The notes beneath the pieces are model-generated. The model saw nothing but the letters and a program-made list of their open reading frames with translations. It ran no database searches and was not told where the DNA came from. A stretch of DNA of 64,000 bases, from positions 62,001 to 126,000 of the forward strand of contig JANXSF010000102.1 in NCBI GenBank assembly GCA_025352795.1, given 5' to 3'. The position numbers and the translations under genes are program-made. This document shows, piece by piece, positions 1-64,000 of this stretch (positions within the stretch are counted from its first letter, which is position 1; every line of letters starts with the position of its first letter). The DNA comes from Acidobacteriota bacterium. GTDB taxonomy: Bacteria > Acidobacteriota > Terriglobia > Bryobacterales > Bryobacteraceae.

Positions 1-2050
1 ATTGTAGCGAAGCCTCAAGCTCTGCCGGTCCGGTTACTGGCAATTGGCAGGAAAAATTCTGACAAACAAAAGCTGTCGGTTTTCCCTCAATGGGATGCAT
101 CCCGCTTAATTCGGGATGCAGTCGTGTCCAATAGGCAATGGACTGGGCATCATGCAACGCAAAGATGGTTCGCACTGGCTGGAATTGTTTCCAAACAACA
201 TTGGCCAGCGGCATTACATCAGCCCCTGCAAGTACAATCTGACGTGGCGCTTGGGCAGCCCATAAAGCAGCCACCACCATTTGGGGCATGCCTGGCGACC
301 CGGCTTGCATGCGATGGGCGAACGCCCCCAAAGCCCGCTCTGCCGATTGCTGAAAATCTTTTCTGCCAGTATAAGCAGCCAGGCGAAAGAGCGCCAGAAT
401 CGCCATGGAATTCCCGGAAGGTTCGGCGCCATCGTAATCTTCTTTCACCCGCAGAATCAGGCTGGAATCGCCGTCTGCTGAGGCGAAGAAGCCTCCATCC
501 ACGCTGTCTTCAAACAATTCGATCAACCGGCTTGCCAGTTGTTCGCCGAATTGAATATGGCGGAAATCGAAGGTGGCTTCGTAAAGGTCAATCAATGCTG
601 TGGCGAAGAACGCGTAATCGTCCAGAAAGCCAGGGATGCCTGCTTCGCCATCACGAAATCGGCGCAACAAAGTTTTGGTCTCAGGATTGAACATACGATC
701 GCGGAAGAATGCCGCAGCCCTCTCCGCAGCAACGCGAAATTTATCGTCGCCAAGGCATTGTGCGGCCAATGCGAAGGCAGAGATCATCAAGCCGTTCCAA
801 GCGGTGAGCCGTTTATCGTCCAGGTAAGGCCGCACATGGAAAGCGCGCAGGGCCAGCATTTTCTTTTTGGAATCGTCTAGCGATGCCGGAACCTCTGCGT
901 TAACGAAGAGAATGTTCTTGCCTGGGAACTCGCCATGCGGATCATCACGAACGTTGCCCTGCGGTTCCACTCCAAAGTGCTCGTTGAAAGCTGACGCCTG
1001 GGGCTGACCCAGTGCGCCGTCAATTTCAGTTTGCTTCCAGACATAATACGCGCCTTCCCCTTTTTCATGCGGGTTGGCCGGGTCAATTACACTATCCGCA
1101 TCTTCTGCGGAATAGAATGCGCCTTCCGGGCTGGTCATGTCGCGTAGGACGTATTCCAAAGTTTCCCTGGCAATGGTGGCAAAGTGTTGGTCGCCGGTTA
1201 TTTGAAAGGCCTCCAGGTAAGAGACAACCAATTGGCCCTGGTCATACAGCATCTTTTCAAAATGCGGTACAAACCAACGTTCATCCACTGAATAACGATG
1301 GAAGCCGCCGCCCAACTGATCGTACATTCCACCATCGGCCATGGCCCGCAACGTCGCCAGGGTCATATCGCGAGCTTCTTCATTCTTCGTTCGTGCGAAC
1401 CAGCGGAATAAGAAATTCAGCGCAACGGGTCGAGGAAATTTAGGCGAACTTCCAAAACCTCCGTTGGTGGTATCGAAAGATCGACGAAAGTGTGAGTACA
1501 GGCCGGTATAGATTTCATCGGTGATTTGACCAGGCTTTCCAGTGACGGAAGCAAAGCCACGCAACTGCAGCAAAGTGCTTTCTCCCGATTCCAACACTTT
1601 CACCAGATCGTCTCGCCAAACACCGGCAATGTGTTCCAAAATCGCACCGAAGCTGGGACGCCCATAGCGATTGTCAGGGGGAAAATACGTGCCTCCGTAA
1701 AATGGTTTCAAATCGGGGGTGAGCCATACCGACATGGGCCAGCCGCCTCCGCCGGTGGTGGCCTGGACGAACATCATGTAGATCCGGTCCACGTCGGGAC
1801 GCTCCTCACGATCCACCTTGATAGGTACAAAAAAGTTGTTCAGAACTTTGGCAATCTGTTCCGACTCAAACGATTCGCGTTCCATGACGTGGCACCAATG
1901 GCACGTTGAATATCCAATGGAAAGAAAAATGGGTTTATTTTCCAGACGAGCTTTTTCAAAGGCTTCCGGTCCCCAGGCGTACCAATCCACGGGGTTATTG
2001 GCGTGTTGCAACAGGTAGGGACTTTTTTCTCCAGACAAGCGGTTGGGCAT
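1..2050 (-). CDS. thioredoxin domain-containing protein, YyaL/DUF255 family (3' end cut by window edge)
   Basis: The minus strand is open from an ATG at 2050 down to base 1, about 683 codons with no stop, so the C-terminus lies just outside the window. The start reads [20 protein letters not shown], and [14 protein letters not shown] follows near residue 50. This is the CxxC-containing N-terminal thioredoxin-like domain of the YyaL/spermatogenesis-associated protein 20 family; a six-hairpin glycosidase-like domain normally follows. The last visible residues ([14 protein letters not shown]) match the usual C-terminal motif of the family, so only a few residues are missing. AGAGG lies just before the ATG and supports this start. 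The gene is divergent from the M20 peptidase. The biochemical role of the family is not well established. Family assignment is firm, function is not. Confidence 0.9.
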
Positions 2051-2056
2051 TTCCTC

Positions 2057-2062
2057 TATAAT
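2057..2062 (+). promoter_or_regulatory. -10-like box (TATAAT) upstream of the M20 peptidase
   Basis: A perfect TATAAT sits 14 nt before the ATG at 2077, in the 26-base gap between the divergent yyaL-like gene and the peptidase. No convincing -35 is seen. If it is used, the mRNA leader would be only about 8 nt, and no Shine-Dalgarno precedes the ATG. Confidence 0.4.
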
Positions 2063-2076
2063 CGCATTTCACCCCC

Positions 2077-3435
2077 ATGTCTATCCCTGAATCCGAACAA
2101 CAACTTTTACTTGAGACCTTGAAAGCCTTTTTACGAATCCCCAGCGTGAGTACGGACCCCAATCATAAGGCCGATATTTTGCTTGCCGCTGAATTTGTGG
2201 CAGCCAAGCTACGCAGTGCCGGTCTAGCCGAAGTGCAATTGATTTCCGGTGCCGGACATCCTATGGTTTATGGTGAGTGGTTGGGCGCACCGGGCAAGCC
2301 AACGCTGTTATTTTACGGGCATTACGACGTTCAGCCGCCAGAGCCACTGGATGAATGGATTTCACCAGCGTTTGAACCAACGGTGCGAAACAACAATATT
2401 TACGCTCGTGGCGCGACCGATGACAAAGGACAAGCACTGATTCTGATGGAAGCTGTGGCCCGCACATTGGCCCGCACCGGAAAGCTGCCCGTGAACGTCA
2501 AGTTTCTGATTGAGGGAGAAGAGGAAGTGGGTGGCGAAGCCATTGAAGCTTACGTCAAATCAAAGCCCGCCCGCCTACAAGCCGATGCCGCCATCATCTG
2601 CGATTCGGAAATGTTCGCACCAGAACTGCCCACCATTTGCGTGGGGCTTCGAGGAATTATTTATGGAGAGTTGCACATCACCGCAGCGTCTCAAGATCTG
2701 CATTCCGGCGTTTATGGAGGCGCGGTACCGAACCCCTTGCAAGCTGCTGCCGAGATTATTGCGGCGTTGAAAGGTCGTGACGGAAAGGTTGCGATTCCTG
2801 GTTTTTACGAAGCGGTGCAAGCGCCAACAATGGCCGAACGCGAAGCCTGGGCCAGCCTTCCCTTCAACGAAGAAGAGTACCGGGCAAAGGAAGTTGGGGC
2901 AAAGCAGTTGACTGGCGAACCGGACATAAGCGTGCTGGAACGTGTGTGGGCGCGGCCGACGTTTGAGGTACATGGAATTAAGGGCGGATTCATTGGAGAC
3001 GGTGCAAAGACCGTGATTCCGGCCAAGGCTGTCGTAAAAATCAGCACGCGGCTCGTTCCCAATCAAGATCCTGCGATCGCGAATCGTCAGTTGTCTGCGG
3101 CGATTGCAGCGGCCTGTCCAGTAGGGGTCACTGCGGAATGGAAACTGATTCACGGCGCGCCCCCTTGCGTTGTGGATACGGCCAATCCTTTCATTGAAGC
3201 GGCAGCCACTGCAATGGAACGGGTCTTCGGAAATAAGACGGTATTCATTCGGTCAGGTGGTTCAATTCCCGTTGTCGGGTTGTTGCAAAAAGAATTGGGC
3301 CAGCCTTGCATTCTGATGGGGTTTGGCTTGCCCGACGATAATTTACATGCGCCCAATGAGAAACTGTTTTTACCGAACTTCTTCCGCGGAATTGAAGCCA
3401 TAGAATACTTTCTTGAGGAATCTGCGAAAGCATGA
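2077..3435 (+). CDS. M20 family metallopeptidase (dipeptidase)
   Basis: This 452-residue protein is a dinuclear-zinc hydrolase of the M20 (ArgE/DapE/carnosinase-like) family and is probably a cytosolic dipeptidase. Visible motifs are YGHYDVQP (H82, D84), ATDDKGQ (D115), IEGEEEVGG (general base and metal ligand at E149/E150), CDSEMF (D176), the dimerisation-domain HSGVYGGAVPNP around residue 209, and LPDDNLHAPNEK near the C-terminus carrying the last metal His. Its length matches the CNDP-type dipeptidase subgroup rather than the shorter DapE. It shares an ATGA overlap with the following gene. Substrate cannot be read from the sequence. An N-acyl amino acid or dipeptide is possible. Confidence 0.92.
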   Translation: MSIPESEQQLLLETLKAFLRIPSVSTDPNHKADILLAAEFVAAKLRSAGLAEVQLISGAGHPMVYGEWLGAPGKPTLLFYGHYDVQPPEPLDEWISPAFEPTVRNNNIYARGATDDKGQALILMEAVARTLARTGKLPVNVKFLIEGEEEVGGEAIEAYVKSKPARLQADAAIICDSEMFAPELPTICVGLRGIIYGELHITAASQDLHSGVYGGAVPNPLQAAAEIIAALKGRDGKVAIPGFYEAVQAPTMAEREAWASLPFNEEEYRAKEVGAKQLTGEPDISVLERVWARPTFEVHGIKGGFIGDGAKTVIPAKAVVKISTRLVPNQDPAIANRQLSAAIAAACPVGVTAEWKLIHGAPPCVVDTANPFIEAAATAMERVFGNKTVFIRSGGSIPVVGLLQKELGQPCILMGFGLPDDNLHAPNEKLFLPNFFRGIEAIEYFLEESAKA

Positions 3436-3875
3436 ATCGCACGGCCACAAGCGATCTTTTGAAGCACACTCTATCGGCGATTCCCTCAATGTTCGGCAAG
3501 CTGGTGTACTTGTCGGGACTGCGGAATACAGAATCAGGCCGTTACGAACATTATGGGCTGGCCCTTGTATTTGGGGATAGAGATGCCGAAAAAGCGTTAC
3601 GGATGAGCCATCAAAAAGTGTTTCAAGATTGGTTGTCTCACAGCTTGCAACAACAAAAATCCGACCTTGATTCTTACTTTGCCAGTCATCTTGGGGAGCC
3701 CCGAGCGGTGGTAAACTTTTGGCTTGAAAAAACTGCTTACAACGGCTTTGTCCCAAACAATTCGCGACTCGCTGAAAGGCAACTATTTTCAGCCGATCTG
3801 GCAGCACTCTTAATCCTTTTCAAGAACGAGTACGCGGGCCTGCCTGTTCGTCCAACTGCATGGCAACACCCGTAA
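3432..3875 (+). CDS. conserved hypothetical protein (147 aa)
   Basis: It starts inside the stop of the peptidase gene (ATGA), so the two are translationally coupled. The protein has no signal peptide and no membrane segment. It is a mixed helical protein with several aromatic patches (KLVYLSGLRNTESGRYEHYG near residue 24). I do not recognise a family. Its last 56 bases overlap the 3' end of the convergent XRE regulator gene, so the two transcripts are complementary there. Confidence 0.75.
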   Translation: MNRTATSDLLKHTLSAIPSMFGKLVYLSGLRNTESGRYEHYGLALVFGDRDAEKALRMSHQKVFQDWLSHSLQQQKSDLDSYFASHLGEPRAVVNFWLEKTAYNGFVPNNSRLAERQLFSADLAALLILFKNEYAGLPVRPTAWQHP

Positions 3876-4602
3876 CCTGTCCAATCACCGTAATGTCCGA
3901 AGGGTGATTGTAGATGCGCGTTTCACACAGAGATGCCGGGTGGGGTACCAGAAATAACTGTTTGTCCGTTACGCTGCACCACGAGCAAGCGTAACCATCA
4001 CGATGTTCAAAAAAATAGATCGGACGTTCAAATTCGCTTGTCCAACCACTGTTGATAGGCTTGCGCTTGGTTTCATCAATCGCCACCAAAGAGCCGGGCC
4101 GAAGCAGCGGATACATAAACCAATCGTCAGATCCGATGAAGGCGTAATGTTGATTTTTAAGATCAAGCCCGTGGAACAATTGCACAGGAAGCGGACCCCA
4201 CTTCGCTATCATTCGGCTCAAATAAGTTGTCCGTTGTAAGTCCAGGCCGGGGTCAAATGCAATGGGACCTTGCACTGGATGAGTGATTTCAGTGCGCAAA
4301 TCAACAGGATGTGTTGTTGGATTGGGAGTGATTAATGAATCGGCAGCAGACTGCGAAAGATCGACGCCATACCAAGTCAGCACTTCCACAAAATTGAGCC
4401 GGTAGATAGTGCAGAGACTATAGATGCGAAAAATGGAAGGAACTGTGCCGCGATTTTCAATGTCAGAAAGCCGGGATAAAGCAACAAGGAATTCATCGTT
4501 ATTCCACTTGGCCGCTATCTGTTGGCTGGCTTCTTCCACTTCCCGAAAACGCAGATTCAACTTCTCCCGGACGCGTTTCAATTTCAGGCCTGCGTCCTCC
4601 AT
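3820..4602 (-). CDS. XRE-type HTH regulator with S24/LexA-like C-terminal region
   Basis: This 260-residue protein begins with a helix-turn-helix region of Cro/C1 type (about residues 5-80: LKLKRVREKLNLRFREVEEA, then SRLSDIENRGTVPS). A C-terminal stretch, FIGSDDWFMYPLLRPGSLVAID near residue 155, resembles the S24/LexA fold. The nucleophile Ser expected before the Met-x-Pro step is not present (DWFMYP), so autoproteolysis is unlikely. The gene is divergent from ubiX and converges on, and overlaps by 56 bases, the 147-aa gene. It probably represses its own or neighbouring promoters in the 4603-4742 gap. Ligand and targets are unknown. Confidence 0.8.
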   Translation of the reverse strand: MEDAGLKLKRVREKLNLRFREVEEASQQIAAKWNNDEFLVALSRLSDIENRGTVPSIFRIYSLCTIYRLNFVEVLTWYGVDLSQSAADSLITPNPTTHPVDLRTEITHPVQGPIAFDPGLDLQRTTYLSRMIAKWGPLPVQLFHGLDLKNQHYAFIGSDDWFMYPLLRPGSLVAIDETKRKPINSGWTSEFERPIYFFEHRDGYACSWCSVTDKQLFLVPHPASLCETRIYNHPSDITVIGQVTGVAMQLDEQAGPRTRS

Positions 4603-4660
4603 GCTATGATGATCCCGATTCTTCAGACGATTGCGGCATAAGTGGGGGGGCTTACGTTTT

Positions 4661-4695
4661 GTAAACTCTTAATATTATATCTACCCATGTAAACT
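4661..4695. promoter_or_regulatory. candidate operator: paired GTAAACT repeats in the XRE/ubiX gap
   Basis: GTAAACT occurs at 4661-4667 and again at 4689-4695, 28 bases apart, around an AT-rich core (4668-4680). The first copy is also part of an imperfect inverted repeat (TTAC-N5-GTAA, 4653-4665). The repeats lie in the only divergent promoter region next to the XRE gene, which makes it a plausible binding site. No footprint evidence can be given. Confidence 0.35.
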
Positions 4696-4742
4696 GAAGG
4701 CAATAGCGTAATATCAAGAAAATTAAACAGAGAGGGCGGTTA

Positions 4743-5312
4743 GTGTTGCGAATTATTGTCGGTATTAGTGGTGCAAGTGGCATTGTCTATGGCTTTCGAC
4801 TCTTGGAAAAGCTTCGTTTCGAGAAAAATGCTGAGACCCATTTGGTAATGACCCGGTCAGCAGAAAGAACCGCCTACCTTGAAATGGGTAAGTCCATTCA
4901 AGAGTTCAAACAATTGGCCGATCACTGCTATCACATTGAAGACGTCGGCAGCCAGTTGGCCAGTGGCAGCTTTCAGACTGATGGAATGATCATTGCACCT
5001 TGTTCCGTTCACACAATGTCAGCCATTGCTGCAGGGATCAGTTCCAACTTACTGATTCGATCTGCCGACGTAGTGTTGAAGGAGCGACGTCGATTGATTT
5101 TGATGGTGCGGGAAACGCCGTTCCACTTGGGACACCTGCGCACCATGACCAGTCTTTCAGAAATGGGCGCAATCATTGCACCTCCCATTCCGGGCTTTTA
5201 TAATCAGCCGAAATCAGTGATGGACTTAGTGGATTCCAGCGTGGAGCGGGTGATGGATCTGATTGGTTTGCCGACAGAAGATGCAAAACGATGGAACGGA
5301 GGGAAACCATAA
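4743..5312 (+). CDS. ubiX: flavin prenyltransferase UbiX
   Basis: This 189-residue protein has the UbiX/Pad1 start IIVGISGASGIVYGFRLLEK, the flavin-binding SGSF-like segment (GSFQTDGMIIAPCSVHTMSA, around residue 76) and the VLKERRRLILMVRETPFHLG motif (about residue 111). UbiX prenylates FMN to make the prFMN cofactor of UbiD-type decarboxylases. Start is GTG at 4743, preceded by GAGGG. No ubiD partner lies in the window. The next gene, pheA, begins inside its stop codon, so the two are co-transcribed. Function is firm at family level; which decarboxylase uses the cofactor is unknown. Confidence 0.93.
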   Translation: MLRIIVGISGASGIVYGFRLLEKLRFEKNAETHLVMTRSAERTAYLEMGKSIQEFKQLADHCYHIEDVGSQLASGSFQTDGMIIAPCSVHTMSAIAAGISSNLLIRSADVVLKERRRLILMVRETPFHLGHLRTMTSLSEMGAIIAPPIPGFYNQPKSVMDLVDSSVERVMDLIGLPTEDAKRWNGGKP

Positions 5313-6151
5313 TGAAACGTGGCGTAAGAGCTGCATTCCAAGGTGAATTAGGGGCATTTAGCCAAGTAGCGGCTCGCCAACTATTGGGGGAGACGGTGAA
5401 AGTTGTTCCCTGCACCCGTTTCGACTTGGTGTTTGAGCAATTGGCAAGCGGGAAAGTGGATGCCGCCGTGGTCCCAATCGAAAATACTTTGCACGGTTCA
5501 ATTCATGAAAACTACGATCACTTATTGAAATACGGGCTGGAAATTGTGGCTGAGACGCAAGTGCGCATTGTGCATAATCTGATTGTCGTTCCGGGGGTGA
5601 AATTTTCTGCCGTGCGCAAAGTTTATTCGCATCCGGTGGCGTTGAATCAGTGCCTGAAATTTTTTGCTGACAACCAACAATTGGAGCGCGTTCCGTTTTA
5701 CGATACGGCGGGCAGTGTAAAAATGATTCTGGAGCAGGAAATTAAGGATTCGGCAGCGATTGCTTCCAGCATTGCTGCTGAACAATATGACGGCCAAATT
5801 CTGCGCAAGTCCATTGAAGACGATGTTCAAAACTTCACTCGGTTTTTTCTGTTGCGACGACCCGGCTCAAAGCCTGAAATTGCCGGTAAAGCAGGCTGGA
5901 AAACTTCACTGGTATTCACCACTCCGAATAAGTCCGGGTCCTTGTTCCGGGCCCTAAGCGCGTTTGCACTGCGCGATTTAAGTCTGTCGAAAATTGAGTC
6001 CAGGCCACTGCCGGGCAAGCCCTATGAGTATTTGTACTATCTTGATTTTCTAGGCAAGGCGTCGGACCCGGTGCCGCAAAAAGCACTTGCTCATTTGGAA
6101 GAACTGGCCGACATGTTGAAGATTTTGGGGAGCTATCCGCGATCCGTCTAA
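5312..6151 (+). CDS. pheA: prephenate dehydratase with ACT domain
   Basis: This is a monofunctional prephenate dehydratase of 279 residues, converting prephenate to phenylpyruvate in phenylalanine synthesis. The catalytic part (about 1-180) has AAFQGELGAFSQ, VVPIENTLHGSI and the hallmark TRF (NFTRFFLLRR). The ACT regulatory part (about 200-275) has the phenylalanine-binding ESRP element (KIESRPLPGKPYEYLYYLDF). I chose the ATG at 5312 over an in-frame ATG at 5291 because GGAGGG lies about 8 bases before 5312, and 5312 overlaps the ubiX stop (TAATG). No chorismate mutase domain is fused. The 3' end overlaps the convergent glycosyltransferase gene by 4 bases. Confidence 0.94.
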   Translation: MKRGVRAAFQGELGAFSQVAARQLLGETVKVVPCTRFDLVFEQLASGKVDAAVVPIENTLHGSIHENYDHLLKYGLEIVAETQVRIVHNLIVVPGVKFSAVRKVYSHPVALNQCLKFFADNQQLERVPFYDTAGSVKMILEQEIKDSAAIASSIAAEQYDGQILRKSIEDDVQNFTRFFLLRRPGSKPEIAGKAGWKTSLVFTTPNKSGSLFRALSAFALRDLSLSKIESRPLPGKPYEYLYYLDFLGKASDPVPQKALAHLEELADMLKILGSYPRSV

Positions 6152-7269
6152 CCGCGTTCAAATCGGCCATCGGCAAGCAATTTGTAGCGGATTCCCCGCC
6201 AGACAATTGTGTTGCCGAAGAATCCTGCTACCCAAAATACAAAGCTGACCACATCTTGCAGCGGGATCAGGAACCATAATTTACGGCTAAGCGGATCATC
6301 TAAGATTACCGATGCCGTCGCATACCCGGCAGCGAAGCGCACCGCAGCGGTCACCAGCAATATGGGCCACCAAGCGGGTGCTACAGCCATCAGCAGCAAT
6401 GCCAAGGGAATTGGGTTGGTAAATAGTTGGCCGACGTAACCAGCGGGGCGGGAGCGCCTGGTGGATCGGTTCCAGCGGATGCGATGCAGGGCGTTGGCTT
6501 GCAGTGACTCATTCCCAATGCGGTGTTCCACCACAAAGCTGGAAAGCGCCACGGTATGCCCTGCATCTGCGGCAAACTGGCCCAACACAAAATCCTCAGC
6601 AAGGTATTGGCGTAGACGATCCCAACCGCCGATGGATTCAATCACAGACCGCCTAGCGGCAATGGTTGGACCAACAGCGAAGCGCATCCCTTCCAGCATT
6701 CGCGCCACCACAATGCCACCCAAAAACTCCGTGTTCATTCCCAGTGCTTCAAGGGTTGACCAAAAAGAATTCCCCGGCGCGGCACGGTACGGACAGGTGG
6801 TCACTCCAAGGTTTGGATCGGCGAACTCAGCGGCAATGACTTGCAGCATATTGGGTGACACGCGGATGTCACTATCACTCATCACCAACAAGTCATTGGC
6901 TGCCGCATTCATCATTTGATGGAGACTCCATACCTTGGCATTGGGCCAAGGAGGTTGACCAACTAGCAGAATTTTTGAATGGACCGCCGGGTAGCGTGCG
7001 CAAATCTCAGCAACCAGCGCATAGGCCGCATCGTCAGCCGTTCTAAAAGCCAACAAAACTTCGAAGTCAGAATAGTCTTGTTCAAAGAAACTGATGAGGT
7101 TTTGTTCAAGACCATCGTCCAGCCCCGAGAGTGGCTTCAAGATACTGATGGGTGGAAGAGGGTGAGGTAGGGCGGCAGGACTAGCGGCAAGATATTTTCC
7201 CGCCGCCACCATGACCAAAATGCAGTAGACCAGCGACCCACAAAGCAAGGCCGCTAAAACGTAGCTCAC
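6148..7269 (-). CDS. hpnI: HpnI-like glycosyltransferase (GT21, ceramide glucosyltransferase family)
   Basis: The 373-residue membrane glycosyltransferase has an N-terminal anchor (about 2-24), SILKPLSGLDDGLEQNL (42-58), the metal-binding SDSDIRV (131-137), AEDF (224-227) and the product-strand motif HRIRW (262-266) followed by several C-terminal membrane spans (about 285-360). This D1-D2-D3-(R/Q)xxRW order is the GT21 pattern. The bacterial members include HpnI, which adds N-acetylglucosamine to bacteriohopanetetrol. It starts with GTG three bases after the thrS stop, so it is probably transcribed with thrS. No other hopanoid genes are nearby, so HpnI is the best guess rather than proven; a glucosylceramide-type substrate is an alternative. 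Confidence 0.75.
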   Translation of the reverse strand: MSYVLAALLCGSLVYCILVMVAAGKYLAASPAALPHPLPPISILKPLSGLDDGLEQNLISFFEQDYSDFEVLLAFRTADDAAYALVAEICARYPAVHSKILLVGQPPWPNAKVWSLHQMMNAAANDLLVMSDSDIRVSPNMLQVIAAEFADPNLGVTTCPYRAAPGNSFWSTLEALGMNTEFLGGIVVARMLEGMRFAVGPTIAARRSVIESIGGWDRLRQYLAEDFVLGQFAADAGHTVALSSFVVEHRIGNESLQANALHRIRWNRSTRRSRPAGYVGQLFTNPIPLALLLMAVAPAWWPILLVTAAVRFAAGYATASVILDDPLSRKLWFLIPLQDVVSFVFWVAGFFGNTIVWRGIRYKLLADGRFERG

Positions 7270-7272
7270 AGC

Positions 7273-9207
7273 TTAATCCGTAGTCTGCTTAGAATCCATC
7301 TTTTGTTTAATTTCAGCAATGGAATCGGCAATTGGTTTCACACCCAGGTCGCCCAGCTTGCGATGACGTACCGACACCGTTCCCTGCTCCGCCTCACGGC
7401 CGCCGACAACGATCATGTAAGGGATTTTTTGCAGTTGCGCATCGCGAATTTTCAGGTTGATCTTTTCGCTGCGGTCGTCCAACCAAACGCGAATGCCCGC
7501 AGCGGCCATTTCATTTTTAACTTGACGAGCGTAATCCATTTGCTTGTCGGTGATGGGAAGTACAGCGGCTTGAATTGGTGCCAGCCAAACGGGGAACGCT
7601 CCCGCATAGTGCTCTACAAGAATCCCGAAAAATCGTTCTACCGAACCGAACAGAGCACGGTGTACCATCAACGGCTGATGCTTCTTGCCGTCTTCACCCA
7701 CGTATTCCAAACCGAATCGGCGCGGCAGAGTGAAATCGAACTGCACAGTGGATAGCTGCCACAAACGTCCGATAGCATCCACCAACTTCATGTCGATTTT
7801 AGGACCATAAAACGCCGCTTCATCAGTCATCACGCGAACTTTTAGATTCAGCCGTTCCGTTGCGGTCTGCAGTGCCTTTTCCGCCAACTCCCACTGCTCT
7901 GGAGAGCCATCGTACTTACCGCTGACCCCTTTGTCCCAGGTGGACAATTCAGCTTCATAGGTTTCAAATCCAAAAGCCTTCAACGTGTCTATGGCAAACT
8001 GCAGACAGTTCACAACTTCGTCTTCAACCTGCTCTGGCGTGCAAAAAATGTGCGCATCGTCCTGAGTAAATCCGCGAACCCGCAACAGCCCGTGCATGGT
8101 GCCACTGCGCTCGTAACGATACACTGTTCCAAGTTCTCCCAAACGCACTGGAAGATCGCGATAGCTCTTCGGTTTATCGGCGTAGATCAGAATATGGAAC
8201 GGGCAGTTCATCGGTTTTAGCTGATATTCTGCGTCGTCCAGTTCCATGGACTTGAACATATTCTGGTTGTAGAAATTGAAGTGGCCGGAAGTCTTCCACA
8301 AGTCGATCTTCGCCACATGCGGTGTATAGACAAGAGAATAGCCTCTGGCAACGTACTGATCACGCATCCAATCTTCCAGAATGCGACGAACAGTGCCACC
8401 TTTCGGATGGAAGAAAATGAGCCCAGGCCCAGCCAAGTCTTGAATGCTGAATAGATCCAGATCCTGCCCAATGCGGCGATGATCGCGACGCTTGGCTTCT
8501 TCCAGACGGGCTAAATATTCATCCAGATCTTTGGTAGAAAAGAAGGCAGTCCCGTAGATCCGCTGCAGTTGCTTATTCTTTTCGTCACCCTTCCAGTAGG
8601 CTCCGGCGATGGATTGAAGCTTGAACGCTTTAATTCGATCCGTGGAAGGAACATGTGGTCCACGGCAAAAATCAATGAAGTTGGGGCCAAGTGTGTATTC
8701 GCTAAAAGTCTCCCCGGCCCGTTCCGCGATCAACTGACACTTCATCCACGCTTTGGAATATTTCTGAAGTCCTTCTTCCTTTCCGGTCATTACCCGTTCG
8801 TAAGGAAGATTGCGCTTTTGAATTTCCCACATCTTGGCCTCGATCTTCTCAAGGTCCTCAGGAGTGAACTTTTCTTCGCGATCAAAATCGTAATAAAAAC
8901 CGTTTTCGACGGGGGGCCCAATGCCTAATTGCGTATCTGGCCATAGTTCCAGCACTGCCAGTGCCAGCAAATGAGCTGTGGAGTGCCGATAAACTTCCAA
9001 AGCTTCGGGATTCTTGGTAGTGAGAATCTGAAGAGTGGCATCTCCTTCAAAAGGACGGGTCAAGTCAAACAAATCGCCGTTGACACGGGCAACAATCGCT
9101 TCTTGGGCAAGACGCGGACTGATCGATTGAGCCACATCAAGGGGCCGTGAACCGGCAGGGACGGACTTTACGCTGCCGTCTGGCAGAGTAATGGAATAGC
9201 TGCTCAT
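7273..9207 (-). CDS. thrS: threonine--tRNA ligase
   Basis: The 644-residue protein is a full-length class II threonyl-tRNA synthetase. An N-terminal TGS domain (about 1-62, ITLPDGSVKSVPAGS) and the editing domain with HSTAHLLALAVLELWPD come first. The catalytic core has LKPMNCPFHILIYADKPKSY (zinc Cys), LGTVYRYERSGTMHGLLRVRGFTQDDAHIF (motif 2), and MVHRALFGSVERFFGILVEHYAGAFPVWLAP (motif 3). The C-terminal anticodon-binding domain ends the protein. It is divergent from the sigma factor gene. No T-box-like leader is visible in the 89-base gap. Confidence 0.97.
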   Translation of the reverse strand: MSSYSITLPDGSVKSVPAGSRPLDVAQSISPRLAQEAIVARVNGDLFDLTRPFEGDATLQILTTKNPEALEVYRHSTAHLLALAVLELWPDTQLGIGPPVENGFYYDFDREEKFTPEDLEKIEAKMWEIQKRNLPYERVMTGKEEGLQKYSKAWMKCQLIAERAGETFSEYTLGPNFIDFCRGPHVPSTDRIKAFKLQSIAGAYWKGDEKNKQLQRIYGTAFFSTKDLDEYLARLEEAKRRDHRRIGQDLDLFSIQDLAGPGLIFFHPKGGTVRRILEDWMRDQYVARGYSLVYTPHVAKIDLWKTSGHFNFYNQNMFKSMELDDAEYQLKPMNCPFHILIYADKPKSYRDLPVRLGELGTVYRYERSGTMHGLLRVRGFTQDDAHIFCTPEQVEDEVVNCLQFAIDTLKAFGFETYEAELSTWDKGVSGKYDGSPEQWELAEKALQTATERLNLKVRVMTDEAAFYGPKIDMKLVDAIGRLWQLSTVQFDFTLPRRFGLEYVGEDGKKHQPLMVHRALFGSVERFFGILVEHYAGAFPVWLAPIQAAVLPITDKQMDYARQVKNEMAAAGIRVWLDDRSEKINLKIRDAQLQKIPYMIVVGGREAEQGTVSVRHRKLGDLGVKPIADSIAEIKQKMDSKQTTD

Positions 9208-9248
9208 AGGGGTGAATTCTCAGAGTATCACGGAATTCTTGCGATTAG

Positions 9249-9273
9249 CGGAATCCCCATCACCCTTGACAGC
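9249..9273. repeat. CGGAATCCC...TTGACAGC element, copy 1 (upstream of the sigma gene)
   Basis: The sequence CGGAATCCC, seven or more spacer bases, then TTGACAGC ends 23 bases before the sigma ATG. A shorter copy lies at 10179-10196 just after the anti-sigma gene, so related elements flank the two-gene operon. TTGACA (9266-9271) could also be a -35 box with a poor -10 (TTCTAG, 9289-9294). Confidence 0.35.
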
Positions 9274-9296
9274 ATCCTGTATATTAGTTTCTAGGA

Positions 9297-9923
9297 ATGA
9301 CCCATTCTTTACCGCAGACCGAAGGCCTGGACGAGTCCGTTTTAGTTGAACGGGCTAAATCCGGTGAGACGGCGGCGTTTACCGAGCTGGTGCGTCGCTA
9401 CGACAAGAAGATATTCCGCATGGCGAAACAAATCACGCAAAGTGATGAGGACGCCGAGGATGTATTGCAAGAGGCCTTGTTTAAGGCCTACAAACACTTA
9501 GATGACTTCCAGGGTAACTCCAAATTCTATACCTGGATTGTTAGAATTGCTGTCAACGAAGCATTGATGAAACTTCGTAAGAGGAAATCAGATCGAACTG
9601 TTTCCTTGGACGAAGAAATAGATACAGGCGAAGAAACAGTGACACGGGAGATAGCCGTTTGGGATGGCGACCCCGAACAGCGATATTCACAGGAAGAACT
9701 GAGAGTGATCCTAGACAATGCCATTCAAAGCTTAAAACCATCGTTCCGGACTGTTTTTGTGTTGCGCGATGTCGAAGAATTATCGACGGAAGAGACCGCC
9801 GACACTCTTGGATTGTCTATACCAGCCGTAAAATCAAGGCTGCTACGGGCTCGACTTGAATTACGGGAAAAACTAACGCGAATGTTTAAGAAGAAGGGGG
9901 AAGACGCGTTTGCTTACCTGTAA
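9297..9923 (+). CDS. ECF-type RNA polymerase sigma factor (RpoE-like)
   Basis: This 208-residue protein contains region 2 (about 24-95: FTELVRRYDKKIFRMAKQIT, DEDAEDVLQEALFKAYKHL) and region 4 (about 138-190: PSFRTVFVLRDVEELSTEETADTLGLSIPAVKSRLLRARLELR), with no region 3, as in group 4 sigma factors. It overlaps a zinc-finger anti-sigma gene by 14 bases, the usual sigma/anti-sigma arrangement. Such pairs usually respond to envelope or redox stress. The regulon cannot be read here. The ATG is preceded only by AGGA at one base distance, so translation initiation may be weak or leaderless. Confidence 0.94.
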   Translation: MTHSLPQTEGLDESVLVERAKSGETAAFTELVRRYDKKIFRMAKQITQSDEDAEDVLQEALFKAYKHLDDFQGNSKFYTWIVRIAVNEALMKLRKRKSDRTVSLDEEIDTGEETVTREIAVWDGDPEQRYSQEELRVILDNAIQSLKPSFRTVFVLRDVEELSTEETADTLGLSIPAVKSRLLRARLELREKLTRMFKKKGEDAFAYL

Positions 9924-10164
9924 AGATTTACTGTCAGAATTGAATACGTTTTTGGACGATACGGCGGATCCAAATTTGAGGCAGGAGTTGCAACGTCATG
10001 TGAACGAATGCCCCAATTGTTGGGTGATTGTCGATACGACTCAAAAAACGCTGAAGGTCTACAAGGGGATGCAGGCCCAGGAAATTCCTCCGGGCATTGA
10101 ATCTCGCGTAATGAAGGCGCTGGAACGCAAAATTGCTGCTGATAAAGCCAGTTCAGGCGCTTAG
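9910..10164 (+). CDS. zinc-finger anti-sigma factor (ZAS-like)
   Basis: This 84-residue soluble protein has CKDLLSELNTFLDD at the N-terminus and the zinc-binding HxxxCxxC (HVNECPNCW, about residues 36-44), the layout of a ZAS anti-sigma domain. It lacks a membrane segment, so it would act in the cytoplasm as a redox or metal-sensitive inhibitor of the adjacent sigma factor. Start is TTG at 9910, with GGGGGAAG about 7 bases upstream, inside the sigma gene. Partner assignment rests on overlap and domain type. Confidence 0.85.
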   Translation: MLTCKDLLSELNTFLDDTADPNLRQELQRHVNECPNCWVIVDTTQKTLKVYKGMQAQEIPPGIESRVMKALERKIAADKASSGA

Positions 10165-10178
10165 CTAATTCTTATTGA

Positions 10179-10196
10179 CGGAATCCCATTGACAGC
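10179..10196. repeat. CGGAATCCC...TTGACAGC element, copy 2 (after the anti-sigma gene)
   Basis: This is a shorter version of the element at 9249-9273: CGGAATCCC followed directly by ATTGACAGC. It lies in the 38-base gap between the anti-sigma gene and the convergent 95-aa gene. A 7-base inverted repeat (CTAATTC at 10165-10171, GAATTAG at 10200-10206) encloses it. Its role is unknown. Confidence 0.3.
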
Positions 10197-10202
10197 GGCG
10201 AA

Positions 10203-10490
10203 TTAGTTTTCGCCGATGGCGTTTAGCATCTTGATAATTTCCAGGTTTTCAACCGGTAGATTCCCTTTTTCCAGCAATTTTCGCGTGCAATCTACCTGAT
10301 TTTGGTAAGCCGGAAACTCAATGGTCACATGGCCCGGTTGGTGAATAATTTGGGGATTCACAGGGAAGGGAGTGCCCGCCAAAGATTCCAGGACGTCTTC
10401 CAGCAAATGAGGTGAAACGGCTAGCCTCAGAAGCACCAATTCACCTTCCGATCCCGCAAGTTCAGGGTTCAAAAGTTTGTCTAATATCAT
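10203..10490 (-). CDS. conserved hypothetical protein, possible ACT/ferredoxin-like fold (95 aa)
   Basis: This is a small cytosolic protein without Cys pairs or membrane segments. Alternating strands and helices (ELVLLRLAVSPHLLEDVLES, HVTIEFPAYQNQVDCTRKLL) suggest a beta-alpha-beta ferredoxin-like fold such as ACT or NIL domains, but I recognise no specific family. It stands alone, convergent with the anti-sigma gene. Confidence 0.65.
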   Translation of the reverse strand: MILDKLLNPELAGSEGELVLLRLAVSPHLLEDVLESLAGTPFPVNPQIIHQPGHVTIEFPAYQNQVDCTRKLLEKGNLPVENLEIIKMLNAIGEN

Positions 10491-10605
10491 AAGCCCGTAC
10501 CTCCAACCTTTTCTTGAAAAAAGGCAGAAATCCAGCCATTAGCGCATTCGGTTGTTTGAGACGGACCGCGCGCCTTTAGCACTTTTTTACGTGGTTGCAA
10601 GTAGC

Positions 10606-10633
10606 AGAATCTCATCTAGGTGAGAAGGATTCT
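10606..10633. other. imperfect hairpin in the 10491-10745 gap
   Basis: AGAAT/ATTCT and CTCA/TGAG arms pair around a TCTAGG loop with a four-base bulge. It lies downstream of the secreted 359-aa gene and upstream of the 95-aa gene, both on the minus strand. There is no T-run, so it is not a clear terminator. Nothing else was recognised in this 255-base gap. Confidence 0.25.
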
Positions 10634-10745
10634 AAATCACTCCACATTGGTCTTCAGCATATCACCAGCGCAAGTCCCCATCAAGCAAAATCCATGCGTG
10701 ATGGCTGTAAAAACCTTGAATGGTGAAAACTGAGGGTCGAAACTA

Positions 10746-11825
10746 TTATTTACCGTCTCCGCCGTAGGGAATGATACGAGGCCCGTCTTCTAAACCCTCA
10801 ATTCTGACGACCTTAGGCTTCTTGGGAGCTTCGGGCTTGCCTGGGAAGGGAGCTAATACGAGCATCGCCGATGGCACCAATAATTCCGACTCGGATCGTG
10901 GCGATGCGATTGGTGTTGCCGGAGGTCGATTTTCGGCCAACAGGACGGTCTGTTTCTTCTGAAGGATGGCCAATTGAGCGGATGAGATGTGCGACCAGGC
11001 ATGAAGGTCGGCCTCTTCAATGGTAGCTTTCATCGAACCGATCAGATGCTTAATGTCGAGTCCTTTCTTTGCCGGAATCACTCCAGGAAAGTATTCATCG
11101 ATTTGAGTCAGAATCGACGTTAAACGAGTCAACGAATCTTCCGCCAGTTGTTCGGTCGCCATATTTAAGTGGAGGCTCAGTTGGACGCCGTCCTCAAGCT
11201 TAAAGCCGGTGGCATAGGCATTCATTCCACGCAAAGGATTTTTTGCGCCATTCCCGTTTTCCTGAGAGACAGTTGAGACCACCCAGAAATCGTTCAGCGC
11301 CGCCATATCCGCTGCCGTGCTGAATAGTTCGTTCTTATCGGAGAGTGGCCCACGCCTCGGCGCTGCTCCACGATCCAATGCGTCGCCAATGATCGTCTTC
11401 GTTCCAAGCAATGCAGTGACCGGATCGATGTATGCGATCAGAATCTCATCCTCGGCAGGCTTTGGCGAACCAACGAGGGTCGCGCCTTTGAAAGCACGGG
11501 AAACAGCTCCTTCCTGGGACGCAGCTTTTTGCAGTTGAGCCAGATCAAAGCGTCCGCTGGCGATCACCAGCATGTTGGCCGGAGACCTACCTTGCTCCCC
11601 TGGAAGTGGGGATGAAATCAGCAATCGTTCCACGTGTCCAAGCATTTCACCCACGGCCCGCCATTGGGAGCGAGCGGGCGATGCACCATCAATCGCTTTC
11701 CAGTTAAGCCCAGCCAGCAGTTGTGCCTCTGGGTTAGCAAATCGCCAATAACTGGGCTCTACCGTTTGGGCAAGTTGAGCATGCAAAAACGAGGTCGCGA
11801 TGAGGGTTAAAAAAGCAACTTTCAT
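10746..11825 (-). CDS. secreted protein of unknown function (359 aa)
   Basis: The start at 11825 (MKVAFLTLIATSFLHAQ) gives a clean signal peptide cleaved after HAQ. An in-frame GTG/TTG-type extension to 11870 would bury it behind 15 polar residues. The mature part contains AEDEILIAYIDPVTALLGTK and long amphipathic stretches, resembling the secreted acidobacterial proteins that estimate values over a model, but I recognise no named domain. It begins 4 bases after the stop of the preceding TIGR03437-like gene, so the two are coupled. The location is presumably periplasm or cell surface. Confidence 0.75.
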   Translation of the reverse strand: MKVAFLTLIATSFLHAQLAQTVEPSYWRFANPEAQLLAGLNWKAIDGASPARSQWRAVGEMLGHVERLLISSPLPGEQGRSPANMLVIASGRFDLAQLQKAASQEGAVSRAFKGATLVGSPKPAEDEILIAYIDPVTALLGTKTIIGDALDRGAAPRRGPLSDKNELFSTAADMAALNDFWVVSTVSQENGNGAKNPLRGMNAYATGFKLEDGVQLSLHLNMATEQLAEDSLTRLTSILTQIDEYFPGVIPAKKGLDIKHLIGSMKATIEEADLHAWSHISSAQLAILQKKQTVLLAENRPPATPIASPRSESELLVPSAMLVLAPFPGKPEAPKKPKVVRIEGLEDGPRIIPYGGDGK

Positions 11826-11829
11826 AAAA

Positions 11830-14265
11830 TTATTCCACCGGCAATAGAACATTGTTGCTGTCCTGTCCATTCACTCGCACTTTAATTTGGACCGCTGCGC
11901 CAGAAGGAAATTCAGGGGCGATCTTCCAAAGGGAGGCAATTGTCCCAATCATTCCTGTGGCTGCCACTGACGAAGCAGCGGGTGCAGTGTACTCTCCGGC
12001 TACCAGCTCTACTTTGTCGGCAACACCGTACAGAATTCCCTCAGGAACCGTGAATCCTTCAGGAACAGGTCGTAGGAGTGGACCAAATCCGGTTCCGAAG
12101 AGAGTGATGGTTTCACCCTTCTTTGCAGGACTATCCGGGGTTATCGGCTTGCCATTTTCGTGAACAGCAACAGCATAGCCGGTTGAATCAATAAAGAAGG
12201 CAAATAAACCTGGTGCATTGCGAGCCACTTTGAAGGTGGAAGCAATATCCTGCTGATTCGCTAGCCGGATGAACAAGGTTTGATCCCCTGGTTCCGCTTC
12301 GGCTGGAAGGAATGCATTGATCTGTTGCGGACTAACAAAAATCAGGGGTAAAAACCGGTTATTCCAACGGACGGTAATTCCCCCCAAAGTTTGAGGAACT
12401 GGATTGACACCGCCGACTAACGTCTCAGTCCCCAAGCCTTCTCCGTAAATCGAAATGATCGAACCGGCAGAAACGGCCTGTATTGGAGTTTCACCTGCCG
12501 AGTTCCTCACACCAGCCTCAGCCACAAATGCAACTTTGTCCAAGGCGGCACGAACAGTGTGGACAGCATTCATGGAGATGGATGCAGTGCGGAATGTGCC
12601 TTGTAAATCGCCTTCCCATCGGCGGAAGCGGAACCCTTTCAGCGTATCTGCGGTGACCGTAACTTGCGTGTCTGAAGAATAAAACCCATCCACACTGGGC
12701 GGATTGAACTGAAAAGCTGCTCCTTCAGCAGGATCTGATACCGCTACTAAACGGTTCATAGTGCGGTAGGACGCCCCAATTCGAATGTCTTCATTTGCGA
12801 ACTGAATATTGCGAGAAGGCGTAGCCACCCCATCATTCCAACCCTGGAATTCGTAACGCACTCCATCACCTAAGGCCAGGACGCTGGAAGCAGCGATGGA
12901 AACACTGGAACCCGATGGTTTATCAATGCTGCAGGGAGCCAGGCAATCCACACCGTCCAATTGGAGCCTGATACCAGCCTGAGCCATGGAAACCGTCAAT
13001 CGAGGCAACATCTGGTAATTCGCTGTCCAACGAATCCCACCAGCGGCTGGCACTTCGGCCGGAAGTACCAATTCCTGCGCAGCATCGCCTCCATGACTCC
13101 ACCCTGTGAAATTCAATTTGCGATCGCGAGAATCGGTAACTTGCGCTGGTGCAGCAATCGAGTGTTTACTCCCGGCAGCCCAGGCAAAGTCCTGCGACGG
13201 CCAATTGTCACGACCATCAATACTTACCTTGAGATTCGGCGGATTCGTAGCAATAGAAACGCTGATCCCTTTTTTGAAACGTGCGGTGATCGTGCTGGAG
13301 ATGTTGACATTATTGACCTTATAGACGGTATTCTGACCGCCACCAATGTCAAAGGAATCGAAAACCCATAAGGTCTGTTGCAGATCTCTCTGTGGACTGG
13401 GAGCGCCTAAAACAATTTGCTGGCCATCTCCGAAATCAAAGATGCCCGATTTACTGGCAGCGCTAATTGTGCCTGGGACCAGAGTGTTCACATTGGTACC
13501 GTCCACTCTCACCTGTAATTCCGGTGGACTGGTATAAAAGGTCACACGCTTTCCTGGCGCGAACCGTGGATTCAGCACAGTCGGACCCTTGACCAGGATG
13601 CTGCCCACAAATGCACTGGGAGCATTGGCGTTTACAGACCATCCCTGGAAAACAAATCCTGGAAACGGGTAGGCCGCCAAGGTCATGGAACTCCCGGCAT
13701 CAGCCCAAATAGTCTGCGACGTGTCGTAGCACTGTCCACCGACATACACTACACCCGGAAATTGAACTCCTGGATTATTTACAAACGGTTGCGCTGGAGT
13801 GCCAGGATAGCCGCAGGCGCTTGCTGGACGATTTGCAGGGTCACCCGAGTAATTGAACAAGAAAAGATCCACTCGGTACTGGAAGATCACGATACTTTTA
13901 TATTCCGCTACCACCGCATTCGCCGTAATGGTTACGGTATTGCTGGATGCGGAGAACTGCTGCGTCGGGTCTGACCAACCATTGGCGATATAACGGGTTG
14001 TTCCAGTGGGATCTGCTTGCGAGTTAATTTGAAGTATGTGCTTTGTCCCCGTCTGCCACAAAAAGTTCTGAGCAGACGTGTAGGGGGTTCCATCAACATA
14101 AAATACAGCTCCAGAAGGTACCGTAGAAACCTTGTTTAGCACTATTTGCGCACTAAGCTGGCCGACCATGAACAGCATTCCAAGCCCCATCAGGCTCCTG
14201 GTGCGGTGTTCGACTTTCAGGCTGTTTGTAATTTTCAGACAATATTCAAAGAGTTGAGTTTTCAT
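11830..14265 (-). CDS. secreted repeat protein with Solibacter-type (TIGR03437-like) C-terminal domain
   Basis: This is an 811-residue exported protein. Hydrophobic GLGMLFMVGQLSAQ forms the signal core. The middle (about 50-570) has repeated beta-sandwich-like units with a recurring phrase ending in a GW motif (GWSDP, GWSVN, GWSHG, GWNDG, RWEGD), similar to PEGA or bacterial repeat domains. The last 230 residues carry AGSIISIYGEGLG, VSPQQINAFLP and TLFGTGFGP, typical of the TIGR03437 domain seen almost only in Solibacter relatives. The start is uncertain: ATG 14265 is used here, ATG 14190 has AGGAG just upstream, and the frame is open to 14304. It is probably a surface or extracellular structural protein. 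Confidence 0.85.
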   Translation of the reverse strand: MKTQLFEYCLKITNSLKVEHRTRSLMGLGMLFMVGQLSAQIVLNKVSTVPSGAVFYVDGTPYTSAQNFLWQTGTKHILQINSQADPTGTTRYIANGWSDPTQQFSASSNTVTITANAVVAEYKSIVIFQYRVDLFLFNYSGDPANRPASACGYPGTPAQPFVNNPGVQFPGVVYVGGQCYDTSQTIWADAGSSMTLAAYPFPGFVFQGWSVNANAPSAFVGSILVKGPTVLNPRFAPGKRVTFYTSPPELQVRVDGTNVNTLVPGTISAASKSGIFDFGDGQQIVLGAPSPQRDLQQTLWVFDSFDIGGGQNTVYKVNNVNISSTITARFKKGISVSIATNPPNLKVSIDGRDNWPSQDFAWAAGSKHSIAAPAQVTDSRDRKLNFTGWSHGGDAAQELVLPAEVPAAGGIRWTANYQMLPRLTVSMAQAGIRLQLDGVDCLAPCSIDKPSGSSVSIAASSVLALGDGVRYEFQGWNDGVATPSRNIQFANEDIRIGASYRTMNRLVAVSDPAEGAAFQFNPPSVDGFYSSDTQVTVTADTLKGFRFRRWEGDLQGTFRTASISMNAVHTVRAALDKVAFVAEAGVRNSAGETPIQAVSAGSIISIYGEGLGTETLVGGVNPVPQTLGGITVRWNNRFLPLIFVSPQQINAFLPAEAEPGDQTLFIRLANQQDIASTFKVARNAPGLFAFFIDSTGYAVAVHENGKPITPDSPAKKGETITLFGTGFGPLLRPVPEGFTVPEGILYGVADKVELVAGEYTAPAASSVAATGMIGTIASLWKIAPEFPSGAAVQIKVRVNGQDSNNVLLPVE

Positions 14266-14379
14266 GCAATGACGCCTACTTCTTCTTTCGGCAGAAGGAG
14301 GCATCTTCTAAATGGGAGGAAACACTTATTTTGGTCTAGAAAACCTTAGCGGATCTAAGTATTGACCTTACATCGATTC

Positions 14380-15120
14380 TCAGCGTAAGCTTAAACCGCC
14401 GTCCACAGCCAACACTTGTCCAGTGATAAAGCTAGGCGATTCAAGGAAATACACCACCGCATCAGCCAATTCAGCACCCGATCCGGGCCGTCCGGCTGGG
14501 GTGGCTCGAATCATGGCGGCCACTTCCGGCGCATCCTGTTCCCCGAAAGGAATCACTCCCGGGGCCACAGAATTTACAGAAATTTGGGGCGCCCAAGCCT
14601 TGGCCAAAGCTTTCGTGAGCATAATGACACCCGCTTTCGACGCGCAATAGTGGGCATGATCCGCCCACGGTCGGATACCGCCCAATGAACTGATATTCAC
14701 GATTCTTCCAGCGCCGCGAGCTTTCATACGGATAGCCGCTTCTTTGCAACAGAAAAATACAGCCTTCAAATTCACGTTGTGGATGAAATCCCAATCTGCT
14801 TCGGTAATTGTCAGCGGGTCGAAATGGGTGAATCGCGCGGCATTGTTCACCAAACCGTCCAAACCACCCAACCTTTGATCAATGTCCAGGAACATCCGTT
14901 CAATTTCACTCACACTTTCCAGATTGGCCTGGAACAGGTCGGCACCACCACAATCAGCAGCCGTCCGTTCGGCCTCTTGCTTCGACCCGTTATAGTGGAT
15001 GGCAACCCGAGCCCCTTCTGCCGCCAGACGCAGTGCAATGGACCGCCCAATGCGACGGGCAGCACCGGTCACCAAAATCGTCTTGCCTCGCAGGCTAGCT
15101 CTCAGTATTGCGTCAGACAT
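14380..15120 (-). CDS. SDR family oxidoreductase, pteridine-reductase-like
   Basis: The 246-residue protein has the NAD(P)-binding TGAARRIGR (the Arg-rich form typical of pteridine reductases and FolM), NNAARF, the active-site Ser in NISSLGG, and YCASK, then AVDGGLSLR at the C-terminus. The start at 15120 is preferred over the in-frame ATG at 15132 because GGAG lies 6 bases before it. It is the last gene of the mazG operon. The TGxxxRxG pattern suggests reduction of dihydropterins or dihydrofolate, but related SDRs act on sugars and acyl chains, so substrate is inferred only. Confidence 0.82.
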   Translation of the reverse strand: MSDAILRASLRGKTILVTGAARRIGRSIALRLAAEGARVAIHYNGSKQEAERTAADCGGADLFQANLESVSEIERMFLDIDQRLGGLDGLVNNAARFTHFDPLTITEADWDFIHNVNLKAVFFCCKEAAIRMKARGAGRIVNISSLGGIRPWADHAHYCASKAGVIMLTKALAKAWAPQISVNSVAPGVIPFGEQDAPEVAAMIRATPAGRPGSGAELADAVVYFLESPSFITGQVLAVDGGLSLR

Positions 15121-15144
15121 TGGGATCTCCATATTGCGATTTCA

Positions 15145-16032
15145 TCAACCACGCTCCGTCAAAAAAACGCCACTAAGAATCAGAACGCCCCCACCAATCA
15201 GCGCGGTGCTGACGTGTTCCCCAAGCAGCGTGATTCCCAGAGTGCTTGCCATCAAAGGTTGCAAATAGCTGAACGAAGAAACCCGTGATGCAGATAGTTT
15301 GCCCAGCACATGGTAATAAAGAATGGAAGCGATCACTGAAGAGGCCAGTGCCATATACAGAATTCCACACCATGCGGCCAAGCTGACTTTGCTGAAGTCG
15401 AAATTCCAGCCGAAATAAAGTGTCATCGGAAATAGCGCCAAAGCTCCTGCGAAGAAGGCGAAAGTTGTGGGGATGAATGGACCATGCTTCACCACCATTG
15501 CTTTTCCGAAAACAACGTAGCAGGAAAACGCAAATGCCGATCCGAAACTCATCAGATCTCCCCAAAAGGTTGGCCCGGCCACTGTGCCAGCGCGAGCCTG
15601 CAAAATTCCTAAGCCACCAAGCGCCAGTACGATTCCGCCTATTTTTTGGAGCGAAAGCGATTCGTGACCCAGTATTGCGGTGAGTGTCAACACAATCAAA
15701 GGCACCATTCCGATGATCAATCCGGCATGAGTAACGGTGGTCCGCCCCATGCCGAGTATGAATAAAACCTGATTCGCGGCAATGCCTACCAGTCCAAGAA
15801 GTCCCATGCGCAGTGCGTCAGAATTTGTCCAGGTTTTCCCGTGCTTACGATAGGACCAAAAATAAACTGGGATGAGAAACATTGCCGCCAGCGGAATTCG
15901 AATTCCAGCAAGCAATGGACCAGGCAGTTCCTTCAACACAATCTTTGTGGCGATGAAATTCAATGACCAGATCAACATCACCAAAAGCAACAGCAAGTAT
16001 AGTCGCCAAGGTCTACTGGCAGGGTCGGTCAA
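15145..16032 (-). CDS. EamA/DMT-family transporter (10 TM)
   Basis: A 295-residue membrane protein with ten predicted hydrophobic spans arranged as two EamA repeats, the second beginning near residue 150. LIWSLNFIATKIVL near the start and the C-terminal STLGITLLGEHVSTALIGGGVLIL resemble RhaT/YdcZ/PecM-type metabolite exporters. Its TTG start overlaps the stop of the upstream racemase gene (TTGA), so it is translationally coupled. The genomic company (racemase, acyltransferase) suggests that it moves an amino acid or derivative, but the substrate is not visible. Confidence 0.88.
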   Translation of the reverse strand: MTDPASRPWRLYLLLLLVMLIWSLNFIATKIVLKELPGPLLAGIRIPLAAMFLIPVYFWSYRKHGKTWTNSDALRMGLLGLVGIAANQVLFILGMGRTTVTHAGLIIGMVPLIVLTLTAILGHESLSLQKIGGIVLALGGLGILQARAGTVAGPTFWGDLMSFGSAFAFSCYVVFGKAMVVKHGPFIPTTFAFFAGALALFPMTLYFGWNFDFSKVSLAAWCGILYMALASSVIASILYYHVLGKLSASRVSSFSYLQPLMASTLGITLLGEHVSTALIGGGVLILSGVFLTERG

Positions 16033-17138
16033 CTAAGAGTCTCCTCACGAACGGTGATCGATTTCAGGAACTCCATGTCCATTCCGTATCCGAAGCCCAC
16101 GCCATCAGTCACCTGAATGGTGCCTTGAGGAGTGGTCTCCACGGCAGGAACAATCACGTCGCGTTTCCAATAGCGTTTGCTAGCCGACACGTCCCCTGGG
16201 AGTGTGAAATTCGGCAAGGTGGACAGTGCCACATTATGAGCCCGCCCAATTCCCGATTCCAACATGCCGCCACACCAAACCGGCACGTTCGCTTTCTGGC
16301 ATACGTCATGCACTCGCTTTGCTTCAGCAAAACCACCCACGCGACCCAGCTTGATGTTGATAATCCGACAGGCGCCCATGTCAATGGCCTGCTGAGCATG
16401 GTGCGCCGATCGGATACATTCGTCCAGGCACACCGGCGTTTGCAATTTTGTTTGCAATGTTGAGTGGTCAATAATATCGTCGTGGGCCAATGGTTGTTCC
16501 ACCATCATTAAGTAGAAATCATCCAACTTGCGCAGATGGTCAATGTCGTCCAATGTGTACGCTGAATTGGCATCGGCCATCAGCTTGATCCCTGGAAATT
16601 CCTGACGCACTGCACGCAAATCTTCCACATCGCGCCCCGGCTTAATTTTCATCTTGATGCGCTGGTAGCCGTCGGCCAGCTCTTTCTCTACTTTCTTGAG
16701 CAGCTCAGCAACTGTGTCTTGAATGCCAATGGAAACACCACAAGCAATTTCCTTACGCGCACCACCACCGATTTCCTGCCACAATGGCCGCCCATTGCGA
16801 CGCGCCTGTAAATCCCATACGGCCGCTTCTAAGCCGCCACGAGCCATAAAATGCCCGCGAATATGGCTGAGTAGCGGATAGACATCGTCAGCGGAAGCAA
16901 GCTCGCGACCCAACACGCGCGGGGACGCATAGTGCTTTACGATCAACCAGGCCGCTTCGGTCCACTCTTCGTTGTAGAAAGGATTTTCTCCAGCAGTCAC
17001 TTCGCCCCAACCAGAAACGCCATCGGCAACTACTTCAACCAGAACCATGTCGCGCGAATAGGTGCGTCCAAAACTGGTTTCAAAATAATGCACCAATGGC
17101 ATCTGAATTTGTCGTAAACGAATCTGCTCAATTTTCAT
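16029..17138 (-). CDS. o-succinylbenzoate synthase / N-succinylamino-acid racemase (enolase superfamily)
   Basis: This is a 369-residue muconate-lactonizing-type enolase-superfamily enzyme. The catalytic Lys pair is KMK (162-164), metal ligands are D189 (ADANSAY), E214 (VEQPL) and D239 (LDECI), and the second base is K263 (NIKLGRVGG). This set matches MenC/NSAR enzymes, which dehydrate SHCHC to o-succinylbenzoate or racemise N-succinyl amino acids. It overlaps the GNAT gene by 11 bases. That pairing is the known gene context for N-succinylamino-acid racemases and no other men gene is present, so racemase activity is favoured by context. A dual function remains possible. Confidence 0.85.
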   Translation of the reverse strand: MKIEQIRLRQIQMPLVHYFETSFGRTYSRDMVLVEVVADGVSGWGEVTAGENPFYNEEWTEAAWLIVKHYASPRVLGRELASADDVYPLLSHIRGHFMARGGLEAAVWDLQARRNGRPLWQEIGGGARKEIACGVSIGIQDTVAELLKKVEKELADGYQRIKMKIKPGRDVEDLRAVRQEFPGIKLMADANSAYTLDDIDHLRKLDDFYLMMVEQPLAHDDIIDHSTLQTKLQTPVCLDECIRSAHHAQQAIDMGACRIINIKLGRVGGFAEAKRVHDVCQKANVPVWCGGMLESGIGRAHNVALSTLPNFTLPGDVSASKRYWKRDVIVPAVETTPQGTIQVTDGVGFGYGMDMEFLKSITVREETLS

Positions 17139-17877
17139 TTTTATTTATTCCAGCGGATAGCAGATAGCTGCATTCCTGTTCCCCACGTTCAAATCCGGTC
17201 ACAACTAAACCAGCTCCCAGATGCCACAAGAATTGTTTGCTGATTTTTGCTTGCACGTCGCGGGCCTGCTCAGGCTGAGTTTTCAGAATGTGGTCGATGT
17301 TGGTAGGAACGGAAATTCGCTCCAGCACTGTGGGCTTGTCGTACGGCTGACCTTGAATGATGCAGGTGGCACGCTTCGAATCCAAATCCCATTCAGCAAC
17401 GCAGCGATCCGTGGGCAACCCTGATTGCAGCGCGCTCGAAGTGATTCCATACTGGTTCAAAACATAACGCCCAACCACCGCGCCCAGGCGTTCAATATTG
17501 AAAAACGCGTTCTTGATCTGCAATGGATCAAAGGTCCATTCCACCAGATTCACACCATTTTGCAATGCGTCTGTGCGTTGCGTCAGCTTCAGCGAACGGC
17601 CCACTCCGGCATTTCTATACTCTTCAGCCACGCCCATCATGTGGCTATGTAGATAAACCTCTCCACCTTTTTTCAACCCAGGAATAGCCAACAGAAACCC
17701 AACCATCTTCTCGCCGTCGAAAGCACCCAGGGTCTGTCCACCAATTTTCGTGGCGACAACAAATAGCCTAACGGGCAACAGATCAATGTCGTCAAAACCC
17801 CAGATGACTTTCTGCAACTGAACCGCCTCGCGCAGCTCATCTAATTCCTGAATTGTTCGAACCGTAATGGCACTCAT
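17128..17877 (-). CDS. GNAT-family acyltransferase (COG3375-like)
   Basis: The 249-residue protein carries a GNAT fold with the acyl-CoA-binding segment EEYRNAGVGRSLKLTQR (about 85-101) and EWTFDPLQIKNAFFNIERLG, characteristic of COG3375 acetyltransferases. In Geobacillus a relative next to NSAR has been described as an N-succinyltransferase for D-amino acids. Here it sits directly upstream of the NSAR-like gene with an 11-base overlap and begins inside the mazG stop (ATGA). Its role with the racemase is therefore inferred, not shown. Confidence 0.8.
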   Translation of the reverse strand: MSAITVRTIQELDELREAVQLQKVIWGFDDIDLLPVRLFVVATKIGGQTLGAFDGEKMVGFLLAIPGLKKGGEVYLHSHMMGVAEEYRNAGVGRSLKLTQRTDALQNGVNLVEWTFDPLQIKNAFFNIERLGAVVGRYVLNQYGITSSALQSGLPTDRCVAEWDLDSKRATCIIQGQPYDKPTVLERISVPTNIDHILKTQPEQARDVQAKISKQFLWHLGAGLVVTGFERGEQECSYLLSAGINKNEN

Positions 17878-18659
17878 TGCTTTTGCTTGGCCTCTTGCCA
17901 GTAAAGTTCCATTTCTGACACGGTGGAAGTCTCTGGTTCCCTACCCTGCTCTTCTAATCTCTTTTCCACATGACTGAAACGTTGTCGGAATTTGGTGTTT
18001 GTCTTGCGCAATGCTTCTTCAGGATCCACACCATGAAAGCGCGCCAGGTTCACCAACACGAACAATAAATCGCCGATCTCACCTTCTTTTTTCTCTTGCG
18101 ATTCTGCCCGTGACAGCTCCTCAACTTCCTCATGCAGCTTGTCGATCACTTGCTGCGAGTTCTCCCAATCGAACCCCGCCTTGGCTGCACGACGACTGAT
18201 TTCACGCGCTTCTGAAAGCGCTGGCATGGATCGCGGAATAGATCCCAACAACCCTTCGGCCTGCTTACCCTTCTTTACGTTTTCCTGTTTCTTAATTTCG
18301 TCCCAACGCTGTTTTACTTCATCGGCAGTGTTCGCCACACCCGTTCCAAAGATGTGCGGATGACGACGAATCAGCTTTTCGTTGATAGCATTGAGCGAAT
18401 CGTTGATGGTGAAGCGTCCTTCTTCTTTAGCGATCTGTGCCAGGAATACCGGCTGCAACAAAAGATCGCCCAACTCTTCTGCCAGTTGATCAAAGTCCTT
18501 GGTATCGATGGCTTCAATCACTTCGTAGGCTTCTTCAACAAGGTACTTTTTCAAGGAATCGTAGTTCTGTTCCAGGTCCCATGGGCAGCCATCTGGAGCG
18601 CGCAATTGTTCCATAATTGCCACCAATCGTTGGAATGGATCTGTAGGAAGAGGGGTCAA
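17874..18659 (-). CDS. mazG: nucleoside triphosphate pyrophosphohydrolase MazG
   Basis: This 261-residue protein has two MazG domains. The first has DGCPWDLEQNYDSLKKYLVEEAYEVIEAI followed by EELGDLLLQ, and the second contains LHEEVEELSRAESQEKKEGEIGDLLF. Both keep the EExxE/ExxD metal-binding helices. The enzyme hydrolyses non-canonical NTPs and ppGpp-type nucleotides to limit misincorporation. TTG at 18659 is the first usable start; no Shine-Dalgarno precedes it, but TATAAA (complement of 18668-18673) lies 8 nt upstream, suggesting a leaderless transcript. First gene of the five-gene operon. Confidence 0.93.
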   Translation of the reverse strand: MTPLPTDPFQRLVAIMEQLRAPDGCPWDLEQNYDSLKKYLVEEAYEVIEAIDTKDFDQLAEELGDLLLQPVFLAQIAKEEGRFTINDSLNAINEKLIRRHPHIFGTGVANTADEVKQRWDEIKKQENVKKGKQAEGLLGSIPRSMPALSEAREISRRAAKAGFDWENSQQVIDKLHEEVEELSRAESQEKKEGEIGDLLFVLVNLARFHGVDPEEALRKTNTKFRQRFSHVEKRLEEQGREPETSTVSEMELYWQEAKQKQ

Positions 18660-18721
18660 GGGGTGTCTTTATAAATGTAACATAGGGCCTATTCTGAAGC
18701 CCTTGCTATACTGAAGTTTCC
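18660..18721. promoter_or_regulatory. divergent promoter region with two -10-like boxes (mazG and argS)
   Basis: TATAAA on the minus strand (18668-18673) is 8 nt from the mazG TTG, and TATACT on the plus strand (18707-18712) is 9 nt from the argS GTG. Neither start has a Shine-Dalgarno. An imperfect inverted repeat (GGGC...GCCC, 18685-18702) lies between them. Both distances fit transcription starts at or very near the start codon. Confidence 0.4.
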
Positions 18722-20656
18722 GTGCTTCAAAGCCTAGAATCAACCATAATCAGCGAAGTGGCGGCCCATGTCCACATTCGCTACGGCATCACCTTGCCCG
18801 TTGTTGTCGAACAGCCAAAGCAATCCAACTTCGGCGAAATTGCGTTGCCCATTGCCTTTCAATTGGCCAAGGAATTGAAGCGTGCGCCCAAAGCAATTGC
18901 CACAGAACTGGTGGCGGAACTTCCCGCCCTTCCAGGAGTGCTATCGCTTGAAGTAGCGGGTAGCGGCTATATCAACATGCGATTGGATCGGGCCTATTAT
19001 GGCACTGAGACGTTGATGGGCGGACACAAGGCGGCAACACAGCCGGGCAAGATCATTGTTGAGCATACCAACATCAACCCCAACAAAGCGGCCCATATCG
19101 GCCACTTGCGCAACGCGATTTTGGGCGACACGTTCGTCCGCATGCTGCGCGCCGCTGGAAACAATGTGGAAGTGCAAAACTACATTGACAACACTGGCGT
19201 CCAAGTAGCCGACGTTGTTGTTGGCTTTCATTATCTGGAAAAAAAGTCCACTGCTGAAGTGCGAACCTTTGCCGCAGCACCCCGTTTCGATTACCTTTGT
19301 TGGGACCTCTACGCCCGCACTTCCTCCTATTACGGCGATCACAAAGAGGCGTTAGTGGAATTGCGCGCACAGACGCTGCACTCCATTGAAGCCGGTGAGG
19401 GAGAGCTAGCGGAACTGGCGACTGTTGTTGCCGACGCCATTGTTGCCTGCCACCTGAAGACCATGTTGCGACTGGGCATTGTGTACGATGTGCTTCCGCG
19501 CGAAAGTGAAATTCTGCATCTTGAGTTTTGGGCTCAAGCCTTTGAACTGCTCAAGGAACGCAAAGCCATCGAATTTGAAAACGAAGGTAAAAATAAAGGC
19601 TGTTGGGTGATGCGCGCCGAAGCTTTTGCATCCTCTGATGATGAGGATATGGACAAGGTGATTGTCCGCTCTAACGGCACGGTGACTTACGTTGGAAAAG
19701 ACATTGCGTATCAAATGTGGAAGTTTGGCCTGCTGGGCAAAGACTTCTTTTACAAGCTTTGGTACACCTATCCCGATGGCAAACAACTCTTCGCGTCGTC
19801 AGACATTCCGACTGGAGAAATTCATCAATTCGGCGCTGGCACCAAGGTGTTCAACGTCATTGATTCCCGCCAGTCCTACTTGCAAGACGTGGTTGTCGCC
19901 GGACTGCGCGCGTTAGATTTCGGCAAGCAGGCAGACAATTCCATCCACTTTTCCTATGAGATGGTGGCGCTGTCTCCGCGTACTTGCGTGGCGCTGAACA
20001 TCACCCTATCGGAAGAAGACCAGAAGAAACCTTACGTGGAAGTTTCCGGTCGTAAAGGTTTGGGGGTGAAGGCTGACGACCTGATCGACAAGCTGATTGA
20101 AAACGCCCAACGGGAAGTGAATTCGCGACATCCTGACGTGGACTCGGCTGCGCGTACCAAGGCGGCTACGGCCATTGCCATTGGAGCTTTACGCTACTTC
20201 ATGTTGAAGTACACTCGCAATTCAGTGATCGCTTTTGATTTCCAGGAAGCGTTGAGTTTCGAAGGGGAAACCGGTCCCTATGTGTTGTACGCCACCGTTC
20301 GTGCCCGAAAGATTCTGAAAAAACTGGACGCAGAGCTGCCCGATTTTAAAGCTGTCCTGAGCAGGGAATCCTTCGCCAAACAGCTTGCCGACGAAGAGTT
20401 GTGGCAGTACACGTTGGCCGCAACCCGCGCTGATTTGGCTATTGAAAAAGCCTTGGCTGCGGGCGAACCATCGCATATGGCTCGATTTGCTTTTCAGTTG
20501 GCACAATCGTTTAATAACTTTTATCACGGCTATCAGGTGATCTCTGAACAGGATGAGGAGAAGCGTATTTTCCTGATTTGGCTGACCGATCTATTCCGGT
20601 CACAACTGGAACGCTCTCTCGATATTTTAGGGATTGAAATGCCTGAGTTCATGTGA
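18722..20656 (+). CDS. argS: arginine--tRNA ligase
   Basis: The 644-residue protein is a class I arginyl-tRNA synthetase. The N-terminal Add-1 domain (about 1-105) is followed by NPNKAAHIGHLRNAILGD (HIGH at 125-128) and the Arg-binding HKEALVELR region. The C-terminal DALR anticodon-binding domain has EGETGPYVLYATVRARKIL and FAFQLAQSFNNFYHGYQVI. The canonical KMSKS is degenerate, as in many ArgRS (SGRKGLGVKADDLIDKL). Start is GTG at 18722 with no Shine-Dalgarno. Confidence 0.96.
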   Translation: MLQSLESTIISEVAAHVHIRYGITLPVVVEQPKQSNFGEIALPIAFQLAKELKRAPKAIATELVAELPALPGVLSLEVAGSGYINMRLDRAYYGTETLMGGHKAATQPGKIIVEHTNINPNKAAHIGHLRNAILGDTFVRMLRAAGNNVEVQNYIDNTGVQVADVVVGFHYLEKKSTAEVRTFAAAPRFDYLCWDLYARTSSYYGDHKEALVELRAQTLHSIEAGEGELAELATVVADAIVACHLKTMLRLGIVYDVLPRESEILHLEFWAQAFELLKERKAIEFENEGKNKGCWVMRAEAFASSDDEDMDKVIVRSNGTVTYVGKDIAYQMWKFGLLGKDFFYKLWYTYPDGKQLFASSDIPTGEIHQFGAGTKVFNVIDSRQSYLQDVVVAGLRALDFGKQADNSIHFSYEMVALSPRTCVALNITLSEEDQKKPYVEVSGRKGLGVKADDLIDKLIENAQREVNSRHPDVDSAARTKAATAIAIGALRYFMLKYTRNSVIAFDFQEALSFEGETGPYVLYATVRARKILKKLDAELPDFKAVLSRESFAKQLADEELWQYTLAATRADLAIEKALAAGEPSHMARFAFQLAQSFNNFYHGYQVISEQDEEKRIFLIWLTDLFRSQLERSLDILGIEMPEFM

Positions 20657-20700
20657 TGGAGTTGGATAGTCTTTTGCCATGCAGTCGGCAAGGCAAGAAT

Positions 20701-20722
20701 GGACAGGCAGGGATGCCTGTCC
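20701..20722. terminator. perfect 9-bp hairpin between convergent argS and MBL gene
   Basis: GGACAGGCA and TGCCTGTCC pair perfectly around GGGA. It lies between the argS stop (20656) and the stop of the convergent hydrolase gene (20729), so it can end transcripts from both sides. There is no strong T-run (CACATTTTAC on the plus strand), so it may rather be a dispersed REP-like element. Confidence 0.5.
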
Positions 20723-20728
20723 CACATT

Positions 20729-21565
20729 TTACAGTTCGTCGAACAAGCCGGGCAGAGCGCGTTGCTTTAGGCCAGGAACGCCCCACCCAAGATCATCCAC
20801 TTGAATTGCAGCAATCGCATCTTCCTTCGATTTACCCTGCTTCTTCAGCGTCTGCATGCGATTTCTTAGCGTCTCAAACTTTGCGTTCCATGCAGCCAGA
20901 TCCGCTTTCTTACTGATCGGACCATGCCCAGGAATCACCGTATCGGCCTCCAACTTCAAGGCATTGTAAATCGACTTGGTCCATTCCACGCCACTTCCGC
21001 CGCCTGCATAATCGATGAAAGGTCCGCCGGTATTGAACATGTCACCCAGGTGCATTACGCGATGCGCCGGGAACAACACTGTAATATCTCCATTGGTATG
21101 GCCGCGACCAAAATAGTAGGCTCGAACTTCTTTGCCGCCCAAGTGGATGGCTGTTTCAGATCCAAATGTCAGCCGTGGAATACCAGGCATCTTTCCCGCC
21201 ACCATTTTTTCACGGGCATTCTTGTGTTGCACAATTTCCAGACCAGCATTCGCTTCCATCATTTTTTGATTCCCACCAGTGTGGTCGCCATGATGATGAG
21301 TGTTGATAATGTAGCGAATTGGCTTGGTGCTGATGGCTTTTACTTTGGCCAAAATCTCTGGCACATCTTTTTCAAATTTGTCATCCACCAGAATTAAACC
21401 GTCATCGGTGGTGAACACCGCCACATTTCCGCCATTGCCAACAATGACGTGCAGGTCATCAGCAATCTTTTCCACGGTAAGCCCAGGCTGCTGGGAATTG
21501 CCCAGCCACAAGCCTCCCATAACCATCATTAACGCGCCCATGCGCAGTACCAATGTGTTTTTCAA
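20729..21565 (-). CDS. secreted MBL-fold metallohydrolase
   Basis: The 278-residue protein has an N-terminal signal-type hydrophobic segment (LVLRMGALMMVMGGLWLGNS) and the metallo-beta-lactamase ligands: HHHGDH (90-95), H156 (GHTNGD), D175 (LGDMF) and H214 (PGHGP). It is a binuclear-metal hydrolase, probably periplasmic. It is closer to the quinoprotein-relay SoxH-like/B3-like exported hydrolases than to true beta-lactamases, and substrate is unknown. It starts with TTG preceded by GGGAGG. Hydrolysis of beta-lactams should not be assumed from the fold. Confidence 0.87.
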   Translation of the reverse strand: MKNTLVLRMGALMMVMGGLWLGNSQQPGLTVEKIADDLHVIVGNGGNVAVFTTDDGLILVDDKFEKDVPEILAKVKAISTKPIRYIINTHHHGDHTGGNQKMMEANAGLEIVQHKNAREKMVAGKMPGIPRLTFGSETAIHLGGKEVRAYYFGRGHTNGDITVLFPAHRVMHLGDMFNTGGPFIDYAGGGSGVEWTKSIYNALKLEADTVIPGHGPISKKADLAAWNAKFETLRNRMQTLKKQGKSKEDAIAAIQVDDLGWGVPGLKQRALPGLFDEL

Positions 21566-21629
21566 AAGGTACCTCCCTTTAGCGGGTTATCCTAACACAT
21601 TCACTACCTGTTACGATGGTTGAATCCCC

Positions 21630-23030
21630 ATGGCATTGCGTTTCTACAATACCCTGACACAACAGGTTCAGGAATTTGTGCCTGCTGACGGCAAAACTGT
21701 CCGCATGTACACTTGCGGTCCCACCGTCTACAATTTTGTCCACATTGGCAATCTGCGCACGTTCACTTTTCAGGACTTGCTAAGGCGCTGGTTGCGTGCC
21801 AGCGGCTTTGCGCTGAACCACGTGATGAACATCACCGACGTGGAAGACAAGATTATCCGCAGCGCCACCGCTGCTGGTCAGACCATTCAGGAATACACCA
21901 AACCGTACGAAGAAGCGTTCCTTGAAGATTGCGCCACTTTGCGTTTCGAAAAGCCAGAGCGCATTGTCCGCGCCACTGAACATATTCCAGAAATGGCTGA
22001 CTTGATCCAAAAGCTTTCCGATAAAGGAATGACCTACACCAGCGATGGGTCCGTCTACTACCGCATTTCGCAGTTCAAAGAATATGGCAAGCTTTCTCAT
22101 AACGACTTTGCCGGAATGCGCGCCGGTGCCCGTGTGGACGTGGATGAGTACGACAAAGACGATGCCCGTGATTTCGTTTTGTGGAAGATGAAAAAGGAAG
22201 GCGAACCTTCCTGGCAAACGGCCATTGGCGACGGTCGACCAGGCTGGCATATTGAGTGCTCCGCCATGGCCATGAAGTATCTTGGCGACACGTTGGACAT
22301 CCATGCAGGCGGCGTTGATCTGGTGTTTCCGCATCATGAAAATGAAATCGCCCAATCCGAAGCGGTCACAGGCAAACCCTTCTCGCGATTCTGGTTGCAC
22401 TCTGAACATCTGATTGTTGAAGGCCAGAAGATGTCGAAATCCCTGGGCAACTTTTATACGCTACGCGATTTGATGGCGTTGGGATATCAGCCGGAAATCA
22501 TTCGTTATTTGTTGACGCAAGTGCCTTACCGCAACAAGCTGAACTTTACCATGGACGGTTTGAAGGCTGCTGCCACGGCCATTGATCGATTGCGCAATTA
22601 CAAATTACGACTGGAAACCGATAAGTATCCGGTCGGAGCAAATGGCGAAATTGAAAAGCGAATCGTCCAGGCCAAATTGGATTTCATCGGGTCCATGGAT
22701 GACGACTTGAACACAGCCGGTGCCTTGGCCGCCGTGTTTGAATTGATTCGCGATACCAACACGGCGATGGATGTTGGCCAGTTTTTTGAAGACAACCGGG
22801 CATCGGCATTGGCTTTCCTAAAGACCTTCGATTCCGTGTTCGACGTTCTTGAAGTCACCGCTGTGGAAGGCTCACTTTCCGATGCCGACATAGACACCCT
22901 GGTTGCCGAACGCACTGCTGCGAAAAAGGCCAAGGACTTTGCCGGTGCCGATCGATTGCGCAATGAACTGTTGGAAAAAGGCATCGTTTTGGAAGATACA
23001 AAAGAAGGTGTCCGCTGGAAGAGAAAGTGA
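21630..23030 (+). CDS. cysS: cysteine--tRNA ligase
   Basis: A 466-residue class I cysteinyl-tRNA synthetase. Visible are the zinc Cys in MYTCGPTVY (C29), HIGNLRTFTFQDLLRRW (HIGN at 38-41), GWHIECSAMAMKYLG with the second zinc Cys, HHENEIAQSEA, and KMSKSLGNFYTL near residue 265. Length and order are normal. No Shine-Dalgarno precedes the ATG. Its stop overlaps the alternative GTG start of the PLP enzyme, giving an operon with the methyltransferase downstream. Confidence 0.97.
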   Translation: MALRFYNTLTQQVQEFVPADGKTVRMYTCGPTVYNFVHIGNLRTFTFQDLLRRWLRASGFALNHVMNITDVEDKIIRSATAAGQTIQEYTKPYEEAFLEDCATLRFEKPERIVRATEHIPEMADLIQKLSDKGMTYTSDGSVYYRISQFKEYGKLSHNDFAGMRAGARVDVDEYDKDDARDFVLWKMKKEGEPSWQTAIGDGRPGWHIECSAMAMKYLGDTLDIHAGGVDLVFPHHENEIAQSEAVTGKPFSRFWLHSEHLIVEGQKMSKSLGNFYTLRDLMALGYQPEIIRYLLTQVPYRNKLNFTMDGLKAAATAIDRLRNYKLRLETDKYPVGANGEIEKRIVQAKLDFIGSMDDDLNTAGALAAVFELIRDTNTAMDVGQFFEDNRASALAFLKTFDSVFDVLEVTAVEGSLSDADIDTLVAERTAAKKAKDFAGADRLRNELLEKGIVLEDTKEGVRWKRK

Positions 23031-23032
23031 GT

Positions 23033-24211
23033 ATGGAAATCAATACAAAAGCGGTGCATGTTGGGGATCGTCGCAAGCCCGGGGCCTTTGTACCCGTTAC
23101 GACGCCCATCTACACGGCGGCCACTTACCTGTACGAAAATGTGGAAACGCTGGACAAAGTTTTCGCTCATGAAGTGGAAGGCTACGCCTATGCTCGCTAC
23201 GATAATCCCAATAACTCAGGGCTGGAAGAAATCTGTACCGCGCTCGAAAATGGTCACGGCTCTTTGGCCTGTGCATCGGGCATGGCGGCATTGCAATTGG
23301 CACTTACTGCCGCGTTGATTGACAGACGAAAACACATCTTAGCCGCTAGTGCATTGTATGGTGCCACAACCAATTTACTGATGAACGTGCTGGCTCCCTT
23401 TGGTGTGGAAACAACTTTTGTAGACATCACGGATCTGGCTGCAGTCGCCGAAGCGATTCAGGAAAACAAGCCCGGCTGCATTCTGATGGAATCCATTTCC
23501 AATCCGTTATTGCGGGTTGGTGACATTGCAAAAATTGCCGCGCTGGCCCATGCCAACGGTGCGGCACTCATTGTGGACAACACCTTTGCATCGCCAATGA
23601 TTGTGTGCCCTTTGGATCTTGGTGCGCATATTGTGGTGCATAGTCTGACGAAATATCTTTCTGGACATGGTGACACCATGGGCGGCGTGATCATCACCGA
23701 TGCTGCACATTTACCTGTGATCCGTTCACTATCGCGCACCTATGGCCCAATCCTGGGGCCGTTTGACAGCTATTTGTGCTTCCGTGGCATCAAGACGTTT
23801 CCATTGCGCATGGAAAGGCAGTGCAATAATGCTATTGCCGTGGCCCGCTTTTTGGAACAACACGCCTGTGTGGAACGAGTGCACTTTCCTGATCAGACAG
23901 ACCATCCCGATAAGCAAACCATCGCTCAGCAATTCGCCCCTGGCCTGTTCGGAGGTATTGTCACTTTCCTGGTGAAGGACGCAGCCAAGCAGGATGTCAT
24001 GAACTTTATGGATCGGCTGAAGCTGATTGTTTGCGGCACTTCACTTGGTGATGTGCATAGCCTGATGCTGTATCCGCTGATTGCATCGCATCGGGATCTG
24101 TCACCGAAGCAGCGTCAACGGCAGGGGATTCACGACAATTTGGTACGTCTCTCAGTGGGTATAGAATCGGCGAAAGATATCTGTGCTGATTTGGATCAGG
24201 CTCTGCGTTAA
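23033..24211 (+). CDS. PLP-dependent trans-sulfuration enzyme (cystathionine/methionine gamma-lyase family)
   Basis: This 392-residue protein belongs to the Cys/Met metabolism PLP family. YARYDNPNNSGLEEICTALE, SGMAALQLAL, DNTFASP and HSLTKYLSGHGDTMGG (PLP Lys at residue 207) are all present. The ATG at 23033 is preferred over the GTG at 23027, which overlaps the cysS stop. GGAAGAG lies about 9 nt upstream. The family includes cystathionine gamma-synthase, cystathionine gamma-lyase, methionine gamma-lyase and O-acetylhomoserine sulfhydrylase. Residues that separate these cannot be judged reliably here. Context beside cysS suggests Cys/Met supply. Confidence 0.88.
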   Translation: MEINTKAVHVGDRRKPGAFVPVTTPIYTAATYLYENVETLDKVFAHEVEGYAYARYDNPNNSGLEEICTALENGHGSLACASGMAALQLALTAALIDRRKHILAASALYGATTNLLMNVLAPFGVETTFVDITDLAAVAEAIQENKPGCILMESISNPLLRVGDIAKIAALAHANGAALIVDNTFASPMIVCPLDLGAHIVVHSLTKYLSGHGDTMGGVIITDAAHLPVIRSLSRTYGPILGPFDSYLCFRGIKTFPLRMERQCNNAIAVARFLEQHACVERVHFPDQTDHPDKQTIAQQFAPGLFGGIVTFLVKDAAKQDVMNFMDRLKLIVCGTSLGDVHSLMLYPLIASHRDLSPKQRQRQGIHDNLVRLSVGIESAKDICADLDQALR

Positions 24212-25129
24212 ATGTCCGCGCCGCGCAACCGGACACTCCGTTTAACTAGGGCGGAGGAACGCCGGTTGCGGCCCCGACTTAGCTCTTTGACACCTGCGTC
24301 TTCGTTAAAAACTACGCTGGACAAAACCATTCATCAAGATCTATTCGCTGCTCTGCCGCTGCTGCCTGCGGCTTGCGCGGACATGATCTTCATTGATCCG
24401 CCTTACAACCTGAACAAGTCTTTCGGCACGTCAATATTTCGGGCGCGTACACTGGAAGCATATGCGGAATGGTTGGAATCATGGCTGCCTGCTGTGTTGC
24501 GCACAGCCAAGCCACAGGCCACGGTTTACCTTTGTGGCGATTGGCGGTCTTCTGCAGCACTGCATCAGGTTGCTGCGAAATATCTTACGATCCGCAACCG
24601 CATTACCTGGGAACGGGAGAAGGGTCGCGGGGCTGCGCATAACTGGAAAAGTTCCAGTGAAGATATTTTCTTTTGCACTTGCTCAGAAGCATATTACTTC
24701 AGCGTGGAAGCAGTAAAATTGCGCCGACGGGTCCTGGCCCCTTATCGCAACGCAAGCGGAGAACCCAAAGATTGGCAGCAATCGGCCAAAGGAAATTACC
24801 GCGATACATTCCCTTCCAACTTGTGGACCGATGTAACTATTCCATTTTGGTCCATGCCGGAAAATACAGATCATCCCGCTCAAAAACCAGAAAAACTTTT
24901 GGCCAAGTTGATCCTTGCCAGCACACGCGAAGGTGACCTGGTGCTGGATCCATTTCTAGGTTCGGGAACAACGAGTGTTGTGGCGAAGAAATTAGGGCGC
25001 CACTGGATGGGGATTGAGCAGAACCTGAAGTACTGTTTACTGGCCGAAAAAAGGTTGGAGTTGGCTGAGTCCGATCGGACGATTCAAGGTTATGAGGACG
25101 GCGTGTTTTGGGAACGGAACTCCCGTTAA
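24212..25129 (+). CDS. site-specific DNA methyltransferase, beta class (orphan)
   Basis: The 305-residue amino-methyltransferase has DPPYN at 62-66 (motif IV), HPAQKPEKLL at 221-230 (motif X region) and DPFLGSGTT at 246-254 (motif I, SAM binding). DPPY before FxGxG is the beta-class order of CcrM/HinfI-type enzymes, so N6-adenine or N4-cytosine methylation is expected. The start abuts the preceding stop (TAAATG). No restriction endonuclease, specificity subunit or mismatch gene is beside it, so it looks solitary. Recognition sequence is unknown. Its Arg-rich N-terminus (residues 5-35) may add DNA contacts. Confidence 0.9.
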   Translation: MSAPRNRTLRLTRAEERRLRPRLSSLTPASSLKTTLDKTIHQDLFAALPLLPAACADMIFIDPPYNLNKSFGTSIFRARTLEAYAEWLESWLPAVLRTAKPQATVYLCGDWRSSAALHQVAAKYLTIRNRITWEREKGRGAAHNWKSSSEDIFFCTCSEAYYFSVEAVKLRRRVLAPYRNASGEPKDWQQSAKGNYRDTFPSNLWTDVTIPFWSMPENTDHPAQKPEKLLAKLILASTREGDLVLDPFLGSGTTSVVAKKLGRHWMGIEQNLKYCLLAEKRLELAESDRTIQGYEDGVFWERNSR

Positions 25130-25728
25130 AACAGGTCGCTCATCATTTCCGCTACTTGCTGATCCATCTGCGATTCGCTGCTCTTTAGTGACCACATCAC
25201 TCGACCACGATCACCGATGGGCCGGTTCTGACTTAATTTGAACTTGCCTTCCATTCTATCAATCGGCATTTCAAACGCTACTATGCCGCGAATCAAATTG
25301 TCGATGTGTTGCGCATCCACATCAAAGCCCCAAGGACTTTCCCGAGCCGATTCATACTTGCTCACTAACCGTTCCAGCAACTGCTTCACTGAATTTGGAT
25401 CAGATATCACTCGCGGTTTACCGTGAATGTGAACTGCCGTGTAATTCCAGGTAGGAACGGAGGTCTGCGGTTCGGCGTACCAGGAAGGAGAAACGTAGGC
25501 GTGCGGTCCGTGAAAAATAGCGAGTGCTTGAAGGCCAGCCTCAATATCCTTTGCCTGTGGATTCCCGCGGGCAACGTGCCCTACCAAGTTGGAGCCTTCA
25601 AGCAATAACGGAAGATGGGAGGACATTAGTTCTTGGCCATGAGTGATCAACATTCCAAAACTATTCGCGGCAGCAAATTGTCTTAGAACGTGCTCATCAT
25701 TTACGCGGAAGTGTTCAGGAATGTACAC
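25126..25728 (-). CDS. FMN-binding negative transcriptional regulator (PaiB family)
   Basis: A 200-residue PaiB-like protein. The start MYIPEHFRVNDEHVLRQFAA is typical, followed by THGQELMSSHLPLLL, GHVARGNPQ, and VHIHGKPRVI. PaiB of Bacillus subtilis represses sporulation and protease genes and binds FMN through a split-barrel fold. The target here is unknown. It is the last gene of the leftward pteridine operon, 24 bases after the 120-aa gene, and its stop overlaps the convergent methyltransferase by 4 bases. Confidence 0.88.
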   Translation of the reverse strand: MYIPEHFRVNDEHVLRQFAAANSFGMLITHGQELMSSHLPLLLEGSNLVGHVARGNPQAKDIEAGLQALAIFHGPHAYVSPSWYAEPQTSVPTWNYTAVHIHGKPRVISDPNSVKQLLERLVSKYESARESPWGFDVDAQHIDNLIRGIVAFEMPIDRMEGKFKLSQNRPIGDRGRVMWSLKSSESQMDQQVAEMMSDLF

Positions 25729-25752
25729 TTTGGTAATTCTAACGAAAATGCA

Positions 25753-26115
25753 TTACGCTTCGCTTGAAACTACGTCCAACGATTCCGCAGCATGCTTCAT
25801 TTCTGCGTAGCTTAATGTAATTAGCGTCTTCTCAATATTTTCGCCAGTCTGAAGCATTGATGTCAGGTGAGCTGCTGCTAATTTACAGCACCAGGGATCT
25901 GATAAGATGCGTCCGGTTTCAGCACTAAGTTTGAGTAGAAAGGGGTGGGAAAGCGCCAACACTTTTTCTTCTTCAATCCCGCCTGAGGTGATTTCAAACT
26001 TCACGTCCACGGCATCGGCATGACGAATGGTGATGGCATTTTGCTGCCATTTGAATTCAACCAGACAGGGTGTTCCGAATGAGTCGGTCACTGAGAAATT
26101 ACGGTAGTTCTCCAT
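25753..26115 (-). CDS. conserved hypothetical protein (120 aa)
   Basis: A small cytosolic protein with YRNFSVTDSFGTPCLVEFKW, strands in the first half and helices in the second, including a Cys pair (WCCKLAAAHLTSML). No named family is recognised. It lies 26 bases after folE and 24 bases before the PaiB-like gene, so it is likely part of the same operon. Confidence 0.65.
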   Translation of the reverse strand: MENYRNFSVTDSFGTPCLVEFKWQQNAITIRHADAVDVKFEITSGGIEEEKVLALSHPFLLKLSAETGRILSDPWCCKLAAAHLTSMLQTGENIEKTLITLSYAEMKHAAESLDVVSSEA

Positions 26116-26141
26116 TAATAACTATTGTACCGAAAAAAACT

Positions 26142-26738
26142 TTAATCAATACCCGAACGGCGCACTAGCGAAAGAAACTCCGAACGAGTTTCCTTCGCAC
26201 GAAATGCGCCGAGCATGGAACTGGTGACGGTGCTGGAACATTGCTTTTCCACGCCGCGCATCATCATGCAAAAATGTCTCGCTTCTACGATCACGCCCAC
26301 ACCTTTGGGCTGTGTCACTTCTTGAATTGCTTCAGCAATCTGATGCGTCAAGCGTTCCTGCACCTGCAAACGACGTGAAAACATATCAATGATTCTGGGG
26401 ATTTTGCTCAACCCGATCACTTTGCCTTCGGGCAGATATGCCACATGGACTTTGCCATAGAAGGGCAACATATGATGCTCACACAGGCTGTAAAATTCAA
26501 TGTCCTTGACGATCACCATCTCGTCATAGTCGACCTTAAACATCGCGTCATTCACCAAGTCGTCCAAGTTTTTGGTGTAGCCGCTGGTCAAATATTGCAT
26601 GGCCTTCTCAAAGCGTAAAGGAGTGCGCAGCAGCCCTTCCCGCTCAGGATCTTCGCCCAAACTGGTCAGCATGTTTCGCACCAGTCCGGCAATATCCAGA
26701 TTGGGCGCAATTGCAAGGTCTTCAATTTCCCGTTTCAT
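26142..26738 (-). CDS. folE: GTP cyclohydrolase I
   Basis: This 198-residue enzyme opens the guanine ring of GTP and rearranges it to dihydroneopterin triphosphate, the first step to folate and biopterins. Zinc and catalytic motifs are [21 protein letters not shown], and [15 protein letters not shown] carries the third zinc Cys. The ATG at 26738 has GAGAG 6 bases upstream, whereas ATGs at 26756 and 26750 lack a Shine-Dalgarno. It follows the two PTPS genes. Confidence 0.95.
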
Positions 26739-26757
26739 GGTTGCTCTCATTTGCATG

Positions 26758-27177
26758 TTAGTCTGATGACGGAATAACGAATTGGTTTCTCTTTGTTTCC
26801 TGAATTCGTATGTCTTGCAGTTTCGGGAATGCGACAGGCCACACCGCCAATAGTCGTTCCCGAATTACTTCACCCAAAACCTCTGTAGTGGCGATGCGAG
26901 TCTTGAATTCAGCAATGTCTTCATTGATGTAGCGGTGATCCAGATAACTGACAATTCGTTCATTCACAATGGTGTCCAACGCGGCTAAATCCACCACACG
27001 TCCAGTGGTCTGGTCCAGATTTCCGCGCACCACAATTTCAAGCCGATAGTTGTGACCATGGCCATGCGGATTGTTGCATTTGCCGAAAAGCGCCTGATTT
27101 TTGGCGTCACTGAACTCAGCAACGTGCAAACGATGCGCGGCACAAAAGTGATAGGCACGAGTCAGACCAATCTTCAT
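26758..27177 (-). CDS. 6-pyruvoyl-tetrahydropterin synthase, PTPS-II-like
   Basis: A 139-residue COG0720 enzyme. It contains HFCAAHRL (first zinc His) and [14 protein letters not shown], where the catalytic Cys is followed by five residues and HGH. This C-x5-HGH spacing is the eukaryote-like PTPS-II pattern rather than the QueD C-x3-HGH, although an HGH also occurs at x3 (CNNPHGH), so QueD activity is not excluded. LDHRYIN and IQETKRN complete the active site. It starts inside the stop of the upstream paralogue (ATGA). Either 6-pyruvoyl-tetrahydropterin or 6-carboxy-tetrahydropterin is the likely product. Confidence 0.86.
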
Positions 27178-27587
27178 TCGCCTCCGCGATACTCAACCGA
27201 TAAATCATCCGTCTCAAACAATTTCACCGATTTCAGTTTGCCTGGACCGTTAGCAAAGCGTGGTTCCAAACGTCTCCATATTTCAATGGCGATGTTTTCT
27301 GTGGTGGGAATAATTTTGTCGAACGGTGGCACCTCAAAGTTCAGATGACGATGATCCATGGGGTCCACTACTTCTTCATTCATGATGTCTTTTAAATCTT
27401 TAAGATCGTAAACCATGCCCGTTACGGGATCAGGGTTACCTGCCAGAGTGACTTCAAGGACGAAATTGTGGCCGTGACCTTTGGCATTGGCAGCAGGCCC
27501 GTAAAGGGAAAAGTTCTGTTCATCGCTCAAAGCCTGGTTACGACAAATATGGGATGCGGAAAACTCCGCGCGCCGGGTAATAAACAT
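27174..27587 (-). CDS. PTPS-family paralogue lacking the catalytic Cys
   Basis: This 137-residue COG0720 protein keeps zinc His residues (SASHICR and KGHGHNF) and MDHRHLN, but the position of the catalytic Cys reads GPAANAKGHGHN, with Ala in place of Cys. The Glu near the C-terminus (LFETDDLSVEY) is kept. Such proteins may have changed chemistry or act only in binding. The ATG at 27587 is preferred over a TTG at 27596. It is first in the operon with the Cys-containing paralogue and folE. Confidence 0.82.
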   Translation of the reverse strand: MFITRRAEFSASHICRNQALSDEQNFSLYGPAANAKGHGHNFVLEVTLAGNPDPVTGMVYDLKDLKDIMNEEVVDPMDHRHLNFEVPPFDKIIPTTENIAIEIWRRLEPRFANGPGKLKSVKLFETDDLSVEYRGGE

Positions 27588-27680
27588 ATGTTTCAATTCT
27601 TAGATGCGGCTCCTTGCCCGAAGGTGCGAAAATCAAGGTTACCTTAAATTATAGAGACAGGTAGGACAAGTTAACAAAGC

Positions 27681-28205
27681 ATGCCTTCATTTTCCGATAA
27701 ACTCTGGAACGGTTTAATGGCGATTCTACTCGCCGCCTTTGTTTGGGTGATTTACGATTCCTTCACTGAAAGACTGGTTGAAGTGGGCGACACTGGCCCA
27801 AACTTTTCCTTGACCACAGACACGGGCAAAAAAGTTACTCGTGACAACTTTGGTGGCAAGATTCTGGTTTTGAATTTTTGGGCCTCCTGGTGCCAGCCTT
27901 GCGTTGAAGAAATTCCATCCCTCAACGAATTGCAAAAACAGTTAGGGTCCAGTGGCCTGGTGGTTCTGGGGATTTCAGTCGACAAAAATAAAGAGAAATA
28001 TACTCAGTTCCGCAAGCGAGCTCGGCTGGTGTTTGAAACTGCCCTTGATTCCGAAGCTAACGTCAGTGCGTCCTATGGAACTTTCAAGTATCCGGAAACT
28101 TACATTATGGGCCCCGATGGCAAAGTCCTTGAAAAAATCATCAGCAATCGGAACTGGGTGAACGATCCTGTATTTGAACGGTTGAAAGGGATGTTGAAAC
28201 GATGA
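27681..28205 (+). CDS. membrane-anchored thioredoxin-like protein (TlpA/ResA type)
   Basis: The 174-residue protein has one N-terminal membrane segment (about 8-26, LWNGLMAILLAAFVWVIYD) and a periplasmic redoxin domain with WASWCQPC (C71, C74) and the cis-Pro in TFKYPETYIMGPDG. Proteins of this type reduce disulfides for cytochrome c maturation or related thiol exchange outside the inner membrane. It overlaps the FAD-linked oxidase gene by 4 bases and is divergent from the PTPS operon. Confidence 0.88.
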   Translation: MPSFSDKLWNGLMAILLAAFVWVIYDSFTERLVEVGDTGPNFSLTTDTGKKVTRDNFGGKILVLNFWASWCQPCVEEIPSLNELQKQLGSSGLVVLGISVDKNKEKYTQFRKRARLVFETALDSEANVSASYGTFKYPETYIMGPDGKVLEKIISNRNWVNDPVFERLKGMLKR

Positions 28206-29632
28206 TTCCGGTAAGTGCCGTTGATCAGATTCGGGCAGTGGTTGGACCTCAAAATCTACTTACATCGGATGAAGACCTGCGCTTGTACGAATATGATGGC
28301 GGCGTGGATAAGCACAAACCAGAAATGGTAGTGTTCCCAAGATCCACGGCGCACACTGCAGGCATTGTAAAAATAGCCAATAAGTTCAACTTGCCTTTTA
28401 TTGCGCGCGGTGCTGGCACAGGTTTAAGCGGCGGGGCGATTGCCAGGGAAGGTGGCATCATGATCAGCTTCGCCCGCATGAACCGCATCCTGGAAATTGA
28501 TCTGCTCAATGAACGGGCTGTGGTTGAACCAGGCGTGGTCAATTTGGACATCACCCTTGCCGTGCAAGCACAAAAATATTTCTATGCACCAGACCCCTCC
28601 AGTCAGCGGGCCTGCACCATCGGCGGCAATGTGGCGGAGAATGCCGGTGGTCCCCATACGCTGGCTTATGGAGTCACAACGAATCATGTTCTGGGTCTAG
28701 AAGTGGTGTTGCCAAATGGAGAGATTTACGAAACCGGCGGCAAGGAAATTGATCAACCTGGCTACGACCTGGTAGGCCTTCTCACTGGTTCAGAAGGAAC
28801 CATGGGGCTGGTTACCAGGATCACAATTCGCCTGATGCGTGCGCCAGAGATGGTGAAAACCATGCTGGCCATATACGATTCCCCAGAAGACGCTGGCAAC
28901 ACAGTCGCCGAAATGACTTCCCGCGGCATCCTTCCAGTGGCTGTGGAAATGATGGACGGCGTAATGCTGCGTATGGTGGAAGAAGCCACTCACGCGGGCT
29001 ATCCACTGGATGCCGCTGCCGTGCTGCTCATTGAGTTTGAAGGGTTGACGGAAGCCGTAGAAGAGCAAATTGAACAGGTGCGTGAAGTTTGCCTGGCTAC
29101 CAAGGCCCGTGAAGTTCGCATTGCCAAAACAGCCGAGGAACGTGATCTTCTTTGGAAAGGTCGCAAGAACGCGTTTGGTGCCGTGGGCCGTGTTAGTCCT
29201 TTCTACTATGTGCAAGATGGCGTTGTCCCGCGAGGCCAAATCGCGCCGACTCTGCGTGAAATATTGAAGATTTCAAAGCTGTACGACCTCACAATTTGCA
29301 ACATCTTTCATGCAGGCGATGGCAACATGCACCCCATTATTCTGTTTGATGCCCGCAAGCCCGGCGAATTGGAACGAGCCCAAAAGGCTGGCGAAGATAT
29401 TTTGAAATTCTGCATTAAAGTTGGCGGATCCATTACCGGCGAACATGGCGTTGGCATGGAGAAGAACGAATTGATGTCTATGCTGTTCACTGAAGACTCA
29501 TTGGGCATGATCCGCAGCATCAAGCAATTATTCGACCCAACGTGTCGCTTAAACCCAGGCAAAGTGTTGCCACTGGGAAAAGGCTGCATGGAAATTCGTC
29601 AACAGCCCCTGACTTCCGCCAACATGTTGTAG
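28202..29632 (+). CDS. glcD: FAD-linked oxidase, glycolate oxidase subunit GlcD-like
   Basis: The 476-residue flavoprotein has a VAO/PCMH FAD domain (about 40-220; RGAGTGLSGGAI, PSSQRACTIGGNVAENAGGPH, GSEGTMGLVTRIT) and a C-terminal substrate domain with IFHAGDGNMHP and GGSITGEHGVGMEKNELM. This matches GlcD-type 2-hydroxyacid oxidases (glycolate or D-lactate). No GlcE or GlcF homologue follows, so the protein may act alone like a D-lactate dehydrogenase. Confidence 0.9.
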   Translation: MIPVSAVDQIRAVVGPQNLLTSDEDLRLYEYDGGVDKHKPEMVVFPRSTAHTAGIVKIANKFNLPFIARGAGTGLSGGAIAREGGIMISFARMNRILEIDLLNERAVVEPGVVNLDITLAVQAQKYFYAPDPSSQRACTIGGNVAENAGGPHTLAYGVTTNHVLGLEVVLPNGEIYETGGKEIDQPGYDLVGLLTGSEGTMGLVTRITIRLMRAPEMVKTMLAIYDSPEDAGNTVAEMTSRGILPVAVEMMDGVMLRMVEEATHAGYPLDAAAVLLIEFEGLTEAVEEQIEQVREVCLATKAREVRIAKTAEERDLLWKGRKNAFGAVGRVSPFYYVQDGVVPRGQIAPTLREILKISKLYDLTICNIFHAGDGNMHPIILFDARKPGELERAQKAGEDILKFCIKVGGSITGEHGVGMEKNELMSMLFTEDSLGMIRSIKQLFDPTCRLNPGKVLPLGKGCMEIRQQPLTSANML

Positions 29633-29665
29633 ATGTAAAACGGAAAGACGAATACACTAAAGGTG

Positions 29666-30877
29666 ATGCTGCGCGCAATTACCCTACTCGCCTTTTGGTT
29701 CTGGCAACAAGACCCACAACAGGAAGGGATCAAAGCGTTGGAAGCGCAAAATTACACCCAAGCTGCTGAGCAGTTTCGTAAAGCCACCGGGCAGTTCCCC
29801 AAAGAGTACCCACCGCATTTTCACCTTGCGCTAGCTTTAAGCCTTCTTAATCAGGATTCCGAAGCTATCGACGAATATCGCAAGGTGTTGGAACTGGATC
29901 CCACTATCTATGAAGCGCAACTGAATCTTGGAATATTATTACTTCGTCAAAAACGACCTGCAGAAGCAGCGCTGCCATTGAAATCCGCAGTCGACAAAAA
30001 GCCGAAGGAGTTCCGGCCTAACTTCTTTTTAGGTGAAGCGCTATTTGCATCCGATGATCCAGCCGCAGCCGTTGCATTTCAAAAGGCCCTGGAAGCCGAT
30101 CCGAAGTCTGCCGCTGCCGCCGCCGGGTTGGCACGTACCTTGTCCAAAGCCGGTAAGTTGTCGGAAGCCGCCCCGCTGTATCACAAGGCTGCGGAGTTGG
30201 ACCCGGCATTTCAGGATCTTTTGCTGGAGCTTGCCGATCTCCACGAAAAAGCCCAACAACCGGAAGAGGCTATTGCCATTTACCGCAAGTTCCCCCAGTT
30301 GCCCGGTGTCAGTGAGCGAATGGGTGCCCTGCTGTTAGTAAAAGGCTCGCCCGATGAAGCGGTTCCGCTGCTGGAAGCCGCAGTTAAGGCATCACCCACT
30401 CCTGCAAATCAACTCGCCTTGGCCACCGCTTACATACGAACCAAGGAAAATGCAAAAGCCCTGCCGCTACTCACTGCCGCAGTCAATGCTGAACCAAGGA
30501 ACTGGCAATTGATCATGACACTAGGCCGACTTCTACGGGATATGAAGCAGTACCCCAGCGCGGCCAATGTATTTGCAAGAGCCAGCCAGTTGCAGCCTCA
30601 GCAAAAAGAATCCTGGAGCGAACTGGGCGGAATGTTGTTTGTGGCTGAAAATTATCCGCAGGCTTTAGCTGCTTTTGATAAGTTAATTGAATTGGGCGAA
30701 CCCTCCACCGGAGTATATTATTTCCGGGCCATTACTCTGGATCACATGCATCAGTACAAATTAGCGCTGCCTGCCTATGAAAAGTTCCTTTCCCTGAGTC
30801 AGAATAAGAGTCCAGAGGAAGAGTTTAAATCCCGCCAAAGGATTAAAGTGATTCAAAAGGAGATCGCAAAGCATTGA
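29666..30877 (+). CDS. tetratricopeptide repeat protein
   Basis: After a short hydrophobic N-terminus (LRAITLLAFWFWQQ), about nine TPR units fill residues 15-400 (for example YTQAAEQFRKATGQFPKEYP and YPQALAAFDKLIELGEPSTG). The protein is exported or membrane-tethered and probably scaffolds others. I use the ATG at 29666. A GTG directly before it (29663) is an alternative. It is followed by two small secreted genes with 4-base overlaps, so the three form an operon. Confidence 0.85.
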   Translation: MLRAITLLAFWFWQQDPQQEGIKALEAQNYTQAAEQFRKATGQFPKEYPPHFHLALALSLLNQDSEAIDEYRKVLELDPTIYEAQLNLGILLLRQKRPAEAALPLKSAVDKKPKEFRPNFFLGEALFASDDPAAAVAFQKALEADPKSAAAAAGLARTLSKAGKLSEAAPLYHKAAELDPAFQDLLLELADLHEKAQQPEEAIAIYRKFPQLPGVSERMGALLLVKGSPDEAVPLLEAAVKASPTPANQLALATAYIRTKENAKALPLLTAAVNAEPRNWQLIMTLGRLLRDMKQYPSAANVFARASQLQPQQKESWSELGGMLFVAENYPQALAAFDKLIELGEPSTGVYYFRAITLDHMHQYKLALPAYEKFLSLSQNKSPEEEFKSRQRIKVIQKEIAKH

Positions 30878-31302
30878 GGCTCGCTCTCATAATTTTCGTC
30901 GTGACGATGGCAGCTCCCTTATGGGCTGACTTGGCGGCCATCAAAGCGGAACCCTCTGCCGACAAACGTGCGAGCAGGGCTTTAGACTATGCCGGTCAAA
31001 CACTGAATTCAATCCGTGAACATTTTTCGCAATTGAGCCTGACTCAGTTGACTCAAGAGCTGGAGGAGTTCCGTGAAGCTATGGATCTAACGGTGGATTC
31101 ACTCGCTGCCACTGGCAAAAATCCTGCAAAAAATCCCAAAGAGTTTAAGAAAACAGAGTTGACCCTGCGCATCTACATGCGCAAATTAAAAACACTGGAA
31201 CATGATTTAAATATTGAAGAACGCCCTTTGCTTGCCCCCGTGCTCCATCGCATAGAGCAGATTCAAGATGACCTGGTTCAAGGTATTATGAGGAAGAAAT
31301 GA
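30874..31302 (+). CDS. small secreted helical protein (142 aa)
   Basis: It starts with TTG inside the TPR stop (TTGA) and has a signal peptide ending near LWADLA. The mature part is mostly helical (SQLSLTQLTQELEEFREAMD). No family is recognised. Tight coupling with the TPR gene and the 211-aa gene suggests one envelope complex, which is inference. Confidence 0.7.
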   Translation: MRLALIIFVVTMAAPLWADLAAIKAEPSADKRASRALDYAGQTLNSIREHFSQLSLTQLTQELEEFREAMDLTVDSLAATGKNPAKNPKEFKKTELTLRIYMRKLKTLEHDLNIEERPLLAPVLHRIEQIQDDLVQGIMRKK

Positions 31303-31934
31303 TCTACCGATTGCTTGCCTTATTCGCACTCGCCTCAACATTGGCCTTTGGGGAAAGGGACTTTCTAACCGCTGATGAATCCGATCAAATTCGCGAATCG
31401 CAGGAACCAAACGAGCGGCTAAAGCTCTACCTTAAATTCGGACGCATTCGTATAGATATGATCAAGCAGGCTATCGCGAAAGAAAAGTCCGGGCGCTCCG
31501 GTTTGATCCACGACACTCTGGAAGACTACACGAATATTATTGAAGCAATTGATAAGGTGGCCGAAGACGCGTTGAAGCGCAAAGTAGACATCGTCGAAGG
31601 CATGGTAGTGGTGGCTAAAGCCGAAAAGGAAATGTCCGCAGCACTGAAGAAGATTTTGGATTCCACTCCCAAAGACCTTCCTCGCTATGAATTCGCGCTA
31701 ACGATTGCCATTGATACCACCAACGATTCCATTGAACTTTCGCAGACTGACATTAAAGATCGCACTCGAGACGTGGAACTAGCCGCTGCCAAGCAACGCA
31801 AAGATCGCGATTCGCTGCTGTCTACTAAAGAGATAGAAGAAAAAAAGGTGGAAGAAAAGAAAGAAGCTACAACCAAGAAGAAAGCGCCTAGCCTTCGTCG
31901 CAAAGGCGAAGTTGTGCCAGACGAAAAGAAGTAG
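31299..31934 (+). CDS. secreted helical protein with Lys/Glu-rich tail (211 aa)
   Basis: A signal peptide (MIYRLLALFALASTLAFG) precedes a helical region (about 25-165) and a highly charged tail rich in K and E (IEEKKVEEKKEATTKKK, residues about 180-197). It starts in the ATGA overlap of the preceding gene. No domain is recognised. Such pairs of small coiled secreted proteins are common in acidobacterial genomes. Confidence 0.72.
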   Translation: MIYRLLALFALASTLAFGERDFLTADESDQIRESQEPNERLKLYLKFGRIRIDMIKQAIAKEKSGRSGLIHDTLEDYTNIIEAIDKVAEDALKRKVDIVEGMVVVAKAEKEMSAALKKILDSTPKDLPRYEFALTIAIDTTNDSIELSQTDIKDRTRDVELAAAKQRKDRDSLLSTKEIEEKKVEEKKEATTKKKAPSLRRKGEVVPDEKK

Positions 31935-33110
31935 TCAGCGCTTCTCTACTTCCGTTCCCCGATTCAGAATCTCTAAATATTTGTTGTAGACAAAAATACG
32001 ACGTCTCATCTTACCCGTCGTCTCTTTCAAAATACCCAGTTTCTGCAGATGCCCAATCGATTTGGCCACAGTGGGTTCGGAAAGTTCCATCTTCCCGGCA
32101 ATGGTTGGAATGGACACAATCGGATTCCGTTGCATGTATTGATACACCAGCATTGCCGAAGCCGCTGGCCGTCTTAGCCCCTCAATCACCTTCTTGTCCT
32201 GGGCAAATAGCGTTAGAATCTGGTGAGCCATCAGCGCCGAATCATCCGCGGTCTGCCGCACCCCTTCCAGGAAAAACTCACCCCACATCTCCCAATCGCC
32301 AGTTTGCCGAACATTTTCCAGTAGTTCGTAATAGGTAGACCGATGCTGCTTGAAGTAGAGGCTCATATACAGAATCGGTTCCCGCAAAACTTTGTTGGCG
32401 CAAAGCAACAGAGGAATCAATACGCGGCCAATGCGTCCGTTGCCGTCAAGAAACGGATGGATGGTCTCAAACTGCAGAGGGATCATGGCGATTTTCAACA
32501 GCAAGGGCAAATCGGGTTGATCGTTGTGAATAAAGAGTTCCAGAGCCCCCATCAACTCCATCACTTTTTCTGGCGGTGGAGGCACAAATAAAGCGTTACC
32601 GGGACGCGTCCCCCCAATCCAGTTTTGACTACGCCGAAATTCGCCTGGTTGCTTCTCGCTTCCTCGCCCCTTCGATAGCAAAATCGCGTGCATTTCACAG
32701 ATCAGCCGAAGAGACAAAGGAAATTCGTCATGCATCCTGGTCAACCCGTGATTCATAGAGGCAACGTAGTTGGAAACCTCCGTCACATCCCGCAAAAGAG
32801 CTCCGGGAATGTCTTCATGCTCATACATCAGCAGTTCTGAAATTGAAGATTGCGTTCCTTCAATCTGAGAAGAAAGTAACGCTTCTTTACGTACATAGAA
32901 GTACAGGAACAGCCCCAAATCCGGTAGCAGATTCGTCAATCCGTCCAACCGCCCCACTGCCTGATTGGCCACATCCAACAGCGAATGCATTCCGACGGTA
33001 GAAATTTGCGGAGTTGGCGGGAGCGGCTTCGGAATGTATGACCGTACCTTCTCACCACCAAAAGAAGTGATCAGATAGCTGCCTTCTGTGTCGAACGGTC
33101 GAGTTGCCAA
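31935..33110 (-). CDS. Fic/DOC family protein with C-terminal winged helix
   Basis: The 391-residue protein has the Fic core HPFLDGNGRIGR at 218-229. The catalytic His and the Mg/phosphate-binding loop are intact. The N-terminal segment has the inhibitory SSQIEG (80-85), the class II pattern whose Glu blocks ATP binding. The C-terminal 320-385 region resembles a winged helix (NPIVSIPTIAGKMELSEPTVAKSIGHLQKLG). Fic enzymes AMPylate protein hydroxyls; the target is unknown. It starts with TTG, and upstream codons reach a stop within four codons. Repeats in 33114-33232 suggest self-regulation by the winged helix. Confidence 0.88.
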   Translation of the reverse strand: MATRPFDTEGSYLITSFGGEKVRSYIPKPLPPTPQISTVGMHSLLDVANQAVGRLDGLTNLLPDLGLFLYFYVRKEALLSSQIEGTQSSISELLMYEHEDIPGALLRDVTEVSNYVASMNHGLTRMHDEFPLSLRLICEMHAILLSKGRGSEKQPGEFRRSQNWIGGTRPGNALFVPPPPEKVMELMGALELFIHNDQPDLPLLLKIAMIPLQFETIHPFLDGNGRIGRVLIPLLLCANKVLREPILYMSLYFKQHRSTYYELLENVRQTGDWEMWGEFFLEGVRQTADDSALMAHQILTLFAQDKKVIEGLRRPAASAMLVYQYMQRNPIVSIPTIAGKMELSEPTVAKSIGHLQKLGILKETTGKMRRRIFVYNKYLEILNRGTEVEKR

Positions 33111-33113
33111 GAC

Positions 33114-33232
33114 GGATAATTATCCTTTCCTTACCAAACTCCTTCTAACCAAAAAATCAGATTTCTTATCTTTTACAACATCTTACAAAGATATTTATCC
33201 TTTCCTTACGGATTCCTTAAGCAAAGGATAAT
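33114..33232. promoter_or_regulatory. operator-like repeat cluster upstream of fic
   Basis: A perfect 12-bp palindrome, GGATAATTATCC, lies at 33114-33125, directly before the fic TTG. TTATCCTTTCCTTAC is repeated exactly at 33120-33134 and 33195-33209 (75 bases apart), with a degenerate copy at 33166-33176, and GGATAAT occurs again at 33226-33232. The palindrome overlaps a -10-like GATAAT on the minus strand. Binding by the Fic winged helix is inferred. Confidence 0.5.
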
Positions 33233-33237
33233 GCAAA

Positions 33238-33263
33238 AAAGCTCTCCTATGAAGAAGAGCTTT
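33238..33263 (-). terminator. intrinsic terminator of the recO-glyQS-ppdK operon
   Basis: On the minus strand AAAGCTCT (33263-33256) and AGAGCTTT (33245-33238) pair as an 8-bp stem, followed by a T-rich run (33240-33235). It lies 26-50 bases after the ppdK stop at 33289. It ends the leftward operon and separates it from fic. Confidence 0.7.
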
Positions 33264-33288
33264 CTTAATAACCGAACTTTACAGCCGT

Positions 33289-36012
33289 CTAAGCCGTGCG
33301 GTTTGCCTCACCTTTCAGGCCGACCAATGCCGCTTGAGCTGCCGCTAAACGTGCAATCGGTACCCGATATGGAGAGCAACTGACGTAATCCATACCAATG
33401 CGATAGCAGAATTCGACACTGGACGGTTCCCCACCATGCTCACCGCAAATGCCGACTTCCAGATCAGGCTTAGTGCTGCGGCCCAACTTCACCGCCATTT
33501 CCACCAACTTGCCCACACCACCTTGATCCAGCACACCGAACGGATCAGCCGCAAAGATTTTCAAGTTCTCATATTCTTTCGAGAACTTCGTATAATCGTC
33601 ACGCGAAAGACCCATTGTGGTCTGCGTCAAATCGTTGGTGCCAAAGCTGAAGAAGTCAGCCTCAGTTGCAATTTCATCCGCCGTAATTGCAGCACGGGGG
33701 ATTTCGATCATCGTGCCGATCATGTAATGCTGATCCTTAAGACCGGCCTTGCCCAGAACTTCCTCAGCAATAGCCTTCACAATGGCCTTCTGGTGTGCCA
33801 GCTCTTTCACCGAACCCACCAGCGGAATCATAACTTCTGGAATCACCTTGACGCCCTTCTTGGCCACTTGTGCCACAGCTTCAAAGATTGCCCGAGCCTG
33901 CATTTCTGTGATCTCAGGATAGGTGATGCCCAAACGACAACCACGATGACCCAGCATGGGATTGAATTCATGCAGATCTTCTACACGCTTCAAAAGATCG
34001 GGCAGTTTCTTCTTCAATTCGCCCACAGCACAACCATAGCTGGCCGCCATGTCTTTCTTTTCTTTGGCAGTAGCGTATGGAAGTTTAGTGACATCCACCA
34101 TCAGGTGTTCGCGCTTAGGCAGGAACTCATGCAGTGGCGGATCAAGAGTACGGATCACTACAGGGAACCCGTCCATTGCCTTGAACAGACCGGCAAAGTC
34201 CGAACGCTGCATGGTAAGCAGTTTCTGTAAACACTTTTTACGATCCTTCACGTTTTCCGCCAGAATCATAGCCACAACGTGGGGCAAACGATCTTCAGCG
34301 AAGAACATATGTTCCGTACGGCACAGCCCGATTCCTTCAGCACCGAACTTCCGGGCCACCTTGGCATCGTGCGGAATATCGGCATTGGCTCGGACCCCGA
34401 ACTTGCCACGGAATTCATCGGCCCAACTCATGAACTCGGCAAACTCACCGCGAGTCGGATCGGCTTCATTGGTCTTGGCCTGTCCCAAATAAACGTTGCC
34501 GGTTGTCCCGTCAATTGAAATCCAATCGCCTTCTTTAACAGTCGAACCGGCACAAGTGAATAGCTTCTTGTGTTCGTCGATGCGAATTTCGCCAGCACCC
34601 ACAATGCAAGGTCGGCCCATCCCGCGTGCGACCACCGCAGCGTGGGAGGACTTGCCACCAATGGCCGTCAAAATACCTTTGGCAGCATCCATCCCGGCAA
34701 TATCGTTTGGTGTGGTTTCTTTACGAACCAGAATCACCGGTGACTTCGCCGAGGCGGCAACCACATCTTCAGCCGAGAAATAACAGCGACCCACAGCAGC
34801 GCCTGGTGATGCAGCAATCCCAGTGGAAAGCATTTTCAGCGTTTTCAGAGATGCCGCATCAAACACCGGATGCAGCAGTTGATCGAGCTGCGCTGGAGCT
34901 ACGCGCATAATCGCTTCCTGCTTGGTGATCAAGCCTTCCTTGGCCATTTCCACAGCCAAACGAAGTGCTGCCGGACCGGTACGTTTCCCGTTACGGGTTT
35001 GCAGCATGTACAGCGTGTTGTCTTCCACCGTGAACTCAAAATCCTGCATGTCACGATAATGCTTTTCCAGGCTGTTGGTGATTTCACGCAACTGCTTATA
35101 GACAGCAGGCATCGCCTTATTCAGTTCGGCAATGGGACTTGGCGTGCGGATACCCGCTACTACGTCTTCGCCCTGAGCATTGATCAAAAATTCGCCGTAG
35201 AATACATTTTCACCAGTGGCCGGATCGCGAGTGAAGCCCACGCCAGTAGCCGATGTTTCGCCTAAGTTTCCGAACACCATCGCCTGAACATTGGCCGCTG
35301 TGCCGATTTCGTCGGGGATCTTTTCCATCTTGCGATAGTAAGCTGCCTTGTCGTTCCACCAGGATCTGAACACAGCATCGCGGGACATCTTCAACTGCAC
35401 ATGCGGATCCTGCGGAAATTCCTTACCTGTCTCTTTCTTTACCAGCTTCTTGTAATCTTCAATGATCAAGGCCAGATCTTCAGCATTCAGATCTGTGTCC
35501 AACTTAACTTTTCGCTTGGCCTTCATGGCGTCGAAAATGTGGTTGAACTTTTCCATGTGAATGTCCAACGCAACTTCGCCGAACATCTGCAAAAAGCGCC
35601 GGTAACAATCGTTGGCAAAGCGCGGATTGTTGGACTTTGCCGACAGCACTTTCACCGTGACGTCATTCATGCCCAGGTTTAAAATGGTGTTCATCATGCC
35701 GGGCATAGAGAACTTTGCACCGCTTCGAACGCTCAGCAGCAGCGGGTCAGTAGCACTGCCCAGCTTCTTGCCAGTGCGCTCTTCTAAGGTGCGCAACGCC
35801 ACTTCCATCTGGTCTTCAATTTCCTGAGGAACCTTGTTTCCATTCTCGAAGTAAATGGTGCAAACTTCGGTGGAAACGGTAAAACCTGGAGGCAAAGGGA
35901 TGCCGGCCAGGCTCATTTCAGCCAGCCCTGCACCCTTTCCGCCTAGGATCTCTTTCATGGAACCATTGCCGTCGGCGGTACCTGCGCCCCAGCTAAATAC
36001 TTGTTTCTTCAT
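33289..36012 (-). CDS. ppdK: pyruvate, phosphate dikinase
   Basis: The 907-residue enzyme interconverts pyruvate, ATP and phosphate with PEP, AMP and PPi. The ATP-grasp start reads EILGGKGAGLAEMSLAGIPLPPGFTVSTE, the phospho-His segment is GGKSSHAAVVARGMGRPCIVG, and the C-terminal PEP-binding barrel carries CGEHGGEPSSVEF with the catalytic Cys. AGGAGAG precedes the ATG. It is 31 bases after glyS and last in the operon. A PPDK next to glycyl-tRNA synthetase genes is common in this phylum by my recollection. Confidence 0.96.
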   Translation of the reverse strand: MKKQVFSWGAGTADGNGSMKEILGGKGAGLAEMSLAGIPLPPGFTVSTEVCTIYFENGNKVPQEIEDQMEVALRTLEERTGKKLGSATDPLLLSVRSGAKFSMPGMMNTILNLGMNDVTVKVLSAKSNNPRFANDCYRRFLQMFGEVALDIHMEKFNHIFDAMKAKRKVKLDTDLNAEDLALIIEDYKKLVKKETGKEFPQDPHVQLKMSRDAVFRSWWNDKAAYYRKMEKIPDEIGTAANVQAMVFGNLGETSATGVGFTRDPATGENVFYGEFLINAQGEDVVAGIRTPSPIAELNKAMPAVYKQLREITNSLEKHYRDMQDFEFTVEDNTLYMLQTRNGKRTGPAALRLAVEMAKEGLITKQEAIMRVAPAQLDQLLHPVFDAASLKTLKMLSTGIAASPGAAVGRCYFSAEDVVAASAKSPVILVRKETTPNDIAGMDAAKGILTAIGGKSSHAAVVARGMGRPCIVGAGEIRIDEHKKLFTCAGSTVKEGDWISIDGTTGNVYLGQAKTNEADPTRGEFAEFMSWADEFRGKFGVRANADIPHDAKVARKFGAEGIGLCRTEHMFFAEDRLPHVVAMILAENVKDRKKCLQKLLTMQRSDFAGLFKAMDGFPVVIRTLDPPLHEFLPKREHLMVDVTKLPYATAKEKKDMAASYGCAVGELKKKLPDLLKRVEDLHEFNPMLGHRGCRLGITYPEITEMQARAIFEAVAQVAKKGVKVIPEVMIPLVGSVKELAHQKAIVKAIAEEVLGKAGLKDQHYMIGTMIEIPRAAITADEIATEADFFSFGTNDLTQTTMGLSRDDYTKFSKEYENLKIFAADPFGVLDQGGVGKLVEMAVKLGRSTKPDLEVGICGEHGGEPSSVEFCYRIGMDYVSCSPYRVPIARLAAAQAALVGLKGEANRTA

Positions 36013-36043
36013 CCAGCATCTCTCCTGTGAGGTTAAGAAAAAA

Positions 36044-38002
36044 TCAGCCCGTCACGATCTCTGAAAAATCAGCGATCGAAGAAAACTCACTCAACAATCC
36101 GGCGAGCATGGCCAGACGATTGTTGCGCACGGATTGGTCCGGCGCGTTCACCATAACTTTGTCAAAAAACTTATCTACCGCTGGACGTAAACCAGCGATT
36201 GCTGCCAGCGATTCCGGGTAGGAAAGCCCCTGTAATTGGCCGCGCAGCTTTTCCGCCGCCGCATGCAACTCTATTTCCGCTTCATCGGAAAGCAGGGCCA
36301 CATCCAATTTGCCTGTTGTAAATTTGGCCTGCGTCACAATGTTTTTCATGCGCTTGAAACCACCAGCTAGAGGCTCAAAGTTTTCCGTCGGACGAACTGC
36401 TTGAATCGCCAATAGTCGATCTTGCACGTCAACCACATCATCCCAACCAGTAGCAATCACCGCATTCACTTCGTCGTATTTGAATCCGCGAATCTCTCGG
36501 AAATAATGCTTCAGCCGGTCCAGGAAAAATTCTTCCAACTGCTTATCCCCGCCAAGTAATCCCTTCAGCGATACACGCCAGCCGCCTTCAATCAGGATCT
36601 TCACAACACCTTGAGCCGCGCGACGCAACGCAAATGGATCTTTAGATCCTGTGGGTGCCATCCCAACGCTGAAGCAACTCTTCAATGTATCCAGTTTATC
36701 GGCCAAGCCTACCGCTTGGCCAGTCTTGGTCGAAGGGATGGAGTCTTCCATACTCAATGGTTTGTAGTGCTCGTAGATCGCCTGGGAAACTTCGGAGCTT
36801 TCGCCTTGCACCTTTGCATAGAGGCCGCCCACAATGCCTTGCAGATCGGTGAATTCCTTCACCATCTCTGTCGTCAAATCAGCTTTGGCCAAGCCTGCTG
36901 CGCGTGCAGCATCCTCGCCACCCAGTTGCTGCGCAAGTTCCACCATTCGATTTGACTTCTCAAGATAGGAACCCAGCTTTGCCTGAAACGTCACCTTGGC
37001 CAGATCCTGCACCCGGTCAGAAAGTTTGCGTTGCTGATCCACATCCCAGAAAAACTTGGCATCGTTGAAGCGAGCCTTGATAACACGTTCGTTCCCACTG
37101 CGAACAATCCCTTCGTTATCGTTGTCGATATTCATCACCGCGACAAACTGATTACTCAAACCACCATCAGCCTTCTCCACGGAAAAATTCTTTTGATGAT
37201 GACGCAGCACCATCACTAGAACTTCCTTAGGCAGTTCCAGATAACTGGCGTCGAAGCTTCCCATGATCGGGGTTGGCCATTCTGTGATGTACGTCAGCAC
37301 ATGCAATAGTTTTTCGTCAGTCTTTACGTTGGCACCCAATTTCGCAATGCCATCCAAAATCCGTTGACGACGTTGCCCAGCGCGCACCAAAACATAATTC
37401 TTACGTAATGTTTCTTCGTAGTTTTCAAAAGTAACCGGCAGCGGACCCTTGCTCAATCGCCGATGCCCATAGGTCACGTTGCCAGACGCCACACCAGCCA
37501 GGTCGAAGTTAACCACCTCGCCGCCAAGCAGTGCCACAATCCATCGAATAGGCCGAATAAAGCGTGGCCCACCTTTCCCCGTCCAGTACATGGTCTTGGG
37601 GAAATACAGTTTCAAAATCAGGTCAGGCAATGCCTCAGCAAGAATTACTTTGGTCGTCCGACCCACCACTTTTTTACGATAAGCGAAGTACTCGCCCTTA
37701 TCTGTTGTAAGCGTATCCAGTGCATCCAGCGTGGCTCCTTGCTTCTTTGCGAAGCCATTCGCCGCACCAATACCCGCCGATTTCGGAGGTCCAGTCACCA
37801 ACTCTTCGCTATCACTCTGCCCTGCCGATAACCCTTCGGCCCACAGCGTCAACCGACGCGGCGATGCGTCCACTGCTTTCACCGTTCCGCTTAAATTATT
37901 GGCTGCAAGCAGCGCTGCGAAATCGGTAGACAGTTGCTTCAGCGCAGGCTCAATCATCCAATCAGGAATTTCTTCGGCCCCAATCTCTAACAGGAAGTTC
38001 AT
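36044..38002 (-). CDS. glyS: glycine--tRNA ligase, beta subunit
   Basis: The 652-residue beta subunit starts with the family motif [19 protein letters not shown] and has HPRYF-like metal-site equivalents ([11 protein letters not shown]), [19 protein letters not shown] and a C-terminal helical tRNA-binding region. It is somewhat shorter than the usual 680-700 residues. Its ATG overlaps the glyQ stop by 4 bases. Confidence 0.95.
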
Positions 38003-38877
38003 CGCACGGCCTCCTGCAAAACCCAGGCCTGGGCCACTCCTACTGCCAACTTGCGGACCCGTGCAATCACACCTACACGTTCTGTTACTGAGATGGCACC
38101 GCGAGCGTCCAGAAGATTGAAACTATTCGAACATTTCAGGACGTGTTCATAAGCCGCCAGCAGCGGGTACCGACGCTTGCCTTCGTAACCGGCAAAGCCG
38201 TCAATCAACCGCTGACTCTCTTTTTCATGCAGTGCAAAAAGCTGCCACAGCATATCTACATCAGCCATTTCAAAGTTGTAGACAGACCCTTGCAACTCGT
38301 CGTTATAGCGCACGTCCCGATATTTGAAACCCGGTGCCCATTGAATGTCATAAACGCTCTCCACGCCTTGCAGGAAGGCTGTCAGACGCTCCAACCCGTA
38401 AGTGATCTCCGCCGGAACCAGTTCCAAATCCACGCCGCCGCACTGTTGAAAGTAGGTGAACTGTGTGATCTCCATACCATCCAACATCACCTGCCAGCCA
38501 ATGCCCCAAGCCCCTAAAGTCGGCGATTCCCAGTTGTCTTCTTCAAGCTTCAAGTCATGCTTGGTCAGATCAATCCCAATCGCTTCCAGGCTGCCCATGT
38601 ACTGTTCCAGAACATCCACCGGAGTGGGCTTCAAAATAACTTGCAGTTGTTGATGTTTATAAAGTCGATTCGGATTATCGCCATAGCGACCATCGGCCGG
38701 ACGTCGGCTGGGCTGCACGTAAGCAACCTTGTATGGCTTGGGACCCAGCACACGCAAAAATGTTTCCGGACACATTGTCCCGGCCCCCACTTCCATGTCG
38801 TAGGGTTCCTGAATGATGGCACCACGGTCGGCCCAATATTGTTTTAGTTTGAACAGCGTCTGTTGATATAGGTCCAT
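37999..38877 (-). CDS. glyQ: glycine--tRNA ligase, alpha subunit
   Basis: The 292-residue class II catalytic subunit has CMxE-like [20 protein letters not shown], the motif 2 region [19 protein letters not shown], and [14 protein letters not shown]. It works as an alpha2beta2 tetramer with GlyS. It lies 6 bases after the recO stop, inside a recO-glyQ-glyS-ppdK operon. Confidence 0.96.
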
Positions 38878-38883
38878 GACAAT

Positions 38884-39525
38884 CTATAGGGATTCCAGCA
38901 CCGGCACCGTGATCAGGCGTCGTTCAATTTGACCCTCAATCGCCCGCACCAGTTGACGCCGCAGATCCGCTCCGTTAGCCCGAGTCTGTTCAACCGCTGC
39001 CAACTCAGCAATCGGTCTTCGTGCTATCTGTTGCGCCAGTTTCAAAGAATCCTCGCTAACTCTTAGTTCCGGCAAAAATCCGGATAGTTTCACAGCCCAA
39101 AAGGTGAAATAATTCACCGCTGCCCAAGGGCCCTTCGTCGGTGCCAATCGCATCTGGGTCACCACTGCGTTCAACAGCCGAAAAAACTTCTCATTCTGCT
39201 CATTTGGCTGCAGCAAGTGTTCAGACACTTCCGTAAAATAATCCAGTGCCACACTCATTGCGTAATCGCCTGCCAAGCTGAACGGACTGGACAAAACTTC
39301 ACAACCATTCAGACGAACCAGCTCTGAATTTTCCCGCTGATAGTAATCCATCCGCACCAGCGTCAATCGTTCCAACCCACTGCCGAAAGGACTTTTGGGC
39401 TTTCGCGCCCGTTTGGCGACACCACGCAGTTTCCCCTCGTCTTTGGTGAAAAAGCTGACGATGAGGTCGGCTTCACCAAACGGATACGTTCGGAGAGTGA
39501 AGGCTTCGCTGGACCGCGCTGGCAA
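38884..39525 (-). CDS. recO: DNA repair protein RecO
   Basis: This 213-residue protein has the OB-fold start EAFTLRTYPFGEADLIVSFFT and GVAKRARKPKSPFGSGLE, typical of RecO, which anneals DNA and loads RecA with RecR. The first usable start is TTG, preceded by an in-frame stop four codons upstream. No Shine-Dalgarno precedes the TTG. The C-terminal zinc Cys cluster of many RecO proteins is not evident. First gene of the operon. Confidence 0.9.
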   Translation of the reverse strand: MPARSSEAFTLRTYPFGEADLIVSFFTKDEGKLRGVAKRARKPKSPFGSGLERLTLVRMDYYQRENSELVRLNGCEVLSSPFSLAGDYAMSVALDYFTEVSEHLLQPNEQNEKFFRLLNAVVTQMRLAPTKGPWAAVNYFTFWAVKLSGFLPELRVSEDSLKLAQQIARRPIAELAAVEQTRANGADLRRQLVRAIEGQIERRLITVPVLESL

Positions 39526-39684
39526 CGGGACTAACTATTTCTTTCGTAAAGAGATTACAGGAGCCTGATTCAGAATCTAAAGTTTTAGAGTAACACAGCT
39601 GGAAAATATTGAAAAAATTAAACTATACCGCTAGCCTCTTGTCCCTGCGGCAAACTATAATGCCCTTTTCCCCTAAACATTCGC

Positions 39685-41745
39685 ATGCTCCTTTACGCCC
39701 TCACTATCTTCCTTTCTGCATTCCTGCTTTTTCAGGTTCAGCCCATGATCGCCAAGATCATTCTCCCCTGGTTCGGGGGTTCCGCTGCTGTTTGGAATAC
39801 CTGCATGCTTTTTTTTCAGGCGGCGCTTCTAGGGGGCTATGGCTATGCCCACTGGCTCATTCAAAAGCAGAAAACGGAACGCCAAATCAGAATTCACGCC
39901 ATTCTTCTGGCGCTAAGCGTGCTTGCGCTTCCCATTCTGCCAGGCAATCAATGGAAGCCTAACGGAACCGAAAATCCATCCTTCGCCATTCTTCTATTGC
40001 TGCTGGTCACCATTGGAATGCCTTATTTCCTGCTATCCACCACCAGTCCATTGCTGCAAGCTTGGTATTCACGCCAGTTCAATGGAGCCATCCCATACAG
40101 GTTGTTTGCACTGTCCAACTTTGCATCGCTTTTGGCTTTGTTGAGCTATCCGCCCTTAGTTGAACCCAACTTCAGCGCCAAAACACAAGCCTACGCGTGG
40201 TCTGGTGCGTATGCCTTATTTGTGATTTTGTGCATTTTCACCGCCTGGAAAAGTAAGGATGCGGTGTTCCATTCCGATGCCGACCAAACCCCAGCAATTC
40301 CCCCAACCCTTGGCGATCAATTCATGTGGATGGGTCTATCCGCCTGTGCATCCATCTTACTCTTGGCCGTTACCACCCACCTCACCCAGGACGTGGCATC
40401 CATCCCTTTCCTCTGGCTGATTCCGTTGGTTCTGTACTTACTCACCTTCATCCTCGCCTTTGAAACAGCACGCTTTTATTACCGTCCAGTCTTCCTGCCA
40501 CTGGCATTTCTTTCTTTAGGATTAGTATCGTGGATGCTCAAACCAGATCGCGCTGGCTGGCTGCCCGCTGCGTTCCCGGACCCTTCTGATTGGGGTCTGC
40601 CCAGACTCATTGCCGCCTACTCATTTGCAATGTTCTTCATGGCCTTGGCCTGCCACGGGGAACTGGCCCGACTCAAACCGCATCCCCGCTACCTCACCAG
40701 TTTCTACTTCATGCTTTCCCTTGGCGGAGCGGTGGGCGGCGTGTTTGTTGGGTTGCTTGCCCCCAACCTTTTCAACTCCTACTATGAATTCCCTGGTGGC
40801 TTAGCTCTGACCGCCATTCTGTTGTGTCTTGCCATGGTCCGCGGTAAAGAAAAATGGATTGAAGAAAGTAAGCTGCGCATGGCTGGTTTAGCAGTGGTGG
40901 TGCTTTGCCTGGGAGCCTTCATGGTGCAACTTGGTCGTGTAGTTCGCTACGAACTGGATGGCTATCGCGTGGTGATGCGAAATTTCTACGGTCAACTGCG
41001 CGTGGAAGAGGAAAATGGGATCCGTAAATTGATGCACGGCGTCATCAACCATGGCCAGCAATATACAGACCCGGCCAAGCGTCGCGTGATCAGCAACTAC
41101 TATTGCGCTGAATCTGGCGTAGGTAAACTGATGGGTTCCCGCCAGCCAGGCGTGGCCCAACGCGTGGGTATTGTGGGACTAGGCACTGGCAACCTTACCG
41201 CCTATGCCCGCAAGGGCGATTCTTACCGAGTCTATGAAATTAATCCACAAGTAATTCAACTGGCCAACTCAGAATTCACTTATCTGAAAGATGCTGAAAC
41301 ACCCATTGAAATTGCCCTTGGCGATGCAAGGCTTTCCCTGGAACGCGAACCAATCCAGAACTTCGACGTCCTCACCATTGACGCATTCTCTGGCGATGCA
41401 GTACCCGTTCACTTGCTCACCAAAGAAGCCTTCGCCCTTTACTGGCGGCACATGAAGCCCAATGGAGTGCTGGCCGTGCACATTTCTAATAAGTATCTGG
41501 AACTGAAGCCAGTGGTGGCCGGTAGCGCATCCAGCAATGGAAAGAAAAGTCTGGTGATTGAATACGAAGAAACGGAAGACCCCGCTGAAGTCTGCTTCGG
41601 CTCAACCTGGGTGCTGGTTCTTTCGCCCGAAACCGCAGAAGCCATGCCCAAACTGATGAAGCAAGGACAATTTGAACAGCCTAAGCCCGGGTTCCGCACC
41701 TGGACTGACGACTTCTCAAACATGTTCGGTATTCTTAAGCGCTAA
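39685..41745 (+). CDS. fused MFS transporter-like / spermidine synthase-like protein
   Basis: The 686-residue protein has about ten N-terminal membrane spans (residues 1-410) and a soluble SAM-dependent domain (about 420-686). The latter shows VGIVGLGTGNLTAYARKGD (SAM loop), YEINPQVIQLA, and LTIDAFSGDAVPVHLLTKEAF. Such membrane-fused spermidine synthase proteins are widespread, but polyamine synthesis has not been shown for them and Asp residues needed for putrescine may differ. TATAAT lies at 39656-39661, 23 bases before the ATG. Confidence 0.87.
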   Translation: MLLYALTIFLSAFLLFQVQPMIAKIILPWFGGSAAVWNTCMLFFQAALLGGYGYAHWLIQKQKTERQIRIHAILLALSVLALPILPGNQWKPNGTENPSFAILLLLLVTIGMPYFLLSTTSPLLQAWYSRQFNGAIPYRLFALSNFASLLALLSYPPLVEPNFSAKTQAYAWSGAYALFVILCIFTAWKSKDAVFHSDADQTPAIPPTLGDQFMWMGLSACASILLLAVTTHLTQDVASIPFLWLIPLVLYLLTFILAFETARFYYRPVFLPLAFLSLGLVSWMLKPDRAGWLPAAFPDPSDWGLPRLIAAYSFAMFFMALACHGELARLKPHPRYLTSFYFMLSLGGAVGGVFVGLLAPNLFNSYYEFPGGLALTAILLCLAMVRGKEKWIEESKLRMAGLAVVVLCLGAFMVQLGRVVRYELDGYRVVMRNFYGQLRVEEENGIRKLMHGVINHGQQYTDPAKRRVISNYYCAESGVGKLMGSRQPGVAQRVGIVGLGTGNLTAYARKGDSYRVYEINPQVIQLANSEFTYLKDAETPIEIALGDARLSLEREPIQNFDVLTIDAFSGDAVPVHLLTKEAFALYWRHMKPNGVLAVHISNKYLELKPVVAGSASSNGKKSLVIEYEETEDPAEVCFGSTWVLVLSPETAEAMPKLMKQGQFEQPKPGFRTWTDDFSNMFGILKR

Positions 41746-41756
41746 TCTTAAAAATA

Positions 41757-42347
41757 ATGGCTAACCTTCTACGGTGCTTTTTAAGCGCGGCAATTTCATG
41801 CAGCCTTGTGGCGCAGGCGCCTGCCAATCGTTACGATGCCCTGAAACAAGCACTCGGACTCAGCGATTTTGAGTTGATGCAGTTCCAGCAGAGGAGTCCC
41901 GCACCGAATCCATTCAATCAGAGTGAGGCTGGAAAAGCGGTCAAGGCCGATTGGGATTCTCTTCGATACCGGTTACTGGACGAGGCTAGCAGAGCCAACC
42001 TCCAGGTGATCGGCAAAGTCTTTGATCGTTACGCTACGGCATCCCAGTCAATCGCTCTGGGGCTTATCAAAGCTGAACAGTGGCATGGACAAACCTTGTG
42101 TTTGTACGAGTACCATCATGAATCAGAACTTGGCCTTAGCGAGACTCAAGTGTGGCAATTAACGCAACTAAAATACAACGGGCTGACGGCGAAAACCGCA
42201 CCCAGGCGGGACCTGGCGATGGCTGTGCTCAATAAGTCGCAGAAAGCGATTCTTATTGAGTTCGAAACCGCGTTGCAATTGGTCAGCGACGCCATAGAAT
42301 GCGCGCTGATTTCAGAGCCTCTGAAGAGCGAAACATTGTGCCACTGA
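41757..42347 (+). CDS. secreted protein of unknown function (196 aa)
   Basis: A signal peptide (LLRCFLSAAISCSLVAQAP) is followed by a helical mature part with phrases such as RYDALKQALGLSDFELMQFQQ. This repeat-poor pattern of long helices resembles periplasmic Spy/CpxP-like or LTXXQ-type proteins, but the LTxxQ motif appears only loosely (SETQVWQLTQL, around residue 140). It starts 11 bases after the fusion gene, so it may be transcribed with it. No function is assigned. Confidence 0.7.
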   Translation: MANLLRCFLSAAISCSLVAQAPANRYDALKQALGLSDFELMQFQQRSPAPNPFNQSEAGKAVKADWDSLRYRLLDEASRANLQVIGKVFDRYATASQSIALGLIKAEQWHGQTLCLYEYHHESELGLSETQVWQLTQLKYNGLTAKTAPRRDLAMAVLNKSQKAILIEFETALQLVSDAIECALISEPLKSETLCH

Positions 42348-42365
42348 ACGCGGGCAGCTACGTTT

Positions 42366-44057
42366 TTACGGATCAACCTTGGTGACCTTCAATTCAACCC
42401 TCTCAGAGGAGCTCTCTTTCACCACAATCTTCGCCCCGTCATTCTCAAACCGGCGCATGAATTCGGGGTCTTTGTAGAGTTCCGAAGTAATCGCCGACCA
42501 CGCGTAAACTTTGTAATTTCCCGGCGCCAGACCGGACACTTGGAAAGATCCATCGGAATCCGTTGTCGCTGTCTTAATTAGATATGGCTGCATCGGTTGG
42601 GCAGGATCTGGGAGCACAGTAACAGGCACACCAGCTGCCGGTGCGTCACCCTCTTTGACCATGCCTTGTGCCGATCCTGGATTCGTCCCCAGCACAATTT
42701 CGATTTTTGATCCCGAAGCAGCTCCATTTAAATCAATGCCAGTCTGCGTCACGTCCTGCGCGTCCAATCGCACCGAACGTACAAAATAATCGTTCATGCC
42801 AGTAAGAATCACCATGAAGTTGTCGCGCGAAGCATTCTCCAGTTTGAAGGCACCCTTGGCATCTAGCTGCCCTTCCACATCGCCCATGGAAAGTGTTCCC
42901 AGCGGGCGGATGGTCACCCAGGTTTTTGAAAGATCAATCACCTTGTCTCCCTCCACACGCACCAAACCGGCAAGGGTTACTGGCTCCGCCGCCATCAGAT
43001 TCAATCCATCCACATGCCCGCTTGAAACCGTCACCAATCCCTTACCCAAAATCGCTTGAGACCTGTCCATGCGCATAACAACCGCCTGGTAGGCACCTGG
43101 TTGCACGTTGGGGAATTCAAAGGTTCCATCGGCTCGTACCGATGCTGAAATCCCCGATCCATCATTCATCACCACGGCGCTTTTATCAGCCGGAAGAAGC
43201 CGAATGTTCATCCCTCCGCGACCCCGGTTTGCCGTTGCCGCCAAATCCACTCCACTCACTTTCCCGCGGATGCGGTAGTTTGCAGATCGACCAAGCTGAA
43301 ACGTCAACCCGGTAACTTCCCTGCCCGCGTCCAACTGAATTAGCGACGCTCCAGCAGCGTCAATAGCGCCCGGATAAAACGTCGGCACGTAATCTTCGCC
43401 CCCTAATTTCTGTACCGATCCGCGCGGCCCGCCACCACCGAATCCCGGATTGCCACCCGGACCACCGCCGCCACGACCAGATGTGGAAGCCATTACAAAA
43501 TACTTTCCGGGAGGCAGGTTAAAAATCCGGAATTCTCCCAGGTCATTGGTAGTCCCGTTGCTTTGCAAGGTCGCACGCCTGCGTCCAGCAAGCGCCGTGA
43601 CTCTCATGACGTTCACTTGCACCCGCTGCATGGGATCGCCATCCAGGTCCAAAACTTTGCCCGCCATCGCCCCTTGCGGCATTAGTTTTACATCAATGCC
43701 TGACATGGCCTGCCCGGAGGTCAGAGTGATGGTGGAAGAAGGACCACCTTGGGACTTACCTGGTGGAGTGTAGCGTTGCGGTAAAAATCCAGTCCGATCA
43801 GCACTGATTTGATAGCTGCCTGGCGTAAGTCCTTCGAAAACAAAACGACCCTCAACATCGGTGGAAAGCTGACGGGCAGAACCGGCTCCGCGTCCCGTGG
43901 GGGAAAGAGTCACATTTACTTTACGCAGCGGCTCACTGGTGAGGGAATGAATGGTTCGGCCCTCCACGCGCGCTGGCTTCTGCTCGACAGTTGGTTGCTG
44001 TGCCGTTGCCAAAACAGCACCAACAGCGAATATGGCGGACATGGGGAAAATGCTCAT
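42366..44057 (-). CDS. secreted carboxypeptidase-regulatory-like domain protein
   Basis: The 563-residue protein has a signal peptide (IFPMSAIFAVGAVLATAQQ) and repeated CarboxypepD_reg-like beta-sandwich units: RVEGRTIHSLTSEPLRKVNV, GKVLDLDGDPMQRVQVNVM, LAGLVRVEGDKVIDLS, and the last at about 470-545 (DGSFQVSGLAPGNYKVYAW). A Gly/Arg-rich linker near residues 195-220 (RGGGGPGGNPGFGGGGPRG) separates two of them. These proteins are typical cell-surface or secreted acidobacterial products. The start at 44057 is preferred over a GTG at 44090, because it gives a cleaner signal peptide, but no clear Shine-Dalgarno decides. Confidence 0.82.
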   Translation of the reverse strand: MSIFPMSAIFAVGAVLATAQQPTVEQKPARVEGRTIHSLTSEPLRKVNVTLSPTGRGAGSARQLSTDVEGRFVFEGLTPGSYQISADRTGFLPQRYTPPGKSQGGPSSTITLTSGQAMSGIDVKLMPQGAMAGKVLDLDGDPMQRVQVNVMRVTALAGRRRATLQSNGTTNDLGEFRIFNLPPGKYFVMASTSGRGGGGPGGNPGFGGGGPRGSVQKLGGEDYVPTFYPGAIDAAGASLIQLDAGREVTGLTFQLGRSANYRIRGKVSGVDLAATANRGRGGMNIRLLPADKSAVVMNDGSGISASVRADGTFEFPNVQPGAYQAVVMRMDRSQAILGKGLVTVSSGHVDGLNLMAAEPVTLAGLVRVEGDKVIDLSKTWVTIRPLGTLSMGDVEGQLDAKGAFKLENASRDNFMVILTGMNDYFVRSVRLDAQDVTQTGIDLNGAASGSKIEIVLGTNPGSAQGMVKEGDAPAAGVPVTVLPDPAQPMQPYLIKTATTDSDGSFQVSGLAPGNYKVYAWSAITSELYKDPEFMRRFENDGAKIVVKESSSERVELKVTKVDP

Positions 44058-44166
44058 GAGAAAGTTCTTAATATATAACGCGTCCCGCACTCAAATGTTA
44101 CGGTGCCAAGCTAAATGATAGAATTTCCGATGATCGCAGCCCGATTCTGAACCGCAAGGAGTGGTT

Positions 44167-45084
44167 ATGGGAATCCCCAAAATGACCGTTGCAGCTTTAG
44201 CCACCGCCCTGGGCGTGGCCACCCTCTTAGGACAAACATTTTATGCACCTAAAGGTAAACCCGCCCAGTACACCAACCCACACAAGCCGTTGACGAAGTT
44301 GACTGATGTTAAGGCAGCCCATGTGGGCCAGCAACGATGGCATCACACAGTTGTCGATGATGTGCACTTGAATTCGGTTTGGGTGCAAGCACAACCCGGC
44401 GACCGGGAGCCACAACAATTGCATCCCGATACGCGGACGTGGTGGGTGATTCAGGAAGGGGAAATCCGTTTCACAATTGAAGGTCAAGCCCAACCAATTC
44501 TCGGTCGCAAAGGGTCCATGGTTCAAGTCCCCATGGCTACTATTTTTTCTATGGAAACCATTGGCGATAAACCGTCCCTGCGCTTTGAAACGAATATTGC
44601 AAATGCCAAAACACTCTATGTGAACAAAGTGGAAGCCCCCAAGCTAGCCGGTTTCGATTTCGTACCTGGCATGTTTAATCGTAAGGATGTGATTGGAGTT
44701 TATTTGCATGGCAACAAGCCTCACTTCACGTTCGAAGAGGTAGCGGAGGGCGTAGATTCGGGCAAGCTGAAAGGGACTATCCGCATTGTTCAGGACGATC
44801 GTGGAACGGCCAATTTCATCTACGGCCGCAACAGTGCACTTCCTAAGTTGGATACCAGTAACAAAGGGCATTGGCATCCGGAAGGTGCTGAATATTGGCT
44901 GGTCATGAAAGGACAAATCCGCTATCCCATTGAAGATGTGGGAATCGTAATCGCCAATGAAGGGGACGTAGTATACGTGCCGCCGTTCACCTATCACGCT
45001 CCTCGTTGGTGGGGAGAAGGTGCGTCGTGCAGGTTAGCTATGAATGGATTTCCCAACATCACACATCTGTTCGAGGCGCATTGA
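44167..45084 (+). CDS. secreted bicupin protein
   Basis: A signal peptide is likely (MTVAALATALGVATLLGQ). Two cupin domains follow, one near residues 80-140 (LHPDTRTWWVIQEGEIRF) and one near 230-300 (HWHPEGAEYWLVMKGQIRYPI, GDVVYVPPFTYHAPRW). Metal ligands are present in the second. No oxidase or sugar-isomerase signature is recognised. The ATG at 44167 has AAGGAG five bases upstream (44156-44161), so the GTG at 44161 is rejected as start. Confidence 0.82.
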   Translation: MGIPKMTVAALATALGVATLLGQTFYAPKGKPAQYTNPHKPLTKLTDVKAAHVGQQRWHHTVVDDVHLNSVWVQAQPGDREPQQLHPDTRTWWVIQEGEIRFTIEGQAQPILGRKGSMVQVPMATIFSMETIGDKPSLRFETNIANAKTLYVNKVEAPKLAGFDFVPGMFNRKDVIGVYLHGNKPHFTFEEVAEGVDSGKLKGTIRIVQDDRGTANFIYGRNSALPKLDTSNKGHWHPEGAEYWLVMKGQIRYPIEDVGIVIANEGDVVYVPPFTYHAPRWWGEGASCRLAMNGFPNITHLFEAH

Positions 45085-45132
45085 GTCGTGAGTTATTCGG
45101 TGATGGTGGCAGGTAAACTGAAAGGGACCTAT

Positions 45133-45305
45133 ATGCCTAAAAAGTTAAAAACAATTACCGATGCAGTGAGATTCTTCACCGCCGATATTACGAAGGCAAG
45201 CCGAGTCGACTAAAAGAATTGGAGGAGGCTCGAGCAAAAGAATTGATCGCCCGGAACATTCGCGATTTGAGGGCATCAGCGCGCCTCTCTGTCCATGCTT
45301 CCTAG
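45133..45305 (+). pseudogene. decayed, truncated XRE-type antitoxin remnant
   Basis: From the ATG at 45133 the frame reads MPKKLKTITDAVRFF, then a shift of reading frame near 45177 gives RYYEGKPSRLKELEEARAKE and LIARNIRDLRASARLS before a stop at 45303-45305. The combined phrase (RYYEGKP, RLKELEE, then LR-x-A-x-LS) matches the N-terminal part of XRE antitoxins whose HTH should follow, and that part is missing. It is therefore both frameshifted and truncated. It abuts the decayed PIN toxin gene in convergent orientation. The rest of the gap 45085-45132 and 45306-45367 shows nothing else. Confidence 0.5.
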
Positions 45306-45367
45306 GATCGGAAGCGCACTGAATCTGCGAGTAGCGATCCAGTTTGCCTGCGGATATTGTTAGGAAG

Positions 45368-45771
45368 CTAGCGGAAAAGGTAGAGAACCTTGACCAATGT
45401 CGACCTATGAATAAACTTGTTCGGTTTCTCTGCAGTATGAATTCGTCAGCATTGAGGAAATGAGCTGCAGCCAAATGTAATGCGTCCATTGGACCCACCC
45501 CTGCCGATGCCGCCTCTCTAAACCCATGGCCAAGTATCAACTTCAGGTCGTCACAAAAAGTAGCTCGTCGAAAATACCTATGGTAGAAGAGATACTCATT
45601 CTTCTGTTTGTTGTAAAGCGCTTTTGGTGAGACTTCGTGACGAATCAATGGACTGATGAGGAAAACCCGATTCGGATCGTCTAAAATATTGATGGCAGAC
45701 TGCTGTATAGAGTCCGAACCCTTGTAAGCAGAGATCAATACCCCACTATCCAAAAAGGTTCTAACTGCCAC
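45368..45771 (-). pseudogene. PIN-domain toxin, frameshifted
   Basis: The frame from GTG 45771 carries D8 (RTFLDSGVLISAY), E46 (RHEVSP), D96 (DALHLAAAHFLNADEF) and D109. After residue 112 the ordinary PIN ending is found only in another frame: TAEKPNKFIHRSTLVKVLYL and stop at 45368-45370. One lost base at 45436-45438 explains it, and the restored protein would be 134 residues. Without correction, translation runs out of frame to 45145. The four acidic residues precede the shift, so a truncated active product is conceivable. It shares TAGTG with the upstream antitoxin gene. Confidence 0.75.
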
Positions 45772-45950
45772 TAACGGAATCCTTTTCGCTCCGCCACTTC
45801 CCGCTCTAACTCTTTCTGGTTCAACAACTTCCCGCCAGAAGCAATGTATTTCTCCCGAACCTTTTGCAGTTCCATACCCAGCGGCGTGAGCGGAGCCTTC
45901 GGAGAATGGCCATTTGTTTTAACGACAGTCCTGATGTTTTGCTTCGCCAT
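45771..45950 (-). CDS. small antitoxin-like protein (59 aa) upstream of the PIN toxin
   Basis: On the minus strand ATG 45950 to TAG 45771 encodes 59 residues, MAKQNIRTVVKTNGHSPKAP continuing to VAERKGFR. The N-terminal part is basic and the C-terminal half (about 27-57) is a charged helix of the sort that wraps a PIN toxin. Its stop overlaps the toxin GTG by one base (TAGTG), as in the pair at 63.6 kb. It belongs to no antitoxin family I can name. A small intact gene directly ahead of a PIN gene is the main support. Confidence 0.6.
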   Translation of the reverse strand: MAKQNIRTVVKTNGHSPKAPLTPLGMELQKVREKYIASGGKLLNQKELEREVAERKGFR

Positions 45951-46056
45951 ATCATTATTTCGAACTGAAATAGCCCGCGATTACAAGCTTAAAGGTTGAA
46001 ACCAATGCCAGCCAAATATTCCTCAGTTCTTTCCTCGACATCTGAACTCCACATTT

Positions 46057-46082
46057 GATCTCAAAGACTGATCTCAAAGACT
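46057..46082. repeat. 13-bp tandem direct repeat
   Basis: GATCTCAAAGACT is repeated perfectly twice (46057-46069 and 46070-46082), 85 bases before the yebC start and after the antitoxin gene start. It may be a replication slippage product or a regulator site. Confidence 0.6.
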
Positions 46083-46114
46083 CCGTCTCGATTCATCAAT
46101 CTGATATCCTGTTC

Positions 46115-46136
46115 ATTGGCCTTCAAAAAGGCCAAT
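46115..46136. other. perfect 9-bp hairpin before yebC
   Basis: ATTGGCCTT (46115-46123) and AAGGCCAAT (46128-46136) pair around CAAA. It ends 30 bases before the yebC ATG and lies in its leader if transcription starts upstream. There is no T-run on the plus strand, so it is a leader hairpin candidate rather than a terminator. Confidence 0.4.
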
Positions 46137-46166
46137 AAGTTCTCCTTCCAAGTACAGAGGTTTCGA

Positions 46167-46916
46167 ATGTCCGGACACAGTAAATGGGCGACGATTAAGC
46201 ACAAAAAGGCTGCTACAGATTCCAAGCGCGGCAAGATTTTTACTCGCATCATCAAAGAAGTTATGATTGCGGCGCGCAATGGCGGTGATCCTGATGGCAA
46301 TCCCAGACTCAGAACTGCGATTCTAGCGGCTAAGTCTGTATCCATGCCCAACGAAAACATTCAGCGAGCCATTAAACGGGGCACTGGCGAGCTTGAAGGC
46401 GGGCAGATTGACGAGATTATGTACGAAGGCTACGGTCCTGGTGGGGCTGCCGTGATGGTTGCCGTGGCGACCGATAATCGCAACCGTACGGTGAGTGAAA
46501 TTCGTCACGTGTTCACCAAAAATGGTGGAAATATGGGCGAAGTGGGCAGCGTAGGTTGGATGTTTGAACGCCGGTCACTGGTTGTGATTGAAGAAGCCCA
46601 TGCCACCGAAGAAAAGCTGATGGACATTGCCCTGGAAGCTGGTGGTGATGATATCCGCATGGAAAATGGTCATTGGGAGCTGCATTCCGCTCCAGAATCG
46701 CACTATGCAGTGATCACAGCGTTGGCTGCTGCAAAAATTCCGACCGTTTCCGCAGACATCGCCATGGTTGCCAAGAACCTTGTAAAATTGGAAGGTAAGG
46801 CTGCGGCGGGTATGTTGCGATTGCACGAAGCACTGGAAGATAGCGATGATGTGCAAAACGTTTTCGCCAATTTTGAAATTGACGATAGCGAACTGGAAGC
46901 CCTGGCCAACGATTAA
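46167..46916 (+). CDS. yebC: YebC/PmpR family regulatory protein
   Basis: The 249-residue protein begins with the family signature MSGHSKWATIKHKKAATD and contains MPNENIQRAIKRGTGE and YEGYGPGGAAVMVAVATDN. Members act as transcription regulators near ruvC, or, in the newer view, as ribosome-associated factors helping with difficult peptides. The start at 46167 (AGAGG upstream) is preferred over an in-frame ATG at 46116. It is 15 bases before ruvC, the normal order. Confidence 0.95.
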   Translation: MSGHSKWATIKHKKAATDSKRGKIFTRIIKEVMIAARNGGDPDGNPRLRTAILAAKSVSMPNENIQRAIKRGTGELEGGQIDEIMYEGYGPGGAAVMVAVATDNRNRTVSEIRHVFTKNGGNMGEVGSVGWMFERRSLVVIEEAHATEEKLMDIALEAGGDDIRMENGHWELHSAPESHYAVITALAAAKIPTVSADIAMVAKNLVKLEGKAAAGMLRLHEALEDSDDVQNVFANFEIDDSELEALAND

Positions 46917-46931
46917 AAAGGAAACAGTTGC

Positions 46932-47444
46932 ATGCGCGTTCTGGGCATTGATTGCGGCAGTGAGCGCACCGGATTCGGAGTGATTGAAAGCGATGGCCGC
47001 AAGCATAGTTTAGTGGAATGCGGCGTCATTCGTACCAGTCCAAAAGAAGCATTCTCCAACCGGATTGGAACAATTGGAACCCGTATCCGTGAGGTCCTTT
47101 TGAAATATCAGCCCCAGGAAGCGGCTGTGGAAGAAGTGTTCCACGCGGTCAACACAAAAACGGCCATCAAATTGGCCCACGTGCGCGGTGCCGTCTTTTT
47201 TGTTCTAGGTGAAACAGGAATTCATGTGGGTGAATATTCAGCTTTGACAGTAAAAAGCAACGTAGTAGGCTATGGCCGTGCTGAAAAACATCAGGTACAA
47301 ATGATGCTGCGATCCATGTTAGGTGGGGAAATTGTGTTTGAAACCGAAGATGCTTCCGATGCCGTTGCAGTGGCCATTTGTCATGCCACACATCGCAGTA
47401 CGGAACTGCGCATGACCGGAGCTTCCATGGGGTCGGCACGATGA
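46932..47444 (+). CDS. ruvC: crossover junction endodeoxyribonuclease RuvC
   Basis: A 170-residue resolvase with RNase H-like catalytic residues: D7 ([13 protein letters not shown]), the Glu pair in [10 protein letters not shown] (about 67-68) and the C-terminal [12 protein letters not shown] Asp residues. Cuts Holliday junctions in recombination. ruvA and ruvB are not next to it. The following gene begins in its stop codon (ATGA). Confidence 0.95.
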
Positions 47445-48076
47445 AATTATTGCTGCTCCTGCTGTCAACAATCGTTACCTCATTCGCTGCACCAACCATT
47501 TTTTATTCGAAGTTGTTCCCTGGTTCGAAACCTGAATATGTCGGCGTGCTTGTAATGCGCGATGGAGCGGTGGAGTATCGTGAAGCGAAAGACGAAGAGC
47601 CTCTGTGCTTTCATCTGGACAAAGCCGACGTAGACTTCATTTTTGCGCAGGCTGATAAAGTAGGCAATTTCTCACGACCTCTTGAAAGCGGTTTACCCGT
47701 GGCCAGGATGGGTGAAAAGTCTTATCGCTATGAAGACGGTCCAATAAAAAGCGAAGTCAAATTCAACTATTCCCAAGATCCCGATGCAAACGTCCTGCAG
47801 GATTTCATGGAACGTATTGTGGAGTCTGAACAGACATTGATCAATCTGGAACGCACGGCCCGCTTTGATCGTCTTGGTGTGAATCAAGTTCTGTTGCAGT
47901 TGCAGGTGCTGGTGGAACGCAAGCGTCTGGTTTGTCCACAACAGTTTCTAAAAATGCTGGATAGAGTGGCCAAAAACGATGTGTACTTAAACATTGCTCG
48001 GGACCGGGCAGCACAACTGGCCGCCGATTTTCGAGCCCTCGCCGTGCCTCAGCCAACTGCTGCGGAGGGAAAATGA
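47441..48076 (+). CDS. secreted protein of unknown function (211 aa)
   Basis: The ATG at 47441 (overlapping the ruvC stop) gives a strong signal peptide, [19 protein letters not shown]. The mature protein has a mixed fold in the first 80 residues ([20 protein letters not shown]) and a helical end. No family is recognised. It is translationally coupled to ruvC and to the TlpA-type protein. Confidence 0.72.
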
Positions 48077-49308
48077 GAACACTGTTGCCGCTGTTCATGC
48101 TGATGTCTGGATTAGGATTCAGCCAGCAATCGCAGCAAGCAGATCAGGATGATTTGCGCACTCGGCTTGCCGATGCAGGCAGTTCCACTCCTGAATTTTC
48201 CAGGGCACTGGAAGCGCACTTGAAAAAGTTTCCGGCATCTTCCCAAAGGGCAGAAGTGGAACGAACGCTTTTTCGGGCAGCCATTGAGTTGAAAGACAAT
48301 GAACGTATTGTGAAGTACGGAACGCGAATTTTGGCATCCGATCCAGAAGACATGCAGGCCCTTGAATTCACTGCCCGAGCCCTGTTGGTTGCCGAAGACA
48401 AAGCCTCTGCCACCACCGCTTTATCCCATGCCAAGCAGTTTGAAAAAGTATTGCGAAATCTGGAACCCAAGCCCGGTGGCGAAGCTTTGCGATGGCAACA
48501 ACGGGCGGAACTGGATCAAGGATTAGGTCGCGCGCTAGTGTTTCAATCGCGTGCTGTAGGAAATTTAGGACAGGTGGACGAAGCGTTGAAGCTCGCCCAT
48601 GCCAGCTTTGAAGTGAACGGATCAGCAGAAGCTGCCCGTGAATTGGGACGCTGGCTGGGTAAGCTGAACAAGTTTGACGAAGCGACGGAAAGCTTTGCCC
48701 TAGGCTATGCTTTGGCAGCCAACGATATGGAACGGGAGCGGGATCTGCGGCTGGTTCGGGAGACGTGGAAGAAAGGTCATCCCGATGAGACAGGCGCTGG
48801 TGATAAGTTGGTCATTGCCTTGGACAAGGCTGTGCAAGTGAAAGCACTGCGTAAAGCCAAGTTACAGGCAATTGATCCCAACGCGCTGGAAACTGAGCCC
48901 ATGCGATATTCGTTGCCCGGCGTGGGTGGCATCAAACTCGCCTTAACGTCGCTAAAAGGCAAAGTGGTGATCTTCGATTTTTGGGCTACCTGGTGTGGGC
49001 CTTGCCGCGCGCAACATCCACTATACGAACAAGTGAAAAAACGTTTTGCCGACCGTCAGGATGTGGTGTTTCTGGCAATTGCCACAGATGAGGACCAGAC
49101 GTTGGTAGAGCCTTTTCTGACGTCTCAGAAATGGTCTAAACTCGTTTATTTCGAAAGTGGACTTTCCCGATTATTGAACGTCAATTCCATTCCCACAACT
49201 GTAATTTTCAACAAGCAGGGCGAAGTGGCCAGCCGTATGAATGGCTTTGTACCAGAGCGTTTCGTGGATTCGCTGAGTGATCGCATTCAGCAGATTCTGA
49301 CGGAGTAA
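48073..49308 (+). CDS. TPR protein with C-terminal thioredoxin-like (TlpA) domain
   Basis: The 411-residue protein has a signal peptide (LLPLFMLMSGLGFSQ), a TPR-like helical region (about 25-250) and a redoxin domain (about 280-411) with FWATWCGPCRAQHP and the cis-Pro in VNSIPTTVIFN. It is likely periplasmic and forms or breaks disulfides in client proteins recruited by its helical part. It overlaps the preceding secreted gene by 4 bases and is 4 bases before deoB. Confidence 0.85.
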   Translation: MRTLLPLFMLMSGLGFSQQSQQADQDDLRTRLADAGSSTPEFSRALEAHLKKFPASSQRAEVERTLFRAAIELKDNERIVKYGTRILASDPEDMQALEFTARALLVAEDKASATTALSHAKQFEKVLRNLEPKPGGEALRWQQRAELDQGLGRALVFQSRAVGNLGQVDEALKLAHASFEVNGSAEAARELGRWLGKLNKFDEATESFALGYALAANDMERERDLRLVRETWKKGHPDETGAGDKLVIALDKAVQVKALRKAKLQAIDPNALETEPMRYSLPGVGGIKLALTSLKGKVVIFDFWATWCGPCRAQHPLYEQVKKRFADRQDVVFLAIATDEDQTLVEPFLTSQKWSKLVYFESGLSRLLNVNSIPTTVIFNKQGEVASRMNGFVPERFVDSLSDRIQQILTE

Positions 49309-49312
49309 CAAC

Positions 49313-50479
49313 ATGGCTTTCCGACGAGTAATCTGGATTGTGCTGGATAGCGTGGGCATTGGCGAAATGCCCGATGCCGCTGACTATGGCAACGCCGGGA
49401 GTGACACACTGGGCAACATTGCCAAGCAGCGTTTAATGAATCTGCCCAACTTCGCCCGATTGGGTTTGGGGAACATCAAACCATTACGAGGCATTCCAGC
49501 GGCTGCGGAACCAGCAGGCAATTACGGACGCTGCACCTTGGCATCACCCGGTAAAGATACAACCACCGGTCACTGGGAAATGGTGGGGATCCATCTGGAC
49601 AAGCCCTTTCCAGTGCATCCCAATGGCTTTCCCCAGGAATGGATCACCGAGTTTGAAGATAAGATCGGGCGGCACAGCTTGGGTAACAAAGCCGCTTCCG
49701 GTACGGAAATCATCAAAGAACTTGGCCAGGAACACGTCCGAACGGGCGCTCCAATTGTATACACTTCAGCCGATAGCGTATTTCAAATTGCCATGCACGA
49801 AGATGTGATTCCGCTGTGGGAACAGTACAAGATTTGCGAAACAGCGCGAGAAATGTTGCGCGGCGATCGGGAAGTGGGTCGGGTGATTGCCCGGCCTTTT
49901 GAAGGCGAACCAGGTCATTTCACCAGAACCACAAACCGCAAGGATTTCGCTGTGCCGCCCCCCAAAGGCATGCTCTTAGATCAATTAGCCGATGCCAAAG
50001 TGACGATTCACAGCATTGGAAAGATCTTTGACGTGTTCCTGGGTCGGGGAATTGCCGATTACGACAAGACCAAATCCAATCTGGATGGCATGAAAAAGAC
50101 TTTAGAAGCGCTTGCAGAGACCAAAAATGGTCTTATTTACGTCAATTTAGTCGATTTTGACCAGCTTTTTGGGCATCGTAACGACGTAGAAGGCTACGCA
50201 AAAGCTCTGGAAGAGGCCGATTCCTGGCTGCCTTCTTTGGAAGCAAGTTTGGATTCCGGCGATCTGGTGATTCTGACCGCCGATCATGGATGCGACCCAA
50301 CCACCCCGTCTACAGATCATAGCCGCGAGTATGTTCCGCTATTGGTGTTCGGACCAGGGGCGAAGCGCGGCGTGAATCTGGGATTGAGGGCCACGCTATC
50401 CGACATCGGACAGACTGTGGCAGAAATTTTCGACGTGAAAATCAGCAAAGGGCAAAGCTTTCTTGCCGCGATTACTTAA
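49313..50479 (+). CDS. deoB: phosphopentomutase
   Basis: The 388-residue enzyme interconverts ribose-1-phosphate and ribose-5-phosphate. RRVIWIVLDSVGIGEMPDA carries the first metal Asp and DTTTGHWEMVG the phosphorylated Thr; DFDQLFGHRNDVEGYA and TADHGCDPT complete the alkaline phosphatase-type site. GGAG lies 7 bases before the ATG. Confidence 0.96.
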   Translation: MAFRRVIWIVLDSVGIGEMPDAADYGNAGSDTLGNIAKQRLMNLPNFARLGLGNIKPLRGIPAAAEPAGNYGRCTLASPGKDTTTGHWEMVGIHLDKPFPVHPNGFPQEWITEFEDKIGRHSLGNKAASGTEIIKELGQEHVRTGAPIVYTSADSVFQIAMHEDVIPLWEQYKICETAREMLRGDREVGRVIARPFEGEPGHFTRTTNRKDFAVPPPKGMLLDQLADAKVTIHSIGKIFDVFLGRGIADYDKTKSNLDGMKKTLEALAETKNGLIYVNLVDFDQLFGHRNDVEGYAKALEEADSWLPSLEASLDSGDLVILTADHGCDPTTPSTDHSREYVPLLVFGPGAKRGVNLGLRATLSDIGQTVAEIFDVKISKGQSFLAAIT

Positions 50480-50505
50480 AATTAGGATATTGAAAAACAG
50501 AATTT

Positions 50506-51252
50506 ATGCGTAAACCAATGATGGCCGGCAATTGGAAGATGTACAAAACTCCAGCAGAGACCAAGGCTTTTTTTGATAAGTTTGTACCGTTAGTAGCTTC
50601 GTCTTCCCATTGCGAAATCGTAATTTGCCCTTCGTTCGTGAACCTGGAAACGGCGATTGCCGCCACCAGCGGGACTAATGTAGGCATTGGAGCCCAGAAC
50701 CTTTACTGGGCGAAGGAAGGCGCGTTTACGGGTGAAATCTCTGGACCCATGATTAAGTCCACCGGTGCTTCCTACGTGATTGTAGGTCACAGTGAACGGC
50801 GGCAGTTCTTCGGCGAAACCGATGCCACCGTCCTGAAACGGACCATTGCAGCGCTGGAAGCCGCCTTGACTCCCATCGTTTGCGTTGGCGAGCTGTTAGC
50901 CGAACGCGAGAGCGGATCGACGGCTGCTGTTCTAAGTCGGCAATTTCAGGATGGCATTGCCGGATTGACAGACGAACAGTTTTCAAAAATCATTATCGCC
51001 TACGAACCGGTTTGGGCCATTGGAACCGGTAAAGTGGCCACTCCGGAAATGGCTGCCGATGCCCATCGCATGATACGGGCAGAGATCCAGTCGAAATTTG
51101 GTGCAGCAGCGCAATCCACGCGAATTTTGTACGGCGGAAGCGTTAAACCGGACAACATTAAGGGCTTGATGGCCCAGCCTGAAATCGACGGCGGATTGGT
51201 GGGTGGGGCGAGCCTTGACCCGGTCTCATTTGCATCCCTTGTAAACTTCTAG
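50506..51252 (+). CDS. tpiA: triose-phosphate isomerase
   Basis: The 248-residue barrel enzyme has GNWKMYKT (catalytic Lys), VGHSERRQFFGE (His) and AYEPVWAIGTGKVA (Glu), then GGSVKPDN. It joins glyceraldehyde-3-phosphate and dihydroxyacetone phosphate. It follows deoB by 26 bases. Confidence 0.97.
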   Translation: MRKPMMAGNWKMYKTPAETKAFFDKFVPLVASSSHCEIVICPSFVNLETAIAATSGTNVGIGAQNLYWAKEGAFTGEISGPMIKSTGASYVIVGHSERRQFFGETDATVLKRTIAALEAALTPIVCVGELLAERESGSTAAVLSRQFQDGIAGLTDEQFSKIIIAYEPVWAIGTGKVATPEMAADAHRMIRAEIQSKFGAAAQSTRILYGGSVKPDNIKGLMAQPEIDGGLVGGASLDPVSFASLVNF

Positions 51253-51371
51253 GATTTCCCCTAGTCGATTGAAAACTATAAATTTACCTCCCCACTTAAC
51301 GCTTAGCTGAGAGAGGTAGCTCAACTCTACTGGAATCACTGCCTCCTGCCGATTAAGAAGGTAGATCCAGA

Positions 51372-54300
51372 ATGCCCTTTCGGTTGAAGCATCCGCAATG
51401 CGTGTGTTTGCTATTCCTAGCACTAGCGGCAGAGCTTTGTGGCGAAACGCAATTTTTCAAGGATTATCGTCAAAACGATGGGCTGGGAAATCTGAACATA
51501 GAGAGTCTGGTGCAAGATGGCACCGGATTTCTATGGGTCGGGACTCAAAACGGCTTGTTCCAATTCGATGGACGCCAATTTCTGGAATTTGGCACCAAAG
51601 ACGGAATTCCATCCTCATACATTCACAGTCTTCTAGCTTCGCCCGATGGCACCCTCTGGGTTGGTACCGCACAGGGCATGTCTTACCGTAAAGGTGAGCA
51701 GTTTGTGCAGGTCCCCAATTCGTCGAAAGCCAACGGATTTGTATACAGCAAGAACGGAATTTCGGCCACATCGGATTCGCGCGCCTATTTCTCGGCAGGA
51801 ACCAAATTAATGGTCGGGTGGAAGCCCACTGGTGCCACCGATTGGAAGTTCCGTGCACTCATGCCACCGGTTGCCGACACAACGATTCTGGCGGTACAAG
51901 CCGCCCCCAACGGCAAGGTGTGGGTGGGCTGCGGCAGCGGTCTTTGCCAGGTGACTGGTAAAGATCCTGAAAATCAAGTTTTGAATCTGGTGACCGACGT
52001 AACGAATCTTCCATCCGACCAATGGCACGCTATCGCATCTGGCAAAAACGGTGAATTGCTGCTGCGCAGTGAAAGTCAGTTGTGGCAGGTGGATGCCTCC
52101 GGTCATCGGGCGGAAAACATTGGTCATAGTCTAGCTGCTGTTCCTTATCGAAGGGCTCGGCTGGCTTTCGATCGCTATGGTGACTTGCTGACAACCACGG
52201 AATTGGGCATTGCCCGACGTCACAATGACATTTGGGAATCCATTGAAGATCGGTCCGGCTTGACTTACAACGGTGTTTCCGAGTTGTTGACCGATAGGGA
52301 AGGTGCATTGTGGCTGGGTACGCTTGGCAGTGGATTGAAGCGCTGGTTAGGCTACGGAGAATGGACCTCCTGGGTGACTGGTAAAGGGTTGGAAGATGAA
52401 TCCATCTGGGCAATGGCGTCCACGGGTAATGGAGTCATGTGGCTGGGTGGCGATTCTGGTGTATACCGTCAATCAGGAAAGGAATTCATTCGACTGGCTC
52501 TTGAAAAAGCAGCCTACAACGGTCTGGTGGCAACAGCAGATGGAACAATCTGGGCGGGAAATAACAAGGGCAACGTATACCAAATCCCCGTAGCAGGGGC
52601 TGCGAAGCAATTTCACTTAAATGGGGTGAGGTCGGTTCGCGGATTGTTCCTTGATCGATCGAACTATTTGTGGATTTGTGCAACCCCAGGGGTTTGGCGA
52701 TCAAACAAGCCGGTGGGGGAAGGTGGAGTTCAATTTGAAAGAGTGACCATTGGCAAAGATAGCAGGGAAACGTTCTATCAAGGCATGGTCAGGGCGAACG
52801 GGCAAATATGGCTGGTGGGGTCCAATGGGTTGGCTTTGGGTACTCCAAATGGTTGGCGACGTTGGACCAAACAGGAAGGCCTTCTACAATCCGTCACCAG
52901 CAGTATTACGGAAGGAAAGGATGGCAGCATTTGGATTGCGTACCGCCTGCCTAGCCACATCACACATCTGATTCCACAAGGTAACGATTGGAAAATTGAA
53001 CATGCGGAAGATAAGGAAGCTCCCCAATCTACCCAAACCGTAGCACTTTCTACCGATAAACGAGGCTGGATTTGGGCGGGTACAGATCGCGGAGTCTATG
53101 TTTTGAACGGTACAACCTGGAAGCATGTTACTTCGCAAAACGGACTGGCCCATGACGATTTGAACAGCCGGGCACTGTATGTGGATCCGTCGGGTGCCGT
53201 TTGGTTAGGAACAAGCCAGGGCATCAGCCGTTTTTCCGGTGATTTGAAGAAGCCACCGTTGATGTCTGGTCAGCCGGTGATCGCCAGCTTTCGCTTCGGT
53301 GACAAGAGTTATTCAACGCAGAGCGTGGCCAAGGTGAATTACCGCGATAACAATTTACAGATTTTGATTTCCCCTTTGACTTTTGAATCGACCAACGAAT
53401 TACGATTCCGTTACCATTTGGTGGGCAGCAGCTGGCTGCAGCAGAAGGTGGATACCTGGCTGGGGGATGGCACCAGCGCCGAATTTCAATACGCTAATTT
53501 ACCTTTTGGACACTACCTTTTTTCAGCCTGGGTAAGAAATGCAGAAGGTAAATGGAGTACCCAGCCAGCGCAAGCGGAATTTGTGATCGACACACCATGG
53601 TACGCCTCCTGGTGGTTCTGCTTTTCCTACGTTTTGATGGTTGTGGGGTTGGCTGCGCTGGTGGCCAAGTGGCTGGAACGGAAGCATCGCAAGGATCGCG
53701 AACAGTTAGAAGCGGTGATTGCCGAACGGACGCAAGAATTGGAAGGTGCCAAGAATCGTGCGGAGCAAGCGAACCGTGTAAAGAGCCAGTTCTTGGCCAA
53801 TATGAGCCACGAAATTCGGACGCCAATGAACGGCATTCTGGGAATGACGCAGTTGGCGCTAGCCACTCAACTGGACGAAAGACAGTCGGAATATTTGCGC
53901 ACAGCCAGGCATTCCGCTGAAGCCCTGCTTACCCTTTTGAGCGATATTCTTGATCTGAGTAAGATTGAATCGGGGCAAATGGATGTCGACGCAAGACCCT
54001 TCAATCTTCGAACAACAGTGGCCGATTGTCTGCGCGGATTCGAGACTGAAATCCGCAGCGCGTCGGTGCGTTGCGTGCTTGACTTTGATCCCAACCTGAC
54101 AAAGAGAGTGGTCGGCGACGCTGGGCGATTGCGACAGGTGCTAATGAATCTTGTCGGCAATGCCGTGAAATTTACTCACGAAGGCGTGATTGAAGTAAGT
54201 GTCAAACTGCAGCAGACCAGTGAGGAAAAGGCCCACGTTTCATTCAGTGTGCGGGACACTGGGATCGGAATTGCACCTGAAAAACTTGCCATCGTATTCG

Positions 54301-54950
54301 AACCGTTCCGGCAGGCCGATGGCTCTATTACCAGGCAATATGGCGGGTCGGGACTAGGGCTGGCCATTTCGCGACATTTGGTTGAACTACTGGGCGGGAA
54401 TCTGGAATTACACAGTGAAAGCGGCAAGGGCAGTCGTTTCTTTTTCACTTTACCTTTCGTTTGGAGCAGCACCGATCCAGAATTGGAACAACCAGAAACC
54501 CGCGTCGCCGTGCCGTCGGGCCCACCGTTGCGGATTCTTTTGGCGGAAGATAATTTTGTGAACCAGCGAATCGTGCAAGGGTTGCTGGAAAAGAGTGGTC
54601 ATCGGGTGGAAGTAGTCGTCAATGGAAAACTGGCTCTGGAACGGTTGGCGAAAGAATCTTTCGATCTTGTTTTGATGGATGTGCAAATGCCGGAGATGGA
54701 TGGGCTCACCGCGACCAGCCAACTTCGCAAATTAGAAGAATCCACTAAACGCCATATCCCGGTAATCGCCATGACGGCAAACGCGATGAAAGGGGATCGA
54801 GAAAAGTGTTTGGAAGCAGGAATGGACCATTACATTTCCAAGCCGATCCGTTTCGACGATCTCCTGGACGCAATCAGCCGGGTTTCAGCGCAGAAATCGA
54901 CAACGTATTTGTCCGCGCTGGAAAGCTATGTGCTGGAAGACGAGCGCTAG
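51372..54950 (+). CDS. hybrid sensor histidine kinase with two-component-regulator propeller
   Basis: The 1192-residue protein has a signal-type start ([20 protein letters not shown]), repeated Reg_prop blades ([53 protein letters not shown]) over about 30-640, a Y_Y_Y-type domain (about 655-740), a membrane span (about 745-768, [19 protein letters not shown]), a HisKA domain with H813 ([12 protein letters not shown]), an HATPase with [10 protein letters not shown] and [13 protein letters not shown], and a receiver with D1103 ([12 protein letters not shown]). This HTCS-like layout lacks the usual C-terminal AraC domain. No cognate SusC/SusD or glycan genes lie nearby, so the stimulus is unknown. 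Confidence 0.92.
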
Positions 54951-54969
54951 TGCCTAAAAAGGAAACTTC

Positions 54970-55001
54970 GCTCGCAAGCGAGCTGGCGGGCGGAATCGCC
55001 A
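54970..55001. terminator. two short hairpins between convergent genes
   Basis: GCTCGC/GCGAGC (54970-54983) and TGGCG/CGCCA (54984-55001) lie between the kinase stop and the stop of the convergent VWA gene. No T-run follows. They may end transcripts by structure, but this is weak. Confidence 0.3.
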
Positions 55002-55074
55002 AATCTCATTTAGATTTCCCACAATTGTGTTATCAGCGTGCATCGTCGTCCATCACGTCCCCGAAATTGTTTTT

Positions 55075-56082
55075 CTAAAATCCGTGGCTGGGTCTGTATC
55101 CTGGGCGATACCGCAACCGATACTTCTTAGCTGCGTCGCCCACCACTTCCACCGTGATCTTACGAAACCCTTCATTGGGATTCGCCTGTGGATAGTACGT
55201 CACCGCATAGGAATTGCCTAAATCCTCACGAATGTTTTCGAAGGCTTCCACCTGTTTCTGCCAGCTTCGTGCAAAATACGCTTTCCCGCCAGTACGCGTG
55301 GACAAACGTCGGAAGACGCCGCTGGAGATTGGGTCCTTCGATGCTTCACTGGTGGAGATGACGTAAATAGGAATTCCTTCATCTTCCGCCACAGCCCGTA
55401 CATCGTCGGGTGCCACCATGCTGGCGTTATCAGGGCCGTTGGAGAAGACAATGACCACTTTCCGACCTGGAACCTTCGCTGCATCGCGAAGAGTTAGCAG
55501 CAGGCCATTGTAGAGCGCAGCATCGTCACCGGCGACGGCTTTGCGCAATCCAAAAATGGCATTGTTACGATCCTTGGAAAGTTCCGCAGCACGACCCAGA
55601 TTGCGGCTGAATGTATAAATCGCCACTGAGTCAGCTCGGTCCAGGCCGCGGACGAAGTCAGCAATGGCATCGGAGGCGTACACAAATCCCCGATACATAT
55701 AGTTGGAAGTATCGAACAGAACGAAAACATTGGTTCCCACAAATGCATCCGATTTTGTATCGGGTCCGGCTGCGGCTGATTCGGTTTGCTGGCCAGCCAT
55801 CGGACGCAGTGTGCCATCTTCCATCACCTGCATGGCGGGCTTGCTGCCCTCGGCGAATGTATTCAGTTTCTGCGGAATACTATCTTCTAAAATCCGAAAA
55901 TCTTTAGGTTTTAAACCATTGACGTAGCGACCCTTGGAATCCGTAACCGTGAATCCAAGCACCACCATATCTACTTTCACGCGGAATACCGGGCGGCTGG
56001 CATCTTGTGCCAGAACCATCAATCCGCCAAGCAACAAAGTTCCCGCTATTGCGGAGATCCCTACTTTGCGAGCCAGTTTCAC
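55075..56082 (-). CDS. secreted VWA protein with acidobacterial VWFA-type domain
   Basis: The 335-residue protein has a signal peptide (VGISAIAGTLLLGGLMVLAQ), VDMVVLGFTVTDSKGRYVNG and LKPKDFRILEDSIPQKL (the TIGR03436-like start), then a von Willebrand A domain with FVLFDTSNYM. The canonical MIDAS DxSxS reads DTSNY here, so metal binding may be altered. Start is GTG with GGAGGG upstream. It is 31 bases downstream of the 1122-aa gene. It is probably an adhesive periplasmic or surface protein. Confidence 0.85.
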   Translation of the reverse strand: MKLARKVGISAIAGTLLLGGLMVLAQDASRPVFRVKVDMVVLGFTVTDSKGRYVNGLKPKDFRILEDSIPQKLNTFAEGSKPAMQVMEDGTLRPMAGQQTESAAAGPDTKSDAFVGTNVFVLFDTSNYMYRGFVYASDAIADFVRGLDRADSVAIYTFSRNLGRAAELSKDRNNAIFGLRKAVAGDDAALYNGLLLTLRDAAKVPGRKVVIVFSNGPDNASMVAPDDVRAVAEDEGIPIYVISTSEASKDPISSGVFRRLSTRTGGKAYFARSWQKQVEAFENIREDLGNSYAVTYYPQANPNEGFRKITVEVVGDAAKKYRLRYRPGYRPSHGF

Positions 56083-56113
56083 TCATCCCTCCATGGAGTC
56101 AATTGACTCGCGA

Positions 56114-59100
56114 TTAATTCCCTGCCCCAGCAGCCAAAGCAGGGCGGTTTTTCTGTCTTGCTTCATTCCCTACCAAACGCAAACTGCGCAGCAGGGCAGG
56201 CCAATCTTCCAAATGAGTGGCGAAAATCTTCTCAACAGTGAGACGGGTCCAATCGGGAATTGCGGTATTTAATTGCGAAGGAACCATGTACATTTCGTCG
56301 GCAAGGAACGCGTAGTACAGCAGATTCGATTCCCAGCTTTCCGCCAGAATCCGGCTGGAATATCCCATCAAAGTTGGGAACGTCCGAAGTTCCAAAAGCT
56401 CTGGTCGATAGCTATTGGTAAGAGTAGGTTTGGGCGTTCCAAAAGCGCGGGACAGCAGCTCTGGCTTTACAGAGGCACCTTCTTCCTTTTCAATCCGTCG
56501 CAATTCATCAGGAATGGTCCCTGAGTAGGAACTGTTCTTTCCGTTATAGAGTCTCGATAGGGAATAGCTTTCCGCTGGGGTGACGTTTTCCCTGGCCTCT
56601 GCCAGACGACCTTCACCCAACAGTTGCGAAACTTTTCGAGCTCTGGCGGGCGCGGCATAGCCCAGCAAAATCCCCCCCACTTGCTTGCGAACCTCTTCGT
56701 TCATCGTGGATTCTGCCAACAGTGAATCAGCATTGCGCAGATGAAGGGCAACATAGTGCATTTGTACTGGAGAAACATTCCACCAGCGCGGGACCTTTGC
56801 AGATTGCATCATTTGCGGAACCAAATCGCCCCATATCAGTGCCTGTTCACGGGAAGGAATCAGAAAGTTCTGTTCGGCTTCGGCAATGGCGTAAGGCAAA
56901 CCAGCCAGCGAACCGACCAGCCGACCACCAGCGCTAGCAGGCCATCCAGTGCCCACAACTTCTGTGGTTTTCCAAGTAGCTACTGAACCTTGCATGCCAA
57001 TAAAATCGTGGCTGCGCACAAAAATCGGATTCGTGAAAATGATTTGCCCACCAGGCGGAGCGTAGTGGGCATAAACCAATCCCACCATCGAATCTCGAAG
57101 TATGGGAAGAAGGCTGGCCCGGACATCAGCCAGCTTACCGGCATCAGTCCCAGCTTTTTCCGCCAAGCTTTTCAGATTAATTTTGCGTTGATTTTCAATG
57201 TGCCGTTCTGTCCAGTAGCCAAACAGAAGAGCGTTCTTTTCCACGCCACTCAGCCCGGCACGGGGCAACTGCACTTCACTCAAACGGGCTCCCACGCGGC
57301 TGACAATGGCGGCATCCAACTTGCCACCCTTGCCCACTTCTTCCAAATGATCGGCAAGCGCTAAAATACTTTCCACAGAAATCAGCTTTTGCGCATCGAA
57401 CACGCGGATGAACTGCTGCTGCATCAAGGTCTGAGTTTCTGTATCGGTGGTCTTCGCTGATCCGGTCAACAAATCCACTAAGCGGTCCTGTGCATTTCCA
57501 ACACCACCAGCCAATTTCAACAGCCCGCGAAGTCCACCAGCACTAGCCTCAAACACTTCCTTTTGAGTCTTGGCTTTTGTGAATGGATCAAGAACAGACT
57601 TCAACGCCGCATCGGCTTGGGCATCTGGAATGGAGCCTTGTCGCACAAAAATCTGCCACATGGCGACTAGTGACTGCATACTTCCAGCAGCATCGGCGCG
57701 CACACCCTGGTCACGAATCGAAGTAATTGTCTGAATCACATCCAGAAACTCTGTGACCGTGGAATCCTTTATAGCACCGGTTTCATTGATGACGGCGTAT
57801 TGCGGACCATGGCTGCGATATTCCCTAACCAACCGGTCCACTGTTTCCTTAGACAACGGTTCTGAACGGCCGCGATTCATATCGCTCAGCGCCATGAACA
57901 TCTTCAACGGTTCGTTCTCAACAGCTTTGCGGCACAGGGCAAACATGGCTTCAATCACATCGTCCACGTCTTTCCAACCAGCGGCTGATTTGGTTAATTT
58001 GCTATCGTACTTTCCGTGCGGATGTTTCAGGAAAAGCTCTCGCCAGGTTTCTACTGCACCTGGCATATGAGGCTTGCCATTGCTATCCATCCGCATACGA
58101 GTAGTTAGCAGCATCAGGTCAGTGCTGGCACGAAACACAGGTCGAGCTGGACCGGGGCTGGTTACTTTACCTTTTAATGCGGCGTAGAAGCGCTTCATGC
58201 GGGCACCGTCGGTAAGATACTCACGCAGGCCTGGGCTGGATATGCGCAATAAGGAATCAAAGTAGCTGCAAAGCCAGCCATCGTCCTTCGATAGCAAACC
58301 TTCAAAAAACTTTTCTGGATTGCTCACCGACGCACCCACCATATCTGCCCAAGCTGCTTCCGATCGGGGAGCACCTGGAACGGCTGCCTTGCCATTTTCG
58401 ATATAGAACATGCCGCCATAAAAATCTAAAATGTGAGCCACTGATTTCAGCCGTTGCACTGGAGTAGCTTTGCGCATCCGCTCCGATGTTTCGCGATCCA
58501 GCTTGGCTAGACCCAGATAGAGTCGACACAATTGCGGATCGGACAAAAAGGAGTCAATGAATTCCTGATTCTGTTTATCTTTGGCCGACTGCCAGTATTC
58601 AGCGGCAAATAGGATAGGGATTTGAGTTGGACGGTAATCCACACTGAACGGGCGATTGGCGCGTAAGGCTTGTTCCAATTCAGCCAACGGGAATCCTGAA
58701 TCCACAGTGAGGAAGGCTTTCATGGCATTGACGGTTTCCAGAACAACTTCTGCACCGCAGCCGCCACGCATACGGTAACCAATAATTTTCAGCACTTCGC
58801 CGGTTAGGGAAGAATCGCATTGGTCAATTTGAATGACACGCTTTTCCCCAGCGAGTTTGGTTAGCTCACGGGCTTGCACCAGGTAACGATTGATGAGCTT
58901 CAAGTATTCCGTAGGTTCCAACGATTCGTTGCTTGAAGCCGCCTGATAGCCATTGGTGACAATGTTTCGGGCCAGGGCGGGCAATAATTCTTCAGGAGCC
59001 AAATCAGGAGAAAGTGCCGCCATACGTGCAAAAGATCGCAAGGGTCCAGGGATTTCAATATAGGATCCGACAGTAAGTACTGGCTTGGTGTAAACGGCTG

Positions 59101-59482
59101 GCGCAGTGAATCCAGAACCTCCAGATGCACGATAGGCGTCAAGGTGGGTGGTGGCTGCGCTAGTATCTCCGGCAAGAAGATTGAGAAGCACCAGACGCCG
59201 GGTTATAGTCTGCTTGTCTTGCTGGTCAGAACTAAGCGAATGCAGTTTCTCGTAAGATTTGCGAGCAGCAGCGTCGCCATGCCTGTCCAAAAATTCTGCG
59301 TAGGCCTTCCATGCGCCTACACTATTGGGGCTATTTTTGACGGAAGCTTCCAGCAGCTCACGAGCTCCGTTAGCTTCGCCGCGCTGCTTCAACTGCCAGG
59401 CTTGGGTGCCCAGGTCTTGGCCGCTGATGGACAAAACTGCGGCCATGAAGCAGATATAGAAACACTTCTGAGAGAATCGCAT
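56114..59482 (-). CDS. large secreted protein of unknown function (1122 aa)
   Basis: ATG 59482 has GGGAGG 6 bases upstream and gives a signal peptide (CFYICFMAAVLSISGQ). About 100 residues follow with TPR-like helices (GARELLEASVKNSPNSVGAW). The rest is long, helical and without recognisable motifs; LLPALARNIVTNGYQAAS and the C-terminal SSRILAESWESNLLYYAFLA are noted. It is co-transcribed with the VWA gene, which suggests a shared envelope role, unproven. The length and lack of named domains make it worth structure prediction. Confidence 0.8.
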   Translation of the reverse strand: MRFSQKCFYICFMAAVLSISGQDLGTQAWQLKQRGEANGARELLEASVKNSPNSVGAWKAYAEFLDRHGDAAARKSYEKLHSLSSDQQDKQTITRRLVLLNLLAGDTSAATTHLDAYRASGGSGFTAPAVYTKPVLTVGSYIEIPGPLRSFARMAALSPDLAPEELLPALARNIVTNGYQAASSNESLEPTEYLKLINRYLVQARELTKLAGEKRVIQIDQCDSSLTGEVLKIIGYRMRGGCGAEVVLETVNAMKAFLTVDSGFPLAELEQALRANRPFSVDYRPTQIPILFAAEYWQSAKDKQNQEFIDSFLSDPQLCRLYLGLAKLDRETSERMRKATPVQRLKSVAHILDFYGGMFYIENGKAAVPGAPRSEAAWADMVGASVSNPEKFFEGLLSKDDGWLCSYFDSLLRISSPGLREYLTDGARMKRFYAALKGKVTSPGPARPVFRASTDLMLLTTRMRMDSNGKPHMPGAVETWRELFLKHPHGKYDSKLTKSAAGWKDVDDVIEAMFALCRKAVENEPLKMFMALSDMNRGRSEPLSKETVDRLVREYRSHGPQYAVINETGAIKDSTVTEFLDVIQTITSIRDQGVRADAAGSMQSLVAMWQIFVRQGSIPDAQADAALKSVLDPFTKAKTQKEVFEASAGGLRGLLKLAGGVGNAQDRLVDLLTGSAKTTDTETQTLMQQQFIRVFDAQKLISVESILALADHLEEVGKGGKLDAAIVSRVGARLSEVQLPRAGLSGVEKNALLFGYWTERHIENQRKINLKSLAEKAGTDAGKLADVRASLLPILRDSMVGLVYAHYAPPGGQIIFTNPIFVRSHDFIGMQGSVATWKTTEVVGTGWPASAGGRLVGSLAGLPYAIAEAEQNFLIPSREQALIWGDLVPQMMQSAKVPRWWNVSPVQMHYVALHLRNADSLLAESTMNEEVRKQVGGILLGYAAPARARKVSQLLGEGRLAEARENVTPAESYSLSRLYNGKNSSYSGTIPDELRRIEKEEGASVKPELLSRAFGTPKPTLTNSYRPELLELRTFPTLMGYSSRILAESWESNLLYYAFLADEMYMVPSQLNTAIPDWTRLTVEKIFATHLEDWPALLRSLRLVGNEARQKNRPALAAGAGN

Positions 59483-59646
59483 CGATCGCCTCCCTCGGCT
59501 TTGAGGTTTCACTACTCTACCAGATCTGCTTTAGGTTAGCAGCTTGGACAGCAGCTGTTTTCGAACAGTTAACAAGAACAAGGCTGCGTTGCACTTGGTT
59601 AGTCAACGTTAAATAATTTGAAGCCAGAAGCCAGTTTCGGATTCTT

Positions 59647-59652
59647 TATAAT
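59647..59652 (+). promoter_or_regulatory. -10-like TATAAT upstream of sdhC
   Basis: TATAAT lies 50 bases before the ATG at 59703 and 8 bases before an in-frame TTG (59661). No good -35 is found at 16-18 bases. A TTCG-loop hairpin (CTGTT/AACAG, about 59554-59567) lies further upstream in this divergent region. Confidence 0.4.
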
Positions 59653-59702
59653 AGGGTTGTTTGGCAAGGATAAATCTGAAAGCCTTGTCTAACCAAATTT
59701 TC

Positions 59703-60419
59703 ATGGCTACATCAATCAATACTGCTGGCAAAAGTGCTGGCAATAGCATTCGGCGCGATCTGAGTTTTTACGACGCCACAATCGGAAAAAAGGCCGTAAT
59801 GGCCGCCACCGGAGTTATATTGTTCGGCTTTGTGCTGGTTCATTTGGTGGGTAATTTGCAGATTTTCCTGCCCCCAGACGCGAAAGGCATCTTCAAAATA
59901 GACGAGTACGGTAAATTCCTGCACAGCATGCCTGCCGTACTTTGGGGTGCTCGATCCGTTTTGATTGCCGCTGTGATGCTGCACATTTGGTCGTCTATTT
60001 CTTTGGCCAGAATGCAGCGTCGCGCCAGACCCACGGCATACGTTAAGAAAAATAATGCTCATTCCACTTATGCCAGCCGAACCATGATGTTGAGCGGTCC
60101 CATTGTCGCCTGCTTCATCATGTATCATTTGCTGCATTTCACCGGCGGGCAGGTGCATCCAAACTATATAGAAACCGCCGTCCATCATAACGTGATTCGA
60201 GGCTTGCAGGAATGGCCAGCAGCAATCTTCTATATCGTGGCCATAATGTTGTTGGGAACGCACCTGTACCATGGCCTGTGGAGCATGTTGCAGAGCCTGG
60301 GAGTGAGCCATCCAAGCTACACCCCCATGCTGAAAGCGTCTGCCAAAGTGTTTGCTTTTTTAATAGTTGTGGGCAATATTTCAATTCCAATTTCGATATT
60401 GCTCGGCATTGTGAAATAG
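59703..60419 (+). CDS. sdhC: succinate dehydrogenase/fumarate reductase cytochrome b subunit
   Basis: The 238-residue membrane anchor has YDATIGKKAVMAATGVILFG and VLVHLVGNLQIFL (heme-ligand His candidates), GPIVACFIMYHLLHFTGGQ and LGTHLYHGLWSMLQSLG, the five-helix b558 family layout. It binds heme and quinone in the SdhCAB complex. ATG at 59703 is used; a TTG at 59661 would add 14 residues and lies 8 nt after a TATAAT box. The family boundary does not settle it. Confidence 0.88.
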   Translation: MATSINTAGKSAGNSIRRDLSFYDATIGKKAVMAATGVILFGFVLVHLVGNLQIFLPPDAKGIFKIDEYGKFLHSMPAVLWGARSVLIAAVMLHIWSSISLARMQRRARPTAYVKKNNAHSTYASRTMMLSGPIVACFIMYHLLHFTGGQVHPNYIETAVHHNVIRGLQEWPAAIFYIVAIMLLGTHLYHGLWSMLQSLGVSHPSYTPMLKASAKVFAFLIVVGNISIPISILLGIVK

Positions 60420-62339
60420 GTGAGAATGCGACTGGATTCAAAGACACCCTCAGGTCCTGTAGAGAAGCGATGGGACAACTGTAAGTTTGAAAACAAGCTG
60501 GTGAACCCGGCCAACAAACGGAAATACTCTGTCATTGTTGTGGGCTCTGGGCTGGCAGGCGGTTCCGCTGCGGCCACGCTCGCTGAGCTTGGATACAACG
60601 TGAAATGCTTCTGCTTTCAAGATACGCCTCGACGCGCACATTCCATTGCCGCCCAAGGGGGCATCAACGCGGCGAAAAATTATCAGAATGATGGCGACAG
60701 CATTTACCGGCTTTTTTATGACACGGTAAAGGGCGGTGACTTCCGCGCACGCGAATCAAACGTGTACCGACTGGCCCAAATCAGCGTGAACATCGTTGAT
60801 CAATGCGTGGCGCAGGGCGTCCCCTTTGCTCGCGAATATGGCGGAACACTGGCCAACCGTTCATTTGGCGGCGCGCAAGTATCGCGAACCTTTTACGCCC
60901 GCGGTCAAACAGGGCAGCAACTACTGCTTGGAGCTTATTCTGCATTGTCCCGGCAAATTGGCGAGGGTCGTGTGGAGATGCATCCTCGAACAGAGATGCT
61001 GGATCTGATTGTGATTGATGGCAAAGCCCGTGGCATTGTCAGCCGCAACTTGATATCCGGACAAATCGAAATCCACCTGGCCGACGCCGTGGTGCTGGGG
61101 ACTGGCGGCTACGGCAACGTGTTTTATCTTTCCACCAATGCCAAGGGTTCCAACGCCACAGCCATTTGGCGAGCGCATAAACGCGGCGCCCTATTTGCCA
61201 ACCCCTGCTACACGCAAATTCATCCTACATGCATTCCAGTTAGTGGCGATTACCAATCGAAGTTGACGTTGATGAGCGAATCCCTGCGCAACGATGGTCG
61301 CATTTGGGTTCCGTTAAATAAGGGCGATAAGCGCGTGCCCGATCAGATTCCGGAAAGTGAACGGGATTATTATTTAGAGCGTCGCTACCCTAGTTTTGGA
61401 AACCTGGTTCCTCGTGATGTGGCCTCGCGCAACGCGAAGAATTGCTGTGATGAGGGCCGGGGCGTGGGCGAAACGGGCTTGGGCGTTTATCTGGATTTCG
61501 CCGAATCCATTCAACGGTTGGGTCAGCACGTGGTTCGCGAACGTTACGGAAACTTGTTCGAAATGTATGAGCGGATCACCGGCGAAGATCCTTACAAAGT
61601 TCCCATGCGCATCTATCCCGCTATCCACTATACGATGGGCGGGCTATGGGTGGACTATCAATTGCAAAGCACCATTCCAGGGCTGTTCGTGATCGGTGAA
61701 GCGAATTTTTCTGATCATGGAGCGAATCGTTTGGGGGCCAGCGCACTGATGCAAGGTCTGGCCGATGGCTACTTCATTCTGCCCTACACTCTGGGGAATT
61801 ATCTGGCGTCGAACAAGTTGGAAAAGGTGTCGACGGATCACCCCGATTGCAAGCAGGCTTTGGAGCAAGCAAGTGTGTCCACCAAAAAGCTGTTGGCGAT
61901 TAATGGGAAGCGTACCGTAGATAGTTTTCATCGCGAACTGGGCAAGATCATTTGGGACCATTGCGGCATGGCTCGCACTGGTGAAGGGTTGCGGGAGGCG
62001 TTGCAGCAAGTGCCTGCACTTCGTCAGGAATTTTGGAGCAACGTGAAAGTGGCCGGTGGACCAGAAGAATTCAATCAGTCTTTAGAAAAGGCCGGACGCG
62101 TGGCCGATTTCCTGGAGCTGGGCGAACTAATGTGTCGTGATGCACTGGAGCGTAACGAATCCTGCGGAGGCCACTTTCGTGAGGAGTATCAGACTCCCGA
62201 TGGGGAAGCGCTACGCAATGACGAAGAGTATAGTTACGTGGCCGCTTGGGAATGGAAGGGTCCGAATCAGGCACAAGAGTTGGTTAAAGAGCCATTGAAC
62301 TTCGAGTATGTGCATCCATCACAAAGGAGCTATAAGTAA
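60420..62339 (+). CDS. sdhA: succinate dehydrogenase/fumarate reductase flavoprotein subunit
   Basis: The 639-residue FAD subunit has [19 protein letters not shown], the flavinylation region [15 protein letters not shown] (His of RAHS), [16 protein letters not shown] and [19 protein letters not shown]. It oxidises succinate to fumarate or the reverse. The GTG at 60420 abuts the sdhC stop. An ATG at 60426 is an alternative. Same operon as sdhC and sdhB. Confidence 0.95.
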
Positions 62340-63110
62340 ATGAAACTGACGCTCCATATTTGGCGACAAAGGTCGACAAGCGAAAAGGGTCGCATGGTCA
62401 GTTATGAAATGGCCGACGCGAATGAGCACATGTCGTTCCTGGAAATGCTGGACGTGTTGAACGAACAGTTAATTGGGCGTGGTGACGATCCGGTGGCGTT
62501 CGATCATGATTGTCGCGAAGGCATTTGCGGAAGCTGTGGATTCATGATTAACGGCATCGCCCACGGGCCGCGATCCGGAACCACAATTTGTCAGTTGCAC
62601 ATGCGCCATTTCAAGAATGGCGACGAGCTATGGTTGGAACCTTGGCGCGCAACGGCGTTTCCAATCGTGAAAGATTTGGCAGTGAATCGCAGCGCGTTTG
62701 ACCGTATTATTCAAGCAGGCGGGTACATTACAACTCCAACGGGCAATGCGATTGATGGCAATGCGATTGCGATTCCGAAAGAAGATTCCGAAAGGGCGAT
62801 GGACGCAGCAGCTTGCATCGGATGCGGAGCCTGCGTGGCAGCATGTCCCAACGCATCGGCATCGTTATTCACCGGAGCAAAGATTTCGCACTTAGGATTG
62901 TTGCCGCAAGGTCAACCGGAACGGAACGGGCGGGCGTTGCGCATGGTGCAGATTGCGCAGGAAGAGACATTCGGCAACTGCACAAACATCGGCGAATGCG
63001 AGGCGGTGTGTCCGAAGAATATTTCCCTGGAAGTGATAGCGCGGATGAATCGCGATTTCTTGAGAGGGAGCTTTTTGTGGAGGTCGGGTAGTGGTGGGGA
63101 TGGTGGTTAG
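62340..63110 (+). CDS. sdhB: succinate dehydrogenase/fumarate reductase iron-sulfur subunit
   Basis: The 256-residue protein has the [2Fe-2S] ligands [17 protein letters not shown] and TICQLH, and two ferredoxin-type clusters in [14 protein letters not shown] and [15 protein letters not shown]. It carries electrons from FAD to quinone. It starts directly after the sdhA stop (TAAATG), with AAAGGAG upstream. Confidence 0.95.
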
Positions 63111-63144
63111 GTAGACAGCTTCTAAACCCGATCTCAACGCAAAG

Positions 63145-63574
63145 TCATGCGGCTTCCCAGGGATTGAAAAAAGGGACACCTGCGCGCTCGAAATGAATTC
63201 GGTCTCGGCTCACAACAGTTAGACCATGATGCGCGGCTATCGCGGCAATGAGAAGATCGGGTTGCGAAAAAGTATGACCGGATTTTCGTCCATCTTCCAA
63301 TAAAAACGCGCCACTTAAGAAGGATGTCTTCGGTCACCGGCAAGGTGCGCTGAAGATCAAACATTGGGCGGACTTTTACAGTGAGCCAGTCTTGCAAAGC
63401 CGAGCGCTTGTGAGGATCGGAACTGAGCTCGATACTGTACCAAATTTCCGCCAAGCTCACAATACTGACATAGAGATCCGATAGCGGAGTCGCGGAAACG
63501 AAATTCAGAACCTTCCGTTCTGGATTGGGTTTGCGCAACTCCGAAATCACGTTGCTATCAAGCAACCACGCCAC
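63145..63574 (-). pseudogene. VapC-type PIN toxin, frameshifted in a CG repeat
   Basis: From GTG 63574 the frame gives MAWLLDSNVISELRKPNPER (D6), LAEIWYS (E43), and up to KWRV at about residue 90. Then the usual VapC ending is found in another frame: EDGRKSGHTFSQPDLLIAAI, TVVSRDRIHFERAGVPFFNP and stop at 63145-63147. Restoring two bases at the CGCG of 63307-63310 (as CGCGCG) joins the frames to a 143-residue protein. Without it, the third and fourth acidic residues (PDLL and SRD) are lost and the product ends at 63134 with an unrelated tail. Likely inactive, unless the shift is a sequencing error. Confidence 0.8.
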
Positions 63575-63804
63575 TAAAAAGCAACATCCCGCACCAATGG
63601 CGAAGGAACGCGAGATGGTTCGATATCGACTTCAGGATAAGGGCAAGTCTGCATAGCGGCGATCAATTCATCCCCGGTTCGGGGATCGGGCACGTCTGAA
63701 CTCAAAGCTGCGCGAATGAGATCTTCGGGACTCTTAAAGGAACCTGCCCGCATCCGCTGTTGGATCAACGCCTCAACGTCGGGGTTAGTGATTTCAATGG
63801 TCAT
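63574..63804 (-). CDS. VapB-like antitoxin (76 aa)
   Basis: ATG 63804 has GAGGAGG upstream and gives a protein whose early part (TIEITNPDVEALIQQRMRAG and SFKSPEDLIRAAL) matches the ribbon-helix-helix antitoxins that pair with VapC PIN toxins, such as the DUF2191 or VapB types. The C-terminal half (VPDPRTGDELIAAMQT onward) would bind the toxin. The stop overlaps the toxin GTG by one base (TAGTG). Confidence 0.85.
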   Translation of the reverse strand: MTIEITNPDVEALIQQRMRAGSFKSPEDLIRAALSSDVPDPRTGDELIAAMQTCPYPEVDIEPSRVPSPLVRDVAF

Positions 63805-63887
63805 GACTGGCCCTCCTCTTTCCACAATAACGTTTATTGCGTTTTCTGTCACGTTTTCAAGCACAGGCTGGATTGTTTAGTAGGTAT

Positions 63888-64000
63888 TCAACATTTTTTG
63901 GAGGGATGATAAAGCTTCACTTTGATTTCATGTTCATGCAAACGTGCTTGAGCCAGATCGTAGGCTGCTTGCATTCGTATCCAGATGTCAGGTGTTGCTC
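63888..64000 (-). CDS. HigA-type antitoxin, C-terminal part (cut by window edge)
   Basis: The minus-strand frame ending at 63888-63890 reads ATPDIWIRMQAAYDLAQARL and EHEIKVKLYHPSKKC. The phrase with W, QAAYDLAQA matches the end of HigA addiction-module antitoxins (XRE family). Only the last 36 residues are visible; the rest and a possible higB lie right of the window. The gap 63805-63887 shows nothing else. Confidence 0.7.
   Translation of the reverse strand, partial: ATPDIWIRMQAAYDLAQARLHEHEIKVKLYHPSKKC

What the first reader, a model, noticed from the sequence alone, without database searches (positions are those of the whole stretch)
33111..33232. Palindrome and 15-bp direct repeats covering the fic start
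GGATAATTATCC touches the presumed -10 and start of fic, TTATCCTTTCCTTAC is repeated exactly 75 bases apart, and a third half-site follows. The Fic protein has its own winged helix, so the locus may be a self-repressing circuit. The 75-base spacing is near seven helical turns and permits looping.
Basis: partly seen in the sequence, partly recalled or inferred. Interest (0 to 1): 0.5.

Follow-up and report, generated by a model that had tools for sequence, protein, structure and literature searches.

The report
Self-repression operator of a Fic toxin
The repeats in front of this anti-phage-type Fic gene are one version of a DNA switch found before its relatives in many bacterial phyla, and the letters of the switch change in step with the part of the Fic protein expected to read them, so the protein very probably represses its own gene.

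Summary
TTATCCTTTCCTTAC occurs twice, 75 bp apart, and a third copy lies inverted beside the distal one; these are the only exact matches to their consensus in the held 6.05-Mb genome. The 12-bp palindrome is unremarkable. The inverted pair (33195-33231) has the geometry of an operator that orthologous fic genes carry. A dyad pattern built from those orthologues hit 10 of 237 genomes (the window's own included), each beside fic: 7 at full-length genes, 3 at fragments. In 59 of 101 loci three half-sites (forward, reverse, forward) pass the shuffle threshold, first and third 41 bp apart, over a TATNNT -10-like box. Half-site letters diverge but track residues 345-346, the start of the predicted recognition helix: P346 goes with A at position 8 in 47 of 47 rows, A346 with T in 13 of 13. 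Self-repression is strongly supported, not shown. The 75-bp spacing is absent from the 100 other loci. The protein matches the SoFic anti-phage family. An autorepressing Fic, CccR, is published, so this is a new operator variant of a known kind.

The parts
31935..33110 (-). fic: 391 aa, TTG start; Fic_N + Fic domains and C-terminal winged helix (helices 316-326, 334-341, predicted recognition helix 345-357); SoFic family
33218..33226 (+). Half-site h2 (TAAGCAAAG on +; CTTTGCTTA on the coding strand), reverse orientation, overlaps the -10-like box
   Evidence: same place as h2 in orthologues
33200..33208 (-). Half-site h3 (copy B, TAAGGAAAG), pairs with h2 at the family's 27-bp outer span (9-bp words)
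   Evidence: family geometry
33197..33229 (.). Core operator dyad ATCCTTTGCTTA-n8-GTAAGGAAAGGAT (coding strand), 33 nt; the only ATCCTTT-N15..24-AAAGGAT in the held genome
33225..33230 (-). -10-like box TATCCT, at the position where 34 of 56 operator blocks have TATNNT; weak -35-like TTCATA at 33253-33248
33125..33133 (-). Extra half-site A (TAAGGAAAG) 75 bp downstream of B; 50 nt before codon 10 (30 of 59 passing loci have h3 at 48-52 nt)
33114..33125 (.). 12-bp palindrome GGATAATTATCC at the outer end of half-site A; B differs by one base in the repeated stretch
   Evidence: weak by chance test
33234..33267 (-). Terminator-like hairpin after the upstream gene ppdK; covers the place where h1 lies in orthologues
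   Evidence: expected h1 position reads TAGGAGAGC

Best explanation
33111-33232 is the promoter-operator of fic. A weak -10-like box (33230-33225) overlaps the reverse half-site h2. Fic protein, probably as a dimer, binds the inverted pair h2/h3 with its C-terminal winged helix and blocks RNA polymerase, which keeps a potentially toxic AMP-transferring enzyme scarce. Shown by comparison: the operator is conserved in architecture, its dyad was found only beside fic genes or fragments in the genomes searched, and it co-varies with recognition-helix residues. Inferred: that binding occurs, that it represses, and which pair of half-sites one dimer covers. The extra half-site A is particular to the window and may add a roadblock in the leader or at the ribosome-binding region.
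For: Dyad pattern search (pattern drawn from orthologues seen): 10 of 237 family genomes, 0 in the reversed control; 10 of 10 loci lie beside fic, 7 full-length, 2 N-terminal and 1 C-terminal fragment; 5 of the 10 were not fetched by the earlier protein search. Inverted repeat in 90 of 101 upstream regions against 179 of 505 shuffles. Three-half-site geometry above the 99th percentile of 2020 shuffles in 59 of 101; first-to-third distance 41 stands out from 36-46. The 34 passing named loci fall in 13 phyla. Co-variation: the highest APC-corrected score over 380 columns x 11 positions is residue 346 with position 8; 6 of the top 8 pairs are residues 345-347, the start of the predicted recognition helix 345-357. 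Partial Mantel operator~HTH given Fic domain 0.32, 0 of 2000 permutations. Second sample, without duplicates and operator-found loci: 12 of 24 pass; P346-AA 8 of 8, A346-TT 3 of 3. Upstream ORFs are unrelated between loci: 1 of 4656 pairs similar. Precedent: CccR (PMC9755527, passages read).
Against: No binding or expression data. The window itself does not reach the three-site threshold (score 18, above 21 needed): h1 is absent and the third site is displaced. 42 of 101 loci, and 12 of 24 in the cleaned second sample, miss the threshold. The residue changes are few on the tree: 4 at 346 and 6 at 345; on supported branches there are only 2 and 1 independent pairs, so the sign test cannot reach significance. 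The fifth-highest co-variation pair is residue 28, outside the winged helix, and 19 of the top 30 pairs lie outside residues 316-385. At position 7, P346 rows are A 43, C 4. No clear -35.
Confidence: 0.85

Rival explanations
1. One reading: Fic bound at A and at B/h2 holds a 75-bp DNA loop that represses fic.
For: Two nearly identical sites 75 bp apart, about 7.1 turns at 10.5 bp per turn; A sits close to the start codon.
Against: A direct repeat of 9 nt or more at exactly 75 bp is in 1 of 101 loci, the window; one other locus, L085, has a 15-nt direct repeat at 72 bp. The common direct spacing is 41 bp.
Confidence: 0.12
2. RNA switch: h2 and h3 pair in the mRNA and hide the ribosome-binding site.
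For: h2 and h3 are complementary, and in a number of orthologues h3 carries AAAGG near the start codon (read by eye).
Against: TATNNT overlaps h2 in 34 of 56 blocks, so h2 would lie mostly upstream of the transcript; the window leader folds no better than shuffles (z -0.47); no Rfam family reaches its gathering score, though two models far below theirs have E 0.0006 and 0.0023; a hairpin does not predict co-variation with recognition-helix residues.
Confidence: 0.04
3. A host transcription factor, not Fic, reads the operator.
For: An inverted repeat over a promoter is a general repressor site.
Against: The exact sites occur only here in the held genome; the operator goes with fic in 13 phyla and beside unrelated upstream ORFs; letters track Fic residues.
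Confidence: 0.04
4. Repeat debris: A and B are duplicate ends of an insertion or a partial tandem duplication and A does nothing extra. This concerns only the extra copy and is compatible with the best explanation.
For: A 20-nt direct repeat flanks about 55 bp; A lies close to a usual h3 position relative to the start, B at the h3 position relative to h2.
Against: Cannot explain the conserved h2/h3 pair; decayed half-sites in the 56 bp between were tested and not found (312 and 384 of 1000 shuffles score as well).
Confidence: 0.3

Closest known systems
CccR of Yersinia pseudotuberculosis (PMC9755527; passages read)
   Same: Class II Fic with C-terminal HTH; reported to bind inverted repeats near -35/-10 of its own promoter and to repress itself (footprint, EMSA, ITC and lacZ there).
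   Different: Its operator is two 10-bp repeats 26 bp apart with different letters; here three 9-bp half-sites, first and third 41 bp apart, in 59 of 101 loci. CccR is described there as a T6SS effector.
SoFic / Sofic anti-phage Fic family (PADLOC PDLC03963; PMC12249575, abstract and passages read)
   Same: The window protein matches the PADLOC SoFic model at E 2.9e-115; its predicted fold is near SoFic 3zcn/3eqx.
   Different: E. coli Sofic is reported with a downstream antitoxin gene AS1; here the fic stop abuts a convergent gene. A 2023 paper states DNA binding by SoFic had not been shown (PMC10628234).
CbFic2 of Coxiella burnetii (PMC10628234; abstract, outline and passages read)
   Same: Fic with C-terminal HTH whose activity is reported to change on DNA binding.
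   Different: Random DNA was used there; the passages read call for future work on a specific binding sequence.

Membership tests
SoFic anti-phage family | Match to PADLOC SoFic model over nearly full length | tested here: met
   E 2.9e-115, residues 21-384 on model 5-360/361
SoFic anti-phage family | NCBIfam NF046030 equivalog cut-off | tested here: not met
   145.9 bits against 550; so not called the SoFic equivalog
SoFic anti-phage family | Protection from phage | not testable with these tools
   needs a plaque assay
Class II Fic AMP transferase | Catalytic motif HPFxxGNGRxxR and N-terminal (S/T)xxxEG inhibitory helix | tested here: met
   HPFLDGNGRIGR 218-229 and SSQIEG 80-85 in P0001; example motifs in the passages, general form recalled
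Fic-HTH autorepressor (CccR type) | Inverted repeats over the promoter of its own gene | tested here: met
   the promoter is predicted, not mapped
Fic-HTH autorepressor (CccR type) | Own HTH contacts the operator | tested here: inconclusive
   strong co-variation but no binding assay
Fic-HTH autorepressor (CccR type) | Repression of own promoter in vivo | not testable with these tools
   needs a reporter fusion

The most novel reading that the evidence does not exclude
SoFic-type Fic proteins are one-gene toxin-repressor circuits: the anti-phage enzyme is its own antitoxin at the promoter through a three-half-site operator with a simple, evolving residue-base code, and loss of operator DNA or of dimerisation during phage infection both de-represses the gene and switches the enzyme on.
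Probability: 0.12. Interest if true: 0.8.

Novelty: new variant of a known kind. Interest (0 to 1): 0.55.

Why it matters
The regulation of the Sofic defence enzyme's toxicity is called elusive in the abstract of PMC12249575. A family-wide operator with a residue-base correlation makes self-repression directly testable and supplies many natural protein-site pairs (101 loci and 30 examined here; 587 candidates) for studying how DNA recognition evolves. It also offers a sequence signature for marking fic control regions.

Tried and rejected
Decayed half-sites between B and A: gapped alignment no better than shuffles. RNA structure of the leader: z -0.47; sub-threshold Rfam hits not used. Promoter scan of 33050-33300: the only sigma-70-like hit is on the other strand. 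ppdK as a conserved neighbour: found only in L001 and L121, both the window's own locus (my first parse printed the query name and was discarded). The other five Fic proteins of the genome were not analysed further. Plasmid relatives: the S. meliloti pSymA copy shows half-sites 41 bp apart by eye; I saw no such pattern in the Thermus and Haloarcula copies; none of the three was scored. I noted at first that 7cb8 was CccR (note); one search shows it is a Mycobacterium marinum protein, and this is not used.

Rows dropped: L072 (match starts at the contig end, no upstream), then 8 of 109 loci without an aligned N terminus, leaving 101 with the window's own. The fixed geometry was chosen on these same loci; its +23 offset is a choice of register (offsets 19, 21, 25, 27 score about alike, because the two dyad centres, not the word edges, are fixed), whereas 41 is distinctive. 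For co-variation, 3 of 59 passing loci with h3 far from the start were left out, 12 near-threshold loci and the window row (sites placed by hand) were added, then 6 rows dropped (L050, L096 with the winged helix cut; L104, L110, L048, L009 with unclear register), leaving 63. Second sample: 14 of 30 loci passed. L116 and L123 had been found through the operator; L128, L141 and L143 are 100% identical in protein to L037, L052 and L076, and L131 has the upstream sequence of L050. Without these six, 12 of 24 passed.

Full report
Observation. TTATCCTTTCCTTAC is at 33120-33134 and 33195-33209, and a two-mismatch copy lies on the other strand at 33217-33231. The direct repeat is longer than in any of 1000 shuffles; a palindrome like GGATAATTATCC is not unusual (71 of 1000). 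In the window's held 6.05-Mb genome the three sites are the only exact matches to their consensus, and ATCCTTT-N15..24-AAAGGAT occurs once, here.

The gene. The fic frame (31935-33110, minus strand, TTG) encodes 391 residues with Fic_N and Fic domains. It matches PADLOC's SoFic model at E 2.9e-115 but not NCBI's SoFic equivalog cut-off. AlphaFold (23 family sequences, mean pLDDT 75; 79-112, 149-172 and 221-223 below 50) gives a C-terminal winged helix, pLDDT block means 88-94 over 311-360 and 70 in the wing, with recognition helix 345-357. The nearest solved structures are the Mycobacterium marinum and Shewanella Fic proteins. The fic stop abuts a convergent gene, so there is no room directly downstream for an antitoxin like the reported AS1; AS1-like genes elsewhere were not searched for.

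Orthologues. 48 of 200 family genomes hold a relative at E <= 1e-60; the best 80 of 587 candidates were kept from named genomes (a capped list). After dropping loci without usable upstream, 101 remain, the window's own among them; 90 have an inverted repeat (9-bp arms, at least 8 matches) in the 150 nt before codon 10, against 179 of 505 shuffles. A free search for forward-reverse-forward triplets gave 63 of 101 above the shuffle 99th percentile, and in 49 of these the first and third sites are 41 bp apart. With geometry fixed, 59 of 101 exceed the threshold, and spacing 41 stands out from 36-46. The 34 passing named loci fall in 13 phyla. The geometry was chosen on the same data; in a second sample 14 of 30 loci passed, 12 of 24 after removing duplicates and loci found through the operator, against about 1% expected from shuffles.

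The window in that frame. Its reverse site h2 (33226-33218) and site B (33208-33200) have the family's 27-bp span, and TATCCT at 33230-33225 sits where 34 of 56 operator blocks have TATNNT. h1 is missing; its place is covered by a terminator-like hairpin after ppdK. Site A lies 50 nt before codon 10; 30 of 59 passing loci have h3 at 48-52 nt. So the window carries two of the three canonical sites plus an extra one, and by the strict three-site test it fails (18; above 21 needed). A direct repeat of 9 nt or more at exactly 75 bp is in no other of the 101 loci; L085 has a 15-nt one at 72 bp.

Specificity. A dyad pattern drawn from the orthologues, searched without the protein in 237 family genomes, hit 10 genomes, the window's own included, and none in the reversed control. 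In 9 of the 10 the dyad is 33 nt, in one 34, though the pattern allowed 30-36. All 10 loci lie beside fic: 7 full-length, 2 N-terminal fragments (L117, L124), 1 C-terminal fragment (L125). Longest upstream ORFs (not all real genes) are unrelated between loci: 1 similar pair of 4656 from 97 loci.

Who reads it. In 63 rows, P346 goes with A at position 8 in 47 of 47 (position 7: A 43, C 4) and A346 with T at both positions in 13 of 13. A345 goes with CG in 14 of 14, F345 with TT in 18 of 18, Y345 5 of 5, I345 4 of 4; P345 is mixed (TT 9, AG 1, AT 1), Q345 is mixed (TT 1, AG 1), and E345 is never TT (4 rows, the window among them). The strongest APC-corrected pair is residue 346 with position 8, and 6 of the top 8 are residues 345-347; residue 354 is second and residue 28, outside the winged helix, fifth; 11 of the top 30 pairs are in residues 316-385, which hold 18% of the columns. 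Operator distance follows winged-helix distance after removing Fic-domain distance (partial r 0.32, 0 of 2000 permutations; partial r of operator with the Fic domain given the winged helix 0.18). On a quick Fic-domain tree residue 346 and its base change four times each; the 2 independent pairs on starred branches agree, too few for significance; residue 345 changes 6 times, its bases 7, with 1 starred pair. In the cleaned second sample (12 passing) P346-AA was 8 of 8, A346-TT 3 of 3, N346-GC 1; at 345, F-TT 4, P-TT 4, P-AG 1, I-TT 1, A-CG 1 and A-AG 1.

Mechanism. The simplest account is that Fic sits on the promoter through its winged helix and represses its own gene. Binding, dimer use and repression are inferred. 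CccR gives a published precedent with footprint, EMSA and lacZ data but a different operator (AGATAATCAT-N26-ATGATAATCT). My ten paper searches, in an open-licence library and seen as listings apart from the papers named, showed no SoFic operator; absence from print is not established.

Verdict. Real, biologically meaningful, and larger than described; the self-repression idea is right in outline, while the palindrome and the 75-bp loop are not the heart of it.

Noticed in passing
L117, L124, L125 (genomes G173, G130, G052): The operator dyad is intact beside fic fragments, suggesting that fic decays while the operator lingers.
   Followed up: partly
L028, upstream of fic: By eye the half-sites continue as a longer array of forward and reverse copies beyond the usual three.
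   Followed up: no
L048, L110, L152: Rows with H or N at residue 346 have GC in the half-site where P346 rows mostly have AA, a possible further letter of the code (L110 register set by eye).
   Followed up: no
L002-L006 (own genome): Five further, distant Fic proteins (27-37% identity over part of the protein) are encoded in the same genome.
   Followed up: no
plasmid records, e.g. L154: 207 plasmid records encode relatives at E <= 1e-40, 98 of them on plasmids predicted conjugative.
   Followed up: partly
L085, upstream of fic: A 15-nt exact direct repeat at 72-bp spacing, the only one besides the window's of that length at 60-95 bp in 101 loci.
   Followed up: no
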